From Salipiger thiooxidans (GTDB lineage: Bacteria > Pseudomonadota > Alphaproteobacteria > Rhodobacterales > Rhodobacteraceae), in NCBI RefSeq assembly GCF_900102075.1, contig NZ_FNAV01000004.1, positions 1-64,000 of the forward strand: DNA of 64,000 nt. Direction: 5' to 3'. The notes beneath the pieces are model-generated. The model did not search any database. It was not told the DNA's origin and saw only the letters and a program-made list of their open reading frames with translations. The first letter of the stretch is position 1; each line of letters begins with the position of its first letter. Shown here in pieces: positions 1 to 64,000 of the stretch. Made by a program: the position numbers and the translations under genes.

Positions 1-273
1 CGACGAACCCGGTTGTCTGCCGGAGCGCCATGCCGAACAAAACCTTCATCGAAAGGCACGTCTGGATAGCGGCATCGCTGTAGGTCTGCTGTCGGCCACG
101 CCGGCCTGTCACCGCGCCATCCCAGCTCATCTCAGGGTCGAACCAACCTCTCGTGACATTGCTGCGCAATGCACTGCCGGTCAGTGGATCGTCAGCGAAC
201 CCCGGCGCTTGAGCGCTTCGTTATAGGCTGGCCAGTTCCTGGTCCTGTAGGTCGCGGGTATGGGTCTGCTCAT
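1..273 (-). pseudogene. IS5-family transposase, N-terminal part, disrupted
   Basis: From the ATG at 273 the minus strand encodes MSRPIPATYRTRNWPAYNEA and continues LKRRGSLTIH followed by a stop. Known IS903-group transposases continue GSLTI directly into WFDPEM. Here 41 extra bases (146-186) separate the two, shifting the frame and adding a stop. After the insert the expected sequence resumes (WFDPEMSWDGAVTGRRGRQQ, then TYSDAAIQTCLSMKVLFGMA, then LRQTTGFV) to the window edge. The gene therefore cannot make an intact transposase. The insert contains a short inverted repeat (CATTGC-GCA-GCAATG). Whether the C-terminal half is intact cannot be judged. Confidence 0.8.
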
Positions 274-336
274 GCATCCCGGCTACCACGCTGGATTCAC
301 GAGATGAATCCCTCACGCGATTTGTGCAACAGAGCC
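1..336 (-). mobile_element. IS903-group (IS5 family) insertion sequence, one end; rest outside the window
   Basis: The minus strand begins at 336 with GGCTCTGTTGCACAAATC, which resembles the IS903 end (GGCTTTGTTGAATAAATC), and a transposase reading frame starts 60 bases further in. The element runs off the left edge of the window, so its other end and target duplication cannot be seen. The neighbouring gene stops at 337-339, directly at the IS border, so the insertion lies at or just after that gene's stop codon. Family assignment is from recognised transposase motifs; the exact boundary at 336 is inferred. Confidence 0.7.
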
Positions 337-753
337 TCACCGATTGGGGACGAGTTCGACCCGAAAATTCTCACAATTATCAGTAGCTGCAATAATCTCG
401 TCAGCCGACGGATCCAAAGGACAGAGAACCAGCCGCATGTGGTTGTCTTCAAACTTGGTGATGTCAAAAATGAAGTAAGTGCTGGAGTCGATGTCGACGA
501 AGACCACCGCTCTTGCCTCGTCATCAATCTCGAAGCCCAGTCTGTGGAACTGCCAAATACCCCAGGAGACCCCGCTATCGCAAATCGGCCGCACAACGAA
601 AGAGGAGTAAAGCGCTTCAACGATTTCCTCCCACTCATCGTAGGCGTCTTCACAATTGGTCTCTATGCCAGCGGCATCCGCAAACGGCAAAACTGCTTCA
701 AGAGCTCTGAGGCACATTTCCACCTGAAGCTTGATGTCGATTATTTCACTCAT
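337..753 (-). CDS. Uncharacterised 138-aa acidic protein next to an IS element
   Basis: The minus-strand frame starts at an ATG preceded by GGAGATGAGGT, a good ribosome-binding site, and ends exactly at the IS boundary. The product is acidic, without signal peptide or membrane segment, and is rich in Trp, Phe, Cys and Asp. I see EDAYDEWEEIVEAL, a GIWQFHRLGFEIDDEARAVV stretch and a VFVDIDSSTYFIFDI beta-rich core. I do not recognise the family; size, acidity and composition are compatible with an immunity-type protein, but that is a guess. Base composition is visibly less GC-rich than the phage and dcw genes, suggesting separate acquisition. Its ATG overlaps (ATGA) the stop of a short upstream open frame ending at 750. 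Confidence 0.6.
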   Translation of the reverse strand: MSEIIDIKLQVEMCLRALEAVLPFADAAGIETNCEDAYDEWEEIVEALYSSFVVRPICDSGVSWGIWQFHRLGFEIDDEARAVVFVDIDSSTYFIFDITKFEDNHMRLVLCPLDPSADEIIAATDNCENFRVELVPNR

Positions 754-960
754 ACCTCATCTCCATGAGCGGGTTTCTGAAATACCCTAAATGCCTTGCC
801 CGGCATTGCAACGTCCGCTTCGTCCGCAAAGTGGTCCGTGGCCCAAGCCCTCGCGTGCGGTTGCCGGCGACGAACATCGTGCACTTGACCGTCGCCCGTG
901 AGGTGCGGCAGTCTTAGTTTGCGGCCACGCCACTCCCCCTGACAACCAGTTGGACATGTT
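750..960 (-). other. Possible 3' remnant of a truncated minus-strand gene
   Basis: An open minus-strand frame ending at 750 reads ...HLTGDGQVHDVRRRQPHARA and later AMPGKAFRVFQKPAHGDEV. Its TGA overlaps the ATG of the 138-aa gene as ATGA, the usual sign of translational coupling. Its upstream end would fall at the border with the prophage, so it could be the tail of a gene cut off when phage DNA arrived. The frame stays open into the antisense of the phage protease, which is expected by chance in GC-rich DNA, so coding is not established. Confidence 0.2.
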
Positions 961-992
961 TGCGATCTGCCTCGCGGGGCAAAGATCGCTGC

Positions 993-2027
993 ATGAACAC
1001 CGCCCTCGTCTCCCTCTCCACAATCCCGCTCCCGGCTCCGGCAAACGGCCAGACCGTTCCGGAGTGGGTCCACCTCGTCCCCAGGGGCCGGGTCCAGGCG
1101 CGCGACGGGCGCGGGCCCTGGCACTATGACGACGCGAAGGCGGTGATCGAGGAGAGCTTCTCGCGCCGCCAGCGCATCCACATCGACGAGAACCACAGCA
1201 CCGACACGGCGGCCAAGCTGGGCCTGTCGGCGCCGGCGCGCGGCTTCATCACCGAGATGGAGGAGCGCGCGGACGGCATCTGGGGCCGCGTGGATTGGAA
1301 CGAGAGCGGCCGGGCGCTGCTCTCGGACCGTGCCTACTGGGGCCTTTCTCCCGTCCTTTCCTACGACAAGACCACCGGCCGGGTGAATGCCATCGCCCGC
1401 GCCGCCCTCACCAATGATCCCGCCCTGCGCGAGCTGCTCGCGCTCAACAGCACGGAGTATGGCGACATGTTTTCCGCGAAGGTGGCCAAGCTGCTTGGCC
1501 TGTCCGAGGATGCCTCGGAAGATGACATCACGGCCGCCCTGGCCACGCGCCTCGACGCAGACGGGGAGGGCGACGAGACCCTCAGCACCGCGCTTGGCCA
1601 GATCGGCAGCGCTATGGGCCTCGAAGGCGAGGTCAGCCTGACCACCGTCGTGGCGGCCGCCCGCGGCTTTGCCAGCGCCGGTGGCGAGCAGGCCGAGGCC
1701 ATCGCCGCGCTGCAGGCCGAGGTGACCACCCTCAAGGAGGGTGGCAAGCGCAAGGCGGCGGAAGACTTTGTCGACGGCGCGATCCGCGACCGGCGCGCCG
1801 GCGTGAAGGCGGCGCGCGAGGAGTATGTCGCCCTGCACATGGAGGATCCCGCCCGCGCGGCGAAGATGATCCAGGCGCTGCCCCGGCTCGACCAGACCAA
1901 CACCTCGCTGGAACCGCCCGCCCCGAAGGAGGGTGAGGCAGCCCTCAGCACCGATCAATCCGCCATCGCGAAGATGCTGGGCATCGACCCGGCGGCGATG
2001 GCGAAGAACCTCGGGGAGGCACTCTGA
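993..2027 (+). CDS. Mu-like prophage protease/scaffold protein (gpI family)
   Basis: About 344 aa. The N-terminal two-thirds matches the phage I-like head-maturation protease: QTVPEWVHLVPRGRVQARDG, HYDDAKAVIEESF and an IHIDENHSTDTAAKLG segment, followed by GFITEMEERADGIWGRVDW and YWGLSPVLSYDKTTGRVNAI. In Mu the gene yields a protease and, from its C-terminal part, a scaffold (gpZ). The C-terminal 150 residues here are Ala/Glu-rich and helical, fitting a scaffold. I chose ATG 993 (MNTALVSLS) over ATG 960 because the family usually begins with a short Met-Asn/Ala start; neither has a strong ribosome-binding site. The stop overlaps the next start. Confidence 0.8.
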   Translation: MNTALVSLSTIPLPAPANGQTVPEWVHLVPRGRVQARDGRGPWHYDDAKAVIEESFSRRQRIHIDENHSTDTAAKLGLSAPARGFITEMEERADGIWGRVDWNESGRALLSDRAYWGLSPVLSYDKTTGRVNAIARAALTNDPALRELLALNSTEYGDMFSAKVAKLLGLSEDASEDDITAALATRLDADGEGDETLSTALGQIGSAMGLEGEVSLTTVVAAARGFASAGGEQAEAIAALQAEVTTLKEGGKRKAAEDFVDGAIRDRRAGVKAAREEYVALHMEDPARAAKMIQALPRLDQTNTSLEPPAPKEGEAALSTDQSAIAKMLGIDPAAMAKNLGEAL

Positions 2028-2458
2028 TGGCCGCGCTCACACAGGACCGCAACACGCCCCGCTCGGAAGGGGATATCCGCCGCGGCGCGGTGGCCGCGGC
2101 GACGCTGATCTATGCCGGCGCCATGGTGATGCGCAACGCCAGCGGCCACCTGGTCGAGGGCCAGACCGCCACCGGCCTCGTCGGTGCGGGCGTCGCCATG
2201 GAGCGGGTCGACAACAGCGCTGGTGCGGCCGGCGAGTTGGCCTGCGACTACCGCCCCGGCACCTTCCGCTTCGGCAACGCGGCGGGGGCCGACGAGATCA
2301 CCATCGCCGACATCGGCGCGGTGGCCTTCGCGGTCGATGACCAGACCGTCGCGAAGACCGACGGCACCGCCACCCGCTCGCCTGCCGGGATCATCGACGC
2401 CGTGGACGACCGCGGCGTCTGGGTCCGGTTCGACGAAGCCCTGACCAACGCATCCTGA
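2027..2458 (+). CDS. Capsid cement/decoration protein (DUF2190-like)
   Basis: 143 aa, starting in the ATGA overlap with the protease gene. The pattern RRGAVAAATLIYAGAMVM, TGLVGAGVAMERVDNSAGA, GTFRFGNAAGADEITIADIG and a closing RGVWVRFDEAL is a small all-beta fold typical of DUF2190-type capsid-stabilising proteins that sit between protease and major head genes in Mu-like phages. No signal peptide or membrane segment. The assignment is from order and sequence style. Confidence 0.65.
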   Translation: MAALTQDRNTPRSEGDIRRGAVAAATLIYAGAMVMRNASGHLVEGQTATGLVGAGVAMERVDNSAGAAGELACDYRPGTFRFGNAAGADEITIADIGAVAFAVDDQTVAKTDGTATRSPAGIIDAVDDRGVWVRFDEALTNAS

Positions 2459-2471
2459 CGGAGACCCTGAC

Positions 2472-3368
2472 ATGCTGGTGAATGCCGCAAACCTGAACGC
2501 GCTCCGCGCGGGCTTCGCAACCAACTTCCAGAACGGGCTCGGCCAGGCGTCGTCGCAGTGGTCGCAGGTCGCGACCGAGGTGACCTCGACCCAGAAGGAG
2601 CTGAAGTACGGCTGGCTGGGCAAGATGCCCAACGTGCGCGAATGGATCGGCCCGCGGGCGGTCCAGAGCCTCATGCAGCACGACTACGCCATCAAGGAGA
2701 AGCCCTGGGAACTGACCATCGGTGTCGACCGCGACGACATCGAGACCGACAACCTCGGGATCTACGGCCCGATGTTCACCGAGATGGGCATGTCGACCGG
2801 CTCGAAGAAGGACGCGCTGGTCTTCGGCGATACCCTCAAGGCCGGCTTCTCGACCGAGTGCTACGACGGCCAGAACTTCTTCGACACCGACCATCCCGTA
2901 CTCGACGAGAACGGCGAGCTGACCACGGTCGCCAACACCGACGGCGGGGCCGGGACGCCCTGGTTCCTGCTCGACACGTCGCGGGCGCTGAAGCCGGTGA
3001 TCCTGCAGCGCCGGAAGGACTTCGAGTTCGTCTCGATGACGGATCTGACGAGCCAGAACGTCTTCATGAACAAGGAGTTCATCTACGGCGCCGACGCCCG
3101 GTTCAACTCGGGCTTCGGGTTCTGGCAGATGGCCTGGGGGTCGAAGCAGACGCTGAACGCGGCCAACTACGCCACCGCCCGCGCGGCGCTCTCCGGCATG
3201 AAGGGCGATTACGGCCGCCCGCTGGGGCTGATGCCCAACCTGCTCGTGGTGCCGCCCTCGCTGGAGAGCGCCGGCCGCAAGCTGCTCAACTCCGAGCTGG
3301 GCACGGGCGGCGAGACCAACGAGTGGAAAGGCACCGCCCAGCTGCTCATCGTGCCCTGGCTCGCCTGA
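2472..3368 (+). CDS. Mu-like major head subunit (gpT family)
   Basis: 298 aa, close to Mu gpT (about 305). Family features seen include the N-terminal NLNALRAGFATNFQNGLGQA, the KYGWLGKMPNVREWIGPRAV motif, YAIKEKPWELTIGVDRDDIE and the YDGQNFFDTDHPVLDENGEL segment, and the C-terminal LMPNLLVVPPSLESAGRKLL. It assembles the capsid shell. It follows the cement-protein gene by 13 bases with the ribosome-binding site GGAGA. No HK97-type cleaved N-terminus is evident, as expected for this family. Confidence 0.9.
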   Translation: MLVNAANLNALRAGFATNFQNGLGQASSQWSQVATEVTSTQKELKYGWLGKMPNVREWIGPRAVQSLMQHDYAIKEKPWELTIGVDRDDIETDNLGIYGPMFTEMGMSTGSKKDALVFGDTLKAGFSTECYDGQNFFDTDHPVLDENGELTTVANTDGGAGTPWFLLDTSRALKPVILQRRKDFEFVSMTDLTSQNVFMNKEFIYGADARFNSGFGFWQMAWGSKQTLNAANYATARAALSGMKGDYGRPLGLMPNLLVVPPSLESAGRKLLNSELGTGGETNEWKGTAQLLIVPWLA

Positions 3369-3379
3369 GGTCCGGGGTC

Positions 3380-3772
3380 ATGACCGAGAAGAGCACATAC
3401 CGGATCGCGCTGGAGGCGCGCGCCGCCGCCGCGAAGGTCTCCTTCGCGCCCAACATCGGCGACGCGAAGCTCGCGGAACGCGTCGCGGAGGCGGAAGGCG
3501 CCACCACGACGCCCGGACCCCCGGAGCCCGCCCCGGCCGATACGGCCGCGGCTGGCACCCCGGCTGCGGCGGAGGGTCCGGACGGGACCTCCGCCGCCAC
3601 GGGCCAGCCGCTCGTCGTTGTCGTCACGGGGCCCCGCAAAGGCCGCTGGCGCGCCGGACGGCACTTCACGGCCGAGCCGGTGACGATCCCCGCCGAGGAC
3701 CTCTCGGAGGACGAGATCGCCGCCCTGCTGGGTGACCCGCGGCTCAGCGTCGAGACCCGCGAGATCGACTGA
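3380..3772 (+). CDS. Mu gp35-like (HI1506-related) head protein
   Basis: 130 aa. The N-terminal 75 residues are low-complexity Ala/Pro/Thr. The C-terminal part (GPRKGRWRAGRHFTAEPVTI, then EDEIAALLGDPRLSVE) matches the short domain in FluMu HI1506-related proteins between gpT and gp36 in Mu-like phages. The role is presumed head or connector-related; no biochemical function is established. The start at 3380 (ATGACCGAGAAG) follows GAGGTCCGGGG. Confidence 0.6.
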   Translation: MTEKSTYRIALEARAAAAKVSFAPNIGDAKLAERVAEAEGATTTPGPPEPAPADTAAAGTPAAAEGPDGTSAATGQPLVVVVTGPRKGRWRAGRHFTAEPVTIPAEDLSEDEIAALLGDPRLSVETREID

Positions 3773-3858
3773 TCGACCGCTCCGCCCGCTGACTGCCCGC
3801 GGGCGTTGCCTCACCTCCCGGCGGCCCTGGTGCCGCCGGGCCTTTCCCGGAGAGACAC

Positions 3859-4287
3859 GTGGCCTACAGCACCCAAGCCGACCTGGTCGAGCGCTACGGC
3901 GCCCAGCTGCTCGTCGACCTGACCGACCGCGGCGAGATCGCGAGTGGCGCGATCGACGGCGGTGTGGTCGACCGGGCGATCGCCGAGGCCGACGCGCTGA
4001 TCGACGGCTACTGCGCCGGGCGCTACGTGCTGCCCTTCGCCTCCGTGCCGGTGCAGATCGGGCCGATCTCGCGCCAGATCGCGATCTACACGCTGCATAT
4101 CTACACGCCCGACGAGAAGATCGAGGCCGACTACAAGGCCGCGATCCGCCAGCTCGAGCAGATCGCCAGCGGCACGCTCAGGCTCAACGCCGAGGGCGTC
4201 GCCACCACCACCACCGGCGCCGGGGGCGTGCGGGTCAACGACCGCGCGCGGCCGATGACCGAGCAGACCCTGAAGGGCTGGATCTGA
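3859..4287 (+). CDS. Mu gp36-like protein (DUF1320), head-tail connection
   Basis: 142 aa. MAYSTQADLVERYGAQLLVD, followed by helical segments and EADALIDGYCAGRYVLPFAS with PISRQIAIYTLH, is the DUF1320 signature, a head-completion or adaptor-type protein in Mu-like phages. The C-terminus GGVRVNDRARPMTEQTLKGW is also typical. The stop overlaps the next start by one base. The 86-base gap before the gene contains GGCGGCCCTGGTGCCGCC, a short stem-loop, then the ribosome-binding site GGAGAG. Confidence 0.8.
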   Translation: MAYSTQADLVERYGAQLLVDLTDRGEIASGAIDGGVVDRAIAEADALIDGYCAGRYVLPFASVPVQIGPISRQIAIYTLHIYTPDEKIEADYKAAIRQLEQIASGTLRLNAEGVATTTTGAGGVRVNDRARPMTEQTLKGWI

Positions 4288-4718
4288 TGCTCGGGCTGCT
4301 CATCGCCCGCCTCGAGGCGCTGGTGCCGGATCTCGCGCACCGCATCGATGGTGCTGCCGCGTTCACCCGGCTGATGGAGAGCAAGACGCTGCCCTCGGGC
4401 GGGGTGCGCGCCTACGTGCTGCCGACCGGGATCCGGGGCGGGCAGGGCGACGCCCTCGCCGGCGCCTTCACCCAGCCGATCGTGCGGACCATCGCCGTGG
4501 TGCTGCTGACCCGCTCCGTCGATGCGGCGGGCGAGCGTGCGCTCGGCCGGCTCGAGGCCTTCGTCGACGAGATCGTCTCGGCGCTCGCCGGATGGGCGCC
4601 GGCGGACGAGGTCGGTGTCTTCGAGCTGCGCCAGGCCTCCATCATCCCGACCGATCACGGCCTGCTCGGCTACCAGATCGAGTTCTCCATCACCGACCAG
4701 CTGAGGATCACGTCATGA
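4287..4718 (+). CDS. Mu gp37-like protein (DUF1834), tail completion
   Basis: 143 aa; ATG shares its A with the stop of the preceding gene. The sequence (MLGLLIARLEALVPDLAHRI, AYVLPTGIRGGQGDA, FTQPIVRTIAVVLLTRSVD, and a C-terminal GLLGYQIEFSITDQL) has the layout of Mu gp37/DUF1834 proteins, related to siphovirus tail-completion factors that cap the tail tube at the neck. Assignment is from order and motif style. Confidence 0.7.
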   Translation: MLGLLIARLEALVPDLAHRIDGAAAFTRLMESKTLPSGGVRAYVLPTGIRGGQGDALAGAFTQPIVRTIAVVLLTRSVDAAGERALGRLEAFVDEIVSALAGWAPADEVGVFELRQASIIPTDHGLLGYQIEFSITDQLRITS

Positions 4719-4876
4719 CCAGGCGACCACTCCCCTCCGGCGGCGGCAGCTATGCCCGCGACGACAAGGGCAAGCTGAAGCTCGCCGCCCGGACCCAGCC
4801 CGCGGCCCCGGCCGCCAAGCCCGCAAAGCCCGCCGCGAGCAGCGCAAAGACTGACCAGAAGGAGGCCTCCGAATGA
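4715..4876 (+). CDS. Small basic phage protein of unknown function
   Basis: 53 aa, overlapping both neighbours by 4 bases (ATGA), which supports real translation. MTRRPLPSGGGSYARDDKGK is followed by an Ala/Pro/Lys-rich tail. It occupies the gp38 position of Mu-like phages but I see no recognisable domain. It may be a small tail or connector accessory, or a coupling peptide for the tail tube gene. Confidence 0.55.
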   Translation: MTRRPLPSGGGSYARDDKGKLKLAARTQPAAPAAKPAKPAASSAKTDQKEASE

Positions 4877-5805
4877 CGCTCTACTTCCGCAAGAAGGTGT
4901 TGCTCGCCAAGATCGAGAGCGTCTACGGCACCGATGCCACGCCCACGGGTGCGGCCAACGCGATCCTCGCCAGCGAGATCAGCATCCGCCCCATGGAGGG
5001 CTCGGACCTCGATCGCGGCCACGACACGCCCTATCTCGGCGCCAACGCCACCATCCCCGTCGACGTGCACGCGGTGATCAGCTTCCGCGTCGAGCTGGCG
5101 GGTTCGGGCACCGCCGGCACCGCGCCGGCCTGGGGCCCGGTGCTGCGCGCCTGCGGCGTGGCCGAGACCGTCACGGCGCTCACCGACGTGGTCTACAACC
5201 CGATCTCGGGCAGCTTCGAGAGCGCCACGATCTACCTCAACATCGACGGCACGCTCTACGCGCTGCTGGGCGCGCGCGGCGACTGCAAGCTCACGGTCAA
5301 CGCCTCGGGCATCCCGCAGCTGGAGTTCACCATGACGGGCCTCTGGGTGAAGCCGGTGGCCGCCGCGCTGCCGAGCCCGGACTACTCGGCCTTCCTCAAG
5401 CCCCTGGCCGGCACCAAGGCCAACACGCCCACCTTCACCATCGACGGCGATCCGTACGTGCTGCGCAACTTCCAGCTGGGCTTCGGCAACGATGTCCAGG
5501 GCCGCTTCCTGATCGGCGAGGAGGAGATCGTCATCGTCGATCGCTCCGACATGATCGAGATGCAGATCAAGGCGGTGCCGCTGGCCACGCTCGATCCGTT
5601 CGCGCTCGCCCGCGACCAGACCGCGGTGCCGGTGCAGCTCGTGCATGGCACCAGTGCCGGCAACATCGCCACGCTCGACGTGCCCGACGCGCTGATGCAG
5701 CGCCCGACCGGCATCACCGAGGCGCAGGGGATCAAGGAATGGCCGCTGCGCATGGTGCCGCTGCCCGGCGCCGGCAACGACCAGTGGACCCTGACCCTCA
5801 CCTGA
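4873..5805 (+). CDS. Phage tail tube protein
   Basis: 310 aa. The N-terminus LYFRKKVLLAKIESVYGTDA is typical of siphovirus tail tube proteins (AKxExxYGTDxxP). Further features are ISIRPMEGSDLDRGHDTPYL, a middle CGVAETVTALTDVVYNPIS, a PQLEFTMTGLW strand and C-terminal LTLT. It forms the tail tube lumen. No sheath gene precedes it, so the tail should be non-contractile. It is followed by chaperones and tape measure, the standard order. Confidence 0.8.
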   Translation: MTLYFRKKVLLAKIESVYGTDATPTGAANAILASEISIRPMEGSDLDRGHDTPYLGANATIPVDVHAVISFRVELAGSGTAGTAPAWGPVLRACGVAETVTALTDVVYNPISGSFESATIYLNIDGTLYALLGARGDCKLTVNASGIPQLEFTMTGLWVKPVAAALPSPDYSAFLKPLAGTKANTPTFTIDGDPYVLRNFQLGFGNDVQGRFLIGEEEIVIVDRSDMIEMQIKAVPLATLDPFALARDQTAVPVQLVHGTSAGNIATLDVPDALMQRPTGITEAQGIKEWPLRMVPLPGAGNDQWTLTLT

Positions 5806-5822
5806 CGACAAAGGACCGTCCC

Positions 5823-6131
5823 ATGGCCTTCCGCCTCTCGAAGACCCGCACCTTCACCGCAACCGTCCACGTGGGCGAGGAGAGCTTCGTCGCGACCTTC
5901 CGCGCGCTGCCCGATGCCCAGCTCTCGGAGTTCGACGCCCCCGGCGCCGAGACCCAGAAGAGCTTCCTGCGCCGGGTCATCGCCGGGCTCGACGGGCTGC
6001 TCGACGACCAGGACCTGCCGCTCGGCTTCAGCCGCGAGCTGCTCGAGGACTTGCTCGACTACTCCGACCTGCGGGTGGCGATGCTGGGGGCGTATCACAC
6101 CGGCTTTTACCGGGCCAAGGCGGGAAACTGA
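5823..6131 (+). CDS. Tail assembly chaperone, short form (gpG-like)
   Basis: 102 aa, ATG 5823. It lies between the tail tube and tape measure genes, the place of lambda G/GT. MAFRLSKTRTFTATVHVGEE and SFVATFRALPDAQLSEFDAP, then RRVIAGLDGLLDDQDLPLG and a helical end LLDYSDLRVAMLGAYHTGFY, fit tail chaperones. Its last codons contain G-GGA-AAC directly before the stop TGA, a -1 slippery heptamer. The next gene is in the -1 frame, so a fraction of ribosomes should make a longer fused chaperone. Confidence 0.75.
   Translation: MAFRLSKTRTFTATVHVGEESFVATFRALPDAQLSEFDAPGAETQKSFLRRVIAGLDGLLDDQDLPLGFSRELLEDLLDYSDLRVAMLGAYHTGFYRAKAGN
6122..6128 (+). promoter_or_regulatory. Predicted -1 programmed ribosomal frameshift site GGGAAAC
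   Basis: The heptamer fits XXXYYYZ in the correct zero-frame phase (G GGA AAC) and is followed at once by the TGA stop. After slippage, translation continues LTWAGRAWVSGGLFDNGQED with no stop into the downstream frame ending at 6478. Lambda uses GGGAAAG in the same place to make gpG-T. The GC-rich downstream sequence can form structure, but I did not define a pseudoknot. Confidence 0.7.
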
Positions 6132-6151
6132 CCTGGGCCGGACGCGCCTGG

Positions 6152-6478
6152 GTGTCCGGCGGGCTCTTCGACAACGGCCAGGAAGACGAGCTGGAGCGCG
6201 ACGCCCGGTTCTGGGGCATCCCGCTGGAGCTGCTGCGGGACCCCGGTGAGGACCAGGAAGGGATCTGGGAGGAGCATCTCGAGGCGCTCGAATGCTTCCT
6301 CGCGGTCCAGACCCAGTGGCGCGTCGCTGTAGGTCCGCGCGGCGCGGTCTACCAGGGGCTCGACTACGGCGCCTGCGAGAGCGGCCTCCGCCTCGCGGGC
6401 CACGATCCGGACCCTGCTCTCTGGGCGGAGATCCGGCTGATCGAAGACGGGGCGAAACAGGTGTTGAACGAGCGTTGA
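6152..6478 (+). CDS. Tail assembly chaperone, downstream T-like domain (DUF1799-like)
   Basis: 108 aa if started at GTG 6152; more likely translated as the C-terminal extension of the preceding chaperone by -1 frameshift, since the frame is open back through 6128 and no ribosome-binding site is visible before the GTG. GLFDNGQEDELERDARFWGI and LELLRDPGEDQEGIWEEHLE, then VYQGLDYGACESGLRLAGHD, resemble DUF1799-type small tail proteins found before tape measure genes. The product would guide tape measure folding. Confidence 0.65.
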   Translation: MSGGLFDNGQEDELERDARFWGIPLELLRDPGEDQEGIWEEHLEALECFLAVQTQWRVAVGPRGAVYQGLDYGACESGLRLAGHDPDPALWAEIRLIEDGAKQVLNER

Positions 6479-6479
6479 C

Positions 6480-9400
6480 ATGGCATTCCGTGTGGCTGGA
6501 TATCTCTCGATGCGGGGCGGCAAGGAAGCCGCCGCCGACGTGCGGGCGCTGAAGACGGCGACCGACGAGCTCAATGCCGCGACCACCGGCGCCACCACGT
6601 CGACGGGCGCGGAAGAGGCGGCGCTGTCGGGGGCCGGCGCCGAGGCCCGGCGCACCACCACGATCCTCGACCGGCTGGGCGCCACCTATGACAGCGTGAA
6701 GACCCGCGCGGGCGCGGCCTTCGACCGGCTGCGGGGCGGCGCCAGGGGCGCGGGCGACAGCGCCCGGATCGCCGCGGGGCAGGTGGGCAACCTCTCGGCG
6801 CAGTTCTTCGACATCGGCGTGATGATGCAGGCGGGGCAGAACCCGCTGCAGCTGGCGCTCCAGCAGGGCTCGCAGATCGCCCAGGTGATCGGGCCGATGG
6901 GGGCTGCCGGGGCGGTGCGGGCGCTGGGAACGGCGTTCATGAGCCTCCTGAGCCCGGTCAACCTGATCACGATCGGGGCGATTGCCGCCGGCGCCGCGAT
7001 GATGAGCTGGCTCACCCGCAGCAAGGACGAGGCGGAGACGCTCGAGGACGTGCTCGATCGGATCAACAGCCGCATCGGGGATTACCGGGATCTGGTCGGG
7101 CTCAGCACCGATGACCTGATCAAGCGCTACGGCAGCGGCGGTCGGGACATCCAGGAACTGCGGCGCGAGCTGCAGGCCATTGCGCTCGAGGAGCTGCAGA
7201 TCGACGCGGCGAAGGCGGGGCAGAGCCTCGCCGAGGGCATGTCCGCGAAGGGCATCCAGGACCTCTTCGAGGAGCGCGACCGGCGCATCTCCCGCACCGG
7301 TCGGGGCGCGAACTACGCCGAGTACCAGGCCATCATCGGCTCGATCGGCAGCGCCGGGACCTACGACGACCAGATCGACGGCATCCGGGAGTTGCAGGAC
7401 GATCTGAAGGCCGCGACGGGCGGCATCGGCGCCATGACGAAGGAGCAGCTCGCGTTCTATTCGACGCTCTCGGAGACGCTCGACACGCTGCGTCAGCTGA
7501 AGGCCGTGGCCGAGGCCATTCCCCAGGACATCCGCGACCAGGCGGACGCGGCCGCCAAGGCCTACATCGAGCGGCGCAAGATCACGACCGAGCTGCAGCG
7601 CGAGATCGATCTGTCGGACGCGATCCTGCGCTTCGGCGAGCGGTCCGCCGAGGTCGAGGCGCTGCGCATGGAGCAGGCGCAGGCGGTGCTGGAAGCGCGG
7701 CTGAAGGAGAAGGGCTTCCTGCCGCAGATCATCGGGCAGGTGCTCGAGCTGAACCGCGCCGAGATGGAGCGGGCCAAGGCGATCCGGGATGCCGAGGCGG
7801 CGCGGGACTGGCGTGGCCAGGTCTCGCAACTCCAGGCGCAGGCGGAGATCACCCGCGCCATCGTCGCCCACGGGCGCGACAGCCTCGAGGTCAAGACGCT
7901 CCAGATCGCGGCCGAGCGCGAGCAGATGGAGCTGATGCTGGCGCAACAGTCCTGGTCGGAGGAGCAGAAAGCCGGCTACCGGGCCGCGTGGGAAGCTCAG
8001 AACGGCCTTTCCTCTGCCGATCCGTTCGGGTCGCTCGCTGCCTCGGGCGATTACCTCCGGCAGGCGGACCTGCGCCTCTGGAAGCTGCGCCTTGAGCAGC
8101 AGCTGCTGGGCCAGTCCGAGGCGGTGCGCACCCGCATCCTCGCGCTCTACGAGGCCGAGCTGCTGATCCGACAGCAGGGGCTCGATGCCGGCAGCGACCG
8201 GGCTCGGGAGGTCCGCGACGCGGTGCTCGAGGAGGCCGAGCTGACCCGCGAGATCGCGCGCCAGGCGCAGGCCTGGGAGACGGTCCGCAGCGCCGGCACG
8301 CAGGCGATCGACGACCTCTTCGACCGGCTGATCAACCGCGACCTCGCGGGCGCGCTCGAGTCCATCGCCGAAGAGGTCGCCACCACCTTCAGCAACCTCG
8401 GCATGCTGAACCCGCTGAAGAACGCGGTGTTCGGCACCGACCTGCCCACCATGGACGATCTCGGCGGCTGGCAGGGGATCTGGGGCCGGCTCACCGGCGG
8501 CGATATGCCCGATCCCGACGTCTCGGCGATGAAGGCCTATTCCACCGCCTCGATGGCAGTGACCGCCGGCAATGTCACGGTCACCGGTGCGCTCACGGGA
8601 GAGCCCTTCATCGCCTCGGGTCTGGGTGGTGGGGCCGGTCTCTCTGGCTCGCCGGCGGTGCAGGAACAGGTCTGGCGGTTCTTCTCGGAGAAGGGGCTGG
8701 CGCCGCACCAGATCGCGGCGATCCTCGGCAATGTCTCGTCCGAGAGCGCCTTCAACCCGATGGCCGTGGGCGACGGTGGCACCTCCTTCGGGCTCTTCCA
8801 GCACCACGCCGGGCGCGGGCAGGGGCTGCTCGGGGCGCTTGGCGGCATGGGCGGGCTCGGCAATGTCGAGGCGCAGCTGCAATACGCGTGGTCCGAGCTG
8901 CTCACCGGCGAGAACGGGGTCCTGCAGACGCTGCTGGCCTCGACCAATGTGCGCGAGGCCACCGAGGCCTTCGTGGGCTTCGAGCGGCCGCAGGGCTGGT
9001 CCGCCGCGAACCCGAGCGGGGCGCATGGCTGGGCAGACCGGCTCGGCGGCGCCGAAGAGGCGCTGGCGAAGTTCGGCACCACGGCCACGACGGCGCAGCA
9101 GACGCTCGGCACGCTCGGCCAGGGCTTCGACGTGCTGGGCGGGCTGCTGTCGAGCCTCACCGGCGCCGGCGGCAGCGGGGCCACCAGCTGGGTCGGCGGG
9201 CTGGTCGACGCGATCCTCGGCCCGGCCGCGGCGGCCGCCCCCGCCAATGCCGACGGCGGCTACCAGTACTTCCCCGGCGGCAGCCGCGCGGACAGTGGGC
9301 TCATCCGGATCAGCTCCGGCGAGTTCGTGGTGAACGGCGCCGCGACCTCGCGCAACCGCGGGCTGCTGGAGTGGATCAACTCCGGCGGTGACGCCATGGC

Positions 9401-9659
9401 GAGCCTGCCGGCGCGCGCCAACGGCGGCGGCTTTGCAGGCATGCCCGTCAGTGCCGGGCCCCGCGAGATCCAGGTCGTCACGCCGCCGGGCATGCCTATG
9501 GCACTCTCCGTCGAGGATGAGGCGCTGCCCGGCGGCGGCCGGCGCGAGAAGTACGTGCTTTCCGAGATGGTGGGCAACGCGCTCACCATGCCGGGCGGCA
9601 AGGCGCGCAAGGCGATGCAGGGCCAGTATGGCCAGCGACTGGTGGGGCCCCGCCGATGA
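6480..9659 (+). CDS. Tail tape measure protein with an internal tail-lysozyme domain
   Basis: 1059 aa. Residues 1-130 are a helical head with QVGNLSAQFFDIGVMMQAGQ and NPLQLALQQGSQIAQ, typical of tape measures. A hydrophobic stretch at about 140-180 (ALGTAFMSLLSPVNLITIG) could insert in the membrane. Residues 180-650 are charged coiled coil. Residues about 720-865 match the phage tail lysozyme domain: EKGLAPHQIAAILGNVSSES, TSFGLFQHHAGRGQGLLGAL and FERPQGWSAA, so the tail carries a wall-degrading activity for entry. The C-terminal segment has the common tape measure end GGFAGMPVSAG and a short GPRR. The stop overlaps the next start as ATGA. Confidence 0.9.
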   Translation: MAFRVAGYLSMRGGKEAAADVRALKTATDELNAATTGATTSTGAEEAALSGAGAEARRTTTILDRLGATYDSVKTRAGAAFDRLRGGARGAGDSARIAAGQVGNLSAQFFDIGVMMQAGQNPLQLALQQGSQIAQVIGPMGAAGAVRALGTAFMSLLSPVNLITIGAIAAGAAMMSWLTRSKDEAETLEDVLDRINSRIGDYRDLVGLSTDDLIKRYGSGGRDIQELRRELQAIALEELQIDAAKAGQSLAEGMSAKGIQDLFEERDRRISRTGRGANYAEYQAIIGSIGSAGTYDDQIDGIRELQDDLKAATGGIGAMTKEQLAFYSTLSETLDTLRQLKAVAEAIPQDIRDQADAAAKAYIERRKITTELQREIDLSDAILRFGERSAEVEALRMEQAQAVLEARLKEKGFLPQIIGQVLELNRAEMERAKAIRDAEAARDWRGQVSQLQAQAEITRAIVAHGRDSLEVKTLQIAAEREQMELMLAQQSWSEEQKAGYRAAWEAQNGLSSADPFGSLAASGDYLRQADLRLWKLRLEQQLLGQSEAVRTRILALYEAELLIRQQGLDAGSDRAREVRDAVLEEAELTREIARQAQAWETVRSAGTQAIDDLFDRLINRDLAGALESIAEEVATTFSNLGMLNPLKNAVFGTDLPTMDDLGGWQGIWGRLTGGDMPDPDVSAMKAYSTASMAVTAGNVTVTGALTGEPFIASGLGGGAGLSGSPAVQEQVWRFFSEKGLAPHQIAAILGNVSSESAFNPMAVGDGGTSFGLFQHHAGRGQGLLGALGGMGGLGNVEAQLQYAWSELLTGENGVLQTLLASTNVREATEAFVGFERPQGWSAANPSGAHGWADRLGGAEEALAKFGTTATTAQQTLGTLGQGFDVLGGLLSSLTGAGGSGATSWVGGLVDAILGPAAAAAPANADGGYQYFPGGSRADSGLIRISSGEFVVNGAATSRNRGLLEWINSGGDAMASLPARANGGGFAGMPVSAGPREIQVVTPPGMPMALSVEDEALPGGGRREKYVLSEMVGNALTMPGGKARKAMQGQYGQRLVGPRR

Positions 9660-10078
9660 CCGTGTTGAGCTGGCCCTCCGAGCTGCCCCGCCCGCTGCGC
9701 GACCGCTACCAGGCGCAGGCCACGGATCCGCGGTTGAAGCGCGCGCAGGACGCGCCGATCCCGGGCTACCGCAAGCAGTATTCCCAGGTGGCGCAGGGCG
9801 TGCACCTCTCGCTCGTCCTCTCGCGCGCGCAGAAGGCGGTCTTCGACAGCTTCTACCGCGACGCCTGCGGCTTCGGCACGACGCCCTTCCGGATGCCCGA
9901 CCCGGTGACCGACGGCTGGCCGCTGCTGCACGAGACCGGGGTGCCGCTGCTCTACGAGGACGGCACGCCGATCCTGATGTCGGCGCAGTGGCTCTGCGTC
10001 TTCGGCGACGAGCCGCCCTCGGAGACGCTCCGGGGCATGACCTTCACCAAATCCTTCTCCGTCTGGGTGATGCCATGA
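9656..10078 (+). CDS. Distal tail protein
   Basis: 140 aa, coupled to the tape measure gene by a 4-base overlap. LSWPSELPRPLRDRYQAQAT, YRKQYSQVAQGVHLSLVLSR and FDSFYRDACGFGTTPFRMPD describe a beta-rich small tail protein found right after the tape measure in transposable siphophages and in GTA-like tails. It probably builds the distal tail ring. I recognise the position and style but not a named family with certainty. Confidence 0.6.
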   Translation: MTVLSWPSELPRPLRDRYQAQATDPRLKRAQDAPIPGYRKQYSQVAQGVHLSLVLSRAQKAVFDSFYRDACGFGTTPFRMPDPVTDGWPLLHETGVPLLYEDGTPILMSAQWLCVFGDEPPSETLRGMTFTKSFSVWVMP

Positions 10079-10599
10079 GACGCGTGTCGCTGAACGCCCG
10101 CCGCGCCTTCGACGCGGCGCTGTCCGATCAGGTCGAGGTCGCGCTCTTCCGCTTCGAGCACAGCGCGCTCGCGGCGCCTGTGCTGCTCTCGACCGATCCC
10201 ACCGTCCGGCTCGGGACCGACCCGCTGACCTACGGCACGCGCTCGGCCTGGATGGGCGCGGACCCGGCCTCCGAGCCCTACCTGTTCGTGCTGGCCTCGG
10301 CCGAGATCCCCGGCGACCAGGAAGACGCGCCGGCGGCCGGCGGGCTGGTGCTGGAGAACGTGACCAACGACATCGCCACCCAGCTTCGCGCCATCGCCAC
10401 CCGCGCCACCGTGCACATGGCCGTCGTGCTCGCGGCCACGCCGGACGTGGTCGAGGTGGAGTTCCGCAATCTCAAGCTGATCTCGGCCGAGGGCGATGCC
10501 TCCGAGGTCTCGCTCGCCATCTCGCGCCAGCCGATCGAGGAGGAATACGCCCCCATGGACCGCATGACCCGTGACCGCTTTCCGGGGCTGCACCGGTGA
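10075..10599 (+). CDS. Tail-tip hub protein (DUF1833-like)
   Basis: 174 aa. MRRVSLNARRAFDAALSDQV, then EVALFRFEHSALAAPVLLST and YLFVLASAEIPGDQEDAPAA, and an EFRNLKLISAEGDASEVSLA segment, match DUF1833-type tail proteins that precede the NlpC/P60 peptidase in this tail type. It overlaps both neighbours by 4 bases. A role at the baseplate hub is inferred from order. Confidence 0.65.
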   Translation: MRRVSLNARRAFDAALSDQVEVALFRFEHSALAAPVLLSTDPTVRLGTDPLTYGTRSAWMGADPASEPYLFVLASAEIPGDQEDAPAAGGLVLENVTNDIATQLRAIATRATVHMAVVLAATPDVVEVEFRNLKLISAEGDASEVSLAISRQPIEEEYAPMDRMTRDRFPGLHR

Positions 10600-10997
10600 G
10601 CTGGTCGAACGCCTATATCGGCCTGCCGCATGTGGCGCTCGGAAGGGAGCGGCGCGGCTGCGACTGCTGGGGGCTGGTGCGCCTAGTCTACCGCGAGCAG
10701 CTGGGGATTGCGCTGCCAGCCTACACGCCCGAGGGCATCTGTGCGCTCGAGGAGGGCGAGATCGAGGCGCTGATCGGTGCCGCCACGAGCGACGGCGCCT
10801 GGGAGCCGGTCGCGGAGCCCGCGCCCTTCGACGTGCTGATCTACCGCCGCGGCGGCTACCGCAGCCACATCGGCCTGAAGGTCGATGCGCGCTTCATGCT
10901 GCACAGCCCGGAGACCGGCTCGGCGCTGGCCGACGTCACCGGGCCGCGCTGGCGCAGCCGCTTCGAGGGCGCCTGGCGCTACCGGGGGCAGGCATGA
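10596..10997 (+). CDS. Phage tail NlpC/P60-type peptidase
   Basis: 133 aa from GTG 10596. The catalytic cysteine sits in DCWGLV (Cys24 with Asp23), and a histidine follows in YRSHIGLKV (His91), the NlpC/P60 Cys-His arrangement; a third polar residue is not clear. Length is typical for the tail-associated peptidase (like RcGTA gp14 and lambda K domain). It is thought to cut peptidoglycan cross-bridges during DNA entry. It sits between the hub and J-like genes, each overlapping by 4 bases. Confidence 0.85.
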   Translation: MSWSNAYIGLPHVALGRERRGCDCWGLVRLVYREQLGIALPAYTPEGICALEEGEIEALIGAATSDGAWEPVAEPAPFDVLIYRRGGYRSHIGLKVDARFMLHSPETGSALADVTGPRWRSRFEGAWRYRGQA

Positions 10998-13900
10998 CGC
11001 GGATCCTCTCCGCCCCGCTCTTCGACCCGGGCCTCGCCCGCGAGGAGATCGAACTGCCCGAGGGGCTGACGCTCGGGCAGATCGTGACCCACACGCTGCC
11101 CGGCCTCGCGCCGGCGGATCGCGCCTTCGTGCGGGTGACGCTGGTCTCCGACCGGGGCGTGGCGCTGGTCCTGCCTGAGTGGTGGGGGCAGGTGCGCCCG
11201 AAGCCCGGCGTCCGGGTGGTGATCCGCCTGGTGCCGGGCAATGACGGGCTGCGTTCGGTGCTGCTGGCGGTGGTCTCGATCGCCGCGGTGGCGATCGCGG
11301 GGCCGGTCGCGGGGCTGATCGGTCTCGGCGGCAGCCAGTTCGGGATCAGCGTGACCGCCATGGCGCTCAACTTCCTCGGCGCCGCCCTGGTCAACAGCCT
11401 GGTGCCGCCGGTGACGCCGGAGGAGAATGACCGCCGCAACCGCTACACGCTCTCGGGCTGGAACAACCAGCTCCGCCCGGACGCGCCGGTGCCGTGGGCC
11501 CTGGGGCGCCACCGCTACGCGCCGCCCTTTGCCGCGCGGAGCTACACGCAGATCATCGGAGACGAGCAATACGTCGTCGCGCTCTTCGTCTGGGGCTACG
11601 GCCGGCTGAAGATCTCAGACCTCCGCATCGGCGACACCGCGATCGGGCACTATAATAATGTGGAGATCGAGCACCGCGAGGGGCTGGCGGGTGACGAGCC
11701 GGTGACGCTCTATCCCCGCCAGGTGATCGAGGACGGCGAAAGCGTCGAACTGGTCCGGCCGCGGCCGCGCAACGATGCGGGCGAGATCGTCTCGGGCGAG
11801 GCGATCGAGACGCCGGTGGTGCGGGTCACGGCCAGCGCCACCCAGATCGCCACGCTGATCTTCTGGTTCCCCACCGGGCTCTACCGGCTGAACCGCGAGA
11901 TGGACAAGCAGAAGAGCCTGAAGGTTGAGGTGCGCATCCGCCAGCGGCTCTCGGACGAAGACGCCTGGGACGAGGTCACCACGCTCTCGCTGGTCGCGAA
12001 CCGCGATGATCCGTTCTTCCGTCAGTTCTCGTGGCAGCTGCCCGCGCGCGGGCGCTGGCAGGTCGAGGTCACGCGCATGACCGCCGAGCGCACCAACGAC
12101 CGCTACTTCGACCAGGTCATGTTGGCGGCGGTGCAGTCGATCCGACCCGAGTACCCGCTGAACGTCGACAAGCCGCTGGCGCTGACCGCGATCCGGATCC
12201 GCGCGACCTACCAGCTGAACGGCCAGCTCGACACTCTCAACGGCATTGTCGCGCGCTACGCCGAGACCTGGGACGGGGAAGCCTGGTCGGAGGATCTCTC
12301 GCGGAACCCGGCGGTGGCGTTCATCGCCACGTTGAAGGGGGATTGCAGCCCCTATGCCGCGACAGATGCCGAGATCGACTGGGACATGATGCAGGACTGG
12401 TTCACGTTCTGCGAGGGCAAGGGGCTGCGCTACGACCGCATCCACGAGCAGGGCGAGCCGCTGGGCGAGATGCTGCGCGCCATCGCCGGCGCCGGGCGGG
12501 CCTCGCCGCGCCATGACGGGATCCGGTGGACCGTGGTGATCGACAGGGAGCGCGACCAGGTCATCGACCATCTCTCGCCGCGCAACTGCTCGGACGTCCG
12601 CTGGCGCCGCGAGTATCTCGACCCGCCGCACGCGGTGCGGGTCAGGTTCAACGACGAGACCGACGACTGGGAAGAGGCCGAGCGGGTGATCCGCTGGCCG
12701 GGCTACACGGGGCCGATCTCGCTCACCGAGGAGATGGTGCACCCGGGCAAGACCAACCCCGACGAGATCTACCTCGAGACCCGCCGGCGCATGCACGAGA
12801 TCGCGCTGCGGCCGGACACCTTCACCTGCTACCAGGCCGGCGCCGCCCGCACCGCCACCCGGGGCGACCTTGTGCATGTCTCGCACCCGGTGCTGACCTG
12901 CGCCCAGGTGGCGGCACGCGTCCGTCGCGTGGAGGGCATGCTGGTCGAGCTGGACACGCCGGTGACCATGGACGCGGGCAGCGCCTATGGGCTGGGCTAC
13001 CGGGTCTACGAGGATGTCGAGGACAGCGTCGGTGCGGCCACCGTGGCCGAGGTCCTGTTCTCCGAAGGCACCACCCGGCTTCTGCTGCTCTCCGGGGTCA
13101 CGGCTATGCCCGAGGTGGGCGCAACCGTGCACTTCGGCCTGCGGGGCGAAGAGAGCCACGACATGATCGTAACCGGCATCGAACCCGCGAAGGACTTCGG
13201 CGCCCAGCTCACCCTGAAGCTCGCCGCGCCGGAGATCGAGACGCTGTCCGACGCCGAGGTCATTCCGGATTGGGAGGTGACCGTTGGCGATCCGATCAGC
13301 GTCACCACCACGCCGCCGCTGGCGCCGCGCTTCACCGAGATCGACAGCGACAACGCCTCCGGCCTCGACGATCCGGGCCTCGGGGCGGCGTGGTTCGAGC
13401 AGGTGGTCGCGGCGCCCGATCCCTACGTCATCATTCGCCTGGCGCCGGGGGAGGGCGAGACGGCGCAGATCTCGCACTATCGGCTCGCTCATCGGCTGCA
13501 GGGCGCGGGGAGCTGGACCGAGCTGCTGATCTGGGCGGCAGACGCCGGCGTGCAGCTCGAGACCTACCAGCGCGGCGATCTCATCGAGCTGCAGGCGGTG
13601 GCCGTGGCGTTCGACGCCACCGAAGGCGCCTCCACCTCCGTCGTCACCCACACCGTCGGCGCCGATGCCACGGCGCTGCCGGCGGCGCTCGACGAGCAGA
13701 CCGTGACGGTGACCGGCGGGCTCGGCCATGCCCGGATCGAGCTCGCGGTGACCGACGCGGAGACGGCCGCCGTGCAGCTCTACCGCGTGACCTCGGGCGA
13801 CACGGTCGATCCCGACACCGACGCGGTCGGGCATCCCGTGGCGGTGACGCCGGGGCTCACCACCACGATCATCGACGGCGATGCCACCCGGGTCACGCTG

Positions 13901-14353
13901 GTCGCGGACGGAGACTTCGGGTCCGCCGCCGGATGGACGCCGGGCGCCAACTGGGCGATCGCGGGCGGGCAGGCGCAGCACAGCGCCGGCGTCGCGGACA
14001 GCCTCACCCAGGCGGTCGCGCTCACCGCGGGCGCCACCTACCGGCTGGCCGTCGTGGTCACGGGCCGCACCGCGGGCAGCGTGACGCCGTCCTTCACCGG
14101 TGGCAGCACGGTCACCGGCGCGGCGCTCGACGCCAACGGCACGCACTTCCTGGAACTGACGGCCGAGACGGGGAACACCACGCTCGAGCTGGCCACCAGC
14201 ACCGACTTCGACGGCGCCCTGACGCGGGTGGTGCTCTACCGCGCCACCGCCGCCTCCGCCCCGGCCGGCGCGTGGGACTACCACCTCGCCCCGGTCAACG
14301 TTGACAATGTGCGCGCCGCGCTCACGGCCGCAGTCTCCACCACGATCTACTGA
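10994..14353 (+). CDS. Tail tip/host-specificity protein (lambda J-like)
   Basis: 1119 aa. The N-terminus (LPEGLTLGQIVTHTLPGL) is a ubiquitin-like entry, followed by an unusual hydrophobic, Gly/Ala-rich stretch at about 90-145 (LAVVSIAAVAIAGPVAGLIG), common in central tail proteins. Then come WALGRHRYAPPFAARSYTQI, LFVWGYGRLKISDLRIGD and several beta domains, including LKGDCSPYAATDAEIDWDMM. Two fibronectin-like domains follow, and about residues 960-1100 form a carbohydrate-binding-like domain (DGDFGSAAGWTPGANWAIAG). The protein should contact the cell surface and close the tail tube. It is directly followed by the tailspike. Confidence 0.85.
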   Translation: MTRILSAPLFDPGLAREEIELPEGLTLGQIVTHTLPGLAPADRAFVRVTLVSDRGVALVLPEWWGQVRPKPGVRVVIRLVPGNDGLRSVLLAVVSIAAVAIAGPVAGLIGLGGSQFGISVTAMALNFLGAALVNSLVPPVTPEENDRRNRYTLSGWNNQLRPDAPVPWALGRHRYAPPFAARSYTQIIGDEQYVVALFVWGYGRLKISDLRIGDTAIGHYNNVEIEHREGLAGDEPVTLYPRQVIEDGESVELVRPRPRNDAGEIVSGEAIETPVVRVTASATQIATLIFWFPTGLYRLNREMDKQKSLKVEVRIRQRLSDEDAWDEVTTLSLVANRDDPFFRQFSWQLPARGRWQVEVTRMTAERTNDRYFDQVMLAAVQSIRPEYPLNVDKPLALTAIRIRATYQLNGQLDTLNGIVARYAETWDGEAWSEDLSRNPAVAFIATLKGDCSPYAATDAEIDWDMMQDWFTFCEGKGLRYDRIHEQGEPLGEMLRAIAGAGRASPRHDGIRWTVVIDRERDQVIDHLSPRNCSDVRWRREYLDPPHAVRVRFNDETDDWEEAERVIRWPGYTGPISLTEEMVHPGKTNPDEIYLETRRRMHEIALRPDTFTCYQAGAARTATRGDLVHVSHPVLTCAQVAARVRRVEGMLVELDTPVTMDAGSAYGLGYRVYEDVEDSVGAATVAEVLFSEGTTRLLLLSGVTAMPEVGATVHFGLRGEESHDMIVTGIEPAKDFGAQLTLKLAAPEIETLSDAEVIPDWEVTVGDPISVTTTPPLAPRFTEIDSDNASGLDDPGLGAAWFEQVVAAPDPYVIIRLAPGEGETAQISHYRLAHRLQGAGSWTELLIWAADAGVQLETYQRGDLIELQAVAVAFDATEGASTSVVTHTVGADATALPAALDEQTVTVTGGLGHARIELAVTDAETAAVQLYRVTSGDTVDPDTDAVGHPVAVTPGLTTTIIDGDATRVTLVADGDFGSAAGWTPGANWAIAGGQAQHSAGVADSLTQAVALTAGATYRLAVVVTGRTAGSVTPSFTGGSTVTGAALDANGTHFLELTAETGNTTLELATSTDFDGALTRVVLYRATAASAPAGAWDYHLAPVNVDNVRAALTAAVSTTIY

Positions 14354-14362
14354 GGACCCGCC

Positions 14363-16885
14363 ATGGCCGAGAACGGCGTGAAGATCTCCGACAACCCGAC
14401 CCTCGCTTCGGCGGACTACCTGCTGGCGCTCAACGAGGGCACCTCCGGGCTGTTCACCATATCTGACCTCGGGACCTTGCTCGCCGGGGGCGGGGTGCTC
14501 GTGGGGACACCGACAACAGATGCGCTCTCCGCGCGGATCACGGCGGTGGAAGACCAGGCCTTCGCCGAGAGCCCGATCTATGAGACCACGGCCGAGGGCA
14601 TTGCCGCGACCGGTGAGGGTGATCGCTTCCGGGTCGAGAACGCCGATCCCGCGATCGCATATGACGTCTACGATCATGACGCGGGCGGGGTCGCGACCTT
14701 CCTCACCGACATCCCAGCCGGCTCGGCGCTGGTCACAAAGCCCACGATCTCCAATGCGCTCTCTGAGTACGCGCCGCAGGCGACAACCGCGCGCGGCAAC
14801 ATCGGTGCGGCAGCGCAGACCGCGCTCACCGACGCGGCGGGCCGGATCAACTACCTCGTCGCGAACATCGGAGGCACCGGCAACGCTGCCACCTGCAACC
14901 TCGCCGACACCGCTGTCGGGGGCGCCGCGGTCAGCCTGACCCGGGGAATGGTGCTGCGCGACTTCCCCTGGCCGGGGACGAACACCGGGGCGGTGACCCT
15001 GAACGTCGGCGGGACCGGCGCGGTGGCGGTGCAGGACGGGCAGGGCACTGCCCTTCCGGCGGGTGCGCTTGCGACCTCCGACCGGGTCTCGCTCGTCTAC
15101 ACCGGGGCGGTGTGGCGGCTGCTCGGGCAGGGCTACCGCCGGATCTGGGATCGGCGCCTGCGGCCGCAGCGCCTGCAGTCCATCAGCACCGCCAACCCCG
15201 ATGCGATCACCGCGACCACGGCCGACGGCACGATCTCGCAGTACACGCGCGGGCAGTTCTTCTTCGGGCGGATCGGGAGCGGCGGCAACTCGGGCGGCCC
15301 GGTCACCGTCAACATCGCGGGGCTGGGCGCGCTGCCTCTCCTGGAGCCCGACGGCAGCGACCCCGCCGCCGGGCGCCTGGCAGCCGCGACCGAGTTCCTC
15401 TTCCAGTACGATGGTACGGACTTCATCCTCTGGGCGCCCTCAGCGGGCGGCAGTTCCAGCGGGAGCGGTGCGACGCGGCCGACCGTCACCGAGATGATCG
15501 CCGAGGGCGAGACGCTCGGCCACTTCGCCACGCCCTACGCGCTGGCCGGAAGGGATGCCTTCGAGCCGCCTGCCGGTCTCGGCTGGACTGCGACCGATAC
15601 TGTCTACGCGGCACTCGTCGGCAGCACCTGGCTCTGCAGCGTCAACCCGCGCACCCTGGTCGCGATGGCGATCTGGAGCGGCAATGTCTTCTATGTCGAC
15701 CCGGAAGAAGGCGACGACAGCAACGATGGCGTCGGCGATTACTGGGGCGACTACAGCAGCGCCAAACGGAACCTGCACGCGGCGATCACCGCCGGCAACG
15801 CCACCGGCAGCGCCTATATCATCAAGGTGAAAGGCGGCGAGAGCCCCGGCGAGACCTGGGCGACGAACAACGGCGCGGTCGAGCCCACCCAGCACATGGC
15901 GATCATCTGCGACGCGCCGATGTACTATCGCGTTGGCAGCTGGACCAACACGTGGACGCTGGACAGCGGAACCTGCTACTACACCACCGCCACCTCGATC
16001 GGGCGCGTGCTGCGCACCGACAAGCGCGATGCCCGTGGCCACTACATCGACCTCGAGCACCAGCAGGACAACGGCGAGACCGACGCCGAAGCGCTGGCTG
16101 CGGTCCGGGCGAATCCGGACAACACCTTCTGGCGCGACCTCGCGAACAACCGCGTCTACGTCAACATCGGCCGCGAGCCGGGCAACCGGCACATCGCGCT
16201 CCTGCGCAACGTGCGCGGGCTCGAGTTCGACAGCAGCACCCCGGGCGACATCTACATCGAGGGGATGCACACCGAGGGCGGGATCGACGGCGCCTTCGCG
16301 GTCACCGGCACCGGTACCCGCAACATCGTCGCGGTGAACTGCAGCTTCCTCTACCAGGGCCACCGGACCCAGATCCGCAACGCGGTCTCGGTCACCCAGA
16401 CCGAAGGGCTGGTGGCGATGTTCGGCGTCGACGGCTCGAAGGGCCAGAAGGACGGCTTCGGCTATCACTCCGACGCAGGCGCAGGTCTCTCGGTGCTGCA
16501 CGTCAACTGCATCAGTGCTGACAATGGCCGCCTCGACGAGACCAGCATCAATGGCTTCACCACCCACGACACGGTGAAGTCGATCGACATCGGCGGGCGC
16601 TACGGCTGGGGCATCAACGGTACCGAGGTGCATTGCATCGAGCAGACCCTGAGCTGGTTCCTCGGCACCCGGGCCACGGCCCGCGACCCCGATGGCACCT
16701 GCGGCGCGTTCAAGTGCTCCGAGGATGCAGTAATGTATCTCGAGGAGACCTTCGCCGACGCCGCCGGCGGCGGGACGAACAACTTCGCGATCGAGGCCAA
16801 CGGCGGCACCGTGCTCAAGCGCAACCACACCAACCTCGCCGGCACCGAGGAAGTCTCGGGGGCGGGCAGCATCGGGACGTTCTGA
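14363..16885 (+). CDS. Tailspike/tail fibre with beta-helix domain
   Basis: 840 aa. The N-terminal part (MAENGVKISDNPTLASADYL, LLALNEGTSGLFTISDLGTL) is a tail-attachment region; the middle has repeated NIGGTGNAATCNLADTAVG-like and TVNIAGLGALPLLEPDGSD beta units. From about residue 450, VFYVDPEEGDDSNDG followed by AITAGNATGSAYIIKVKG starts a right-handed parallel beta-helix as in pectate-lyase-like spikes, ending near GAGSIGTF. It likely binds or cleaves a surface polysaccharide; catalytic residues cannot be assigned. It is the last prophage gene. Confidence 0.8.
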   Translation: MAENGVKISDNPTLASADYLLALNEGTSGLFTISDLGTLLAGGGVLVGTPTTDALSARITAVEDQAFAESPIYETTAEGIAATGEGDRFRVENADPAIAYDVYDHDAGGVATFLTDIPAGSALVTKPTISNALSEYAPQATTARGNIGAAAQTALTDAAGRINYLVANIGGTGNAATCNLADTAVGGAAVSLTRGMVLRDFPWPGTNTGAVTLNVGGTGAVAVQDGQGTALPAGALATSDRVSLVYTGAVWRLLGQGYRRIWDRRLRPQRLQSISTANPDAITATTADGTISQYTRGQFFFGRIGSGGNSGGPVTVNIAGLGALPLLEPDGSDPAAGRLAAATEFLFQYDGTDFILWAPSAGGSSSGSGATRPTVTEMIAEGETLGHFATPYALAGRDAFEPPAGLGWTATDTVYAALVGSTWLCSVNPRTLVAMAIWSGNVFYVDPEEGDDSNDGVGDYWGDYSSAKRNLHAAITAGNATGSAYIIKVKGGESPGETWATNNGAVEPTQHMAIICDAPMYYRVGSWTNTWTLDSGTCYYTTATSIGRVLRTDKRDARGHYIDLEHQQDNGETDAEALAAVRANPDNTFWRDLANNRVYVNIGREPGNRHIALLRNVRGLEFDSSTPGDIYIEGMHTEGGIDGAFAVTGTGTRNIVAVNCSFLYQGHRTQIRNAVSVTQTEGLVAMFGVDGSKGQKDGFGYHSDAGAGLSVLHVNCISADNGRLDETSINGFTTHDTVKSIDIGGRYGWGINGTEVHCIEQTLSWFLGTRATARDPDGTCGAFKCSEDAVMYLEETFADAAGGGTNNFAIEANGGTVLKRNHTNLAGTEEVSGAGSIGTF

Positions 16886-16888
16886 GGT

Positions 16889-16905
16889 GGGGCGTGAACC
16901 GCCCC
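16889..16905 (+). terminator. Possible terminator after the tail module
   Basis: Perfect 6-bp stem GGGGCG/CGCCCC with loop TGAAC, starting three bases after the tailspike stop. It is followed by TTCAAT, only a weak T-run, so termination could be inefficient. Confidence 0.35.
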
Positions 16906-16983
16906 TTCAATGCCCCGTTTAACGCTCCTGTAAATCGACGTGTTTGAACGGGGCAGGACGGCGGGGTGCCATGGCTTCCCGGA

Positions 16984-17038
16984 TGGGACCAGATGGGAGG
17001 CAGGCTGGGAACGCGTGGGACGGTGGGATGGGATGGGA
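16984..17038 (+). promoter_or_regulatory. Cluster of seven TGGG boxes, several in 10-bp phase
   Basis: TGGG begins at 16984, 16994, 17006, 17016, 17024, 17029 and 17034; pairs 16984/16994, 17006/17016 and 17024/17034 are exactly 10 bp apart, each followed by A (TGGGA). This matches the MraZ operator rule known from E. coli (TGGGN repeats with 5-bp spacers). It lies about 785 bp before mraZ, so it could also be unrelated, for example transposase-binding repeats of the phage end. Confidence 0.45.
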
Positions 17039-17190
17039 CGGGAAATCCCGTGGAAACCCTTGGCGGACCGCTCAGGCCGCTCGAAACGCCCCGATCCCGA
17101 AAAACGCGTTGCTGTAAACTTCGCCTTAAATCACTGCAAGTTTGAGCGTCACGCTACACACACGCTACAAACAGCCCCCGCCCACGCGTT

Positions 17191-17205
17191 TGGGAAACCA
17201 TGGGA
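17191..17205 (+). promoter_or_regulatory. MraZ-type box pair
   Basis: TGGGAAACCATGGGA places TGGG at 17191 and 17201, 10 bp apart, with a third TGGG at 17215. The sequence resembles the pairs at 17373 and (reverse) 17545. Confidence 0.45.
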
Positions 17206-17372
17206 CGGAGGGGGTGGGAATTCATGGTCTGAGGTGCTCATCCGCTTGAGGTGATTCACGAAGTACCGGCCTGAAGGGACTCCTGAACCACGATTCCGAG
17301 GCTTTTGCGGCACAGTTTTCAATCTCTGACCCGAGTCGGGTTACGAAGCCCATGGTGCTCCTGCAGTTTTTT

Positions 17373-17387
17373 TGGGAAACGGTGGGC
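17373..17387 (+). promoter_or_regulatory. MraZ-type box pair
   Basis: TGGGAAACGGTGGG places TGGG at 17373 and 17383, again 10 bp apart and preceded by TT as in the pair at 17191. Confidence 0.45.
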
Positions 17388-17485
17388 GCAACGAAGATCA
17401 CGCCGGCGTGACTATATCTGGTGCTCAGCTGCTTTCACCTTACCACATATTCGTGAACGTGGCGGCGGGAACACACAAAATGTAG

Positions 17486-17508
17486 TTTTCCACAGGCGCT
17501 GTGGACAA
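17486..17508. promoter_or_regulatory. Two inverted DnaA-box-like sites
   Basis: TTTTCCACA at 17486-17494 and TTGTCCACA on the minus strand (17500-17508) each differ by one base from the consensus TTATCCACA and face each other as an inverted repeat (CCACAG-GCG-CTGTGG centre). They lie about 30 bp before the predicted mraZ promoter. Confidence 0.4.
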
Positions 17509-17538
17509 CATTTCGTGGTGTGGACTCGAAAAAAACCG

Positions 17539-17567
17539 TTGCTTCCCATGATTTCCCATGAGATACC
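17539..17567 (+). promoter_or_regulatory. Predicted mraZ/dcw promoter with two MraZ boxes in its spacer
   Basis: TTGCTT (17539-17544), a 17-bp spacer and GATACC (17562-17567) form a plausible sigma-70 promoter. The spacer contains CCCAT at 17545 and 17555, i.e. two minus-strand ATGGG boxes 10 bp apart. MraZ bound there would cover the promoter and repress, consistent with known autorepression. The predicted transcript start (about 17574) coincides with the foot of the leader stem. Confidence 0.5.
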
Positions 17568-17573
17568 TTTAAC

Positions 17574-17798
17574 CACGATGAGGGACGGGACAGAGGGCGA
17601 AAACGCTCCGCACACAATCCCAAAAAAATAAACCAGAGCAGGTTCATACAGGCACCCGCCCTTCATCGTGACGACAGAATCCGGCGCGCGAGCGAGCAGA
17701 ACATCCCCCCAGGTGGCGCGCGCAGCTGGACAAGCCCGTAAACGGGTCAAGGCGGCGGGTTGATCGGTGGCAGCAGATCAACCCGCCGTATTTCGTTT
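17574..17798 (+). ncRNA. Structured mraZ leader, candidate UpsM-like sRNA
   Basis: From the predicted start, CACGATGAGGG (17574-17584) plus CGGG (17586-17589) pairs with CCCG (17655-17658) plus CCCTTCATCGTG (17659-17670), interrupted by two single bulges. Near the end, GGCGGGTTGATC (17754-17765) and GATCAACCCGCC (17776-17787) form a perfect 12-bp hairpin with a 10-base loop, followed by GTATTTCGTTT, a terminator or attenuator-like end 32 bases before mraZ. In Rhodobacter sphaeroides the dcw cluster is preceded by an unusually long leader that gives rise to the sRNA UpsM; position and architecture fit, but sequence homology was not tested. Confidence 0.55.
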
Positions 17799-17818
17799 CA
17801 GGGGGTCGAGTAGGGACA

Positions 17819-18316
17819 GTGAGCCGCAGGCCAAGGTTCAGAGGCGAGAGTCGGCACAAGGTCGACGGAAAGGGCAGGGTCTCGATTCCTGCGACCTTCC
17901 GTCGTGTGCTCGAAGCCGGCGACCCGGACTGGTCGGGCGGCGAGAACCCCAATTTCGTCATGGTCTACGGCAACCCCGCCTACAACTTCATCGAATGCTA
18001 CACCATCGCCGAGATCGAGCGGATCGAAGACCGCATCGACGCGATGGAGCACGGTGACGAGCGCGATGCGCTGGAAGAGATCTACTCGGCAAACGTGGTC
18101 AACGCGACGGTCGACGACACCGGCCGCATCGTCCTGCCCGCCAAGCTGCGCGAGCGCTTCGGCATCGGCAGCGAGGCGGCGCTGGTGGCCTCGCTGAACA
18201 CCTTCCGCATCTGGGATGCCGAGCAGTACGATGCGCAGAAGCAGGTGCGGTCGGAGAACCTCAAGTCGGAACTCCCGCGCAACCCGCTCTCGCTGCTCGG
18301 CAAGGAGGCACAATAA
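17819..18316 (+). CDS. mraZ: Transcriptional regulator MraZ
   Basis: 165 aa from GTG 17819 with ribosome-binding site AGTAGGGA. It contains the duplicated AbrB/MazE-like MraZ fold: first copy around HKVDGKGRVSIPATFR, second around VDDTGRIVLPAKLRERFGI. The ring-shaped MraZ oligomer binds spaced TGGG repeats ahead of the dcw cluster and represses its own operon; such repeats occur upstream here. It is slightly longer than the E. coli protein (152) because of a C-terminal tail. The stop is immediately followed by the rsmH start. Confidence 0.95.
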   Translation: MSRRPRFRGESRHKVDGKGRVSIPATFRRVLEAGDPDWSGGENPNFVMVYGNPAYNFIECYTIAEIERIEDRIDAMEHGDERDALEEIYSANVVNATVDDTGRIVLPAKLRERFGIGSEAALVASLNTFRIWDAEQYDAQKQVRSENLKSELPRNPLSLLGKEAQ

Positions 18317-19309
18317 ATGGCACCCGCGGCGGACACATCTGACAACGCGCCGCACGTCCCGGTCCTGCTCCGGCCCCTGCTCGACGCGGTGGCGCCGGTC
18401 TCGGGGACCTGGGTCGACGGCACCTTCGGGGCGGGGGGCTACTCCCGCGGCCTGCTCGAGGCGGGCGCGGACAAGGTCATCGGCATCGACCGCGACCCGC
18501 TCGCGCATCGCATGGCGGCCGAGTGGATCGGCAGCTACGGCGGCCGGCTCGAGCTGGTCGAGGGCAACTTCGCGGACATGGACCAGTACGTGAGCGACGC
18601 CGACGGCGTGGTGCTCGACCTCGGGGTCTCGTCCATGCAACTCGACATCGCCGAGCGCGGCTTCTCGTTCCAGAAGGACGGGCCGCTCGACATGCGCATG
18701 GAACAGGCCGGCGAAAGCGCCGCCGAGCTGGTCAAGCGGCTCGACGAGACGACGCTGGCGGACGTTCTCTATACATACGGTGAGGAACGGGCCTCGCGCC
18801 GCATCGCGCGGGCCATCGTCAAGGCGCGCGAACAGGAGCCCATCGAGACCACGGCGCGGCTGAGCGCCATCGTCGAGGCCTGCCTGCCGCGCCCGAAACC
18901 GGGGCAGAGCCACCCGGCCACCCGCAGCTTCCAGGCGCTGCGCATCGCGGTCAACGACGAGTACGGCGCACTCTGGCGCGGGCTCATGGCCGCCGAGAAG
19001 GCGCTGAAGCCGGGCGGTTTTCTCTGCGTGGTGACCTTCCACTCGGTCGAGGACCGCATGGTCAAACGCTTCCTGCAGGCGCGCTCGGGCCGGCTCGGCG
19101 CGGTGAGCCGCTATGCCCCCGTGGTCGAGGCCGAGGAGCCGCAGTTCGTCACCATGACGCGCAAGGCCATCGGCCCCGACGACGACGAGCTCGCCGCCAA
19201 CCCACGCTCGCGCTCGGCCCGGCTGCGCATCGGACAGCGCACCTCGGCGGATCCGGGCGACGTGTCTCCCGACACCCTGAACATGCCTCAACTGAGGGGG
19301 AAACGCTGA
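18317..19309 (+). CDS. rsmH: 16S rRNA (cytosine1402-N4)-methyltransferase RsmH
   Basis: 330 aa, normal for the family. [13 protein letters not shown] opens the domain; SAM motif [20 protein letters not shown] and [10 protein letters not shown] follow, then [12 protein letters not shown], and the signature [16 protein letters not shown]-terminal [20 protein letters not shown] is diagnostic. It methylates C1402 of 16S rRNA. It starts one base after mraZ ends and its last base is the first of ftsL, so translation is likely coupled. Confidence 0.95.
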
Positions 19310-19671
19310 TGCGCACCATGCTCTATGTGACCACCTTCCTTGGCCTGATCGGGCTCGCCTTCTGGGCCTATCGCGAGAACTACCAGACGCAGGCGGCGCT
19401 GGACCACGTGGCCGACCTGCACGGCGACATCGCCGATGCGCGGGCACGGCTGGCGATCCTCAAGGCGGAATGGGCCTATCTCAACCGCCCCGACCGGCTG
19501 CGCGAGCTCTCCGAGATCAACTTCGAGCGTCTGGGCCTCCTGCCGATGCGCCCGGAGCAGTTCGGCAAGGTCGACCAGGTGTCCTTCCCGCACGTGCCGC
19601 TGGTGGTGACCGACGCCATCGAGGTGACCAGCGCAAACGCCGCCGCCGACGACGAGGAGCTGTGGCCATGA
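19309..19671 (+). CDS. ftsL: Cell division protein FtsL
   Basis: 120 aa, small bitopic protein: one membrane segment at about residues 4-20 (MLYVTTFLGLIGLAFWAY) then a periplasmic coiled coil (ALDHVADLHGDIADARARLA, ILKAEWAYLNRPDRLRELSE) and the typical NRPDRL-LSEINF-LGL motif before a short tail. It forms the FtsQLB-type complex with FtsQ and FtsB at the septum. It lies between rsmH and ftsI as in other dcw clusters, with the stop overlapping ftsI by 4 bases. Confidence 0.9.
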   Translation: MRTMLYVTTFLGLIGLAFWAYRENYQTQAALDHVADLHGDIADARARLAILKAEWAYLNRPDRLRELSEINFERLGLLPMRPEQFGKVDQVSFPHVPLVVTDAIEVTSANAAADDEELWP

Positions 19672-21458
19672 CCCGGACACCGCTGCGCCCGCTGGCGCGC
19701 ATCCTTCAGGCCCGCAGCAACGGCGAGAACCCCGACGCCATCGAGCGCGAGAACCTGCGCATCCGCCACGAGCAGATGCGCGACAAGGCGCGCGTGCGCG
19801 CCGAGGGGCGTCTGCTGGTCATGGGCGCGATGTTCTTCTGTGCCTTCGTGGTGATCGGCGCCCGGATGGGTCTGCTCTCGGCCACCGAGCCGAGCGAGCC
19901 GCGGGCCCGGGCCACCGGTGCCTCGATCATCGCGAGCCGCGCCGACATCACCGACCGCCGCGGCCGGCTGCTGGCGACCAACATGGAGACCCACTCGCTC
20001 TACGCCCACCCGCAGCAGATGATCGAACCGCTGCGCGCGGCGAAGGAGCTGAAGGCGATCTTCCCGGATCTCGACGAAGAGCGGATGGTCAAGGATTTCA
20101 CCGACGAGAAACGCAAGTTCCTCTGGGTCCGCAAGAAGATCAGCCCCGAGCAGATGCAGGCGGTGCACGAAATCGGCGAGCCCGGCCTGTTGTTCGGCCC
20201 GCGCGAGATGCGGCTCTATCCCAACGGCGCCATCGCGTCGCACATCCTCGGCGGCGCCAGCTTCGGCCGCGAGGGCGTCGACTCGGCCGAGGTGGTGGGC
20301 ACCGCGGGCATCGAGAAATACTTCGACGAGGAACTCCGCGATCCCGCCCGCGAGGGCGCGCCGCTCGAGCTGTCGATCGACCTCACCATCCAGGCGGCGA
20401 CCGAGCGGGTGCTCGACAGCGGCATGCGGCTGATGAACGCCAAGGGCGCGGCCTCGGTGCTGATGGACGTGCACACCGGCGAGATCCTCGCCATGGCCTC
20501 GCTGCCCGATTTCGACCCCAACGACCGGCCGCGGCCGCCGACCAGCGGCAGCCCCTCGGACAGCCCGCTCTTCAACCGCGCGGTGCAGGGCGTCTACGAG
20601 CTGGGCTCGGCCTTCAAGATCCTCGCCGCGTCGCAGGCGATGGAGCTCGGCATCGTGACGCCCGAGACCATCATCGACACCCGCCCGCCCTTCCGGGTGG
20701 GAGGCCACGCCATCGGCGAGTTCGAGGGCCACAACTACGGCCAGATCAGCGTCGAGGAAGTCATCATGAACAGCTCGAACCGGGGCACGGGCAAGATCGC
20801 CCTCGCCATCGGTACCGAGCGCCAGAAGGACTTCCTCCGCCGTCTCGGCTTCTTCGACCCGGTGCCGCTCGAGATGGTCGAGGCGCCCGGCGGGAAGCCG
20901 CTGATCCCGCAGCGCTGGACCGACCTGTCGACGGTAACCATCTCCTACGGCCACGGGCTCAGCGCCACGCCGCTGCACCTTGCGGCCGCCTATGCCGCCA
21001 TCGCCAACGGTGGCCACCTGGTGAAGCCCACGCTGCTCAAGCACAAGGGTATCAGCTACGGCGACACGGTGCTGTCCGAAGAGGTCTCCGCCAACGCCCG
21101 CCACATGCTGCGCCGCGTGGTCAAGGAGGGCACCGCGAGCTTCGGCGACGTGCCCGGCTATCACGTCGGCGGCAAGACCGGCACCGCGGACAAGCCCAGG
21201 GAGAAGGGCGGCGGCTATTACAAGGACAAGACCATCACCACCTTCGCGTCGATGTTCCCGGCCGAGGCCCCGAAATACGTGCTGATCGTGACGCTGGACG
21301 AACCGGTGGAGACCTCGGGTCCGAAGCCGCGCCGCACCGCCGGCTGGACCTCCGTTCCGGTGGCCGCCGAGATGATCGGCAGGATCGCGCCGCTTCTGGG
21401 CTTGCGTCCGGATTACGATATGGGCGAAGTGACCAACGTGACGCTCGCCCGGCAGTGA
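19668..21458 (+). CDS. ftsI: Septal peptidoglycan transpeptidase FtsI (PBP3)
   Basis: 596 aa. One membrane anchor near residues 45-65 (LLVMGAMFFCAFVVIGARMG), a non-catalytic domain starting ADITDRRGRLLATNM, then the transpeptidase domain. Catalytic motifs: SAFK (in ELGSAFKILA; most homologues have STFK, so Ala is a small variation), SSN in MNSSNRGTG, and KTG in HVGGKTGTAD. It cross-links septal peptidoglycan with FtsW. The ATG overlaps the ftsL stop. Confidence 0.95.
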   Translation: MTRTPLRPLARILQARSNGENPDAIERENLRIRHEQMRDKARVRAEGRLLVMGAMFFCAFVVIGARMGLLSATEPSEPRARATGASIIASRADITDRRGRLLATNMETHSLYAHPQQMIEPLRAAKELKAIFPDLDEERMVKDFTDEKRKFLWVRKKISPEQMQAVHEIGEPGLLFGPREMRLYPNGAIASHILGGASFGREGVDSAEVVGTAGIEKYFDEELRDPAREGAPLELSIDLTIQAATERVLDSGMRLMNAKGAASVLMDVHTGEILAMASLPDFDPNDRPRPPTSGSPSDSPLFNRAVQGVYELGSAFKILAASQAMELGIVTPETIIDTRPPFRVGGHAIGEFEGHNYGQISVEEVIMNSSNRGTGKIALAIGTERQKDFLRRLGFFDPVPLEMVEAPGGKPLIPQRWTDLSTVTISYGHGLSATPLHLAAAYAAIANGGHLVKPTLLKHKGISYGDTVLSEEVSANARHMLRRVVKEGTASFGDVPGYHVGGKTGTADKPREKGGGYYKDKTITTFASMFPAEAPKYVLIVTLDEPVETSGPKPRRTAGWTSVPVAAEMIGRIAPLLGLRPDYDMGEVTNVTLARQ

Positions 21459-21515
21459 AGGCCCCCGGGGGCTGCCTCCGGATCCGGGCATTCTTGGAAA
21501 GATGAAAGGGCTGCC
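21459..21515 (+). repeat. Degenerate Rhodobacteraceae-type intergenic repeat
   Basis: The ftsI-murE gap holds CCCCCGGGGGCTGCCTCCGG and TTGGAAAGATGAAAGGG, a shortened version of the intergenic repeat described at 33819, 38366, 48556 and 48677. The GAAAGGG end also supplies the murE ribosome-binding site. Confidence 0.4.
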
Positions 21516-22997
21516 ATGAGCGGGGAAAAGACGCTCTCGGAGCTGGGCCTGACCGCGCGAGGCGGGCGCGAGGCGCGAATCTCGGGGATTTCAGTGGACA
21601 GCCGGGCGGTGATGCCGGGCCATCTCTTTGCGGCGATGCCGGGCACCAAGGTGCACGGCGCGCGCTTCGTAGATGCGGCGCTGTCGCAGGGTGCAGCGGC
21701 GGTGCTGACCGACGCCGAGGGCGCGCAGATCGCGGCCGAGGCGCTGGCAGGCAGCGAGGTCGCGCTGGTGATCGCGGCCGATCCGCGGCAGGCGCTTGCC
21801 TTTGCCTGCGCGCTGTTCTTCGGCGCCCAGCCCGCCACCATGATCGCGGTGACCGGTACCAACGGCAAGACCAGCGTGGCGACCTTTGTCCGCCGCCTCT
21901 GGCAGGAGATGGGCTTCCGCGCCGTGAACCTCGGCACCACCGGGATCGAGGGCGACTGGCAGGCGCCGCTGCGCCACACCACGCCGGACCCGATCACCCT
22001 GCACAAGGCGCTGGCCGAGGCCGCGCTTGCCGGTGTCGAGCATGCCGCGATGGAGGCCTCCTCGCACGGGCTCGACCAGCGGCGGCTCGACGGGGTGCAG
22101 CTGCGGGCCGCGGGCTTTACCAACTTCAGCCAGGATCATCTCGATTACCACGCTGATTTCGAAGAGTATTTCGCCGCCAAGGCGGGGCTCTTCGCGCGCG
22201 TCCTCCCCGAGGAGGGCACCGCCGTGGTGAACATCGACGACGCCCGCGGCATCGACATGCTCGCCATCGCCAAGGCGCGCGGGCAGGAGACGCTGACCGT
22301 GGGCGACTCCCTGGGCGCCGACCTGCGCCTGCTGGGCCAGCGCTTCGACGCCACCGGGCAGGAGCTGAGGCTGTCGTGGCACGGCGTGGTCGAACAGCTC
22401 CGCCTCAACCTCATCGGCGGCTTCCAGGGCCAGAACGCGCTGCTCGCGGCGGGGCTCGTCATCGCCTGCGGGGCCGAAGCCGAGGACGTGTTCCGTGCGC
22501 TGCCGAAGCTCGACACGGTGCGGGGCCGGATGCAGCTGGCCGCCACCCGCGACAGCGGCGCCGCGGTCTATGTCGATTTCGCCCACACGCCCGACGCGGT
22601 CTCGACCGCGATCAAGGCGCTGCGCCCGCATGTCATGGGCCGCCTCGTCGCCATCATTGGCGCGGGCGGCGACCGTGATGCCGGCAAGCGCCCGCTGATG
22701 GGGGCAGCCGCCGCCGAGCACGCGGACGTGGTCATCGTGACCGACGACAACCCGCGCTCCGAGGACCCCGCCGCGATCCGGCTTCAGGTACTTGGGGGCG
22801 CGCCCGAGGCCATCGAGGTCGGCGACCGGGCCGAGGCGATCCTGCGCGGCGTCGACATGCTGCAGCCGGGCGATGCGCTGCTGGTCTGCGGCAAGGGCCA
22901 TGAGACCGGCCAGATCGTCGGCGACACGGTCTATCCCTTCGACGACGTGGAACAGGCGAGCGTCGCCGTGGCCGCGCTGGACGGGAGGGGGCTGTGA
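21516..22997 (+). CDS. murE: UDP-MurNAc-L-Ala-D-Glu:meso-diaminopimelate ligase MurE
   Basis: 493 aa. N-terminal domain SGISVDSRAVMPGHLFAAMP, ATP-binding loop VTGTNGKTSVATF at about 112-124, central LGTTGIEGDWQ and EASSHGLDQRRLDGV, and the DNPR motif (near residue 411), which selects meso-diaminopimelate over lysine. The C-terminal LLVCGKGHETGQIV is typical. It adds the third amino acid of the stem peptide in the cytoplasm. The stop overlaps the GTG of murF. Confidence 0.95.
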   Translation: MSGEKTLSELGLTARGGREARISGISVDSRAVMPGHLFAAMPGTKVHGARFVDAALSQGAAAVLTDAEGAQIAAEALAGSEVALVIAADPRQALAFACALFFGAQPATMIAVTGTNGKTSVATFVRRLWQEMGFRAVNLGTTGIEGDWQAPLRHTTPDPITLHKALAEAALAGVEHAAMEASSHGLDQRRLDGVQLRAAGFTNFSQDHLDYHADFEEYFAAKAGLFARVLPEEGTAVVNIDDARGIDMLAIAKARGQETLTVGDSLGADLRLLGQRFDATGQELRLSWHGVVEQLRLNLIGGFQGQNALLAAGLVIACGAEAEDVFRALPKLDTVRGRMQLAATRDSGAAVYVDFAHTPDAVSTAIKALRPHVMGRLVAIIGAGGDRDAGKRPLMGAAAAEHADVVIVTDDNPRSEDPAAIRLQVLGGAPEAIEVGDRAEAILRGVDMLQPGDALLVCGKGHETGQIVGDTVYPFDDVEQASVAVAALDGRGL

Positions 22998-24427
22998 CGC
23001 TCTGGACGGCGCAGGAGGCCGCTGCCGCAACCGGCGGGCAGGTGGCCGGGGACTGGGACGCGACCGGCGTCTCCATCGACACGCGGACCATCGCGCCGGG
23101 GGATCTCTTCGTGGCGCTCAGGGCAGCCCGAGACGGTCACGATTTCGTGGCGCAGGCGCTCGAGAAGGGGGCCGCCGCCGCGCTGGTGAGCCACGTCCCC
23201 GAGGGTGTGGACCCGGCAAGGCTGCTGGTCGTGGACGACGTCCAGACCGGGCTGGAGAAGCTGGGCATTGCCGCGCGCGACCGCTGCCGGGCTCAGGTGG
23301 TGGCGGTGACCGGCTCCGTCGGCAAGACCTCGACCAAGGAGATGCTGCGCTGCGTGCTGGGCGCGCAGGGTAAGGTGCACGCCGCCGAGAAGAGCTACAA
23401 CAACCACTGGGGCGTGCCGCTGACGCTGGCGCGGATGCCCGCGGACGTGGATTTCGCGGTCATCGAGATCGGCATGAACCACCCCGGCGAGATCGCGCCG
23501 CTGTCGCGCATGGCCCGACCGCACGTGGCGATGGTGACCATCGTGGCACCCGCGCATCTTGCCGCCTTCGAGAGCCTCGAGGGCATCGCCCGCGAGAAGG
23601 GCGCCATCTTCGAGGGGCTCGAGCCGGGCGGCACGGCGGTAATCAACGGCGACCTGCCGGTGAGCCCGATCCTGCGCGAGCTGGCCCAAGCGCGCGCCGC
23701 GCATGTGATCGACTTCGGCGAGGCCGCGGGCAATCACCACCGGGTCACCGAGGTCACCATCTGCGACGCGGCCACCGTTGCGCAGGGCCGGGCGTGGCGC
23801 TCGAACTTGCTTTACAAGGTTGCGGTGCCGGGGCGGCATTTCGCGGTGAACGGCATGGGCGTGCTCGCCGTGGCGCATGCGCTGGGGCTCGACCGGGCGC
23901 TGGCGGTGACGGCGCTGGGGCAATGGCAGCCCGGGGCGGGGCGCGGGCTGCGCGAGGTCGTGCTGCTCGACCCGGTCGAGACCCAGCTGACGCTCGAGCT
24001 GATCGACGATGCCTACAACGCCAACCCGGCCTCGCTGGGCGCCTCGCTCGAGGTGCTGGCCGCCGCCGAGCCCCGCGACGGGTTGGGCCGTGTCACCCAT
24101 GGCCGGCGCATCGCCTATGTCGGCGACATGAAGGAGCTGGGCGAGGGCGAGGTCGCGATGCACCGCGCGCTGGCCGGACACCCTTCTATGGCCAAGATCG
24201 ACGTGGTGCATTGCGTGGGGCCGCTGATGCGCGAGCTCTGGACTGCGCTGCCCTACGAGAAGCGCGGCCACTGGACCGAAGACTCGCGCGCCATGGCCGC
24301 CCGGGTCCGGCATGATCTCGATGCCGGCGACGTGGTGCTGGTGAAGGGATCGCTGTCGATGGCGCTCTCGCGCGTGGTTGACGCGATCCGCAAAATGGGA
24401 CAGACGCCGGCGGGCGGCAACGGGTGA
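22994..24427 (+). CDS. murF: UDP-MurNAc-tripeptide:D-Ala-D-Ala ligase MurF
   Basis: 477 aa from GTG 22994, overlapping murE by 4 bases. Motifs: [21 protein letters not shown]-loop [14 protein letters not shown] near residue 105, [34 protein letters not shown], and [20 protein letters not shown]. MurF adds D-Ala-D-Ala, made by the Ddl encoded downstream, to give the UDP-MurNAc pentapeptide that MraY uses. Confidence 0.95.
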
Positions 24428-24440
24428 GAAGGGAAAAACC

Positions 24441-25523
24441 ATGCTCTACTGGCTGACCGGACTCAGCGATGGCGGGGATTTGTTCAACCTTTTCCGCTAC
24501 ATCACCTTTCGTGCGGGCGGGGCGTTCCTGACCGCGCTGGTCTTCGGGTTCCTCTTCGGGCAACCGCTCATCAACGTCCTGCGCAAGCGTCAGGGCAAGG
24601 GCCAGCCGATCCGCGACGACGGCCCCGAGGGGCATTTCGTCAAGGCCGGCACGCCGACCATGGGCGGGCTGCTGATCGTGGGCGCGCTGCTGACCTCGAC
24701 GCTGCTCTGGGCGCGGCTCGACAACGCCTTCGTGTGGATGGTGCTCTTCGTGACCATCAGCTACGCGGCGATCGGCTTTGCCGACGACTACGCCAAGGTG
24801 AAGAAGCAGAACACCGCGGGCGTCTCGGGCAAGGTCCGGCTGCTGCTGGGCTTCCTGATCGCGGGCATCGCGGGCGCCTGGGCGGCGTATTTCCATCCGG
24901 CGGAGCTGACGGGCCAGCTGGCGTTCCCGGTGTTCAAGGACGCGCTCCTCAACCTCGGGATCTTCTTCGTGCCCTTCTCGATGATCGTGATCGTGGGCGC
25001 GGCCAACGCGGTAAACTTGACCGACGGGCTCGACGGGCTCGCCATCATGCCGGTGATGATCGCCGGCGGCGCGCTCGGGATCATCGCCTACGCGGTGGGC
25101 CGCACCGACTTCACCGAGTATCTCGACGTGCACTACGTGCCAGGGACGGGGGAGATCTTCATCTTCACCGCGGCCCTCATCGGCGGCGGGCTCGGCTTCC
25201 TGTGGTACAACGCACCGCCCGCGGCGGTGTTCATGGGCGACACCGGCTCGCTGGCCCTCGGCGGCGCGCTGGGGGCAATCGCGGTGGCAACCAAGCACGA
25301 GATCGTGCTGGCCATCGTCGGCGGCCTGTTCGTGGTCGAGGCGCTCTCGGTGATCATACAGGTGCTCTACTTCAAGCGCACCGGCAAGCGCGTGTTCCTG
25401 ATGGCGCCGATCCACCACCACTACGAGAAGAAGGGCTGGGCCGAGCCGCAGATCGTCATCCGCTTCTGGATCATCTCGCTGATCCTCGCGCTGATCGGCC
25501 TCGCCACGCTCAAGGTGCGCTGA
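24441..25523 (+). CDS. mraY: Phospho-MurNAc-pentapeptide translocase MraY
   Basis: 360 aa, about ten membrane segments. Hallmarks: [10 protein letters not shown], aspartates in [18 protein letters not shown] (about 112), [13 protein letters not shown] (about 190), [12 protein letters not shown], and the cytoplasmic loop [13 protein letters not shown] (about 321). It links phospho-MurNAc pentapeptide to undecaprenyl phosphate, giving lipid I at the inner membrane. Ribosome-binding site GAAGGGA; it follows murF by 13 bases. Confidence 0.97.
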
Positions 25524-25839
25524 CCACGCGGCGCGGCGTGACGGCCGCACAGGTCAAGTCGCCCTTGCGGGCTCCACGCCTCTGGCCGGCATGACGCCCC
25601 ATGATCAGGCGTTGCGCCGGTGGAGCGGGCAGGCTGCCTCCGGCGGGAGTTTGTCGGGCAAGATGAAGCATGGGCGCGGCGCCGCTCCTTCATCTTGCCC
25701 GATAAACTCCGGGGGGCCCGAAGGGCGGGGGCAGCGCCCCCTCCGGCGGTTGTCTCATGTCCAGGTCGCGTTCGGACGCGCTCTGGCATCCACGGGCGGG
25801 CTGCGCTAGCCCTTTGGGCGCAAGATCAGGAGACTGCGC
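25524..25839. repeat. mraY-murD intergenic region with a large inverted repeat
   Basis: No gene seen. The arms GCCTCCGGCGGGAGTTTGTC (from 25635, continuing GGGCAAGATGAAG) and the reverse complement form CTTCATCTTGCCCGATAAAC (from about 25688, continuing TCCGGGGGG) could form a long hairpin, followed by GGGGGCAGCGCCCC. This is a paired copy of the family that occurs singly at 33819, 38366, 48556 and 48677. murD's ribosome-binding site CAGGAGA is at its right end. Confidence 0.7.
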
Positions 25840-27243
25840 ATGATTCCGGTTCAGGGTTTCGAAGGACGGGTGGTTGCGGTGCTGGGGCTCGGACGCTCGG
25901 GCCTCTCGGCTGCGCGGGCGCTGCGCGAGGGTGGGGCGGTGGCGCTGTGCTGGGACGACAACCCCGCCGCGCGCGAGGCGGCCGCGGCCGAGGGCTTCGA
26001 GCTGCGCGAGCTGGCGCGGGCGGGGGGCTTCGACGGCGTCGACCGGCTCGTGGTCTCGCCCGGGATCCCGCATCTCTACCCGGCGCCCAACGCCGTCGTG
26101 GCCGCCGCCTGGGACGCGGGCGTTCCGGTCGACAACGACATCGGTCTCTTCTTCCGCTCGCTGGGGCAGGGGGAGTGGGACATGTTCGACACCCCGCCGC
26201 GGGTGGTCGCCGTGACCGGCTCCAACGGCAAGTCCACCACCTCGGCGCTGATCCATCACATCCTGACCAGCTCGGGGCGCGACAGCCAGCTTGCCGGCAA
26301 CATCGGGCGTGGCGTGCTGGACATCGACCCTCCGGGCGATGGCGGCGTGGTGGTTCTGGAGCTCTCGAGCTACCAGACCGATCTCGCCCGCGCCCTGACC
26401 CCGGACGTGGCGGTGTTCACCAATCTCTCGCCCGACCACCTCGACCGCCACGGCGGCATGGGCGGCTACTTCGCCGCCAAGCGACGCCTGTTCTCCGAGG
26501 GCGGGCCGGACCGCTGCGTGATCGGCGTGGACGAGGCAGAGGGGCGCTACCTCGCAAACCAGATGTCCGAGGGCGCGGCGGATGACCGGGTGATCCGGGT
26601 CTCCTCCGGCACCAAGCTCTCCGGGCCGGGCTGGGATGTCTTCGCCCGTAAGGGCTTCCTCACCGAGTGGCGCAAGGGGCGGCAGGTGGCTTCCATCGAC
26701 CTGCGCCAGGTGCGCGGGCTGCCGGGTGCGCACAACCACCAGAACGCCTGTGCCGCCTATGCCGCGGCCCGGGCGCTCGGGGTGGCGCCACGGGTGGTCG
26801 AGGCGGCGTTTATGTCCTTCGAGGGGCTGCCGCACCGCAGCCAGATCGTCGCCGAGGCGGGCGGCGTGGCCTATGTCAACGACAGCAAGGCCACCAACGT
26901 GGACGCGGCGCTGAAGGCCTTGCAGGCCTTCCCGAAGGTCCGCTGGATCTGTGGTGGCCTGATGAAGGAGGGCGGGCTCGGAGGGCTCGCGCCAGGCTTC
27001 CCGAACGTGGTGAAGGCCTATGTCATCGGCCGCGAGGCGGCGGGCTTCGCGCTTGGCCTGCCGGGCGTCGAGGCCGAGGTCTGCACCGACATGGAGACCG
27101 CGGTGACCCGCGCCATCGCCGAGGCGCAGCCGGGCGAGGTGGTGCTTCTGGCGCCAGCGGCGGCGAGCTTCGACCAGTACGACAATTTCGAGCAGCGCGG
27201 CGACGATTTTGCCGCGAAGGTGCGCGCCGGGCTGGGGGGCTGA
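25840..27243 (+). CDS. murD: UDP-MurNAc-L-Ala:D-Glu ligase MurD
   Basis: 467 aa. N-terminal nucleotide-binding [32 protein letters not shown]-loop [19 protein letters not shown] at about 126, [40 protein letters not shown], and C-terminal [20 protein letters not shown] then [15 protein letters not shown]. The closing [20 protein letters not shown] is typical. It adds D-glutamate to UDP-MurNAc-L-Ala. Separated from mraY by a repeat and from ftsW by two minus-strand genes. Confidence 0.95.
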
Positions 27244-27287
27244 GGCCCTCTGCCCGTGCGGACATCGGAAAGCCGGGCGCGGGGCGC

Positions 27288-27974
27288 TCAGCCCCGGCGC
27301 TGTTGCCGCAGCGGGGGCAGCAGACCCTTGCGCAGCGCATCGGCATGCACGACGCCAAGCTGGGCCGGGATCTCGGGCAGCTTCAGGATCTGCGCGATGG
27401 CGAGCCGGTGCATGCCGCCGCTGGCGCGCAGGGGGCGGCCGTCGCGGTCGATGTGCACGAGGATCCCGCCGTGCTCGCGGCGGAAGTAATCCGGCAGTTC
27501 GGCCTGCGTCAGCAGGCGCCCGCGCCGCGCGGTTTCCTCGAAGATGCGGTCGAGCGCCTCGTAGCGGTGCTCGACGTCCTCGCGGCTGTTGCAGCCGTCC
27601 GGCCGCTTGCCCTCGGCGACCTCGCGCAGCATGCGGTCGAAGAGCGGCGTCTCCTCCCAGGGCAGGCCGTCCACGTAGTGCATCCGGGCGCTCACCGACT
27701 TGATGGTCTCGTCAAAGCGCGAGCGGTGGGTGTCCCAGTCGCCGCCCAGCACCATGCCGCTGTGGTTGCGCCGCAGCGCGCGGCCGGTCAGGCGGCGGTC
27801 GTAGGAATCGGTGATGTCGCAGGGATCGAGGTAGATGCACTCATCCGAGCGCGGGGCGTCGGCGCCGTAGCGCAACTGGTTCCACAGATCGCGCAGCGCC
27901 TTCCGCGGCACCTGCGCGCGGATGTCCCGCACCCAGTTGGCGGGATGCAGCGTGGGGCTGTCGGCAAAGGCCAT
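27288..27974 (-). CDS. Uncharacterised protein with a ParB/sulfiredoxin-like motif
   Basis: 228 aa. Start ATG 27974 is preceded by GGAGACGAAACAG. The N-terminal part (LHPANWVRDIRAQVPRKALR) is basic and helical; PCDITDSYDRRLTG and DWDTHRSRFDETIKSVSARM follow. The C-terminal third has GGILVHIDRDGRPLRASGGM and HRLAIAQILKLPEIPAQLGV, close to the G-x-HR-L-A-A core of ParB/Srx-type domains, with a possible nucleotide role. I do not know a function. It follows the flavoprotein gene by 55 bases on the same strand, so the two may be an operon inserted between murD and ftsW. Confidence 0.6.
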   Translation of the reverse strand: MAFADSPTLHPANWVRDIRAQVPRKALRDLWNQLRYGADAPRSDECIYLDPCDITDSYDRRLTGRALRRNHSGMVLGGDWDTHRSRFDETIKSVSARMHYVDGLPWEETPLFDRMLREVAEGKRPDGCNSREDVEHRYEALDRIFEETARRGRLLTQAELPDYFRREHGGILVHIDRDGRPLRASGGMHRLAIAQILKLPEIPAQLGVVHADALRKGLLPPLRQQRRG

Positions 27975-28029
27975 CTGTTTCGTCTCCGTGACGCCTGGAT
28001 GACGAAGGTGTAACGACTCGGTTGCGAAT

Positions 28030-29220
28030 TCAAGTCCCGCCGCGCCGGGCGGCGATCGCCCGCCCGCACGCGACACCCGAAGACCACGCCCACTGGAAGT
28101 TGTAGCCGCCGAGCCAGCCCGTCACGTCCACCGCCTCGCCGATGGCGAAGAGCCCGGGCAGGGCCCTGGCCTCGAAGGTCTTGGACGAGAGCTCCGCGGT
28201 GTCGATGCCGCCGAGCGTGACCTCGGCGGTGCGCCAGCCCTCGGTGCCCTGGGGCCGCAGCTCCCAGCCGTGCAGCGCATCAGCGAGCGCCAGAAGGCGC
28301 CGGTCGGGCAGGTCCGCGAGGTTGCCCGAAAGCCCGAACGTCTCGCCGAGATGGGTGAGGAGCTTCGACGGCAGCCACTGGCCGAGCACGGTCGACAGCG
28401 CGCGGCGCCCTGCCGTGGCCCGGGCGTCGCGCAGCGCCTCGGCGAGATCCCGCGCGGGCGAGAGGTCGACCAGGATCGGCTCGCCCTCGCGCCAGTAGCT
28501 CGAGACCTGCAGCATGGCGGGGCCCGAGAGCCCGCGGTGGGTGAAGAGCATGGCTTCGTCGAAGCTGGCGCCGTCCGCGCTGGCGCGCACCGGCAGCGAC
28601 AGGCCCGAGAGCGCGGCGAAGCGCCCCTCCGGGAAGGTGAAGGGCACGAGGCCCGCGCGCGTCGGCACGATGGCCAGCCCGAACTGTGTGGCGATGTCGT
28701 AGGCGAGGCCGGTCGCGCCCATCTTGGGGATCGACTTGCCGCCGGTGGCCAGCACGAGGTTGCGCGCCGAGACCTCGCGCGGGGCCCCCTCTCGCGTCAG
28801 CCGCGCCACGAACCGCTCGCCGTCGTGGCTCAGCTCGGTGAGGGACGTGCCGAGCCAGAGCTCGGCCCCCGCCGCCTCCATCTCGCGCATCAGCATGGCG
28901 ACGATCTGCGTGGCCTTGCCGTCGCAGAACAGCTGGCCCAGCGTCTTCTCGTGCCAGGCGATGCCGTGGCGCCCGACGAGGTCGAGAAAGTCCCATTGGG
29001 TGTAGCGCGCCAGCGCCGACTTGGCGAAATGCGGGTTGCCGGACAGGAAACAGCCGGGCTCGACGCCGAGGTTGGTGAAGTTGCAGCGGCCGCCGCCCGA
29101 GATCCGGATCTTCTCGCCCGGCGCGCGGGCATGGTCCACCACCAGCGTGCCGGGGCCTGTATGGGCGGCACACATCATGCCGGCGGCACCGGCTCCGAGG
29201 ATCAGCGTCTCGACCTGCAT
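28030..29220 (-). CDS. FAD-dependent flavoprotein of the HI0933/YhiN (BaiN-like) family
   Basis: 396 aa. Rossmann FAD motif ETLILGAGAAGMMCAA at the N-terminus, GEKIRISGGGRCNFTNLG diagnostic for the HI0933 family, FCDGKATQIVAMLMREM, LATGGKSIPKMGATGLAYDI, and C-terminal ALPGLFAIGEAVDVTGWLGG with YNFQWAWSSG. The substrate in this lineage is unknown. It is transcribed opposite to the surrounding dcw genes, so it interrupts the co-directional cluster. Start ATG is followed by MQVETLILG. Confidence 0.85.
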   Translation of the reverse strand: MQVETLILGAGAAGMMCAAHTGPGTLVVDHARAPGEKIRISGGGRCNFTNLGVEPGCFLSGNPHFAKSALARYTQWDFLDLVGRHGIAWHEKTLGQLFCDGKATQIVAMLMREMEAAGAELWLGTSLTELSHDGERFVARLTREGAPREVSARNLVLATGGKSIPKMGATGLAYDIATQFGLAIVPTRAGLVPFTFPEGRFAALSGLSLPVRASADGASFDEAMLFTHRGLSGPAMLQVSSYWREGEPILVDLSPARDLAEALRDARATAGRRALSTVLGQWLPSKLLTHLGETFGLSGNLADLPDRRLLALADALHGWELRPQGTEGWRTAEVTLGGIDTAELSSKTFEARALPGLFAIGEAVDVTGWLGGYNFQWAWSSGVACGRAIAARRGGT

Positions 29221-29548
29221 TCCCGCTCAGGACCACGAAGCGGCGCGCGACGCAAGTCCCGCCTTTGCCCGATCCCCGCGCCCGGGCCCTGTCGTTCGGC
29301 ATGCCTCCGGCGGGGATATTTGATGCCATTGGAAGACAGGGCGCCGCGCCCGGGTTTCCAATGGCCCAAAATATCCCGGGGGAGTCTCCGTGAGGAGACG
29401 GGGGCAGCGCCCCCTCTGCGGCCGGGACAGGGCGCACGGCAGCCTTCCCAAAGCCCCTGCGCTTTGCTACCGTTGCGGCAACGACCCGGAAAATCCGGGC
29501 ATCCACAGGCAAAGCGGTCGCGATGCGGCCCACACGAGCGGTGATCCC
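29221..29548. repeat. Divergent intergenic region with an inverted repeat ahead of ftsW
   Basis: GCCTCCGGCGGGGATATTTG (from 29303, with CCATTGGAA) and TTCCAATGGCCCAAAATATC (from about 29356, with CCGGGGG) form an imperfect inverted repeat, followed by GGGGCAGCGCCCC at 29401-29413. It is a variant of the same repeat type as at 25635. A second hairpin, CCCGGAAAATCCGGG, lies at about 29486-29500. A promoter for ftsW is expected here but no clear one is seen. Confidence 0.55.
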
Positions 29549-30715
29549 ATGACGGAAATGGTTTACGGCACGGTTTCCGTGCGCGACGGAGAACCCGTCC
29601 TGCCCAAATGGTGGCGGACGGTCGACAGGTGGGCGTTGTCCTGCATCCTGATGCTGTTCGGCATCGGCATCCTGCTCGGGCTCGCCGCATCGCCGCCGCT
29701 GGCCGAGCGCAACGGCTTCGCGCATTTCCACTACGTGCAGCGGCAGGCCTTCTTCGGCGGGTTGGCGCTCACCGCCATGTTCATCACCTCCATGCTCTCG
29801 CCCACGGTGGTGCGGCGGCTGGCGGTGATCGGCTTCCTCGTCTCCTTCATCTCGCTGATGGGGCTGCCCTTCCTCGGCACGGACTTCGGCAAGGGCGCGG
29901 TACGCTGGTACTCGCTGGGCTTCGCCTCGCTGCAGCCGTCGGAATTCCTCAAGCCCATGTTCGTCATCGTGGCGGCCTGGATGATGGCCGCGAGCCAGGA
30001 GATCGGGGGGCCCCCGGGCAAGCTCTGGTCCTTCGGCCTGACGGTGAGCATCGTGCTGATGCTGGCGCTGCAGCCGGACTTCGGGCAGGCCTGCCTCGTG
30101 CTCTTCGGCTGGGGCGTGATGTGGTTCGTGGCCGGTGCGCCGATGCTGCTGCTCGTGGCGCTGGCCGGGCTCGTGGTGCTGGGCGGCATGGTCGCCTACA
30201 ACGGCTCCGAGCACTTCGCCCGCCGCATCGACGGCTTCCTGACCCCGGACGTGGACCCGCGCACCCAGCTCGGCTATGCCACCAACGCCATCCAGGAGGG
30301 CGGCTTCTTCGGCGTCGGCGTCGGCGAGGGCACGGTGAAATGGTCGCTGCCCGACGCCCATACCGATTTCATCATCGCGGTCGCGGCCGAGGAATACGGG
30401 CTGGTCCTCGTGCTGCTGATCATCGCGCTCTACACGGTTGTGGTCGTGCGCTCGTTCCTGCGGCTGATCCGCGAGCGCGATCCCTTCATCCGCCTCGCCG
30501 GCACCGGCCTTGCCGCCATGTTCGGCGTGCAGGCGATGATCAACATGGGCGTGGCGGTGCGGCTGCTGCCGGCCAAGGGCATGACGCTGCCCTTCGTGAG
30601 CTACGGCGGCTCGTCGCTGATCGCGGGCGGCATCGCCGTCGGCATGCTGCTGGCCTTCACCCGCTCGCGCCCGCAGGGCGAGATCGGCGAAATCCTGCGC
30701 GCACGGTCGCGCTGA
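29549..30715 (+). CDS. ftsW: Septal peptidoglycan glycosyltransferase FtsW (SEDS family)
   Basis: 388 aa with about ten membrane segments. SEDS motifs: KGAVRWYSLGFASLQPSEFL, LALQPDFGQACLVLFGWGVM, YATNAIQEGGFFGVGVGEGT, DAHTDFIIAVAAEEYGLVLV, and LPAKGMTLPFVSYGGSSLIA. It polymerises lipid II at the septum together with FtsI. Start ATG 29549 gives MTEMVYGTVS. No clear ribosome-binding site stands before it. The 199-base gap to murG holds no gene that I can see. Confidence 0.95.
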   Translation: MTEMVYGTVSVRDGEPVLPKWWRTVDRWALSCILMLFGIGILLGLAASPPLAERNGFAHFHYVQRQAFFGGLALTAMFITSMLSPTVVRRLAVIGFLVSFISLMGLPFLGTDFGKGAVRWYSLGFASLQPSEFLKPMFVIVAAWMMAASQEIGGPPGKLWSFGLTVSIVLMLALQPDFGQACLVLFGWGVMWFVAGAPMLLLVALAGLVVLGGMVAYNGSEHFARRIDGFLTPDVDPRTQLGYATNAIQEGGFFGVGVGEGTVKWSLPDAHTDFIIAVAAEEYGLVLVLLIIALYTVVVVRSFLRLIRERDPFIRLAGTGLAAMFGVQAMINMGVAVRLLPAKGMTLPFVSYGGSSLIAGGIAVGMLLAFTRSRPQGEIGEILRARSR

Positions 30716-30914
30716 CGGCCGCCGCCGTCCCATCAGGGTTCACGCCCCGGGGCGGCTGCGATAAGGAGCCCCGATCCGGCGGGGCGGCAGGCGCCGCTGC
30801 CGCCGGAAGAGGCAGAACACCGCGCATCGCCGCGACCGCTTGGTCGGGCGGGAAGCGCAGCGACAGAACCGGGCCGGAACGGTCCGGACAGGGCAGGAAG
30901 GGAGATTACGGGGT

Positions 30915-32057
30915 ATGGCAGAACGGTTTCGGCGCCCCCTTCTTGTCATCGCCGCCGGCGGCACCGGCGGGCACATGTTCCCGGCGCAGGCGCTGGCGGA
31001 AATCATGCTGCGGCGCGGCTGGCGGGTGAAGCTCTCGACAGACGCGCGCGGCGCCCGCTACACCGGCGGCTTCCCGCACAGTACCGAGATCGAGCAGGTG
31101 AACTCGGCCACCTTCGCCCGTGGCGGTGCGCTGGCCAAGCTCGGGGTGCCGTTCCGCGTGGCCTCGGGCGTGCTCTCGACCATGCGGCGCTTCCGCAGGG
31201 ACCGGCCCGACGTGGTGGTGGGCTTCGGCGGCTACCCGTCGATCCCGGCGCTCGGGGCCGCGACGCTGATGAAGCTGCCGCGCATGATCCACGAACAGAA
31301 CGGCGTGCCCGGCAAGGTCAACGAGATCTTCGCCAGGAAGGTCGATCTCTTCGCCTGCGGCACCTGGCCCACCACGCTGCCCGAAGGTGTCGAGGGCGTG
31401 CACACCGGCAATCCGGTGCGCATGGCGGTGCAGGAGCGGGCGGGCGCGGGCTACATCGTGCCCGGCGATTACCCGATGTCGATCCTCGTGATCGGCGGCA
31501 GCCAGGGCGCGCGCATCCTCTCGGACGTGGTGCCGCCCGCCATCGAGCGCATGCCCATGGACATCCTGCGCAACCTCCGGATCTCGCAGCAGGCGCGCGA
31601 CGAGGATGGCGAACGCGTCACCAAGTACTACTATGAGCATGGGATCGACGCGGAGGTGCAGCCGTTCTTCCACGACATCCCCGCACGTATGTCCGAGGCG
31701 CAGCTGGTGATCTCGCGCTCGGGGGCGTCGTCGGTCGCGGATATCTCGGTGATCGGGCGTCCGTCTATCCTGATCCCCTACGCGGTGGCGGCGGGGGACC
31801 ACCAGACGGTGAACGCGCAGGGGCTGGTGGACGCGGGCGCGGCCATCCGCATCCCCGAGAGCAAGCTCACCGTCGAGAGCCTCTCCGAGGCGATCCTTGC
31901 GGTGCTCGCCAACCCCGACGGTGCGCTGCAGATGTCGCGGGGGGCGCTGTCGGTGGCCAAGCCCGACGCGGCCGAGCACCTCGCGTGGCTGGTCGAGCGG
32001 CTGGCGGGCATGGAAGAAGACCAACAACAACAGGCAGCAGAGGACGGGCAGGGATGA
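30915..32057 (+). CDS. murG: UDP-GlcNAc:lipid I transferase MurG
   Basis: 380 aa. [20 protein letters not shown] is the glycine-rich acceptor loop, [19 protein letters not shown] and [11 protein letters not shown] follow, then donor-site motifs [35 protein letters not shown] and [17 protein letters not shown] Gln-rich tail ends the protein. MurG makes lipid II on the cytoplasmic face. It overlaps murC by 4 bases. Ribosome-binding site AAGGGAG, about 10 bases before ATG 30915. Confidence 0.95.
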
Positions 32058-33481
32058 AACACGAGAAAGTCGCAGGGGGCATGATGAACGCCGCAACCAA
32101 ACTTCCCGGTGATGTCGGCCCGATCCACTTCGTCGGCATCGGCGGCATCGGCATGTCGGGCATCGCCGAAGTGCTGCTCAACCACGGCTACACTGTGCAG
32201 GGCTCGGACCTGAAGGCGTCGAAGATCACCGAGCGGCTCGAAGGCCTCGGCGCGCTGGTCTTCGAGGGCCAGCGGGCGGAGAACCTCGAGAACGCCGAGG
32301 TGGTGGTGATCTCGTCCGCGATCAAGCCGGGCAATCCCGAGCTCGACGAGGCGCGGCGCCGCGGCCTGCCGGTGGTGCGCCGGGCCGAGATGCTGGCCGA
32401 GCTGATGCGGCTCAAGTCCAACGTCGCCGTCGCCGGCACCCACGGCAAGACCACGACCACCACCATGGTGGCAACGCTTCTGGATGCGGGGCAGCTCGAT
32501 CCGACGGTCATCAACGGCGGCATCATCCACGCCTACGGCTCGAACGCCCGCGTGGGGCTCGGCGAGTGGATGGTGGTCGAGGCCGATGAGAGCGACGGCA
32601 CCTTCAACCGCCTGCCCGCGACCATCGCCATCGTCACCAACATCGATCCCGAGCACATGGAGCACTGGGGCTCGATCGAGAACCTGCGCGACGGGTTCTA
32701 CCAGTTCGTGTCGAACATCCCCTTCTACGGCCTCGCGGTGTGCTGCACCGACCATGCCGAGGTGCAGGCGCTGGTGGGCCGGGTGACCGACCGCCGGGTG
32801 ACCACCTACGGCTTCAACGCGCAGGCGGACGTGCGGGCGGTGAACCTGCGCTACGAGAAGGGCATCGCCCATTTCGACATCCTGCTGCAGGCCGAGGACA
32901 TGAAGATCGAGGGCTGCACCCTGCCGATGCCGGGCGATCACAACGTCTCGAACGCGCTGGCCGCCGTGGCCGTGGCGCGGCATCTCGGCATGAAGCGCGA
33001 GGAGATCCGCCTGGCGCTGGCGGCCTTCGGTGGCGTGAACCGGCGCTTCACCCGCGTGGGCGAGGTGAACGGGGTCACCATCATCGACGATTACGGCCAC
33101 CACCCGGTGGAGATCGCGGCGGTGCTCAAGGCCGCGCGGCAGGCCACCGAGGGCCGCGTCATCGCGGTGCACCAGCCGCACCGCTATTCGCGGCTGCACT
33201 CGCTGTTCGACGATTTCTGCGCCTGCTTCAACGAGGCCGACGTGGTCGCCATCGCCGAGGTCTACGCCGCGGGCGAGGCGCCGATCGAGGGCGCGACCCG
33301 CGATGATCTCGTCGCCGGGCTGATCCGCCACGGCCACCGCCACGCCCGCGCGATCCTGAACGAGGACGATCTCGAGCGGCTGGTGCGCGAGCAGGCGCGG
33401 CCGGGCGACATGGTGGTCTGCCTTGGCGCGGGCACCATCTCGGCCTGGGCCAACAACCTGCCGGCGCGGCTTCAGGGCTGA
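32054..33481 (+). CDS. murC: UDP-MurNAc:L-alanine ligase MurC
   Basis: 475 aa, ATGA overlap with mur[21 protein letters not shown], the P-loop [20 protein letters not shown] at about 125-145, [40 protein letters not shown] and [10 protein letters not shown] identify MurC. A second methionine (MMNAATKLP) inside could be an alternative start. It adds L-Ala, the first stem-peptide residue. Confidence 0.96.
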
Positions 33482-33527
33482 GACCGGCCATGGGTCGGTG
33501 CCCTGCGCGGCGGGGGAGGGCGGGCCG

Positions 33528-33770
33528 GTGACGGCCTCGCTCTTTGCCGCCGGCCTCCGGACCGTGGTGGCAAACCTTCCGGCGATGCTGCCCGCGAAGG
33601 ACGACCACTGGCGCCGCGCCTGGGGGCCGATCGCCTGCGGGCTGCCGATTCTCGGCTGGGTGGTCCTGGAGGACGGCCCGTGGGTCGGGCTGATCGTGCT
33701 GTTCGCGGGCATGAGCGTGCTGCGCTGGCCGGTGCGCGGGCTTCGCGCGCAGTTTGGGCGCGGGGTGTGA
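33528..33770 (+). CDS. DUF2484 family small membrane protein
   Basis: 80 aa from GTG 33528 with ribosome-binding site GGGGGAGGG. Two hydrophobic segments (RAWGPIACGLPILGWVVLE and GPWVGLIVLFAGMSVLRW) and the ending WPVRGLRAQF fit DUF2484, which sits between murC and murB in many Rhodobacteraceae. The N-terminal hydrophobic part may be a third segment. Function unknown; position suggests a link with wall synthesis or division. Confidence 0.7.
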   Translation: MTASLFAAGLRTVVANLPAMLPAKDDHWRRAWGPIACGLPILGWVVLEDGPWVGLIVLFAGMSVLRWPVRGLRAQFGRGV

Positions 33771-33818
33771 GGCGGGGCTTTCCGGACCGGTCGCCGGCGT
33801 GGCGATGAGGGCGCAAGC

Positions 33819-33879
33819 GGGGGCGCTGCCCCCGTCCGCGTGCCGCGGACTCCCCCGGAGTTTATCTGGCAAGATGAAG
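33819..33879 (+). repeat. Intergenic repeat copy (GGGGCGCTGCCCC ... CCGGAGTTTATCTGGCAAGA)
   Basis: Contains GGGGGCGCTGCCCCC, a palindromic centre GTCCGCGTGCCGCGGAC and CCCCCGGAGTTTATCTGGCA followed by AGATGAAG. The same parts in the same order and strand recur at 38366, 48556 and 48677. Confidence 0.75.
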
Positions 33880-33974
33880 TTGGGGCGTGCCGCGCCGCCC
33901 GGGCGTGCCGTGACGCGGCGGGGTCCGGTCGGCGGGGGTTTACGCCGCGGTGGCGAGAGGGCAGAAGGCTGGAC

Positions 33975-34904
33975 ATGAGCGACACACTCCCCGAGGTGCG
34001 CGGGCGGCTGGTGCCGGACCGCGCCTTGTCCGATCTGACCTGGCTGCGCGTCGGCGGGCCGGCGGACCTGTTCTTCCAGCCGGCGGATCTTGCGGACCTG
34101 CAGGCGTTCCTTGCCGCGCTGCCGCCCGGGCGGGCGGTGTTCCCGATGGGCGTGGGCTCGAATCTCATCGTGCGCGATGGCGGCATCCGCGCCGTGGTGA
34201 TTCGGCTGGGGCGCGGCTTCAACGGTATTTCCGTCGAGGGGACGCGGGTGACCGCCGGGGCGGCGGCGCTCGATGCCCATGTGGCGAAGCGCGCGGCGGC
34301 GGCGGGGGTGGATCTCACCTTCCTGCGCACCATCCCGGGCAGCATCGGCGGCGCTGTGCGGATGAACGCGGGCTGCTACGGCACCTATGTTGCCGACCGG
34401 CTGGTCGAGGTGCGGGTGGTGACCCGCGACGGCCGGCTCGAGACGCTGTCGCCCGGGGAGCTGCGACTCGCCTACCGGCAGAGCGAGCTGCCAGAGGGTT
34501 GGGTGATCGTCGAGGCGGTCTTCGAGGGGCCTGCGGGCGACGCCGCGGAGCTCGAGGCGCGCATGAGCGCCCAGCTTGCCCGCCGGGACGAGACCCAGCC
34601 GACCAAGGACCGCACCGCGGGCTCGACCTTCCGCAACCCGGCGGGCTTCAGCTCGACCGGGCGCGAGGATGACAGCCATGAGCTGAAGGCCTGGAAGGTG
34701 ATCGACGAGGCGGGGCTGCGCGGCGCGACGCTGGGCGGGGCGCAGATGTCGCCCAAGCATTCGAATTTTCTCGTGAACACCGGGGAGGCGACGGCGGCCG
34801 ATCTCGAGGGTCTGGGCGAGGACGTGCGAAAAAAGGTTTTCCAACACAGTGGAATAGAGCTACATTGGGAAATCATGCGGGTGGGTGAACCCGCGCTGCC
34901 GTAA
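33975..34904 (+). CDS. murB: UDP-N-acetylenolpyruvylglucosamine reductase MurB
   Basis: 309 aa, the shorter type II form. [60 protein letters not shown], the catalytic-serine region [13 protein letters not shown], and the closing [12 protein letters not shown] with the conserved glutamate. FAD/NADPH-dependent reduction gives UDP-MurNAc. ATG 33975 follows AGAAGGCTGGAC. Confidence 0.95.
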
Positions 34905-35111
34905 CGCGCCAGGCGTGTATTGCGGAAGGCCCTGAAAGGCCCGCGTTCCGGCGGGTGCGACTCGGGGCGCTGATCACCCTTTCGGCCACAGGCAGGCCGG
35001 ACAACAGACGGGACGGACGCGCCGGGATTCTCCGGCGCCCGGGCAGGGGCAACGACCCCGACAGGCAGAACAAGGGGCGCAAAGCCCCGCTATTTCGAGG
35101 CGGTTTTGGGT

Positions 35112-36026
35112 ATGTCGAGCAGGGCAAACCCGAAAGTGGCGGTATTGCTGGGCGGACCTTCGGCTGAACGCGAGGTCTCACTTAGTTCCGGGCGGGAATG
35201 TGCCGCCGCTTTGAGGGCAGAAGGTTTCCAGGTCACCGAGGTCGATGCCGGCCCCGATCTGGCGCAGCAGCTTCAGGCGCTTGCGCCGGACGTCGTGTTC
35301 AACGCCCTGCACGGGCGCTGGGGCGAGGACGGGTGCGTGCAGGGGCTGCTGGAGTGGATCGGCATTCCCTACACCCATTCCGGTGTGCTGGCCTCGGCGC
35401 TGGCCATGGACAAGGAACGCTCCAAGCAGGTCTACCGCGACGCCGGTCTGCCGGTGGTCGAGAGCGTGCTGGCCAGCAAGGACGAGATCGAGGCGGCTCA
35501 CGTCATGGCGCCGCCCTACGTGGTGAAGCCCTACAACGAGGGCTCGTCGGTGGGCGTCTACCTGGTGATGGACGGCGCCAACACGCCGCCGCGCCTGTCC
35601 CCCGAGATGCCCGAGACGCTGATGGTCGAGACCTACGCGCCGGGCCGTGAGCTGACCACCACGGTGGTCGGTGACCGGGCGCTCACCGTGACCGACATCC
35701 TTACCGACGGCTGGTACGATTACGACGCCAAGTACAAGGACGGCGGCTCGCGCCACGTGCTGCCCGCCGCCGTACCGCATGAGATCTTCGACGCCTGTCT
35801 CGACTACGCACTGCGCGCCCACCGGGCGCTCGGCTGCCGGGGCGTCAGCCGCACCGATTTCCGCTGGGACGAGAGCCGTGGGCTCGACGGGCTGATCCTG
35901 CTCGAGACCAACACCCAGCCCGGCATGACGCCGACCTCGCTGGCGCCCGAGCAGGGCCAGAGCGTCGGCATCTCCTTTGGCGCGCTCTGCCGCTGGATGG
36001 TGGAGGACGCCTCGTGCAACAGATGA
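35112..36026 (+). CDS. ddl: D-alanine--D-alanine ligase
   Basis: 304 aa. [77 protein letters not shown], and ATP-grasp C-terminus [20 protein letters not shown] then [18 protein letters not shown] chose ATG 35112 rather than the TTG six bases earlier; GAGGCGG serves as ribosome-binding site. It makes the dipeptide used by MurF. The end overlaps ftsQ by 13 bases. Confidence 0.95.
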
Positions 36027-36910
36027 CCCCGGAGCAGGCACAGCAGGTGCACCGCCCCGATCCCGCGCCATCGCGGCTGAAGTACCGGCTCGAGCGGCTG
36101 ATGCTGACGCCGCTCTTCCGCTTCGCGCTGCGGGTCGGGCTGCCGCTCGCGGTCGTCGCAGGCGCGGCGGGGTGGTACTTTTCCTACGAGCAGCACCGCA
36201 CCGCGGTGACCGACACCATCTCCGAGATCCGCAACCAGATCGAGACCCGGCCCGAGTTCATGGTCAACCTCATGGCCATCGACGGCGCCAGCCCCGACGT
36301 GGCCGAGGACATTCGCGAGATCATCCCGCTCGACTTCCCGATCAGCTCCTTCGACCTCGACCTTGACCAGATGCGCGAGACCATCAACGGGCTCGACGCG
36401 GTCCGGCAGGCCAGGCTGATGATCCGGCAGGGCGGGGTGCTGCAGATCGAGGTGACCGAACGGGTGCCGGTGGTGCTGTGGCGCATGGGTGGGCAGCTCG
36501 AGCTGCTCGACCGCAAGGGCGTGCGGGTGCGTCCGGCGGAGGCGCGCAGCGACCGGCCGGACCTTCCGGTGATCGCCGGGCGCGGCGCCGACCAGGCGGT
36601 GCCCGAGGCGGTGGCGCTGGTTCAGGCGGCGGCGCCGCTCAAGGACAGGCTGCGCGGGCTCGAGCGCATCGGCGAGCGGCGCTGGGACGTGGTCCTCGAT
36701 CGCGGTCAGAGGATCATGCTGCCCGAGACCGGCGCCGTGCGCGCGCTGGAACGGGCCATCGCCATGGACCAGGCGGTGGACATGCTGGCGCGGGACATCG
36801 CGGCAGTGGACCTGAGGCTGTCGCAGCGCCCGTCGCTGCGGCTGAACGGTGAAGCGATCGAGGATTACCGGCAGATCAAGGCCGTGGAGACCGGAGAGAA
36901 AAAGCGATGA
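36014..36910 (+). CDS. ftsQ: Cell division protein FtsQ
   Basis: 298 aa from GTG 36014. A cytoplasmic basic stretch ([20 protein letters not shown]) precedes one membrane segment ([15 protein letters not shown], about 40-56), then a periplasmic POTRA domain ([20 protein letters not shown]) and the FtsQ domain with [20 protein letters not shown] and [16 protein letters not shown]. Overlaps both ddl and ftsA. It recruits FtsL and FtsB. Confidence 0.93.
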
Positions 36911-38238
36911 TCGAGCTCTATGAATCCCAGCGCGCGATGCGGAACATGCGCAAGGCCGCGATGCAGCGGGGTGTCGTCGCGATCCTGGACGTGGGCAGCT
37001 CCAAGATTGCCTGCCTCGTCCTGCGCTTCGACGGAACCGAGCGCATCGGCGACGACGGCGTGGGCTCGCTGGCCGGGCAGTCGGGCTTCCGGGTGATCGG
37101 CGCCGCCACGACCCGCTCGCGCGGGGTGCGCTTCGGCGAGATCGCCGCCATGGGCGAGACCGAGCGGGCGATCCGCACCGCGGTGCAGGCGGCGCAGAAG
37201 ATGGCCGGCATCCGGGTCGACCACGTCATCGTCTCCTTCGCCGGGGCCGAGCCGCGCAGCTACGGGCTGGCGGGGCAGGTCGAGGTCGAGAACACCATGG
37301 TCTCGGAACAGGATGTGGCGCGGGTGCTGTCGGCCTGCGACGTGCCCGATTTCGGCTCGGGCCGCGAGGTGCTGCACGCGCAGCCGGTGAACTTCGCGCT
37401 CGACCACCGCTCCGGGCTCAACGATCCGCGCGGCCAGATCGGCCAGTCGCTGGCCACCGACATGCACATGCTGACGGTGAACGCGCAGGCGATCCAGAAC
37501 ATCGCGCATTGCGTGAAGCGCTGCGATCTCGAGCTCGCGGGGCTCGCGTCGTCGGCCTATGCCAGCGGCATCTCGGCGCTGGTCGAGGACGAGCAGGAGC
37601 TGGGCTCGGCCTGTATCGACATGGGCGGCGGCACCACCGGCGTCTCGATCTTCATGAAGAAGCACATGATCTATGCCGACGCGGTGCAGATGGGCGGTAA
37701 CCACGTCACCAGCGACATCTCGATGGGGCTGCAGATCCCCATGGCCATGGCCGAGCGGATCAAGACCTTCTACGGCGGCGTCGTCGCCACCGGGATGGAC
37801 GACCGCGAGATGATCGAGATCTCGGGCGACACCGGCGACTGGCACCACGACCGGCGACAGGTGAGCCGCGCCGAGCTCATCGGCATCATGCGGCCGCGGG
37901 TGGAGGAAATCCTCGAGGAGGTGCGCACCTGCCTCGACGCGGCGGGTTTCGACCACATGCCGAGCCAGCAGATCGTGCTCACGGGGGCGGCGAGCCAGAT
38001 CCCCGGGCTCGACGGGCTTGCGAGCCGGATCCTCGGCTCGCAGGTGCGGCTGGGGCGCCCGATGCGCGTGCACGGGCTGCCGCAGGCGGCGACTGGGCCG
38101 GGCTTTGCCAGCGCCGTCGGCATGTGCCTCTTCGCGGCCCATCCGCAGGACGAGTGGTGGGATTTCGAGATCCCCGTCGACAAGTACCCGGCCCGGTCGC
38201 TGAAACGCGCCGTGAAGTGGTTCCGCGACAACTGGTGA
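36907..38238 (+). CDS. ftsA: Cell division protein FtsA
   Basis: 443 aa, actin-like ATPase. GVVAILDVGSSKIACLVLRF phosphate-1 motif, RAIRTAVQAAQKMAGIRVDH, NIAHCVKRCDLELAGLASSA, CIDMGGGTTGVSIFMKKHMI, and VLTGAASQIPGLDGLASRIL. C-terminal SLKRAVKWFRDNW is the amphipathic membrane-targeting helix. It tethers FtsZ filaments to the membrane. ATGA overlap with ftsQ. Confidence 0.96.
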   Translation: MIELYESQRAMRNMRKAAMQRGVVAILDVGSSKIACLVLRFDGTERIGDDGVGSLAGQSGFRVIGAATTRSRGVRFGEIAAMGETERAIRTAVQAAQKMAGIRVDHVIVSFAGAEPRSYGLAGQVEVENTMVSEQDVARVLSACDVPDFGSGREVLHAQPVNFALDHRSGLNDPRGQIGQSLATDMHMLTVNAQAIQNIAHCVKRCDLELAGLASSAYASGISALVEDEQELGSACIDMGGGTTGVSIFMKKHMIYADAVQMGGNHVTSDISMGLQIPMAMAERIKTFYGGVVATGMDDREMIEISGDTGDWHHDRRQVSRAELIGIMRPRVEEILEEVRTCLDAAGFDHMPSQQIVLTGAASQIPGLDGLASRILGSQVRLGRPMRVHGLPQAATGPGFASAVGMCLFAAHPQDEWWDFEIPVDKYPARSLKRAVKWFRDNW

Positions 38239-38365
38239 GGCCATCGGGGGCAGCGGTCCAGCATGGCCGGTCGGGGATTTGGCCCCGGTCTTTGGCCCGG
38301 TCTTCGGCTGGGCGTTTGGCGGGATTGCCCCCGCGTCCTGAGGCGGTGAGCCTGGCACGGGAAGA

Positions 38366-38425
38366 GGGGGCTCTGCCCCCGTCGCGTGCCGCGACTCCCC
38401 CCGGAGTTTTTCTGGCAAGATGAAG
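38366..38425 (+). repeat. Intergenic repeat copy
   Basis: GGGGGCTCTGCCCCCGTCGC, GTGCCGCGAC, CCCCGGAGTTTTTCTGGCAA, GATGAAG. Same family as 33819, with a shortened central palindrome. Confidence 0.75.
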
Positions 38426-38543
38426 GGGCGGTGTTGCCCTGTTGGGGGCAGGGCGGCGTCTCGGGCAGGGGGCGCGCCGGAGTGGGCTGGCTGGCGATCT
38501 TGTGAAGATTTTCCGGATGACGGCAGGGTGGGGCTCTGCTAGC

Positions 38544-38564
38544 TTGTCCACACAACCGTCCACA
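38544..38564 (+). promoter_or_regulatory. Two DnaA-box-like sites upstream of ftsZ
   Basis: TTGTCCACA (38544-38552) and CCGTCCACA (38556-38564) are direct repeats 12 bp apart; the first differs from TTATCCACA by one base. DnaA control of ftsZ is known in Caulobacter. They lie about 290 bp before the ftsZ start. Confidence 0.35.
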
Positions 38565-38851
38565 GAGACGGGCTGGCGGGACGTCGGGCAGACATCCCAG
38601 AACATGATCGCAAGACCCACTGCGCGGGCCCTTCGGGCGCGCTGCTCAATCGTCGTTTGCGTCTGGTTCCGCGTTGGCCGCAAAATCTGGGTCTTTCGGC
38701 GAAATCCCGCGCGAAGACGTCCAAATTGCACCATATTTCGTAGCAAATTCGCGTTTTTTGCGTGACCGGACTCTAAGTTCTCGGTAAGAATTGACCCCAA
38801 AGGCGCAGGACAGGCGTGTATCAAGTCATTAAGACACAGGCGGACAAGCAC

Positions 38852-40504
38852 ATGACACTCAACCTCTCGATGCCCGGCCAGGAAGAGCTGAAGCCCCGGA
38901 TCACGGTCTTCGGCGTGGGCGGTGCCGGCGGCAACGCCGTCAACAACATGATCGCCAAGCAGCTCGAAGGCGTCGATTTCGTCGTGGCGAACACCGACGC
39001 GCAGGCGCTGCAGCAGTCGATGTCGCAGAGCAAGGTGCAGCTCGGCGTGAAGGTGACCGAGGGGCTGGGTGCCGGGGCGCGTGCCTCCGTGGGCGCCGCC
39101 GCCGCCGAGGAGAGCATCGAGCAGATCGTCGACCACCTCGCCGGCGCGCACATGTGCTTCATCACCGCCGGCATGGGCGGCGGCACCGGCACCGGCGCCG
39201 CGCCGATCATCGCGCAGGCCGCCCGTGAGCTCGGCGTGCTGACCGTGGGCGTCGTCACCAAGCCGTTCCAGTTCGAGGGCGCCAAGCGCATGCGCCAGGC
39301 CGAGGAAGGCGTCGAGACCCTGCAGAAGGTCGTCGACACCCTCATCATCATCCCGAACCAGAACCTGTTCCGCCTCGCCAACGAGAAGACCACCTTCACC
39401 GAGGCGTTCTCGATGGCCGACGACGTGCTCTACCAGGGCGTCAAGGGCGTGACCGACCTGATGGTCCGTCCGGGTCTCATCAACCTCGACTTCGCCGACG
39501 TTCGCGCCGTGATGGACGAGATGGGCAAGGCGATGATGGGCACCGGCGAGGCCGAGGGCGAAGAGCGCGCCATCCAGGCCGCCGAGAAGGCCATCGCCAA
39601 CCCGCTGCTCGACGAGATCTCGCTCAAGGGCGCGAAGGGTGTTCTCATCAACATCACCGGCGGTCACGACCTCACCCTGTTCGAACTCGACGAGGCGGCC
39701 AACCGCATCCGCGAGGAAGTGGACGCCGACGCCAACATCATCGTGGGCTCGACCCTCGACGACACCATGGAAGGCATGATGCGCGTGTCCGTCGTCGCCA
39801 CCGGCATCGACGCCACCGCCGCGCACCAGGATGTCCCGGTGCCGCGCCGCAAGCTCGCCGAGCCGCTGAAGCAGCAGCACATCGATGAGGCGCCGGTCGC
39901 CGCCGCGCCGGTGCAGAAGCCCGCCGTTGCCGCGCGCGCGCCCGAGCCGGAGTACGAGGACGAGGAGCCCTCGCTGTTCGAGACGCTGGACGCCGAGCGC
40001 GCCGCCGCAGAGCAGCCGATGGAAACCGCCTACGAGGACGAGCTTCCCGCGGTCGCGGACGACGGCCTGCCGCCGCCGGCCTACCGCCCGCAGGTGGCCC
40101 AGTTCCAGCCGCAACCCGATGCGCTTGACGTGCAGCCCGAGGCCTTCGTGGCACCGCGCGCGCCCGCTCCCGGGCAGCCCTCGGCCGAGACCATGGCCCG
40201 CCTGCACGCCGCAGCCGCGCGCAACCGCCAGCAGCCCGGCGGCGCCCCGGCCCGTCCGGCGGTCCAGCCGGCGCAGCAGCCTGCCGCGCAGCGTCCGGCC
40301 GAAGCCGACAAGCCGCGTTTCGGGATCAACTCGCTGATCAACCGCATGACCGGCCACGGCCACGAGCAGGCCGCCGCGCCGGCCCCGCGTCGCCAGCAGC
40401 CGCCGATGCAGGCGCACCAGCCGGCGCCCGTGCATGACGAGGAAGAGGCCCACGAGCAGGACCGGATCGAGATCCCGGCCTTCCTGCGTCGCCAGGCAAA
40501 CTGA
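38852..40504 (+). CDS. ftsZ: Cell division protein FtsZ
   Basis: 550 aa. [37 protein letters not shown], tubulin signature [20 protein letters not shown] (about 108-125), and [15 protein letters not shown]-type T7 loop ([17 protein letters not shown]). A long Pro/Gln/Ala linker (about 330-530) precedes the C-terminal conserved peptide [14 protein letters not shown], which binds FtsA. I chose ATG 38852 ([12 protein letters not shown]) over ATG-like upstream starts as it matches alphaproteobacterial FtsZ and has AGGCGGA before it. Confidence 0.97.
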
Positions 40505-40552
40505 GCGAAAATCATTCGCAGACCGATAAATTCCGTGAGCCCACGGAGCCAG

Positions 40553-40585
40553 AACGCCCCCGGAACAGGGGGCGTTTTTCTTTTT
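40553..40585 (+). terminator. Rho-independent terminator after ftsZ
   Basis: AACGCCCCC (40553-40561) and GGGGGCGTT (40568-40576) form a perfect 9-bp stem with loop GGAACA, followed by TTTCTTTTT. This closes the dcw transcription unit before lpxC. Confidence 0.9.
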
Positions 40586-40759
40586 GATGGCAATGGCTTG
40601 GCTTGAGGGTCCCGGGGGTGCGCACGGTTCCGCGCATGCGCATCCTGCGATGTTTCAAGTGGTTGCAATACTTGATTTGTGATGACGGGGGGGCGTCTAT
40701 ATCTCCACCCTCGAAGGAGCCCCGACTGCTATGATGGCTCCGAGATCGAGGTAAGTAAC

Positions 40760-41689
40760 GTGCAAACCACCATCCGCTCCGCAGTGACCTTCCAGGGCGT
40801 CGGCCTGCATTCGGGCCAGCCGGCCCGCATGACGATCCGCCCGGCCATGGCCGAGCACGGGATCTGGTTCAAGCGCACCGACATTCTTCTGGGCGATGCG
40901 CTGGTGCCGGCGCGCTGGGACTCCGTCGAGGTGACCCCGCTGTGCACCCGTATCGTCAATCAGGCAGGTGTCGCGATCTCGACCATCGAGCACGTCATGG
41001 CGGCGCTCGCGGGCTGCGGCGTCCATAACGCGCTGATCGAGATCGACGGCCCAGAGGTTCCGATCCTCGACGGCTCCGCCGCCCCCTTCGTGCGCGGCAT
41101 CATGGCGCGCGGCGTCCGCGCCCTGCACGCCCCGGTGCACGCCATCGAGATCCTCGAGCCGGTCGCCGTCTACACCGCCAAGGGCTGGGCCCGCCTGTCG
41201 CCGGCCCGTCCGGACGAGGGGCTGACGATGGACTTCCACATCGACTTCGCCGATGCCGCCATCGGCACCCAGGACAAGAGCCTGAGCCTCGCCAACGGCA
41301 CCTTCGTGCGCGAGCTCTGCGACAGCCGAACCTTCTGCCGCCAGGCGGACGTGGACGCGATGCAGGCCAACGGCCTCGCGCTCGGCGGCACCTACGAGAA
41401 CGCCGTCGTGGTCGATGGCGACAAGGTCCTCTCGCCGGGCGGCCTGCGCCACTCGGACGAGGCGGTGCGCCACAAGATGCTCGATGCGCTCGGCGATCTC
41501 TTCACTGCCGGCGCGCCGATCATCGGCCATTACGAGGGGCACAAGGCCGGTCACGGCATCACCAACATGCTCCTGCACGAACTCTTCGCGAATCCCGATG
41601 CCTACCGGCTCGTGGCCTGCGATGACGAGCTCTCCGCGCGGCTTCCCGGGGCCGGGGTGGAGCGCGACGAAATCCCCGCCGTCGCCTGA
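40760..41689 (+). CDS. lpxC: UDP-3-O-acyl-N-acetylglucosamine deacetylase LpxC
   Basis: 309 aa. GTG 40760 (VQTTIRSAVTFQGVGLHSGQ) is chosen because GAGGTAA stands 5-6 bases before it. Zinc and catalytic residues fit E. coli numbering closely: His in TIEHVMAALAGCG (about 77) and His/Asp in RHKMLDALGDLFTAGAPI (about 238 and 242), plus GHKAGHGITNMLL. It commits UDP-GlcNAc precursors to lipid A. It follows the ftsZ terminator, so it has its own promoter in 40586-40759, possibly near TTGATT at 40672. Confidence 0.95.
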   Translation: MQTTIRSAVTFQGVGLHSGQPARMTIRPAMAEHGIWFKRTDILLGDALVPARWDSVEVTPLCTRIVNQAGVAISTIEHVMAALAGCGVHNALIEIDGPEVPILDGSAAPFVRGIMARGVRALHAPVHAIEILEPVAVYTAKGWARLSPARPDEGLTMDFHIDFADAAIGTQDKSLSLANGTFVRELCDSRTFCRQADVDAMQANGLALGGTYENAVVVDGDKVLSPGGLRHSDEAVRHKMLDALGDLFTAGAPIIGHYEGHKAGHGITNMLLHELFANPDAYRLVACDDELSARLPGAGVERDEIPAVA

Positions 41690-41703
41690 ACGTGATGTCG
41701 GCA

Positions 41704-41730
41704 GCAAAACGCCGTTAAGGCGTTTTGCCC
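41704..41730. terminator. Bidirectional-type terminator between lpxC and bamD
   Basis: GCAAAACGCC (41704-41713), loop GTTAA, GGCGTTTTGC (41719-41728): perfect 10-bp stem with A-rich and T-rich arms, so it can act on either strand. It lies shortly after the lpxC stop. Confidence 0.75.
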
Positions 41731-41805
41731 CGGAATTTTCTGTGCTAGGACCTTGGCCCAAGGACCGGTCATCGGTTCGGTCGAAGAAACACGAGGGTGT
41801 CGGGC

Positions 41806-42666
41806 ATGGCAGGCGGCAGATCGCGCAAACTTGTGATCGGATTGGCTTTTTCCGCCATTATTCTGGCCGGGTGCACCGCGCAGGAGCGCGATGGCTACGC
41901 CAAGGGGAACATTCCTCTAGAGACCTTCAGCGCAGAGCAGATCTTTGAGCGCGGAGAGTACGAACTCGACCGCAAGGATGGCGAGCGGGCGGCGTATTAC
42001 TTCGGTGAGGTCGAGCGGCTCTATCCCTACTCGGACTGGTCCAAGCGTGCCCTGATCATGCAGGCCTACGCCTACCATCTCGAGAAGGATTACGAGAACA
42101 GCCGCTCCTCGGCGCAGCGCTACATCGATTTCTACCCTACCGACGACGATGCCGCCTATGCCCAGTACCTGCTGGCGCTCAGCTACTATGACCAGATCGA
42201 GGAAGTGGGGCGCGACCAGGGGCTCACCTTCCAGGCGCTGCAGGCGCTGCGCACGGTGATCGAGCGCTATCCCGACAGCGAATACGCGCGGTCCTCGATC
42301 CTGAAGTTCGACCTCGCCTTCGACCACCTCGCGGCGAAGGAGATGGAGATCGGGCGCTACTACCTCAGACGCCAGCACTACGGTGCCGCGATCAACCGCT
42401 TCCGCTCGGTGGTCGAGGATTTCCAGACCACGACGCACACGCCCGAGGCGCTGCACCGGCTGGTCGAAGCCTATCTGTCGCTCGGCCTCGTGAACGAGGC
42501 GCAGACCGCCGGCGCGATCCTCGGTTACAACTACCAGGGCACCGTCTGGTACGCCGACACCTATGCATTGCTGACCGGGCGCGGGCTCGAGCTGAAGCTC
42601 AAGGTGTCCGGCGACAACTGGCTGGCGCAGGTCTACCGGCAGATGGTCAAGGGCCAGTGGCTCTAG
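41806..42666 (+). CDS. bamD: Outer membrane assembly lipoprotein BamD
   Basis: 286 aa. Signal peptide MAGGRSRKLVIGLAFSAIIL with lipobox LAGC (Cys23), then TPR-like repeats: EYELDRKDGERAAYYFGEVE, RLYPYSDWSKRALIMQAYAY, SAQRYIDFYPTDDDAAYAQY and IERYPDSEYARSSILKFDLA. This is the ComL/BamD layout. ATG 41806 is favoured over GTG 41797 since ACGAGGG lies at proper distance. It works in the Bam complex for beta-barrel insertion. Confidence 0.93.
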   Translation: MAGGRSRKLVIGLAFSAIILAGCTAQERDGYAKGNIPLETFSAEQIFERGEYELDRKDGERAAYYFGEVERLYPYSDWSKRALIMQAYAYHLEKDYENSRSSAQRYIDFYPTDDDAAYAQYLLALSYYDQIEEVGRDQGLTFQALQALRTVIERYPDSEYARSSILKFDLAFDHLAAKEMEIGRYYLRRQHYGAAINRFRSVVEDFQTTTHTPEALHRLVEAYLSLGLVNEAQTAGAILGYNYQGTVWYADTYALLTGRGLELKLKVSGDNWLAQVYRQMVKGQWL

Positions 42667-42696
42667 GGGACGGCGGGGCGCGACCCCGCCCGGTGC

Positions 42697-44352
42697 ATGA
42701 TGCTGCGGGCGCTTGAGATACGCGACATGCTGATCATCGACCGGCTGGACCTCAGTTTCCAGCCGGGCCTGAACGTGCTGACCGGCGAGACCGGGGCTGG
42801 CAAGTCGATCCTTCTCGATTCACTGGGCTTCGTGCTGGGCTGGCGCGGCCGCGCCGAACTGGTGCGCAGCGGCGCCGCGCAGGGCGAGGTCACCGCGGTG
42901 TTCGAGCTTTCCGCCGGCCATGCCGCGCGCGCGGTGCTGGAAGAGGCCGGTCTGCCGGTTTCGGACGAGCTGATCCTGCGACGGGTGAACAGCGCTGATG
43001 GCCGCAAGACCGGCTGGGTCAACGACCGTCGCGCCTCGGGCGAGGTGCTGCGGCGGCTCTCGGACACGCTGGTCGAGCTGCACGGCCAGCATGACGACCG
43101 CGGCCTGCTCAACCCCTCGGGCCATCGCCTGATCCTCGACGATTATGCGGGGCTCGATGCCCTTCTGGCCGACACCCGCGCGGCCTGGGCCGGGCGCCGC
43201 GAGGCCCGCAAGCGGCTCGCCGCCGCCGAGGCGGCGCTGGCCGAGGTAAAGGCCGAGGAGGATTTCCTCCGTCACGCGGTGGAGGAGCTGGACAAGCTCG
43301 CGCCCGAGCCCGGCGAGGAGTCCGATCTCGACACCCGGCGCCGCATGATGCAGGCGGCCGAGCGCATTCGTGAGGACATCGCGCGCGCCTCGGACGCGCT
43401 TGGCTATGACGGTGCCGAGGGCGCCATGGCCAACGCGCTGCGCTGGCTCGAGGGCGCCTCGGACAAGGCAGAGGGCCGGCTCGAGGGCGCCGTCGCGGCG
43501 CTGACCCGCGCCATGGCCGAGCTCGACGAGGCCGGGCGCGAGGTGGCCGAGTGCCTCGACGCGCTGGAGTTCAACCCGCACGAGCTGGAAGAGACCGAGG
43601 AGCGGCTCTTCGCCATCCGTGGGCTTGCGCGGAAGCACTCCGTGGCGCCGGACGAGCTGGCGGAGCTGGCCCAGACGCTTTCGGGCCGGCTGGCGGCGCT
43701 TGATCGTGGTGCCGAGGACATCGCCGAGCTTTCCCGCGCGGTGAAGGCGGCGGATGCGGCCTATGACGCGGCCGCAGCCGCGGCGAGTGCCGCCCGCAAG
43801 GCCGCGGCCGAGCGTCTGGACGCGGCGATGGCCGCGGAACTGGCGCCGCTCAAGATGGAGCGCGCGGTGTTCCGCACCGAGGTGAACGAGGGCGAGCCGG
43901 GCCCCGAGGGCCGCGACGCCGTGGCCTTCACCGTCGCCACCAACCCCGGCGCGCCCTCGGGGCCGCTGAACCGCATCGCCTCGGGTGGCGAGCTGTCGCG
44001 CTTCCTGCTGGCGCTGAAGGTCTGCCTCTCCGAAGAGCGCAACCGCGCGGTGACGATGATCTTCGACGAGATCGACCGTGGGGTGGGCGGCGCCACCGCC
44101 GATGCGGTCGGGCGCCGGCTCAAGGCGCTGGCCTCGGGCGGGCAGGTGCTCGTCGTGACCCACTCGCCGCAGGTCGCCGCGCTCGGTGCGCATCACTGGC
44201 GGGTGTCGAAGCGGGTCGAGAACGACGCGACGCTGTCGACCGTTACGCCGCTCGACCCCGGGGCCCGCGAAGAGGAACTGGCGCGGATGCTGTCCGGGGA
44301 CACCGTGACCCCCGAAGCCAAGGCCGCCGCAAGGGCGCTGTTGGCGGGGTGA
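42697..44352 (+). CDS. recN: DNA repair ATPase RecN
   Basis: 551 aa, SMC-like. N-terminal MLRALEIRDMLIIDRLDLSF and Walker A NVLTGETGAGKSILLDSLGF; DTLVELHGQHDDRGLLNPSG is diagnostic for RecN. Two long helical arms follow. C-terminal RIASGGELSRFLLALKVCLS signature and Walker B VTMIFDEIDRGVGGATADAV, then VLVVTHSPQVAALGAHHWRV. Acts in double-strand break repair. No SOS box is obvious in the 30-base gap to bamD. Confidence 0.95.
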   Translation: MMLRALEIRDMLIIDRLDLSFQPGLNVLTGETGAGKSILLDSLGFVLGWRGRAELVRSGAAQGEVTAVFELSAGHAARAVLEEAGLPVSDELILRRVNSADGRKTGWVNDRRASGEVLRRLSDTLVELHGQHDDRGLLNPSGHRLILDDYAGLDALLADTRAAWAGRREARKRLAAAEAALAEVKAEEDFLRHAVEELDKLAPEPGEESDLDTRRRMMQAAERIREDIARASDALGYDGAEGAMANALRWLEGASDKAEGRLEGAVAALTRAMAELDEAGREVAECLDALEFNPHELEETEERLFAIRGLARKHSVAPDELAELAQTLSGRLAALDRGAEDIAELSRAVKAADAAYDAAAAAASAARKAAAERLDAAMAAELAPLKMERAVFRTEVNEGEPGPEGRDAVAFTVATNPGAPSGPLNRIASGGELSRFLLALKVCLSEERNRAVTMIFDEIDRGVGGATADAVGRRLKALASGGQVLVVTHSPQVAALGAHHWRVSKRVENDATLSTVTPLDPGAREEELARMLSGDTVTPEAKAAARALLAG

Positions 44353-45195
44353 TCTTTTCACGGGTGTGAGCGGGGTCTTGGGGTGCGCCTGGGTGCGGAC
44401 CTCTGGCCTCCGGCCTCGTTACGGGCCTGTGGGGCCATCGCGCTGTCTGTCGCCATCTCCTGGAAGCATTTCGAGACACGGACTCCAGTCTTGCCAAGCC
44501 GGCACTCGCCCATCTCCATACGGGTGACATTGCCATACGGGTGAAGGGTCTCCCACGGTGAGGCCCTCCCTGGGACCACCGCCGCAACGATCTCTCCCGA
44601 CGCCCGCACGCTGCCCCGCGCAGAATCAAGGCCGAAGGCCGCCGCCCATCGCCGGCCCGCCCCCCGGGCTGGCGATGTGTTGACGTCCGCGCGAACTGTC
44701 GAGGTCCTTCGGATGTGGCCGGGATAAATCGAGAGGTTCGGAGGTCGCATCGCCATCCCGCGGGCCGGCGATGGCGGTGGGGCAGGGGCGCAGGTTTGGT
44801 GCCAGCGGGGAGGTGGTTTGCGGGGTGGCTTTGCGACCGGTTACGCGATGCGCGGCCCCGCGACCGCGGCCTCTATGGGACGCTGGAAGACGGTGCTGGA
44901 CAGCCGTGTTCGTCGACCAGGCCGCCTCTCGACGCGACCAGCCTCCACCACCCCGACAGGAGGCCACGAGTTTCGGCGTCGTTGCGCGTCAGAGGCAGAG
45001 CGCAGCACGCTTTCCGGAAGTCTGTGATTGGCAGGCTGCTGATAAGCGTCATCGAACGCCAGATTTCGCTGAGCTGATCGTGCTCTGGCGCGAGCGGAAC
45101 CGTTCGGCTCCACGAGATTGCGCCTGAGTGGGGGACCTGTGGATCTCGCCATTCGGAGCCGGAGTTTTCCAGCGGCCTGTCAGGACGCGCCCACA
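44353..45195. other. Long intergenic region between recN and dnaE2 (tail to tail)
   Basis: 843 bases without a gene that I can support. CCATACGGGTGA is directly repeated at 44516 and 44533 (17-bp period). A ~130-bp repeat copy lies at 44640-44776. The remainder (44780-45190) has several open frames on both strands without recognisable motif or ribosome-binding site; composition there differs slightly from neighbours, so a decayed gene is possible. Confidence 0.45.
44640..44776 (+). repeat. ~130-bp intergenic repeat, copy A
   Basis: Begins CGCCGCCCATCGCCGGCCCG and GGGCTGGCGATG, has the middle TCCTTCGGATGTGGCCGGGA then TAAATCGAGAGG, and ends GTCGCATCGCC with CCGCGGGCCGGCGATGGCGG. The ends are inverted relative to each other (CATCGCC/GGCGATG). 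Copy B at 55008-55143 follows the same order and strand. Confidence 0.8.
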
Positions 45196-48100
45196 TCAGT
45201 GGAAATCCCGGCTCGGGAACAGCCGCTTGGCCTGCTCGCGCGGGTGCCGGGCGCTGGGGGCGGGGCGTTGCGGGCGGGGGGCCTCGTCGGCGGCGGGGTT
45301 GGTGATGCCGATGGCGTCGTCCAGCGGGTGACCGAGCTCGCCCAGCCGCGAGGACAGGTCCTCGATCCGCTGCGCGATCAGGTGCACCACGATGCCCTCG
45401 CGCTGCAGGTAGCCGCTCACCCGCAGCAGCCGCCCGCCCAGCACCTGTCGGCGGAAGCGCTCGTAGACCTTGGGCCAGACCACCACGTTCGACACGCCGG
45501 TCTCGTCCTCGAGCGTCATGAAGATCACCCCCGAGGCCGTGCCCGGCCGCTGCCGGGTGATCACCAGCCCGCAGACCGCGACATGCCCCAGGGGTGCGGT
45601 CACCAGCTCGGAATGCGGCACGATGCCGTCGATGTCCGGGCGCAGCAGCTCCATCGGATGCGCCCGCAGCGACAGGCGCATGGCGACGTAATCCTCGACC
45701 ACCTCCTCGCCCAGGTGCATCGGCGGCAGCACCACGTCGGGCTCGCGCAGCCCCTCGCCGTCGAGCGGATCGGCGAAGAGCGGCAGCGGTGCCGGCGCCC
45801 GGATCGCCTTGACCTGCCAGAGCGCGTCGCGCCGGGTCAGCCCCATGCCGGCGAAGGCATCGGCCTCGGCCAGCCGTTCGAGCACCGAGGGCAGCAGCCC
45901 GGCCCGCAGCCACAGGCTCTCGGGGTCGGGGTAGCCGTTGCCGCGCGCCGCCGCGATCCAGCCCGCGTCCTCCTCGCGGAAGCCCTTGATCTGGCGGAAC
46001 CCCAGCCGCAGCGCCAGCCGCCCGTCGGCGCGTCGCTCGAGCACGTTGTCCCACTGGCTGTGGTTGACGCAGATCGGCCGCACCTCGATGCCGTGCTCAC
46101 GCATGTCCCGCACGATCTGCGCCGGCGCGTAGAACCCCATGGGCTGCGAGTTCAGCAGCGCGCAGCCGAAGATCGCCGGGTGGTGGCACTTCAGCCAGGA
46201 CGAGACATAGGTCAGCATGGCGAAGGCGGCGGCGTGGCTCTCGGGGAAGCCGTAATCGGCGAAACCCTCGATCTGGGTGAAGCAGCGCTGCGCGGCGTCC
46301 AGATCGTAGCCGTTGCGCAGCATGCCGCGGATGAAGCGGTCGCGGTGCTCGCCGATGGTGCCCATGCGGCGGAAGGAGGCAAGCGAGCGGCGCAGCCGGT
46401 CGGCCTCTTCCGCGGTGTAGCCGGCGCCGACCACGGCGATCTGCATCGCCTGCTCCTGGAACAGCGGCACGCCGAGCGTCTTGGCGGTGACCTCGTGCAG
46501 GGCGGGGCCGAAGGGCTCGGGCTTCTCCTGCTGCTGGCGGCGGCGGATGTAGGGCTGCACCATGCCGCCCTGGATCGGGCCGGGGCGCACGATGGCGACC
46601 TCGATCACCAGGTCGTAGAAGGTCTTGGGCTGCATCCGAGGCAGGAAGTTCATCTGCGCCCGGCTCTCGACCTGGAACACCCCGACCGCGTCCGCCCGCT
46701 GCAGCATCCGGTAGGTGGCGCGATCCTCCTGCGGCACGCTGTCGAGCGTGTGGCTGATGCCTTCGTGGCTTTCCAGGAGGGCGAAGGACTTGCGGATGCA
46801 GGTCAGCATCCCGAGGCTGAGCACGTCGACCTTGAGGATGCCGAGCGCGTCGATGTCGTCCTTGTCCCACTCGATGACCGTGCGTCCCTCCATCGCGGCG
46901 TTTTCGATCGGGCAGAGTTCGTCCAGCCTGCCCGCGGTGATGATGAAGCCGCCCACGTGCTGGCTGAGGTGGCGGGGAAAGCCGATGATCTCGCCGATCA
47001 GCCCGATGGTCTGGGCGAGCCGCCGGTCCTGCGGGTCGAGCCCCAGTTCGCGGATTCGCTCGGGGTCGGCACCGCCATGGGCCTGCCCCCAGATCTGGCC
47101 CGAGAGCGCGGCGGTCACGTCCTGGCTCAGCCCCATGACCTTGCCCACCTCGCGGATCGCGGCGCGGGTGCGGAAATGAATCACCGTGGCGCAGAGCCCG
47201 GCGCGGTGGCGGCCGTATTTCTCGTAGATCCACTGGATCACCTCCTCGCGCCGCTCGTGCTCGAAATCCACGTCGATGTCGGGCGGCTCGCCGCGGTAGC
47301 GCGAGATGAAGCGCTCGAAGACCATGCCGATGAGATCGGGAGAGACGTCGGTGATGCCGAGCAGGTAGCACAGCACCGAGTTCGCCGCCGAGCCGCGGCC
47401 CTGGCAGAGGATGCCACGGCCGCGGGCGAAGGCCACGATGTCGTGCACGGTGAGGAAATAGGCGGCGAAGCCCAGCTCTCCGACCACGCGCAGCTCCTTG
47501 GACATCAGGATCTGCACCTTGTCGGGCACCCCTCCCGGGTAGCGCCGGGCGAGCCCCTCGTGGGCGAGCCGGGTCAGTCGCTGTTGCGGCGCTTCGTGGC
47601 CGTCGTGCTCGTCGGGGTAGTCGTAGCTGAGCTCGGAGAGGTCGAAGGCGCAGCGCGCGGCGATCTCGAGCGTGCGGCGCAGGGCGGCGGGGTGGCGGCG
47701 GTAGAGCCGCGCCATGTCCGGGGCGCCCTTGAGACGGCGCTCGGCATTGGGTTGGGCGCGGGTGCCGATGGCGTCGATGGTGCAGCCCTCGCGCAGGCAG
47801 GTGAGCACGTCCGCAAGCTGGCGCCGCGCGGCGCGGTGCATGAGCACGTCGCCCGCGGCCACCATGGGGGTGTTCATGCGCAGCGCGAGCTTCGCGCAGG
47901 CGTCGAACCAGGCCTGGTCCGAGCCGTCGTAGCGCGGCGTGGCGCCGAGGAAGACGCTGCCGGGAAAGCGCCTTTGCAGCCGCTGCAGCGGGCGGGCGGC
48001 GCGGGCGAGGTCGCGGGTCGGCAGGGCGATGAGCATCATGCCCTTCGCGTGGGTCTCGAGATCGGCGAGGGTGAGCTCGCAGCGGCCCTTCTCGGCGCGG

Positions 48101-48537
48101 CGCTTGCCGAGGGTGAGCAGGCGCGACAGCCGCTCGTAGGCGGCGCGGTCGGTGGGCAGGGCGACCCATTCGACGGGATCGTCCAAGAGCGCCAGCCGGG
48201 CGCCGGTGATGAGCCGGGGCAGGAGTTCCGCGGCCGGGACGGCGAGGTCCTGCGGCTGGCCCACCTCCTGCCGCGAGCAGGGATCGGTCTGGTGACTCGA
48301 CCGCACCCGCAGCGCCTCCTGCGCGTCCTCGCGCAGGGTCTTCAGCGCCGACCACGCGCGCACGACGCCCGCAAGCGTGTTGCGGTCGGTGATGGCGATG
48401 GCCGAGAGGCCGAGCTCGGTGGCGCGCAGGACCAGCTCCTCGGGGTGGGAGGCGCCGGTCAGGAAGGTGAAGTTCGAGGTGACGCAGAGCTCGGCATAGC
48501 CGGTGGGGAGGTCTGGAGGATCTGCGGATCGGGTCAT
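45196..48537 (-). CDS. dnaE2: Error-prone DNA polymerase DnaE2 (ImuC)
   Basis: 1113 aa from ATG 48537 (MTRSADPPDLPTGYAELCVT). N-terminal PHP domain with TDRNTLAGVVRAW, where the usual TDH reads TDR, as common in DnaE2. Catalytic aspartates lie in EPPDIDVDFEHERREEVIQW (about 415-430), with RGRGILCQGRGSAANSVLCY before and LGILKVDVLSLGMLTCIRK after; the C-terminal OB fold (VAVCGLVITRQRPGTASGVI) is present but the tail is short, typical for DnaE2 against replicative DnaE1. It works with ImuA and ImuB in translesion synthesis. Separated from imuB by 317 bases of repeats. Confidence 0.95.
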   Translation of the reverse strand: MTRSADPPDLPTGYAELCVTSNFTFLTGASHPEELVLRATELGLSAIAITDRNTLAGVVRAWSALKTLREDAQEALRVRSSHQTDPCSRQEVGQPQDLAVPAAELLPRLITGARLALLDDPVEWVALPTDRAAYERLSRLLTLGKRRAEKGRCELTLADLETHAKGMMLIALPTRDLARAARPLQRLQRRFPGSVFLGATPRYDGSDQAWFDACAKLALRMNTPMVAAGDVLMHRAARRQLADVLTCLREGCTIDAIGTRAQPNAERRLKGAPDMARLYRRHPAALRRTLEIAARCAFDLSELSYDYPDEHDGHEAPQQRLTRLAHEGLARRYPGGVPDKVQILMSKELRVVGELGFAAYFLTVHDIVAFARGRGILCQGRGSAANSVLCYLLGITDVSPDLIGMVFERFISRYRGEPPDIDVDFEHERREEVIQWIYEKYGRHRAGLCATVIHFRTRAAIREVGKVMGLSQDVTAALSGQIWGQAHGGADPERIRELGLDPQDRRLAQTIGLIGEIIGFPRHLSQHVGGFIITAGRLDELCPIENAAMEGRTVIEWDKDDIDALGILKVDVLSLGMLTCIRKSFALLESHEGISHTLDSVPQEDRATYRMLQRADAVGVFQVESRAQMNFLPRMQPKTFYDLVIEVAIVRPGPIQGGMVQPYIRRRQQQEKPEPFGPALHEVTAKTLGVPLFQEQAMQIAVVGAGYTAEEADRLRRSLASFRRMGTIGEHRDRFIRGMLRNGYDLDAAQRCFTQIEGFADYGFPESHAAAFAMLTYVSSWLKCHHPAIFGCALLNSQPMGFYAPAQIVRDMREHGIEVRPICVNHSQWDNVLERRADGRLALRLGFRQIKGFREEDAGWIAAARGNGYPDPESLWLRAGLLPSVLERLAEADAFAGMGLTRRDALWQVKAIRAPAPLPLFADPLDGEGLREPDVVLPPMHLGEEVVEDYVAMRLSLRAHPMELLRPDIDGIVPHSELVTAPLGHVAVCGLVITRQRPGTASGVIFMTLEDETGVSNVVVWPKVYERFRRQVLGGRLLRVSGYLQREGIVVHLIAQRIEDLSSRLGELGHPLDDAIGITNPAADEAPRPQRPAPSARHPREQAKRLFPSRDFH

Positions 48538-48542
48538 GGTCT

Positions 48543-48784
48543 GGCTGGCGTGGCTGGGGGGCGCTGCCCCCGTCCGCTGATGCGGACTCCCCCGGAGTTT
48601 ATTGGGCAAGATGAAAGGGGGGCGGCGGTGCGGGGTGGTCGGGTGTCGGGGCTTTGTTCGGGTGGCTGGCGTGGCTGGGGGCGCTGCCCCGTCCGCTGGC
48701 GCGGACGCCCCCGGAGTTTATTGGGCAAGATGAAAGGGGTGCGGTGGTGCGGGGGTGGTCGGGTGTGGGGCCTTTGTTGGGTGT
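48543..48784 (+). repeat. Tandem duplication (about 121 bp) carrying two intergenic repeat copies, between imuB and dnaE2
   Basis: GGCTGGCGTGGCTGGGGG occurs at 48543 and 48664. Each unit contains GGGGCGCTGCCCC, GTCCGCTG with GCGGAC, CCCCGGAGTTTATTGGGCAA, GATGAAAGGGG, and then GTGGTCGGGTGT and CTTTGTT. The repeat cores are 48556-48614 and 48677-48734, the same family as 33819 and 38366. No gene lies in 48538-48854. Confidence 0.8.
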
Positions 48785-48854
48785 GGGTGGTGGAGTGGTC
48801 GGGGTGGTTTGGGGATGGGGGTTTCCGGATCGGGTGTAGGAGGAGGGGGCGGGG

Positions 48855-50333
48855 TCAGGGGAATTCGCCCTGCACGAACCAGCCGGGGGCCGCGGGCGTG
48901 TGGAAGAGCCAGAGGCGGCGGCCCTGTCCGGTTTCGATCCGCCAGTAGTCGCGGGTGCCGTGGCGCCAGCTCTCGTCCGGGAGCCACCATTCCGGGGCGA
49001 TGCGTTCGGGGCCGGTGGCGCGGGCGGTGGCGAGCGTCATGGCGCGCCAGCGGAAGCGGGCGGGCGGGTGCGGGCCGCTGGCGGCGATGGGTTCCGGCGG
49101 GAACAGCCGCAGCGGGCGCGGGCGCGGGCTGCTCCAGCCGCTTTCCGGTGTGGAGAAGGCGGCGGCGGCGGCCGAGAAGCCGCGTTCAGGGATGTGGCTG
49201 TCGGCGGGCAGGTAGCGCAGCACGTTCTCGAGCCCGATGCGGGTGCCGATACGCGTCACCAGGTCGTCGAGCGCCGGGCCGCCGGCGTTCACCGGCCCGC
49301 CGAGTTGCTGTGCGGGAAGGGGCTCGGTCCGGGCCGCCTCGAGCCGCAGCTGATCGATGCCGAAGCCCGCGTCCACCGCCTCGATGCCGCGGGTGAAGAG
49401 CGGCAGGATGCGGGCCGGGTCGCGCATCGGGCTCGCCAGCCGCAGCTCGACCTGCCGGCTGTCGCCGTCGACCCGGCGCAGGGTCAGCAGCAGGATGCGG
49501 GCGCCGGCCTCGTCCTCCTGCAGGCGGGCGCAGAGCCGGTCGAGCAGCCGCTCCGTGCCGGCCATCACGTCGCGCGCGAGGCCGATCGGTTCGGGCAGGC
49601 TCAGGCGGATGCCGTAATGCGGCGGGTCGGGTTGTGGCGTGACCGGGTCGGGCATCTGCCCCAGCGCCTGGTCGAGACGGGCCAGCGGTCTGCGCCCGAA
49701 GCGGCGCGCGAGCGGCGCACGCGGGGCGGCGGCAAGGTCGGCCACGAGGCGTAGCCCGAGCCTTTGCAGCGCGGTGACCGTGTCGGGGGGCAGGCGCAGG
49801 GCGGTGACGGGCAGCGGACCCAGGGCCGTGAGCGTGTCGCCGGGGGCGGCGATACCCTCGCCGTGATGCGCCAGCGCCCAGGCCGCGCCGCGGGTGTCGG
49901 CGAGCCCGGCCCGCAGCGCCAGCCCGGACCGGGCGGCGCGGGTGCGCATGTCGTCGAGCATCGCCGTCTCGCCGCCGTGCAGGTGGGTGGCGCCGGTGAC
50001 GTCGAGCACCAGCCCATCCCCGCCGTCGCGCCCCACCCAGGGGCAGTAGCGCGTGGCCCAGCGGCGCAGGGTCTCGAGAAAGCGTGCCTCGGCGGGTGGA
50101 TCTGAGGGGGCGGTGACGAGGTCGGGGCAATAGACTCGCGCATCCGCCAGCGCCATGCCGCGGTGCAGGCCGAGCGTCTCGGCGGCGGCGTTCAGGCAGA
50201 CCAGCCGGTCGGCGCTGGCCTGCTTCTGCACCAGCGCGAAGGGCAGCGCGAACGGCCCCTCAACCGCGCGCCTGCGCAGTGCCCGGTCGCTCGCCAACCG
50301 GGGAAACCACATGCAGACGATGCGCCGTCTCAT
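48855..50333 (-). CDS. imuB: Y-family polymerase-like mutasome protein ImuB
   Basis: 492 aa. RRRIVCMWFPRLASDRALRR, LVCLNAAAETLGLHRGMALA, DARVYCPDLVTAPSDPP, WVGRDGGDGLVLDVTGATHL and LGLALRAGLADTRGAAWALA-type motif (GLALRAGLADTRGAAWALAH) match ImuB, a Y-family fold that lacks the catalytic acids and acts as adaptor between DnaE2, ImuA and the beta clamp. I chose ATG 50333; ATG 50345, ATG 50354 and TTG 50357 are alternatives. It overlaps the imuA 3' end by about 70 bases. Confidence 0.9.
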   Translation of the reverse strand: MRRRIVCMWFPRLASDRALRRRAVEGPFALPFALVQKQASADRLVCLNAAAETLGLHRGMALADARVYCPDLVTAPSDPPAEARFLETLRRWATRYCPWVGRDGGDGLVLDVTGATHLHGGETAMLDDMRTRAARSGLALRAGLADTRGAAWALAHHGEGIAAPGDTLTALGPLPVTALRLPPDTVTALQRLGLRLVADLAAAPRAPLARRFGRRPLARLDQALGQMPDPVTPQPDPPHYGIRLSLPEPIGLARDVMAGTERLLDRLCARLQEDEAGARILLLTLRRVDGDSRQVELRLASPMRDPARILPLFTRGIEAVDAGFGIDQLRLEAARTEPLPAQQLGGPVNAGGPALDDLVTRIGTRIGLENVLRYLPADSHIPERGFSAAAAAFSTPESGWSSPRPRPLRLFPPEPIAASGPHPPARFRWRAMTLATARATGPERIAPEWWLPDESWRHGTRDYWRIETGQGRRLWLFHTPAAPGWFVQGEFP

Positions 50334-50844
50334 CCCATCGAACATCCCAGGCATCAAGTGTTCCCGTTTTGTTCTTTATAAGCTCCCAACGCAGCGCTGT
50401 CGAGTCCGGGCCGTCGGGGGCGAGCCGGGGGCTTGCGTGCCAGCGGGTCTCGGCGGCGTTGCTGCCCATGCTCTCGGGGATCAGGCAGAGCCCGGTGCTG
50501 CCGCCGGTGCCGGCGGCGAGCTGCAGCCTGCGGCCCTGGCGCAGGTCGAGCGGGCGGGTGATCTCGGTCACCACCAGCGGCACCGAGCCGTCGCGCAGCG
50601 CTTCCTCGGTGACCGCCAGCGCATCGGTCTGCGACGGCGCCTGAGCGATCAGCAGCCGCGCCGGGTCGAAGAAGGCCGAGAGCCCCACCGGGTTCAGGAC
50701 CTCGGTCACCCAGTCCTGCCGCACCCAGAGCACCGGCCCCGCGCCGCAAGCGGCGAGGATGGCGGCGAAGCTGGTGGCGCCGGGACCGCAGACCTCGTGG
50801 ACGCGGCCGGGGCGCAGGGGGAAGCTGTGGAGATTCGGCTGCAT
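50260..50844 (-). CDS. imuA: Mutasome protein ImuA (SulA/RecA-like)
   Basis: 194 aa. RPGRVHEVCGPGATSFAAIL, VLWVRQDWVTEVLNPVGLSA, DALAVTEEALRDGSVPLVVT and RRLQLAAGTGGSTGLCLIPE, with C-terminal WDVRWDETAHRLHVVSP, follow the RecA-like ImuA layout. No clear Shine-Dalgarno precedes ATG 50844; a GGACA-N7-TGTCC palindrome (50848-50864) overlaps that place. First gene of the imuA-imuB-dnaE2 order, normally SOS-induced. Confidence 0.85.
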   Translation of the reverse strand: MQPNLHSFPLRPGRVHEVCGPGATSFAAILAACGAGPVLWVRQDWVTEVLNPVGLSAFFDPARLLIAQAPSQTDALAVTEEALRDGSVPLVVTEITRPLDLRQGRRLQLAAGTGGSTGLCLIPESMGSNAAETRWHASPRLAPDGPDSTALRWELIKNKTGTLDAWDVRWDETAHRLHVVSPVGERPGTAQARG

Positions 50845-50847
50845 GAC

Positions 50848-50864
50848 GGACAGGATACATGTCC
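50848..50864. promoter_or_regulatory. Palindrome GGACA-N7-TGTCC at the imuA start
   Basis: An inverted repeat with 5-bp half-sites and a 7-bp spacer directly before the ATG. It could be the operator of the cassette. It is not the direct-repeat GTTC-N7-GTTC LexA box known from alphaproteobacteria, so the regulator is unclear. Confidence 0.3.
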
Positions 50865-50884
50865 GGGGCGGGGGGAGGGAAGCG

Positions 50885-51240
50885 TGCGCGGCGCGCGGAC
50901 CGACAGGAGGCGTTTTGGCGCGCCGGCGGAGGATTGTCGGAAAGGGGGGGCGGGGACGGACGGTCGGAAGGCCTGCCGTCGTTCGGCGTGCGGACCGTCG
51001 GAGGGGGCCTTGGAGCGCCGGGGGGACCGCCGGACGGGGCCCGGCGTCCCGAGTGCGGACGGCCGGCAGAGATCCCGCAGCCCAGGAGTGCGGGTCGCCG
51101 GAAGAGGTCCTGAAGCCTCGGTGAGGGGGGCTGCCCGGAGCGCCCGGAGAGAGGCCCTGCCGTGGCGGTCGCGGACCGGTGGAGACGCCGCGAGAGGCCC
51201 TGCGACCCGGAGTCGCGGGTGGGAGAGGGGCGGGGGCGCG
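50885..51240 (-). repeat. GC-rich degenerate tandem repeat upstream of imuA
   Basis: About nine imperfect units of 32-43 bases built around CGCCGGA, GAGGCCCTG and CGGAGTGCGGAC (for example GTGCGGACCGTCGGAGGGGG, GTGCGGACGGCCGGCAGAGA, GTGCGGGTCGCCGGAAGAGG, GGTCGCGGACCGGTGGAGAC). It is non-coding as far as I can see: both strands stay open only because of GC content. Confidence 0.55.
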
Positions 51241-51289
51241 GAGAGCGCTCAAACCAAGGGAGATGCCGTCACGTCACCCTGTTTCAGAT

Positions 51290-51301
51290 CGTTACGTAAC
51301 G
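51290..51301. promoter_or_regulatory. Perfect 12-bp palindrome CGTTACGTAACG
   Basis: Lies in the AT-richer part downstream of the minus-strand RNA candidate. Possible protein-binding site; no regulator assigned. Confidence 0.25.
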
Positions 51302-51351
51302 TGGAAAGAGCTTACATAAGGGCTGGTTCAAAGTGGATAATTGGTATACAC

Positions 51352-51522
51352 AAAAAAGGCCTCGGTGACGATGTCACCAAGGCGGATCCTGATTAAACAC
51401 ACAAGGCGACGCCACCACTCACGGAACCGCGCCTTGGGGACGTTACCACGGAGTGGCCTAAAGGCCAAGAGTTTATCAAAATGATAAACTCCTCCGTGGA
51501 TCGTCTCCCTCATTACGTTGAC
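51352..51522 (-). ncRNA. Candidate structured small RNA with three-way junction and intrinsic terminator
   Basis: Read on the minus strand: a basal helix GGG-A-GACG-AU-CCACGGAG (51509-51492) pairs with CUCCGUGG-UAA-CGUC-CCC (51453-51436). It encloses hairpin GAGTTTATC/GATAAACTC (51469-51491, 9 bp, loop ATTTT) and hairpin TGGCC/GGCCA (51454-51467). Then a 7-bp hairpin CAAGGCG/CGCCTTG (51402-51436), and finally a terminator GCCT-T-GGTGAC-ATC-GTCACC-G-AGGC (51383-51359) followed by C and six T. A -10-like TATAAG lies at 51534-51529. All helices are perfect apart from small bulges. The 3' T-run fixes the strand. I do not recognise a known family (not 6S, SRP, tmRNA or RNase P). Confidence 0.65.
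51359..51383 (-). terminator. Intrinsic terminator of the minus-strand RNA
   Basis: Stem GCCT/AGGC plus GGTGAC/GTCACC with one mismatch and loop ATC, followed on the minus strand by CTTTTTTG (51358-51351). Confidence 0.8.
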
Positions 51523-51546
51523 GGGACCCTTATATTTACGAATGAT
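51518..51546 (+). promoter_or_regulatory. Predicted promoter of the winged-helix gene
   Basis: TTGACG (51518-51523), 17-bp spacer, AATGAT (51541-51546). The predicted start at about 51553-51554 coincides with ATG 51554, suggesting a leaderless mRNA. It overlaps the 5' part and promoter of the opposite-strand RNA. Confidence 0.4.
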
Positions 51547-51553
51547 ACCTGTC

Positions 51554-51871
51554 ATGGACAAGCTGACCCCGATCTTTGAACTGCGTGAAATGTTACGCCA
51601 GCTTGAGCGTGACGTCGGTCTCGAGGACCTGAGCCGAATCGAGCGCGATGTACTGCTCGCGGCGCATTCCCTCACCGAAACGCCGGGCGACATCGTGAGC
51701 TCGGACAGGATCCGCAGCCATTCGCTCTTGCAACCGGTTGCCCAGGCGACATTCTACCGGGCAATTCGAACCCTCGTCGGGGCCGGGCTGCTGGAGCACG
51801 CAGGCCGCAGCCGCGCACGCGCGTACGTCGTGCGCAGCGACCTGGTGGGCGCCGACCTTCCCGAGCGGTAG
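51554..51871 (+). CDS. Small winged-helix DNA-binding protein
   Basis: 105 aa from ATG 51554. N-terminal helix MDKLTPIFELREMLRQLERD, IERDVLLAAHSLTETPGDIV, then a recognition-like SHSLLQPVAQATFYRAIRTL and wing VGAGLLEHAGRSRARAYVVR, i.e. a MarR/GntR-style wHTH without an effector domain. No good ribosome-binding site precedes it. ATG 51542 is an alternative. Target unknown; next to a divergent structured RNA and a membrane-protein gene. Confidence 0.7.
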   Translation: MDKLTPIFELREMLRQLERDVGLEDLSRIERDVLLAAHSLTETPGDIVSSDRIRSHSLLQPVAQATFYRAIRTLVGAGLLEHAGRSRARAYVVRSDLVGADLPER

Positions 51872-51974
51872 CGCGCCTCTGCCGCCGGCGGGGCAAGACG
51901 ACAGCCGGCCATTCGCGGCCACGACAAGGACGACAGCCAAAGACGCAGCCCCCAGAACACCCGGTGAGCGCCCC

Positions 51975-52553
51975 GTGACCAGACTCCAGACCTTCGGCAT
52001 CGTTATCGTGGCCTACATGCTGGCCCACGGGCTTACCGCCTGGCTCATCACGCCGGTGCAGGCGCTGCTGCTGCCTGACGTCACCGACTTTGCCAGCCTC
52101 GCCTACCTGCCGCACGGCGTGCGGGTGCTGGCGACCTGGCTGCTGGGGCCCATTGCCTTCGTGCCGCTCGCGCTCGGCGCCTTCCTGTCGGAGCTGATGT
52201 TCACCCCGTCCGACGTCAGCCAGGCCACCCAACCGGTGATCCTGCTGTCCATCGCCGCGGGGGCGGCGGCCTCGCCGCTGGCCTTCGAGATGATGCGGGG
52301 CTTCGGCTTCAACCTCTATGCCCGCCAGCCACGGCGGGGGCACTGGAAGTGGCTGCTGCTGGCGGGCTCGATCGCGTCCTTCACCAATTCCCTCGCGCAG
52401 TCGACGATCTTCAGCCAGAGCATCCTGCCGGGAGAGGCGGTGACGGTGCTGGTGATCTATGCCATCGGCGACCTGATCGGGCTCGTGGTCACCACGCTTC
52501 TGCTGATGATGGTGTTCCGCCGGATGCGCCTGTCGGCGGCCCGGCGGAGCTGA
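51975..52553 (+). CDS. Integral membrane protein, MASE1-like
   Basis: 192 aa from GTG 51975. About five hydrophobic segments: FGIVIVAYMLAHGLTAWLI, WLLGPIAFVPLALGAFLSEL, PVILLSIAAGAAASPLAF, WLLLAGSIASFTNSLAQ and VTVLVIYAIGDLIGLVVTTL, then a basic end RRMRLSAARRS. LAYLPHGVRVLATWLLGPIA resembles MASE1 sensor domains, but no output domain is attached. 103 bases after the winged-helix gene on the same strand. Function unknown. Confidence 0.6.
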   Translation: MTRLQTFGIVIVAYMLAHGLTAWLITPVQALLLPDVTDFASLAYLPHGVRVLATWLLGPIAFVPLALGAFLSELMFTPSDVSQATQPVILLSIAAGAAASPLAFEMMRGFGFNLYARQPRRGHWKWLLLAGSIASFTNSLAQSTIFSQSILPGEAVTVLVIYAIGDLIGLVVTTLLLMMVFRRMRLSAARRS

Positions 52554-52600
52554 GGCCGCTCGCCGGAGCCCTTGCCCGGCGCGACGGTATGGGGACAGGA

Positions 52601-53731
52601 TCAGAGCCCGCGGGCGATGACCAGCCGCTGCACCTCGGAGGTGCCTTCGTAGATCTGGCAGACCCGCACGTCGCGGTAGATGCGCTCGACCGGGTAATCG
52701 GCGAGGTAGCCGTAGCCGCCGTGGATCTGGATCGCGCCCGAGCAGACCTCCTCGGCCATTTCCGAGGCCATGAGCTTGGCCATCGACGCCTCGGTGAGGC
52801 AGGGGCGTCCGGCCTCGCGCAGGGCGGCGGCATGCAGCACCATCTGGCGGGCGGCCTCGATCCGGGTCGCCATGTCCGCCAGCTTGAACGCCACCGCCTG
52901 CTGCTCGAGGATCGGCTTGCCGAAGGCGTGGCGGTCGCGGGCGTAGTCGCGCGCCGCCTCGAAGGCCGCGCGGGCCATGCCCACCGCCTGGCTGGCGATG
53001 CCGATGCGCCCACCCTCGAGGTTCGAGAGCGCGATCCGGTAGCCCTCGCCCTCGGCGCCCAGCAGGTTCTCGGCCGGGAGACGCATCTCGTTGAAGGCCA
53101 GCGCGCAGGTGTCCGAGCTGTGCTGGCCGAGCTTGCGCTCGACCGCCATCACCTCGTAGCCGGGTGTGTCGGTGGGCACGATGAAGGCGCTGATGCCCTT
53201 CTTGCCCGCCGTTGGATCGGTGACCGCGAAGGTGATGATGACGTCGCCGTTCTTGCCCGAGGTGATGAACTGCTTGGAGCCGTTCAGCACGTAGTGGTCG
53301 CCGTCGCGCACCGCCCTGGTGCGGATCGCCGAGGCGTCCGAGCCGGTGTGCGGCTCGGTCAGGGCGAAGCCGCCGATCCATTTGCCCTGCGCCATCTTCG
53401 GCAGGTATTTCGCCTTCTGCTCTTCGGTGCCGAAGCGCAGGATCGGCATGCAGCCGACCGAGCTGTGCACGCTCACGATGGTCGAGCAGGCACCGTCGGC
53501 GGCGGCGATCTCTTCCAGCGCCAGCGCGTAGGCCACCATCCCGAGGTCCGAGCCGCCGTATTGCTCGGGCACCAGCATGCCGAGGAAGCCGAGCTCGCCC
53601 ATCTCGGCCAGCTCCTCGAGCGGGAAGGCGTGCTCGGCGTCGCGCCGGGCGGCGCCGGGGGCGAGACGGTCCTGCGCGAAGGCGCGCACCCCGTCCCGGA
53701 TCTGTTCCTGAAGCTCGTCAAGCAGCATCAC
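52601..53731 (-). CDS. Acyl-CoA dehydrogenase
   Basis: 376 aa. [100 protein letters not shown], and [20 protein letters not shown] with [15 protein letters not shown]. The pattern is that of short/branched-chain acyl-CoA dehydrogenases; the Glu in IYEGTSEVQ may act as base. FAD-dependent alpha,beta-oxidation. Overlaps the thiolase stop by 4 bases. Confidence 0.92.
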
Positions 53732-54912
53732 GCGACCCTTTCCAGCGCGATGGCGGTGGCCTCGCCGCCGCCGATGCAGAGCGAGGCCATGCCGCGCTTC
53801 ACGTCGTTCTTCTGCATCGCGGCCAGCAGGGTGACCATGACGCGGGCGCCGCTGGCGCCGATCGGGTGGCCGAGCGCACAGGCACCGCCGTGGACGTTGA
53901 CCTTGTCATGCGGCAGGTCGAGGTCGCGCATCGCGGCCATGGCGACCACCGCGAAGGCCTCGTTGATCTCGAAGAGATCGACGTCCCTGAGATCCCAGCC
54001 GGTCTTGTCCGAGAGCCTCCGCATGGCGCCGATGGGGGCGGTGGGGAAGAGGTTCGGCGCGTGTGCATGGGTGCTGTGGCCGCGGATCACCGCAAGCGGC
54101 GTGAGCCCGCGCGCCTCGGCCTCGGAGCGCTTCATCATCACCAGCGCCGCCGCACCGTCCGAGATCGACGAGGCATTGGCGGCGGTCACCGTGCCGCCGT
54201 CGCGGAAGGCGGGCTTCAGCGAGGGGATCTTGTCCGGGCGCGCCTTGCCGGGCTGTTCGTCGATCTCGACGAGGCTCTCGCCCTTGCGGGTCCTGATGGT
54301 GACCGGCGTGATCTCGGAAGCGAAGCTGCCGTCGGCGATGGCGTTCCGGGCGCGCTCCAGCGAGGTGAGGGCGTACTGGTCCTGCGCCTCGCGGGTGAAC
54401 TGGTAGGACTGGGCGCAATCCTCGGCGAAGGTGCCCATCAGGCGGCCCTTGTCATAGGCGTCCTCGAGTCCGTCGAGGAACATGTGGTCGATGACCTGCC
54501 CGTGTCCCATGCGGAAGCCGCCGCGCGCCTTGGGCAGCAGGTAGGGGGCGTTGGTCATGCTCTCCATGCCACCCGCGACGGCGACCTTCGCGCTGTCGGC
54601 GGTGAGCAGGTCATGGGCAAACATCGCGGCCTTCATGCCCGAGCCGCACATCTTGTTGACGGTGGTGGCGCCGCTGGACAGCGGCAGGCCGGCGCCGAGC
54701 GCGGCCTGGCGGGCGGGCGCCTGGCCCTGACCGGCGGGCAGGACGCAGCCGAAGACCACCTCCTCGATGTCGCCGGCGGGCACCCCCGCGCGCGCGAGTG
54801 CGGCGGCAATGGCGCTGGCGCCGAGCTCGGAGGCGGTGGCGCCGGAGAGGTCGCCCTGGAACCCGCCCATGGGGGTGCGGGCCATGCCGACGATGACGAT
54901 GGGATCTTCCAT
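53728..54912 (-). CDS. Acetyl-CoA C-acyltransferase (thiolase)
   Basis: 394 aa. Active-site cysteine in [58 protein letters not shown] and C-terminal [15 protein letters not shown]. The layout fits biosynthetic/degradative acetoacetyl-CoA thiolases. Third gene of the acyl-CoA operon, 252 bases after the SDR gene; the gap holds repeat copy B. Chain-length preference cannot be told. Confidence 0.93.
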
Positions 54913-55007
54913 GATGGTGTCCTCCTCAGGGGGTGCGGGCTGCCGGGGCAGCCGGAAACTCTTGGGGGTCGAACGGTGTCCGGCGCGGGACAGGGCGCGA
55001 AGCGCCG

Positions 55008-55143
55008 CCGCGCCATCGCCAGCCCGCCCCCGGGGCTGGCGATTGTGAGCCGACAGCGCGTCGTGTCGAGCTCCTTCGGACGTGGCCGGGATAAACCGAG
55101 AGGCTCGACGGTCGCATCGCCAACCCGCGGGCTGGCGACGGCG
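55008..55143 (+). repeat. ~130-bp intergenic repeat, copy B
   Basis: Starts CGCCGCGCCATCGCCAGCCC, has CTCCTTCGGACGTGGCCGGG then ATAAACCGAGAGG, and ends GTCGCATCGCC with CCGCGGGCTGGCGACGGCG. About 80 per cent alike to copy A (44640-44776) by eye, same strand. Confidence 0.8.
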
Positions 55144-55164
55144 CGGCTCTCCCGGATGACAGTG

Positions 55165-55932
55165 TCACTTCGGCGCCATGCGCAGCGCGCCGTCGAGGCG
55201 GATGACCTCGCCGTTGAGCATGGTGTTCTCGAAGATCTGCCGCACCAGCGACGCGTATTCCGCGGGCTTGCCCAGACGCGGCGGGAACGGCACCGAGGCG
55301 CCGAGCGAGTCCTGCACGTCCTGCGGCAGCCCCGCCATCATCGGCGTGCCGAAGATCCCCGGCGCGATGGTCACCACGCGGATGCCGTGCCGCGCCAGCT
55401 CGCGCGCGGCGGGCAGGGTCAGCGAGGCGACGCCGCCCTTCGACGCGGCATAGGCCGCCTGACCGATCTGCCCGTCGAAGGCCGCGACGGAGGCGGTGTT
55501 GACGATCACGCCGCGTTCGCCGTCCTCGGAGGGGTCGTTCGCCGTCAGCGCCGCGGCCGCGAGGCGCAGCATGTTGAAGGTACCCACGAGGTTGATGGTG
55601 ATGGCCTTCGCGAAGCTCTCCAGCGCGTGGGGGCCGTTGCGGCCGACGATCTTCTCGCCCGGTGCCACGCCCGCGCAGTTCACCAGCCCGTCGAGCCGGC
55701 CGAAGTGCTCCTTCGCCGCCGCCACCGCGGCCTGTCCGTCGGCGTCGCTGGTGACGTCGGTCTTCACGAACAGCGCCGAGGCGCCGAGCTCTGCCGCCTT
55801 GGCCTCGCCGGCCTCGGCATTCACGTCGAGCAGCACGGCCTTGCCGCCGCCCGCCACGATCATCTCCGCCACCGCGGCGCCGAGGCCCGAGCCTCCGCCG
55901 GTCACCAGAAAGACCCTGTCTTCGATCTTCAT
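55165..55932 (-). CDS. Short-chain dehydrogenase, 3-hydroxyacyl-CoA dehydrogenase type-2-like
   Basis: 255 aa. NAD motif [27 protein letters not shown], catalytic Ser in [20 protein letters not shown] and Tyr-x3-Lys in [35 protein letters not shown] and [12 protein letters not shown] resemble the HSD17B10/2-methyl-3-hydroxybutyryl-CoA dehydrogenase group used in isoleucine and branched-chain catabolism. It follows the acyl-CoA synthetase by 27 bases. Confidence 0.88.
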
Positions 55933-55959
55933 TGCAATTGTCCTTTCAAGAGTCCGGGC

Positions 55960-57627
55960 TCAGGCCTGCGCCTGCTTTTCGACCTCGGCCTTGCGCAGCA
56001 CGAAGCGCTGCACCTTGCCGCTGGGAGTTTTCGGCAGATCCGCCACGAAGTCCAACGCGCGGGGGTAGGCGTGGGCCGAGAGCCGCCCGCGCACGTGCAG
56101 GCGCAGCTCCTCGGACAGTTCCGGCGTGCCCTCGACGCCGTCCGCCAGCACCACGAAGGCCTTCACGATCTCGGTGCGTTCGGGGTCGGGCACGCCGATC
56201 ACCGCCACGTCCACCACCGCCGGGTGCTCGAGCAGCGCGCTTTCGACGTCGAACGGCCCGATGCGGTAGCCCGACGAGGTGATGACGTCGTCGTCGCGGC
56301 CGATGAAGCTGATCGAGCCGTCGGGCTCGAACTCGACGCTGTCGCCGGTGCGGTAGTACCCGCCCGCGATCGCCGGAGTGTCCTTGTTGTGGTAGCCGGT
56401 GAACCACAGCAGCGGCGAGTTGGCGATGTCCACCGCCAGCGTGCCGGGCTCGTTGGGGCCGACCTCGCGCCCGGCCTCGTCAAGCACCGCGACGCGGTAG
56501 CCGGGCATGGCATAGCCCGCCGAGCCCGCGCGCACCGGGTGGTCGAGCCCGTGGTGGTTGTTCACCACCATGCCAAGCTCGGTCTGGCCGTAGTGGTCGT
56601 GAATCGGCACGTCGAGGTTCTGGTCGAACCAGCGGATGACCTCGGGGTTGAGCGGCTCGCCGGCGCTGCTGACGACGCGGAGCTGTCCCTTGATGCGGGC
56701 CGCGACCTCGGGGCCTGCCGCCATCAGCATCCGGAAGGCGGTGGGAGAGCCCGCAAGGCTCGTCACGCCCAGCCGCTCGACGGTGTCGCAGAGGCTCTGC
56801 GCGGTGAAGCCGCCCTCGCAGAGGATCGTCGCCTGTCCCAGCACCAGCGGGCCGGTGATCGCGTAGTAGAGCCCGTAGGCCCAGCCCGGATCGGCGATGT
56901 TCCAGAAGGTGTCGCCGGCGCGCAGGTCCACCGCGTCGCGCATGTAGGCGGCGAAGGCGAGCAGCGCGCGCATCGGCACCGGAACGCCCTTGGGCAGGCC
57001 GGTGGTGCCCGAGGTGGACATCATCATCATCAGGTCGTCGGCGCCGCGCTGCACGGGTGCGAACTCGGCCGGCGCCGCGGCCATGGCGGCGCGCAGGTCG
57101 ATGTCGCCGTCGGGGGCTGTCTCGCCCTCCTTCAGCACCACGGCCACCTGCGGGCAGTCCGCGATGCCGTCGAGCTTGCCGCGGTTGGCGGTGTCGGTGA
57201 CCACGAGCCTTGTGGCGGCGGTGGTCAGGCGGTGCTCGATGGCCTTGGGGCCGAAGGCGGTGAAGAGCGGCTGGTAGGCCGCGCCCAGACGCCACGCGCC
57301 CAGCACGGTCGCCACGAGGTCGGGCGTCCGGGGCAGCAGGCCCGCGACCACGTCGCCGGGCTGCACGCCCGCGTCCCTGAGCACGGCGGCCATGCGGGCC
57401 GACATCTCGCGCAGGTCCTCGAAGCTGTAGGTCTCGAACCGGCCGTCGGCGGCGATCCAGCGGAGGGCAATGCGATCCTCGCCGCAATGGCGGTCGCAGC
57501 ACTCGACGCAGGCGTTGAGGCCGGTCGCGATGTCGCCCTGAAGTCCGGCGATGGCGTTTTCGATGCGAAAGAGCTTTACGGCCTCGGCATAGCTCGGCCG
57601 TGTCCCGCTGTCGGGTCTGGTGTTCAT
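55960..57627 (-). CDS. AMP-forming acyl-CoA synthetase
   Basis: 555 aa from ATG 57627 with GGAGGAGACC as ribosome-binding site. Adenylation motif MMMMSTSGTTGLPKGVPVPM, DHYGQTELGMVVNNHHGLDH, and GYYRTGDSVEFEPDGSISFI then GRDDDVITSSGYRIGPFDVE. The C-terminal catalytic lysine is in LPKTPSGKVQRFVLRK. ANL family near acetyl/medium-chain ligases; acid substrate unknown. First gene of the operon, divergent from an AraC-type regulator. Confidence 0.92.
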   Translation of the reverse strand: MNTRPDSGTRPSYAEAVKLFRIENAIAGLQGDIATGLNACVECCDRHCGEDRIALRWIAADGRFETYSFEDLREMSARMAAVLRDAGVQPGDVVAGLLPRTPDLVATVLGAWRLGAAYQPLFTAFGPKAIEHRLTTAATRLVVTDTANRGKLDGIADCPQVAVVLKEGETAPDGDIDLRAAMAAAPAEFAPVQRGADDLMMMMSTSGTTGLPKGVPVPMRALLAFAAYMRDAVDLRAGDTFWNIADPGWAYGLYYAITGPLVLGQATILCEGGFTAQSLCDTVERLGVTSLAGSPTAFRMLMAAGPEVAARIKGQLRVVSSAGEPLNPEVIRWFDQNLDVPIHDHYGQTELGMVVNNHHGLDHPVRAGSAGYAMPGYRVAVLDEAGREVGPNEPGTLAVDIANSPLLWFTGYHNKDTPAIAGGYYRTGDSVEFEPDGSISFIGRDDDVITSSGYRIGPFDVESALLEHPAVVDVAVIGVPDPERTEIVKAFVVLADGVEGTPELSEELRLHVRGRLSAHAYPRALDFVADLPKTPSGKVQRFVLRKAEVEKQAQA

Positions 57628-57748
57628 GGCGGTCTCCTCCCGTTCCGCGCAGCGCGCGGTGGTCCGGAAGAGGTAAGGGCGCGGCCCATGGCATACAATG
57701 ACGGAAGAGGTCTTGAATCGTGATCGGAAATGCCATGTACGTGGCGTC

Positions 57749-58768
57749 ATGGAACGCCGCAGCATCAGCCCCGGTTTCGTCGAGGACGCGCTCTACTGCC
57801 TGCACGAGCGGCGCATCGACCCGTCGCCGCTTCTGCGCGCCGCGGGCCTGCCGGGGCAGGTGACGGAGCCGGTCTCGAACATCGCCTACGGCCAGCTCTG
57901 GTGGGCCATCGCGCAGGCCATCGAGGACGAGTTCTTCGGCCTCGCCGCGCGGCCGATGCGGCCCGGCAGCTTCGACCTGCTCTGCCACGCGGTGCTGCAC
58001 GCAAGGACGCTCGATCAGGCGCTGCGCCGGGCGCTGGATTTCCTGCGCGTGGTGCTCGACCGCCCGCGCGGCACCCTGCGCATCCGCGAAGGCAGCGCCG
58101 AGATCGTGCTCGAGGACGTGACCGAGCGCCCGGCCTTCGCCTACCGCACCTACTGGCTGATCCTGATGGGGGTATCCTGCTGGCTGATCGGGCGGCGGAT
58201 CCCGCTGCGGAATCTCGACTTCGCCTGTCCCGCGCCGCAGCACCGGCAGGATTACCACCAGTTCTTCAACGCGCCCGTGCGCTTCGGCCAGCCGCAGACC
58301 CGGCTGCGCTTCGACGCGGCCTACCTGCGCCTTCCCACCGTGCGCTCGGAGCAGGCCCTGGCGCAGTTCCTGCGCGAGGCCCCCGCCAACATCCTCGTAC
58401 GCTACCGCCACGACCGGGGCACCGCGGCGCGGGTGCGGGCGCGGCTCAAGGAGACGCCGCCCGCCGTGTGGCCGGGGGTGGCCGCACTGGCCGCCGAGAT
58501 GCGCCTGTCCGAGGCAACGCTGCGTCGGCAGCTGCGGGCCGAGGGCCAGAGCTACGCCGCGCTTCGGGGCGAGATGCTGTCGGTGGCGGCGCAGCGGCTC
58601 CTGCGCGAGACCGACCGGCCGGTGGCGGCGATCGCCGAGGCGCTGGGGTACAGCGAGGCCGGGGCCTTCTACCGCGCCTTCCGGGGCTGGACCGGGCAGA
58701 GCCCCGGCGCCTTCCGGCAGGCGGCGCGGGCCGGGGCCGGCGGTGGTGCGGATCCGGACTCTGCCTGA
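57749..58768 (+). CDS. AraC-family transcriptional regulator
   Basis: 339 aa from ATG 57749; ATG 57698 in frame would add 17 residues. N-terminal arabinose-binding-like domain of the OruR type (SPGFVEDALYCLHERRIDPS, LDFACPAPQHRQDYHQFFNA), C-terminal AraC DNA-binding pair: LAAEMRLSEATLRRQLRAEG and VAAIAEALGYSEAGAFYRAF with RGWTGQSPGAFRQ. Divergent from the acyl-CoA operon (121-base gap), so it probably controls it, sensing an acyl or acid ligand. Confidence 0.88.
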   Translation: MERRSISPGFVEDALYCLHERRIDPSPLLRAAGLPGQVTEPVSNIAYGQLWWAIAQAIEDEFFGLAARPMRPGSFDLLCHAVLHARTLDQALRRALDFLRVVLDRPRGTLRIREGSAEIVLEDVTERPAFAYRTYWLILMGVSCWLIGRRIPLRNLDFACPAPQHRQDYHQFFNAPVRFGQPQTRLRFDAAYLRLPTVRSEQALAQFLREAPANILVRYRHDRGTAARVRARLKETPPAVWPGVAALAAEMRLSEATLRRQLRAEGQSYAALRGEMLSVAAQRLLRETDRPVAAIAEALGYSEAGAFYRAFRGWTGQSPGAFRQAARAGAGGGADPDSA

Positions 58769-58975
58769 AAAACCGGCAAACGGCATTTCGCCGCGCGTAT
58801 TCTGCGTGATCCGGCGGCTCTTTCTGCGGCTGCGAGGCCCGCTCGCGCGGCTTCGTTGACAAGCGAAACGGGACGGGCGCCGATAGGGCGAGACGGCCCA
58901 GGCGCTGCAGGGGGCGACCCTGATGCGCCCGGGGCGAAACGGCGGGCCGCCAGTTACGACTCTCGGGGGAGTGGC

Positions 58976-59581
58976 ATGAGCAAGGTCATCGATTATTACT
59001 TCGGACCGATTTCAGGATACGCCTATCTCGGACACGCCGCGCTCATGGCGCTGGCGCGCGAGACCGGCGCAAGGGTCCGTTTCCTGCCCATCGACATGGT
59101 GAAGGTCTACGAGGCAAGCGGTCTCCGCCCGCCCTACGACCAGTCCGACGCGGCGCGCAGCTACCGGGTCGAGGACCAGCGGCGTCTGGCGCGGATGCGG
59201 GGCCTGCGGATGAAGGTCGGCCCCGAGAACTACCCGGCCGACACGCGGCTTGCCTGCCGGGTGATCCTCGCGGCGGGGCGGCTGGGGCTGGATCAGGACA
59301 GCATCGCCATGGCCTGCCTGCGCGGCACCTGGGCCGAAGGGCGCAACATCGCCGATCCGGGCGACCTCGGCGAGGCCCTGCGCCAGATCGACATGCCCTG
59401 CATGGACCTCCTGCACACCGCCGAGACCGAGGAGTTGCGCGACGAGGCCGTCGCGGTGACCCAGGCGGCCATCGACGCTGGCGTCTTCGGCTCGCCCACC
59501 TACGTGATCGACGGCGAGCGCTTCTGGGGCCAGGATCGGCTGGATTTCATGCGCGAGGCGCTGCGCAAGGTCGCCGCCTGA
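58976..59581 (+). CDS. 2-hydroxychromene-2-carboxylate isomerase / DsbA-family protein
   Basis: 201 aa. VIDYYFGPISGYAYLGHAAL, RVRFLPIDMVKVYEASGLRP, RRLARMRGLRMKVGPENYPA and GVFGSPTYVIDGERFWGQDR fit the HCCA isomerase/GST-kappa branch of DsbA folds. No CxxC is present, so not a disulfide oxidoreductase. The usual FY-D-ISPY start reads YYFGPISGYAY. Substrate unknown. ATG 58976 follows GGGGGAG. Confidence 0.85.
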   Translation: MSKVIDYYFGPISGYAYLGHAALMALARETGARVRFLPIDMVKVYEASGLRPPYDQSDAARSYRVEDQRRLARMRGLRMKVGPENYPADTRLACRVILAAGRLGLDQDSIAMACLRGTWAEGRNIADPGDLGEALRQIDMPCMDLLHTAETEELRDEAVAVTQAAIDAGVFGSPTYVIDGERFWGQDRLDFMREALRKVAA

Positions 59582-59656
59582 ACGGTCGGGACCGACCAGC
59601 GTCACGCTGACAGGCGGGCCCGTCGGGCAGAGACCTGCCGAAGACGTCTCCATCGG

Positions 59657-59690
59657 CGCCCCGTCCGGGCATGGACGGGGCGTTTTGCGT
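59657..59690 (+). terminator. Rho-independent terminator
   Basis: CGCCCCGTCC (59657-59666), loop GGGCAT, GGACGGGGCG (59673-59682), then TTTTGCGTT. Perfect 10-bp stem, downstream of the DsbA-family gene. Confidence 0.9.
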
Positions 59691-59777
59691 TGAAGACCCG
59701 GGCATGCGGGCTAGTCTTGGGCATCAGGGTTGCCGTCCCGCGCCGCAGGCGCATGGGCGGTGACTTGCGCCGGAGGT

Positions 59778-60120
59778 GGAGCAGCTGAAACAAGCACCTG
59801 AGGTGCGGCAGCCAAGCCCTGCGCCACGGGTGCAGGGGCTGACGTCTGCACCCGTGGTACGGCCACCAAGCCCCGCGCGGAAGGTGCGGGACCTGACATC
59901 CGCTCCGCAAGGGGCAGCCCTGCGCCGCCCGGCGCAACGAGACCGACACGCGCCACAGGCGCCGCACCGACCCGCTGCGCCACCGGCGCAACCCGGCCCC
60001 TCACACAGCACGTGCAGGGCCACCCGTGCGCCAAGAGGCGCAGAGCCGGCCCCTCGCGCCGCCGCCCGACGGCGGATGCGCCGAGCAAGGGGCGCCCCGA
60101 CCGGGGTTCACGCGCCGATG
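59778..60120. repeat. GC-rich tandem repeat, 54-base period, upstream of the glycoside hydrolase gene
   Basis: Units begin CTGAAACAAGCACCTGAGGT, CTGACGTCTGCACCCGTGGT and CTGACATCCGCTCCGCAAGG; the first two are 54 bases long and alike at most positions, the third is shorter. Decayed units and GGCGC-rich hairpins continue to about 60120. The plus frame would read LKQAPEVRQPSPAPRVQG as an 18-residue unit, but no start or product is supported. Confidence 0.6.
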
Positions 60121-60158
60121 CGCCGTCCGGCGTCGCGCAACGACAGAACGGAGACGAC

Positions 60159-62564
60159 ATGAAGGACATGCCCGAAATCGCCAGTGACTGCGACGCCGCC
60201 CAGCACCGCGCCCAGTGGTGTCAGGACGTGCTCAACACCGCGCCCGACCGCTTCGCGGCGGGGCGGGACATCGCCCGGCGGCTCGGGGCGCTGGTCGAGG
60301 GCGACCGCGTCGAGTTCGGGTTCTGGACCCCGGAGCTGCAGGATTGGCGCATTGCCGACGGCGACGTCTTCCTCGAGATCCTGCGCCCGGACGAGGCCAT
60401 CGACCTGACCGCCAGCCAGAGCGACGTGTCCTTCGACCGGGTGCTGCTGCCGGTGTCCCGCTGCGAGGCCTTCACCTTTGCCGCCGCCACCGGGCTGCAC
60501 GCCGGCGACCGCGACCGGGTCGGCGATTTCTACGCGCTGGTCTACCGCGGGCAGGAGGGCGACTACCACCGCATCCTCGACCCGCTGGCGGCCTCGCTGC
60601 CCTATGGCGCCTTCGCCCCGGCCGAGATCTACGATCTTCCCGCCATGCAGGCCCGGCGGCAGGACAAGGGCTATTTCGAGCAGGTCCGCAAGGACGGCCC
60701 GCACAAGTTCGCGCCGCCGACCTCGATCCTGCAGGTGCACGTGCCCACCGCCACCCCCGGCGGCACGCTGGCCTCGCTCACCCGCCAGTTCGAGCGGCTC
60801 GCCGCGCGCGTGGGGGCGGGGCTGACGCTCGAGCCCGACGAAGAGCTCCTCGCGGGGTACGACGCAGTGCAGCTGCTGCCGGTGGAGCCCACGACGGTCT
60901 ACGAGGCCGGTCCCGCGTTCTGGACCGACACCGACAGCGACGAGACCCGCGTCACCGCCCACCTGATGCGGCCCGACACCACGAACTGGGGCTATGACAT
61001 CGTGATCTCGGGCATGGCCACGGTGAACCCGGTGCTGCTCGAGACCGCGCGTCCGGACGAGCTGGTGGACCTTGCCGCGGTGCTGCACAACTTCCCGCAC
61101 TGGCCCAAGATGCTGGTGCTGGACGTGGTCTTCGGCCACTCGGACAATCAGGGCCTCGGCGTGCTCAACAGCCATTTCTTCGCCGGGCCGAACATGTACG
61201 GCCAGAACCTCGCCTACCATAACCCCTTCGTGCGGGCGATCCTGCTCGAGATGCAGCGCCGCAAGGTGGATTTCGGCGCCGACGGGGTGCGCGTCGACGG
61301 GGCGCAGGATTTCAAGTGGTGGGACGCCTCCACGCAGGAGATGCGCCACGACGACGCCTACCTGCAGGAGATGTCCGACCTCGTGCAGAACGTGGCCGGT
61401 GTCGACTACCGCCCGTGGTTCGTCTTCGAGGACGGTCGGCCGTGGCCGCAGGAAGACTGGGAGCTGAGCTCGGACTACCGCGCGGTCATCGAGAACCAGA
61501 AGGAGACCGACCCGGACGTGTTCCAGTGGGGGCCGCTGACCTTCGCCCACAACACGCCCTTCATCTACACCTTCTGGCTGTCCAAGTACTGGCGCCTGCA
61601 GGAGATCCTGAAGCGCGGCTCGAACTGGATCTCGGGGACCGCGAACCACGACACGCTGCGCCGGGGTACGCAGGTGAACCCCAAGCTCAACATCAACACC
61701 CGTCTCGGCGACACCAAGATGGAGATCCTCGACAAGGCCTACGACAACCCCGCGGTGTCGATCCTGACCTATGCCGCGCTGCCGGGCGTGCCGATGGATT
61801 TCCTCAATGCCACCGCCCGGGCCAGCTGGGGCTTCATCCGCAACCAGGATGACAAGTACGGGGTGAAGGTCGTCTCCGAGGAGGCGATCTCGCTTAAATG
61901 GCAGGTGGACGAGTACAGCTACTCGGTGCCCGGTGCCTTCCGCTGGCTCAAGGAACTGGGCTTCGAGACCCGCGAGGATCTCGCCCGCTTCCTCGAGTTC
62001 CTGCCGGCACTGGTCGACGTGACGGACTACGACCTCAACACGATTGCCACGCTGCTGAACGCGGTCGAGCCGCCGCTGGCGGGGCCGCGCCCGATCACCG
62101 TGGGCGGGCTCAAGCAGATCGCGCGGGCGTGGATGGATGACATGCACGAATATTGCAACGTCTCGCATTCGACCTCGAAGCTCGACCCGGTGCAGACCAA
62201 CGCCATGCGGCGGCTGCGGATGTTCCGGCTGAACAACCCGTGGCTGCGGCAGAACCTGGGCCCGGACGACCATTTCCGCTATCTCGAGCCCATCGACGGG
62301 CGCACGGTCTTCGTGGCGCTGCGCAATGCGCCGCAGGGGGGCGAGGTCTTCACCGTCTGCCACATGGAGGGCGGCGAGACCGATGACATCGACCCGCTCG
62401 ACCTGCTGCCCGACAGCGTCAGCCGCAACGACTGGCACCTGACGATCCGCGGCCCCGGGATCGGGGCGGACTACATCGGCGGCCCGCTGGTGCTGCGCGA
62501 CAGCATGGGGCTGGTGTTCACCCGCGGGCTCGACATCACCCACCTCGCGGGCGAGCCGCACTGA
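60159..62564 (+). CDS. gghA: GH13-like glycoside hydrolase, probable glucosylglycerol hydrolase
   Basis: 801 aa from ATG 60159 (ribosome-binding site GGAG). The N-terminal 250 residues are beta-rich; then TTNWGYDIVISGMATVNPVL, LVLDVVFGHSDNQGLGVLNS, and GH13-type catalytic segments: nucleophile Asp in FGADGVRVDGAQDFKWWDAS (about 379), acid in FVFEDGRPWPQEDWE (about 425), and SGTANHDTLRRGTQV (about 496). NSHFFAGPNMYGQNLAYHNP and RAILLEMQRRKVDFGADG resemble cyanobacterial glucosylglycerol hydrolase. It would recycle the osmolyte glucosylglycerol. The family name is from memory of its motifs; other alpha-glucosidases are possible. Confidence 0.65.
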   Translation: MKDMPEIASDCDAAQHRAQWCQDVLNTAPDRFAAGRDIARRLGALVEGDRVEFGFWTPELQDWRIADGDVFLEILRPDEAIDLTASQSDVSFDRVLLPVSRCEAFTFAAATGLHAGDRDRVGDFYALVYRGQEGDYHRILDPLAASLPYGAFAPAEIYDLPAMQARRQDKGYFEQVRKDGPHKFAPPTSILQVHVPTATPGGTLASLTRQFERLAARVGAGLTLEPDEELLAGYDAVQLLPVEPTTVYEAGPAFWTDTDSDETRVTAHLMRPDTTNWGYDIVISGMATVNPVLLETARPDELVDLAAVLHNFPHWPKMLVLDVVFGHSDNQGLGVLNSHFFAGPNMYGQNLAYHNPFVRAILLEMQRRKVDFGADGVRVDGAQDFKWWDASTQEMRHDDAYLQEMSDLVQNVAGVDYRPWFVFEDGRPWPQEDWELSSDYRAVIENQKETDPDVFQWGPLTFAHNTPFIYTFWLSKYWRLQEILKRGSNWISGTANHDTLRRGTQVNPKLNINTRLGDTKMEILDKAYDNPAVSILTYAALPGVPMDFLNATARASWGFIRNQDDKYGVKVVSEEAISLKWQVDEYSYSVPGAFRWLKELGFETREDLARFLEFLPALVDVTDYDLNTIATLLNAVEPPLAGPRPITVGGLKQIARAWMDDMHEYCNVSHSTSKLDPVQTNAMRRLRMFRLNNPWLRQNLGPDDHFRYLEPIDGRTVFVALRNAPQGGEVFTVCHMEGGETDDIDPLDLLPDSVSRNDWHLTIRGPGIGADYIGGPLVLRDSMGLVFTRGLDITHLAGEPH

Positions 62565-62841
62565 GCCTGCGCCAGGGCCTGCGCTCTGACCTGAGCCTGC
62601 GCCGGGGCCTGCGCTCGGACCTGAGCGTGAGCCGTGACATGGGCGTGGTCTTTGTCCGGGTCTCGGTTGGGGCCCGGGCGTGAAGCGTGGCCCGAGCGCG
62701 GTCGACAACTGCATCTGGGTCCGGTCTTGAGCTCGGGCCTGGGACCGGCTGAGGGCCTCCGATACATGTCGCGCCGCGGGGGGAACCGGGATCGGGCAGA
62801 GCGTCGTCCGGGGCGGTAAGGACGCCAGGCCGGAAAAGCCC
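62565..62841. repeat. Downstream region with 30-base tandem repeat
   Basis: CTGAGCCTGCGCCAGGGCCT plus GCGCTCTGAC is followed by CTGAGCCTGCGCCGGGGCCT plus GCGCTCGGAC (30-base unit, four differences or fewer), then decayed units to about 62740. Short GC-rich hairpins follow. No gene seen. Confidence 0.6.
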
Positions 62842-63804
62842 TCAGGCCGAGACGGCGATCGGGGCGCGGGCGTGCCAGAGCGCGCGGGCGACGTCGAGCG
62901 GCTCCGGCACGCCCAGCGTGTCGAGCGCCAGCGCGGCGGTGCCGGTGACCACGGCCTCGGCGAAGGGGTCGTGCAGGCTGCCGTCCCAGAGCGCGCTCAG
63001 CATCGCCCCGTCGGTGGCGCCGTCGTCGAGGCGCCGGGTCTCCTCGGGCAGGAGCGCGGGGAAGCTGGTCTCCCACGCCGCGCCGCCGCGCAGGCCGAAG
63101 CCCGCGATGGCCTTGCAGGGGTGGCGCTCGAACTCGCCGCCACCGCCCTTGATCACGGTCAGCGCCTCGAGCCCCAGCAGCGCGCCCGCATCCGCCTGCA
63201 GCAGCCGGTAGGGCGGGTGGAAGACCCCCTGCACGCTGACCGGGGCCGCGCCGGGGTTCAGCATCCGGCACACGGTGTTGATGCAGGAGCGCAGGTGCAG
63301 CACGTCGCGCAGCGTCAGCAGCGAGAAGAGCGCCGGCGACAGCGTCTCGAGCGGCAGGTAGGCGATGCCGTCCCGCGCCATCAGCGCGCCGGCCTCGGCG
63401 CCGCTGCCGGCCACCGCGATGCCGAGGGTGCCGAGCCCGTCGCGGATCGCCCGGTCGGCGCCGTTCCAGCCGTGCAGCAGCACCGGGTGGCCGCCGGCGG
63501 CCACCAGCCGCGCCGAGAGCAGGAACCACGGCAGCCCGCGCGTGCGCCCGGCGGCGTAGCAGGGCCAGTCGAGCGCCGGGCGCGGCAGCGCGGGCAGGCT
63601 CGCCTGCGCCTCGGCGGCGAAGCCCGAGATCTCGTCCGCGGTCTCGCCCTTCATCCGCATCAGCATCAGCAGCGCCCCCACCGCATGTGGGTCGGCCTCG
63701 CCCGAGAGCATCAGGCGCATCGCGTCGCGCGCCTCCTCGTGGGTCAGGGATCGCGACCGTCCGGGGCCGCGCCCCAGCGTGCGGACATGGGCGCCAAGGC
63801 TCAT
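62842..63804 (-). CDS. TrpD2-type glycosyltransferase-family protein
   Basis: 320 aa. LGRGPGRSRSLTHEEARDAM, RLMLSGEADPHAVGALLMLM, RMKGETADEISGFAAEAQAS, and LRSCINTVCRMLNPGAAPVS match anthranilate-phosphoribosyltransferase-like (YbiB/TrpD2) proteins. Such genes often sit with assimilatory nitrate reductase genes in alphaproteobacteria. Its ATG overlaps the nitrate reductase stop (ATGA), so it belongs to that operon. Biochemical role unproven. Confidence 0.8.
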   Translation of the reverse strand: MSLGAHVRTLGRGPGRSRSLTHEEARDAMRLMLSGEADPHAVGALLMLMRMKGETADEISGFAAEAQASLPALPRPALDWPCYAAGRTRGLPWFLLSARLVAAGGHPVLLHGWNGADRAIRDGLGTLGIAVAGSGAEAGALMARDGIAYLPLETLSPALFSLLTLRDVLHLRSCINTVCRMLNPGAAPVSVQGVFHPPYRLLQADAGALLGLEALTVIKGGGGEFERHPCKAIAGFGLRGGAAWETSFPALLPEETRRLDDGATDGAMLSALWDGSLHDPFAEAVVTGTAALALDTLGVPEPLDVARALWHARAPIAVSA

Positions 63805-64000
63805 TCGGCGGCTTCCTTTGCATGGGCGGCAGCAAGGATCGCCGCCAGTTCCGGGCGGCAGGAGCCGCAGTTGGTGCCGGCCTCGAGCGCCGCGCCGATC
63901 TGCTCGACGGACACGAGACCCTGGCTCTCGATGGCGGCGAGGATGGTGTTCACGCCGACGTTGAAGCAGGAGCAGACCAGCGGGCCGGGGTCGGGGCGGT
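63801..64000 (-). CDS. nasA: Assimilatory nitrate reductase catalytic subunit, C-terminal end (partial)
   Basis: The last 65 codons, running off the right edge. PLVCSCFNVGVNTILAAIES and LEAGTNCGSCRPELAAILAA form a BFD-like [2Fe-2S] domain with CxC and CxxC cysteines, as found at the C-terminus of NasA-type molybdenum nitrate reductases. The main body is outside the window, so the call relies on this domain and on the TrpD2-type neighbour. A NirB-type protein also has a BFD domain but not at its end. Confidence 0.6.
   Translation of the reverse strand, partial: RPDPGPLVCSCFNVGVNTILAAIESQGLVSVEQIGAALEAGTNCGSCRPELAAILAAAHAKEAAE

Follow-up and report, generated by a model that had tools for sequence, protein, structure and literature searches.

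Between imuA and a gene for a winged-helix protein, the 64,000-nucleotide stretch of Salipiger thiooxidans DNA analysed here (hereafter the window) contains a segment whose minus strand folds into five helices and ends in a terminator. An earlier note had drawn this segment, positions 51352..51522, as one structured RNA built around a three-way junction. Which of these helices belong to an RNA, which belong to regulatory DNA, and what might such an RNA do? With a probability of roughly two in three, we read the locus as a short trans-acting sRNA with its own promoter, whose loop would be the active surface and whose expression would be regulated by its neighbour. The helices are real, but the object differs from the earlier drawing. 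The left neighbour, imuA, has no evident link to the sRNA.

Fold and parts of the locus

All five helices are found in the segment at the positions given for them, and their chance origin is indeed unlikely: the minus strand of the 171 nt folds at -77.4 kcal/mol, compared with -51.5 +/- 4.6 kcal/mol for shuffled sequences (z -5.6), an energy matched by 1 of 200 shuffles. The plus strand of the same 171 nt folds comparably well (z -6.65), as is expected of perfect inverted repeats in DNA. An independent terminator scan recovered the intrinsic terminator on the minus strand. The absence of a known RNA family is borne out by an Rfam search of the whole window, which returned 0 matches at gathering thresholds (Rfam 15), the best weak match being Spot_42 (RF00021), which scores 20 bits where its threshold is 80 (E 0.19). 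Among nine relative loci searched in the same way, no family reached threshold over the element, and one locus (L029) gave a weak suhB match downstream of it (25.5 of 41 bits).

The predicted sRNA consists of hairpin 1 with GUGAGUGG in its loop, an AU-rich linker that is a possible Hfq site, and the terminator (Table 1). Covariance model R1 matches positions 51352-51441 with 87.1 bits, the window locus itself being part of its training set (as L032), and positions 51352-51436 fold with a z of -3.45. The candidate promoter TTGGCC-17-TAACGT, with a TG extension, sits within the sRNA-proximal half of the junction; its -10 and -35 elements are weak matches in the window, and the 5' end would lie 7 nt past the -10.

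Table 1. Features of the locus, with positions in the window.
Feature	Position	Strand	Basis or remark
Predicted sRNA, ~82 nt	51352..51433	-	covariance model R1 match and fold z; 5' end (~51433) inferred
Intrinsic terminator	51352..51383	-	stem 51359-51383 and T-run 51352-51357; independent scan
AU-rich linker	51384..51401	-	alignments A4, A5
Hairpin 1	51402..51436	-	stem 51430-51436 with 51402-51408, 7 bp; loop holds GTTCCGTGAGTGGTGG
Loop core GTGAGTGG (E2)	51415..51422	-	present in 19/30 and 30/35 protein-chosen loci
sRNA -10 TAACGT with TG extension	51440..51445	-	promoter scoring
sRNA -35 TTGGCC, 17 nt from -10	51463..51468	-	promoter scoring
Extended inverted repeat (the earlier three-way junction)	51436..51509		probable promoter/operator DNA
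Palindrome E1, TTATCA-N3-TGATAA	51473..51487		probable operator; pattern in 33/42 loci
Promoter of winged-helix gene, TTGACG-17-AATGAT	51518..51546	+	ends 7 nt before ATG
MarR-like winged-helix regulator, 105 aa	51554..51871	+	homologue searches, structure model
MASE1-like membrane protein, 192 aa	51975..52553	+	GTG start assumed; homologue Pfam matches

The predicted sRNA and the winged-helix gene are divergent, and the latter is followed by the gene for the MASE1-like protein. The structure model of the winged-helix protein (pLDDT 84.8) has MarR as its best PDB match, a weak one (E 5.3e-3, with none at E<=0.001), and Pfam HTH_IclR is matched by 9 of 13 homologues (best E 2.4e-4). The MASE1 assignment comes from the homologues: PF05231 is matched by 8 of 12 of them (best E 8.4e-7) and not by the protein of the window locus. 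The MASE1-like protein displays a conserved LPHGVR motif, and it is present in two relatives (L048 and L051) from which the sRNA motif is absent.

Conservation of the predicted sRNA and of its loop

In a DNA search of 295 Rhodobacteraceae genomes, G137 (E 4.7e-11), G239 (E 2.3e-6) and the same-genus G088 (E 3.0e-6) proved to have similar segments, always in divergent orientation to a winged-helix homologue. Searching with the winged-helix protein gave matches in 58 of the 295 genomes, from which 30 loci were examined, and a further 35 named loci were collected by the same protein from Salipiger, Pseudooceanicola, Maritimibacter, Alloyangia, Mangrovicoccus, Leisingera, Boseongicola and others. 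Both sets were picked by the neighbouring protein and not by the motif; the 8-mer GTGAGTGG occurs on the divergent strand upstream of the winged-helix gene in 19 of the 30 loci (380 nt upstream searched) and in 30 of the 35 (300 nt upstream searched). Among the 35, it is absent from L075, L076, L080, L082 and L096; the first four, from Mangrovicoccus and Poseidonocella, have kept E1 and the terminator, and perhaps have a changed specificity. Once 7 duplicates had been removed, 42 distinct motif-bearing loci were available for comparison, and they uphold the claim of a minus-strand non-coding RNA gene kept in relatives.

Compensatory changes, which the earlier note had proposed to look for in all the helices, are found in the terminator and hairpin 1, but the basal arms of the junction are significant in only a part of the loci (see below). 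In a MAFFT alignment of 10 loci selected for one shared stem register (A5), 95.0% of paired cells are complementary compared with 86.2% after shuffling, and changes on both sides occur in 10 of 18 pairs and in 5 of the 7 pairs of hairpin 1. A 40-row alignment fitted to the model (A7) joins 36 of the 42 motif-bearing loci with 4 motif-less ones and omits L038, L053, L060, L061, L086 and L092, whose R1 score was weak or none; here, both-side changes reach 7 of 7 pairs in hairpin 1 and 10 of 11 in the terminator, and the covariation score is 0.614 versus 0.232 shuffled, a value to be read with the fitting of the alignment to the structure in mind. Free RNAalifold on the 40 sequences recovered the terminator and not hairpin 1, in our opinion because the stem register shifts among lineages. 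In an independent test, the best stem flanking the motif exceeds shuffled flanks by a mean z of 1.8 over the 42 loci, with p<=0.05 in 9 of 19 loci. Mismatches in the terminator are 30 G.U against 4 A.C over the 42 loci, as expected of a minus-strand RNA. Hairpin 1 displays no such G.U preference in the winged-helix copies (17 G.U and 16 A.C), nor in the 18 loci with z>=2 (6 G.U and 10 A.C). Covariance model R2 has matches in 44 of 290 genomes at E<=0.01, and the 14 genomes with E<1e-6 all have the winged-helix gene; the weaker matches are mostly other terminators, with GTGAGTGG carried only by L123, L124 and L134 among L120 to L134. Conservation, compensatory changes, promoter and terminator signals and synteny together are the evidence for an sRNA locus. 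We infer its transcription, its start site, its targets, the binding of a regulator and a function by base pairing.

How the loop would act has two possible answers. If it pairs, mRNA targets would be expected to carry CCACUCAC. Sites of the form ACCACTCAC number 38 in three genomes compared with 24 for a reversed-pattern control, several of them being the antisense of sRNA copies; these three genomes held mainly coding sites and further motif copies, and no shared or convincing target for the loop complement. This lack of a complementary site, together with a loop that stays constant while the stems change, would suit an RNA that displays GUGAGUGG to titrate a protein, or a sponge, rather than an antisense RNA. 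To our knowledge no protein-binding motif matches GUGAGUGG, which speaks against such a role, and we consider it unlikely.

The junction as probable promoter and operator

One departure from the earlier drawing concerns the junction, whose place in the RNA is probably a mistake. In our own in silico scoring against shuffles of two-base blocks, the best promoter upstream of the motif reaches p<=0.05 in 31 of the 42 loci, and in 19 of the 42 the -10 ends 16-18 nt before GTGAGTGG. With a promoter lying within the junction and a start near 51433, the junction helices would not be transcribed. The box TATAAG, which the earlier note had cited in support of the strand, does exist; as promoter of the sRNA it was dropped, as it lies upstream of the motif in only 4 of the 42 homologous loci (L032, which is the window, L053, L061 and L092) and at differing distances.

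Could a longer RNA of ~170 nt nevertheless start upstream of 51522, with the three-way junction as its functional fold? The strong 171-nt fold (z -5.6) would suit it, as would the basal arms, which are significant (p<0.05) in 11 of the 33 loci with E1, the window being borderline (p 0.05), and which vary in parallel between genera, for instance in L035, L063 and L067. Against it stand the conserved promoter within the junction, the rarity of TATAAG and the kind of mismatch tolerated: in the sense of the sRNA, the basal arms of the 11 significant loci contain 20 A.C and 4 G.U mismatches, and E1 contains 13 A.C and 3 G.U. Furthermore, two loci of S. bermudensis (L062 and L064) retain the promoter and the sRNA with a basal helix far from significance (p 0.82 each), and a third locus of this species (L033) has a different repeat (p 0.03). 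We hold the longer RNA to be distinctly improbable. The mismatch pattern and the patchy presence of the arms argue instead that the region 51436..51509 is probably promoter/operator DNA and not RNA.

The T.TCAnnnTGAy pattern of E1 recurs upstream of the motif, and E1 itself is probably an operator; in distant lineages, it contains a TTGACA at a spacing that fits the -35 of the sRNA. The inverted repeat is flanked by two divergent promoters, one for the sRNA and one for the winged-helix gene. In Leisingera (L084, L086 and L089), a long inverted repeat surrounds E1, with 15 of 17-18 positions paired, and its right arm includes the -10 in a mirrored promoter-like layout.

The bias towards A.C mismatches would also suit an RNA of the plus strand, where the repeats could serve as a leader or attenuator of the winged-helix mRNA, and the plus-strand fold (z -6.65) would allow it. 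The best plus-strand promoter, if used, leaves the repeats upstream of the message, and the winged-helix mRNA would then be leaderless. A plus-strand promoter reaches significance in 15 of 47 loci, where its end mostly falls 5-7 nt ahead of the start codon, and does not in the other 32. A leader of this kind has, in our judgement, little chance of being the right explanation.

A second element between a LuxR solo gene and tsf

The loop of the predicted sRNA is not confined to the winged-helix locus. A 16-mer, TTCCGTGAGTGGTGGC, was found with at most one mismatch in 168 of 285 Rhodobacteraceae genomes, some of these matches being winged-helix copies, and its reversed-pattern control in 27 of 285 (counted by eye). 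Outside the Rhodobacteraceae, the exact 16-mer occurs in 0 of 285 alphaproteobacterial genomes; of the 4 Rhodobacteraceae drawn with these, 3 contain it. A second RNA-like element lies in the gap between a LuxR solo gene and tsf in ~60% of the sampled Rhodobacteraceae genomes, that of the window included (C25:224602). At the loci inspected, a LuxR-type gene was present in 31 of 31 and tsf in 28 of 31 within the fetched stretch, and query fragments match Pfam Autoind_bind, EF_TS and DHquinase_II.

The alignments of this element, A8 (30 copies) and A10 (22 copies), hold loci fetched by the 16-mer pattern, except L136, which came by a related 13-mer; L165 was left out as its frame of reference was off. 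GTTCCGTGAGTGGTGGC (columns 5-21) is almost invariant in the 30 aligned copies, which mostly reflects their retrieval by the motif itself; the hairpins around it display compensatory changes in 7 of 14 pairs. The upstream columns contain GGTAnGGAATnC...ACTT, an imperfect palindrome, and a CAnnnT -10 from whose position the RNA would start at GTTCC. The reading of this palindrome as a lux box is drawn from column conservation and is weak sequence by sequence (p<=0.05 in 5 of 30).

Covariance model R3, built for the second element, matches 169 of 280 genomes, training genomes included, and nearly always once among the matches listed. It scores the window copy at 18.9 bits (E 0.0099 in a 99-kb search); in a whole-genome search at E<=0.01, it returned the tsf copy of the window genome and not the window copy. 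Conversely, R2 detects second-locus copies in G134 (E 3.1e-4) and G199 (E 0.0029). As the stems differ between the two element types and R3 misses the window copy in the whole-genome search, their common ancestry is not proven.

A coding role of the conserved TTCCGTGAGTGG, for a small peptide FREWW, was rejected as far-fetched: the frame is open in the window, but upstream sequence and motif lie in differing frames in L005 and L043 (by eye), in L140, L145, L148 and L149 the frame runs into a stop no more than two codons after TGGTGG, and the absence of third-position changes is uninformative in second-locus copies, which were fetched by that pattern.

Further copies exist elsewhere. In the window genome, C62:115187 (L139/L099) has E1 upstream and a terminator ~110 nt downstream, with no winged-helix gene seen beside it. 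At C62:113310 (L183) and C23:2292 (L135), perfect stems of 10-11 bp, as judged by eye, close the GTGAGTGG loops, and the neighbouring genes are, by impression, presumably phage-like. Intergenic GTGAGTGGT copies at C30:11988 (L175) and at L184 and L188 in G137 resemble sRNA genes, with a promoter-like TTGACG upstream of L184. One match in the window genome (L138) lies inside an apparent cytochrome gene and is probably due to chance. We also read as chance the 18 matched stretches of viral contigs, all of which coincide with an open frame of 100 aa or more on one or the other strand. The plasmid collection contained no motif match.

Proposed mechanism and known systems

In the scheme that we favour, transcription would begin immediately ahead of the 7-bp hairpin, driven by a sigma70-type promoter inside the junction region, and end at the terminator. 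The GUGAGUGG loop would be a pairing (or protein-binding) surface acting on targets common to all copies. E1 and the surrounding repeat would be regulatory DNA between the divergent promoters; the likeliest protein to bind them is the winged-helix one, which may receive its signal from the MASE1-like membrane protein. Two regulators, the winged-helix protein and the LuxR solo, would control RNAs that share this active loop, each copy answering to the adjacent regulator. More tentatively, and at somewhat less than even odds, these copies would form a network throughout the Rhodobacteraceae, with the loop placed under LuxR solo/tsf in most genera, under MASE1/winged-helix in others, and perhaps on prophage-borne copies tapping the same targets.

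If the second element is what it seems, an sRNA gene has gone unrecognised in the gap from a LuxR solo to tsf in ~60% of the genomes sampled from a major, largely marine family, and the window has a relative of this sRNA under another sensor. For the group 1 LuxR solo this would mean an output that can be tested concretely and a shared regulon to seek and, if the network exists, this regulator of unknown function would work mainly via an sRNA.

The Qrr sRNAs of Vibrio exist in several copies per genome, have one shared pairing region and are tied to regulators. The present elements, likened to them by description, are likewise multi-copy and regulator-linked with a shared loop; the regulators and the bacteria differ. 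Spot 42 RNA (RF00021) is also short with a terminator hairpin at its end, although its model scores far below threshold here. We read the present elements as a family of sRNAs that have the active loop in common and in which each copy obeys the regulator next to it, a family undescribed as far as we found: the literature covered, mostly open-access and with PMC4338825, PMC4809877, PMC5107571 and PMC11655674 among it, contains no description of the motif or of the locus RNA. Intergenic sRNAs from the same bacterial family are reported in Ruegeria and Paracoccus (PMC4809877, PMC5107571), among them the 188-nt 'riboswitch82' against the LuxR-family gene SPO1974 (PMC4809877); the main texts of these two papers do not mention tsf or an elongation factor. 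A parallel in gene order is group 1 of the LuxR solos, with the context aroQ - luxR solo - tsf, tabulated for 25 genera in PMC4338825, a paper whose main text has 0 occurrences of 'small RNA'. Our second locus has the same gene context as this group, whereas the window locus has a different regulator.
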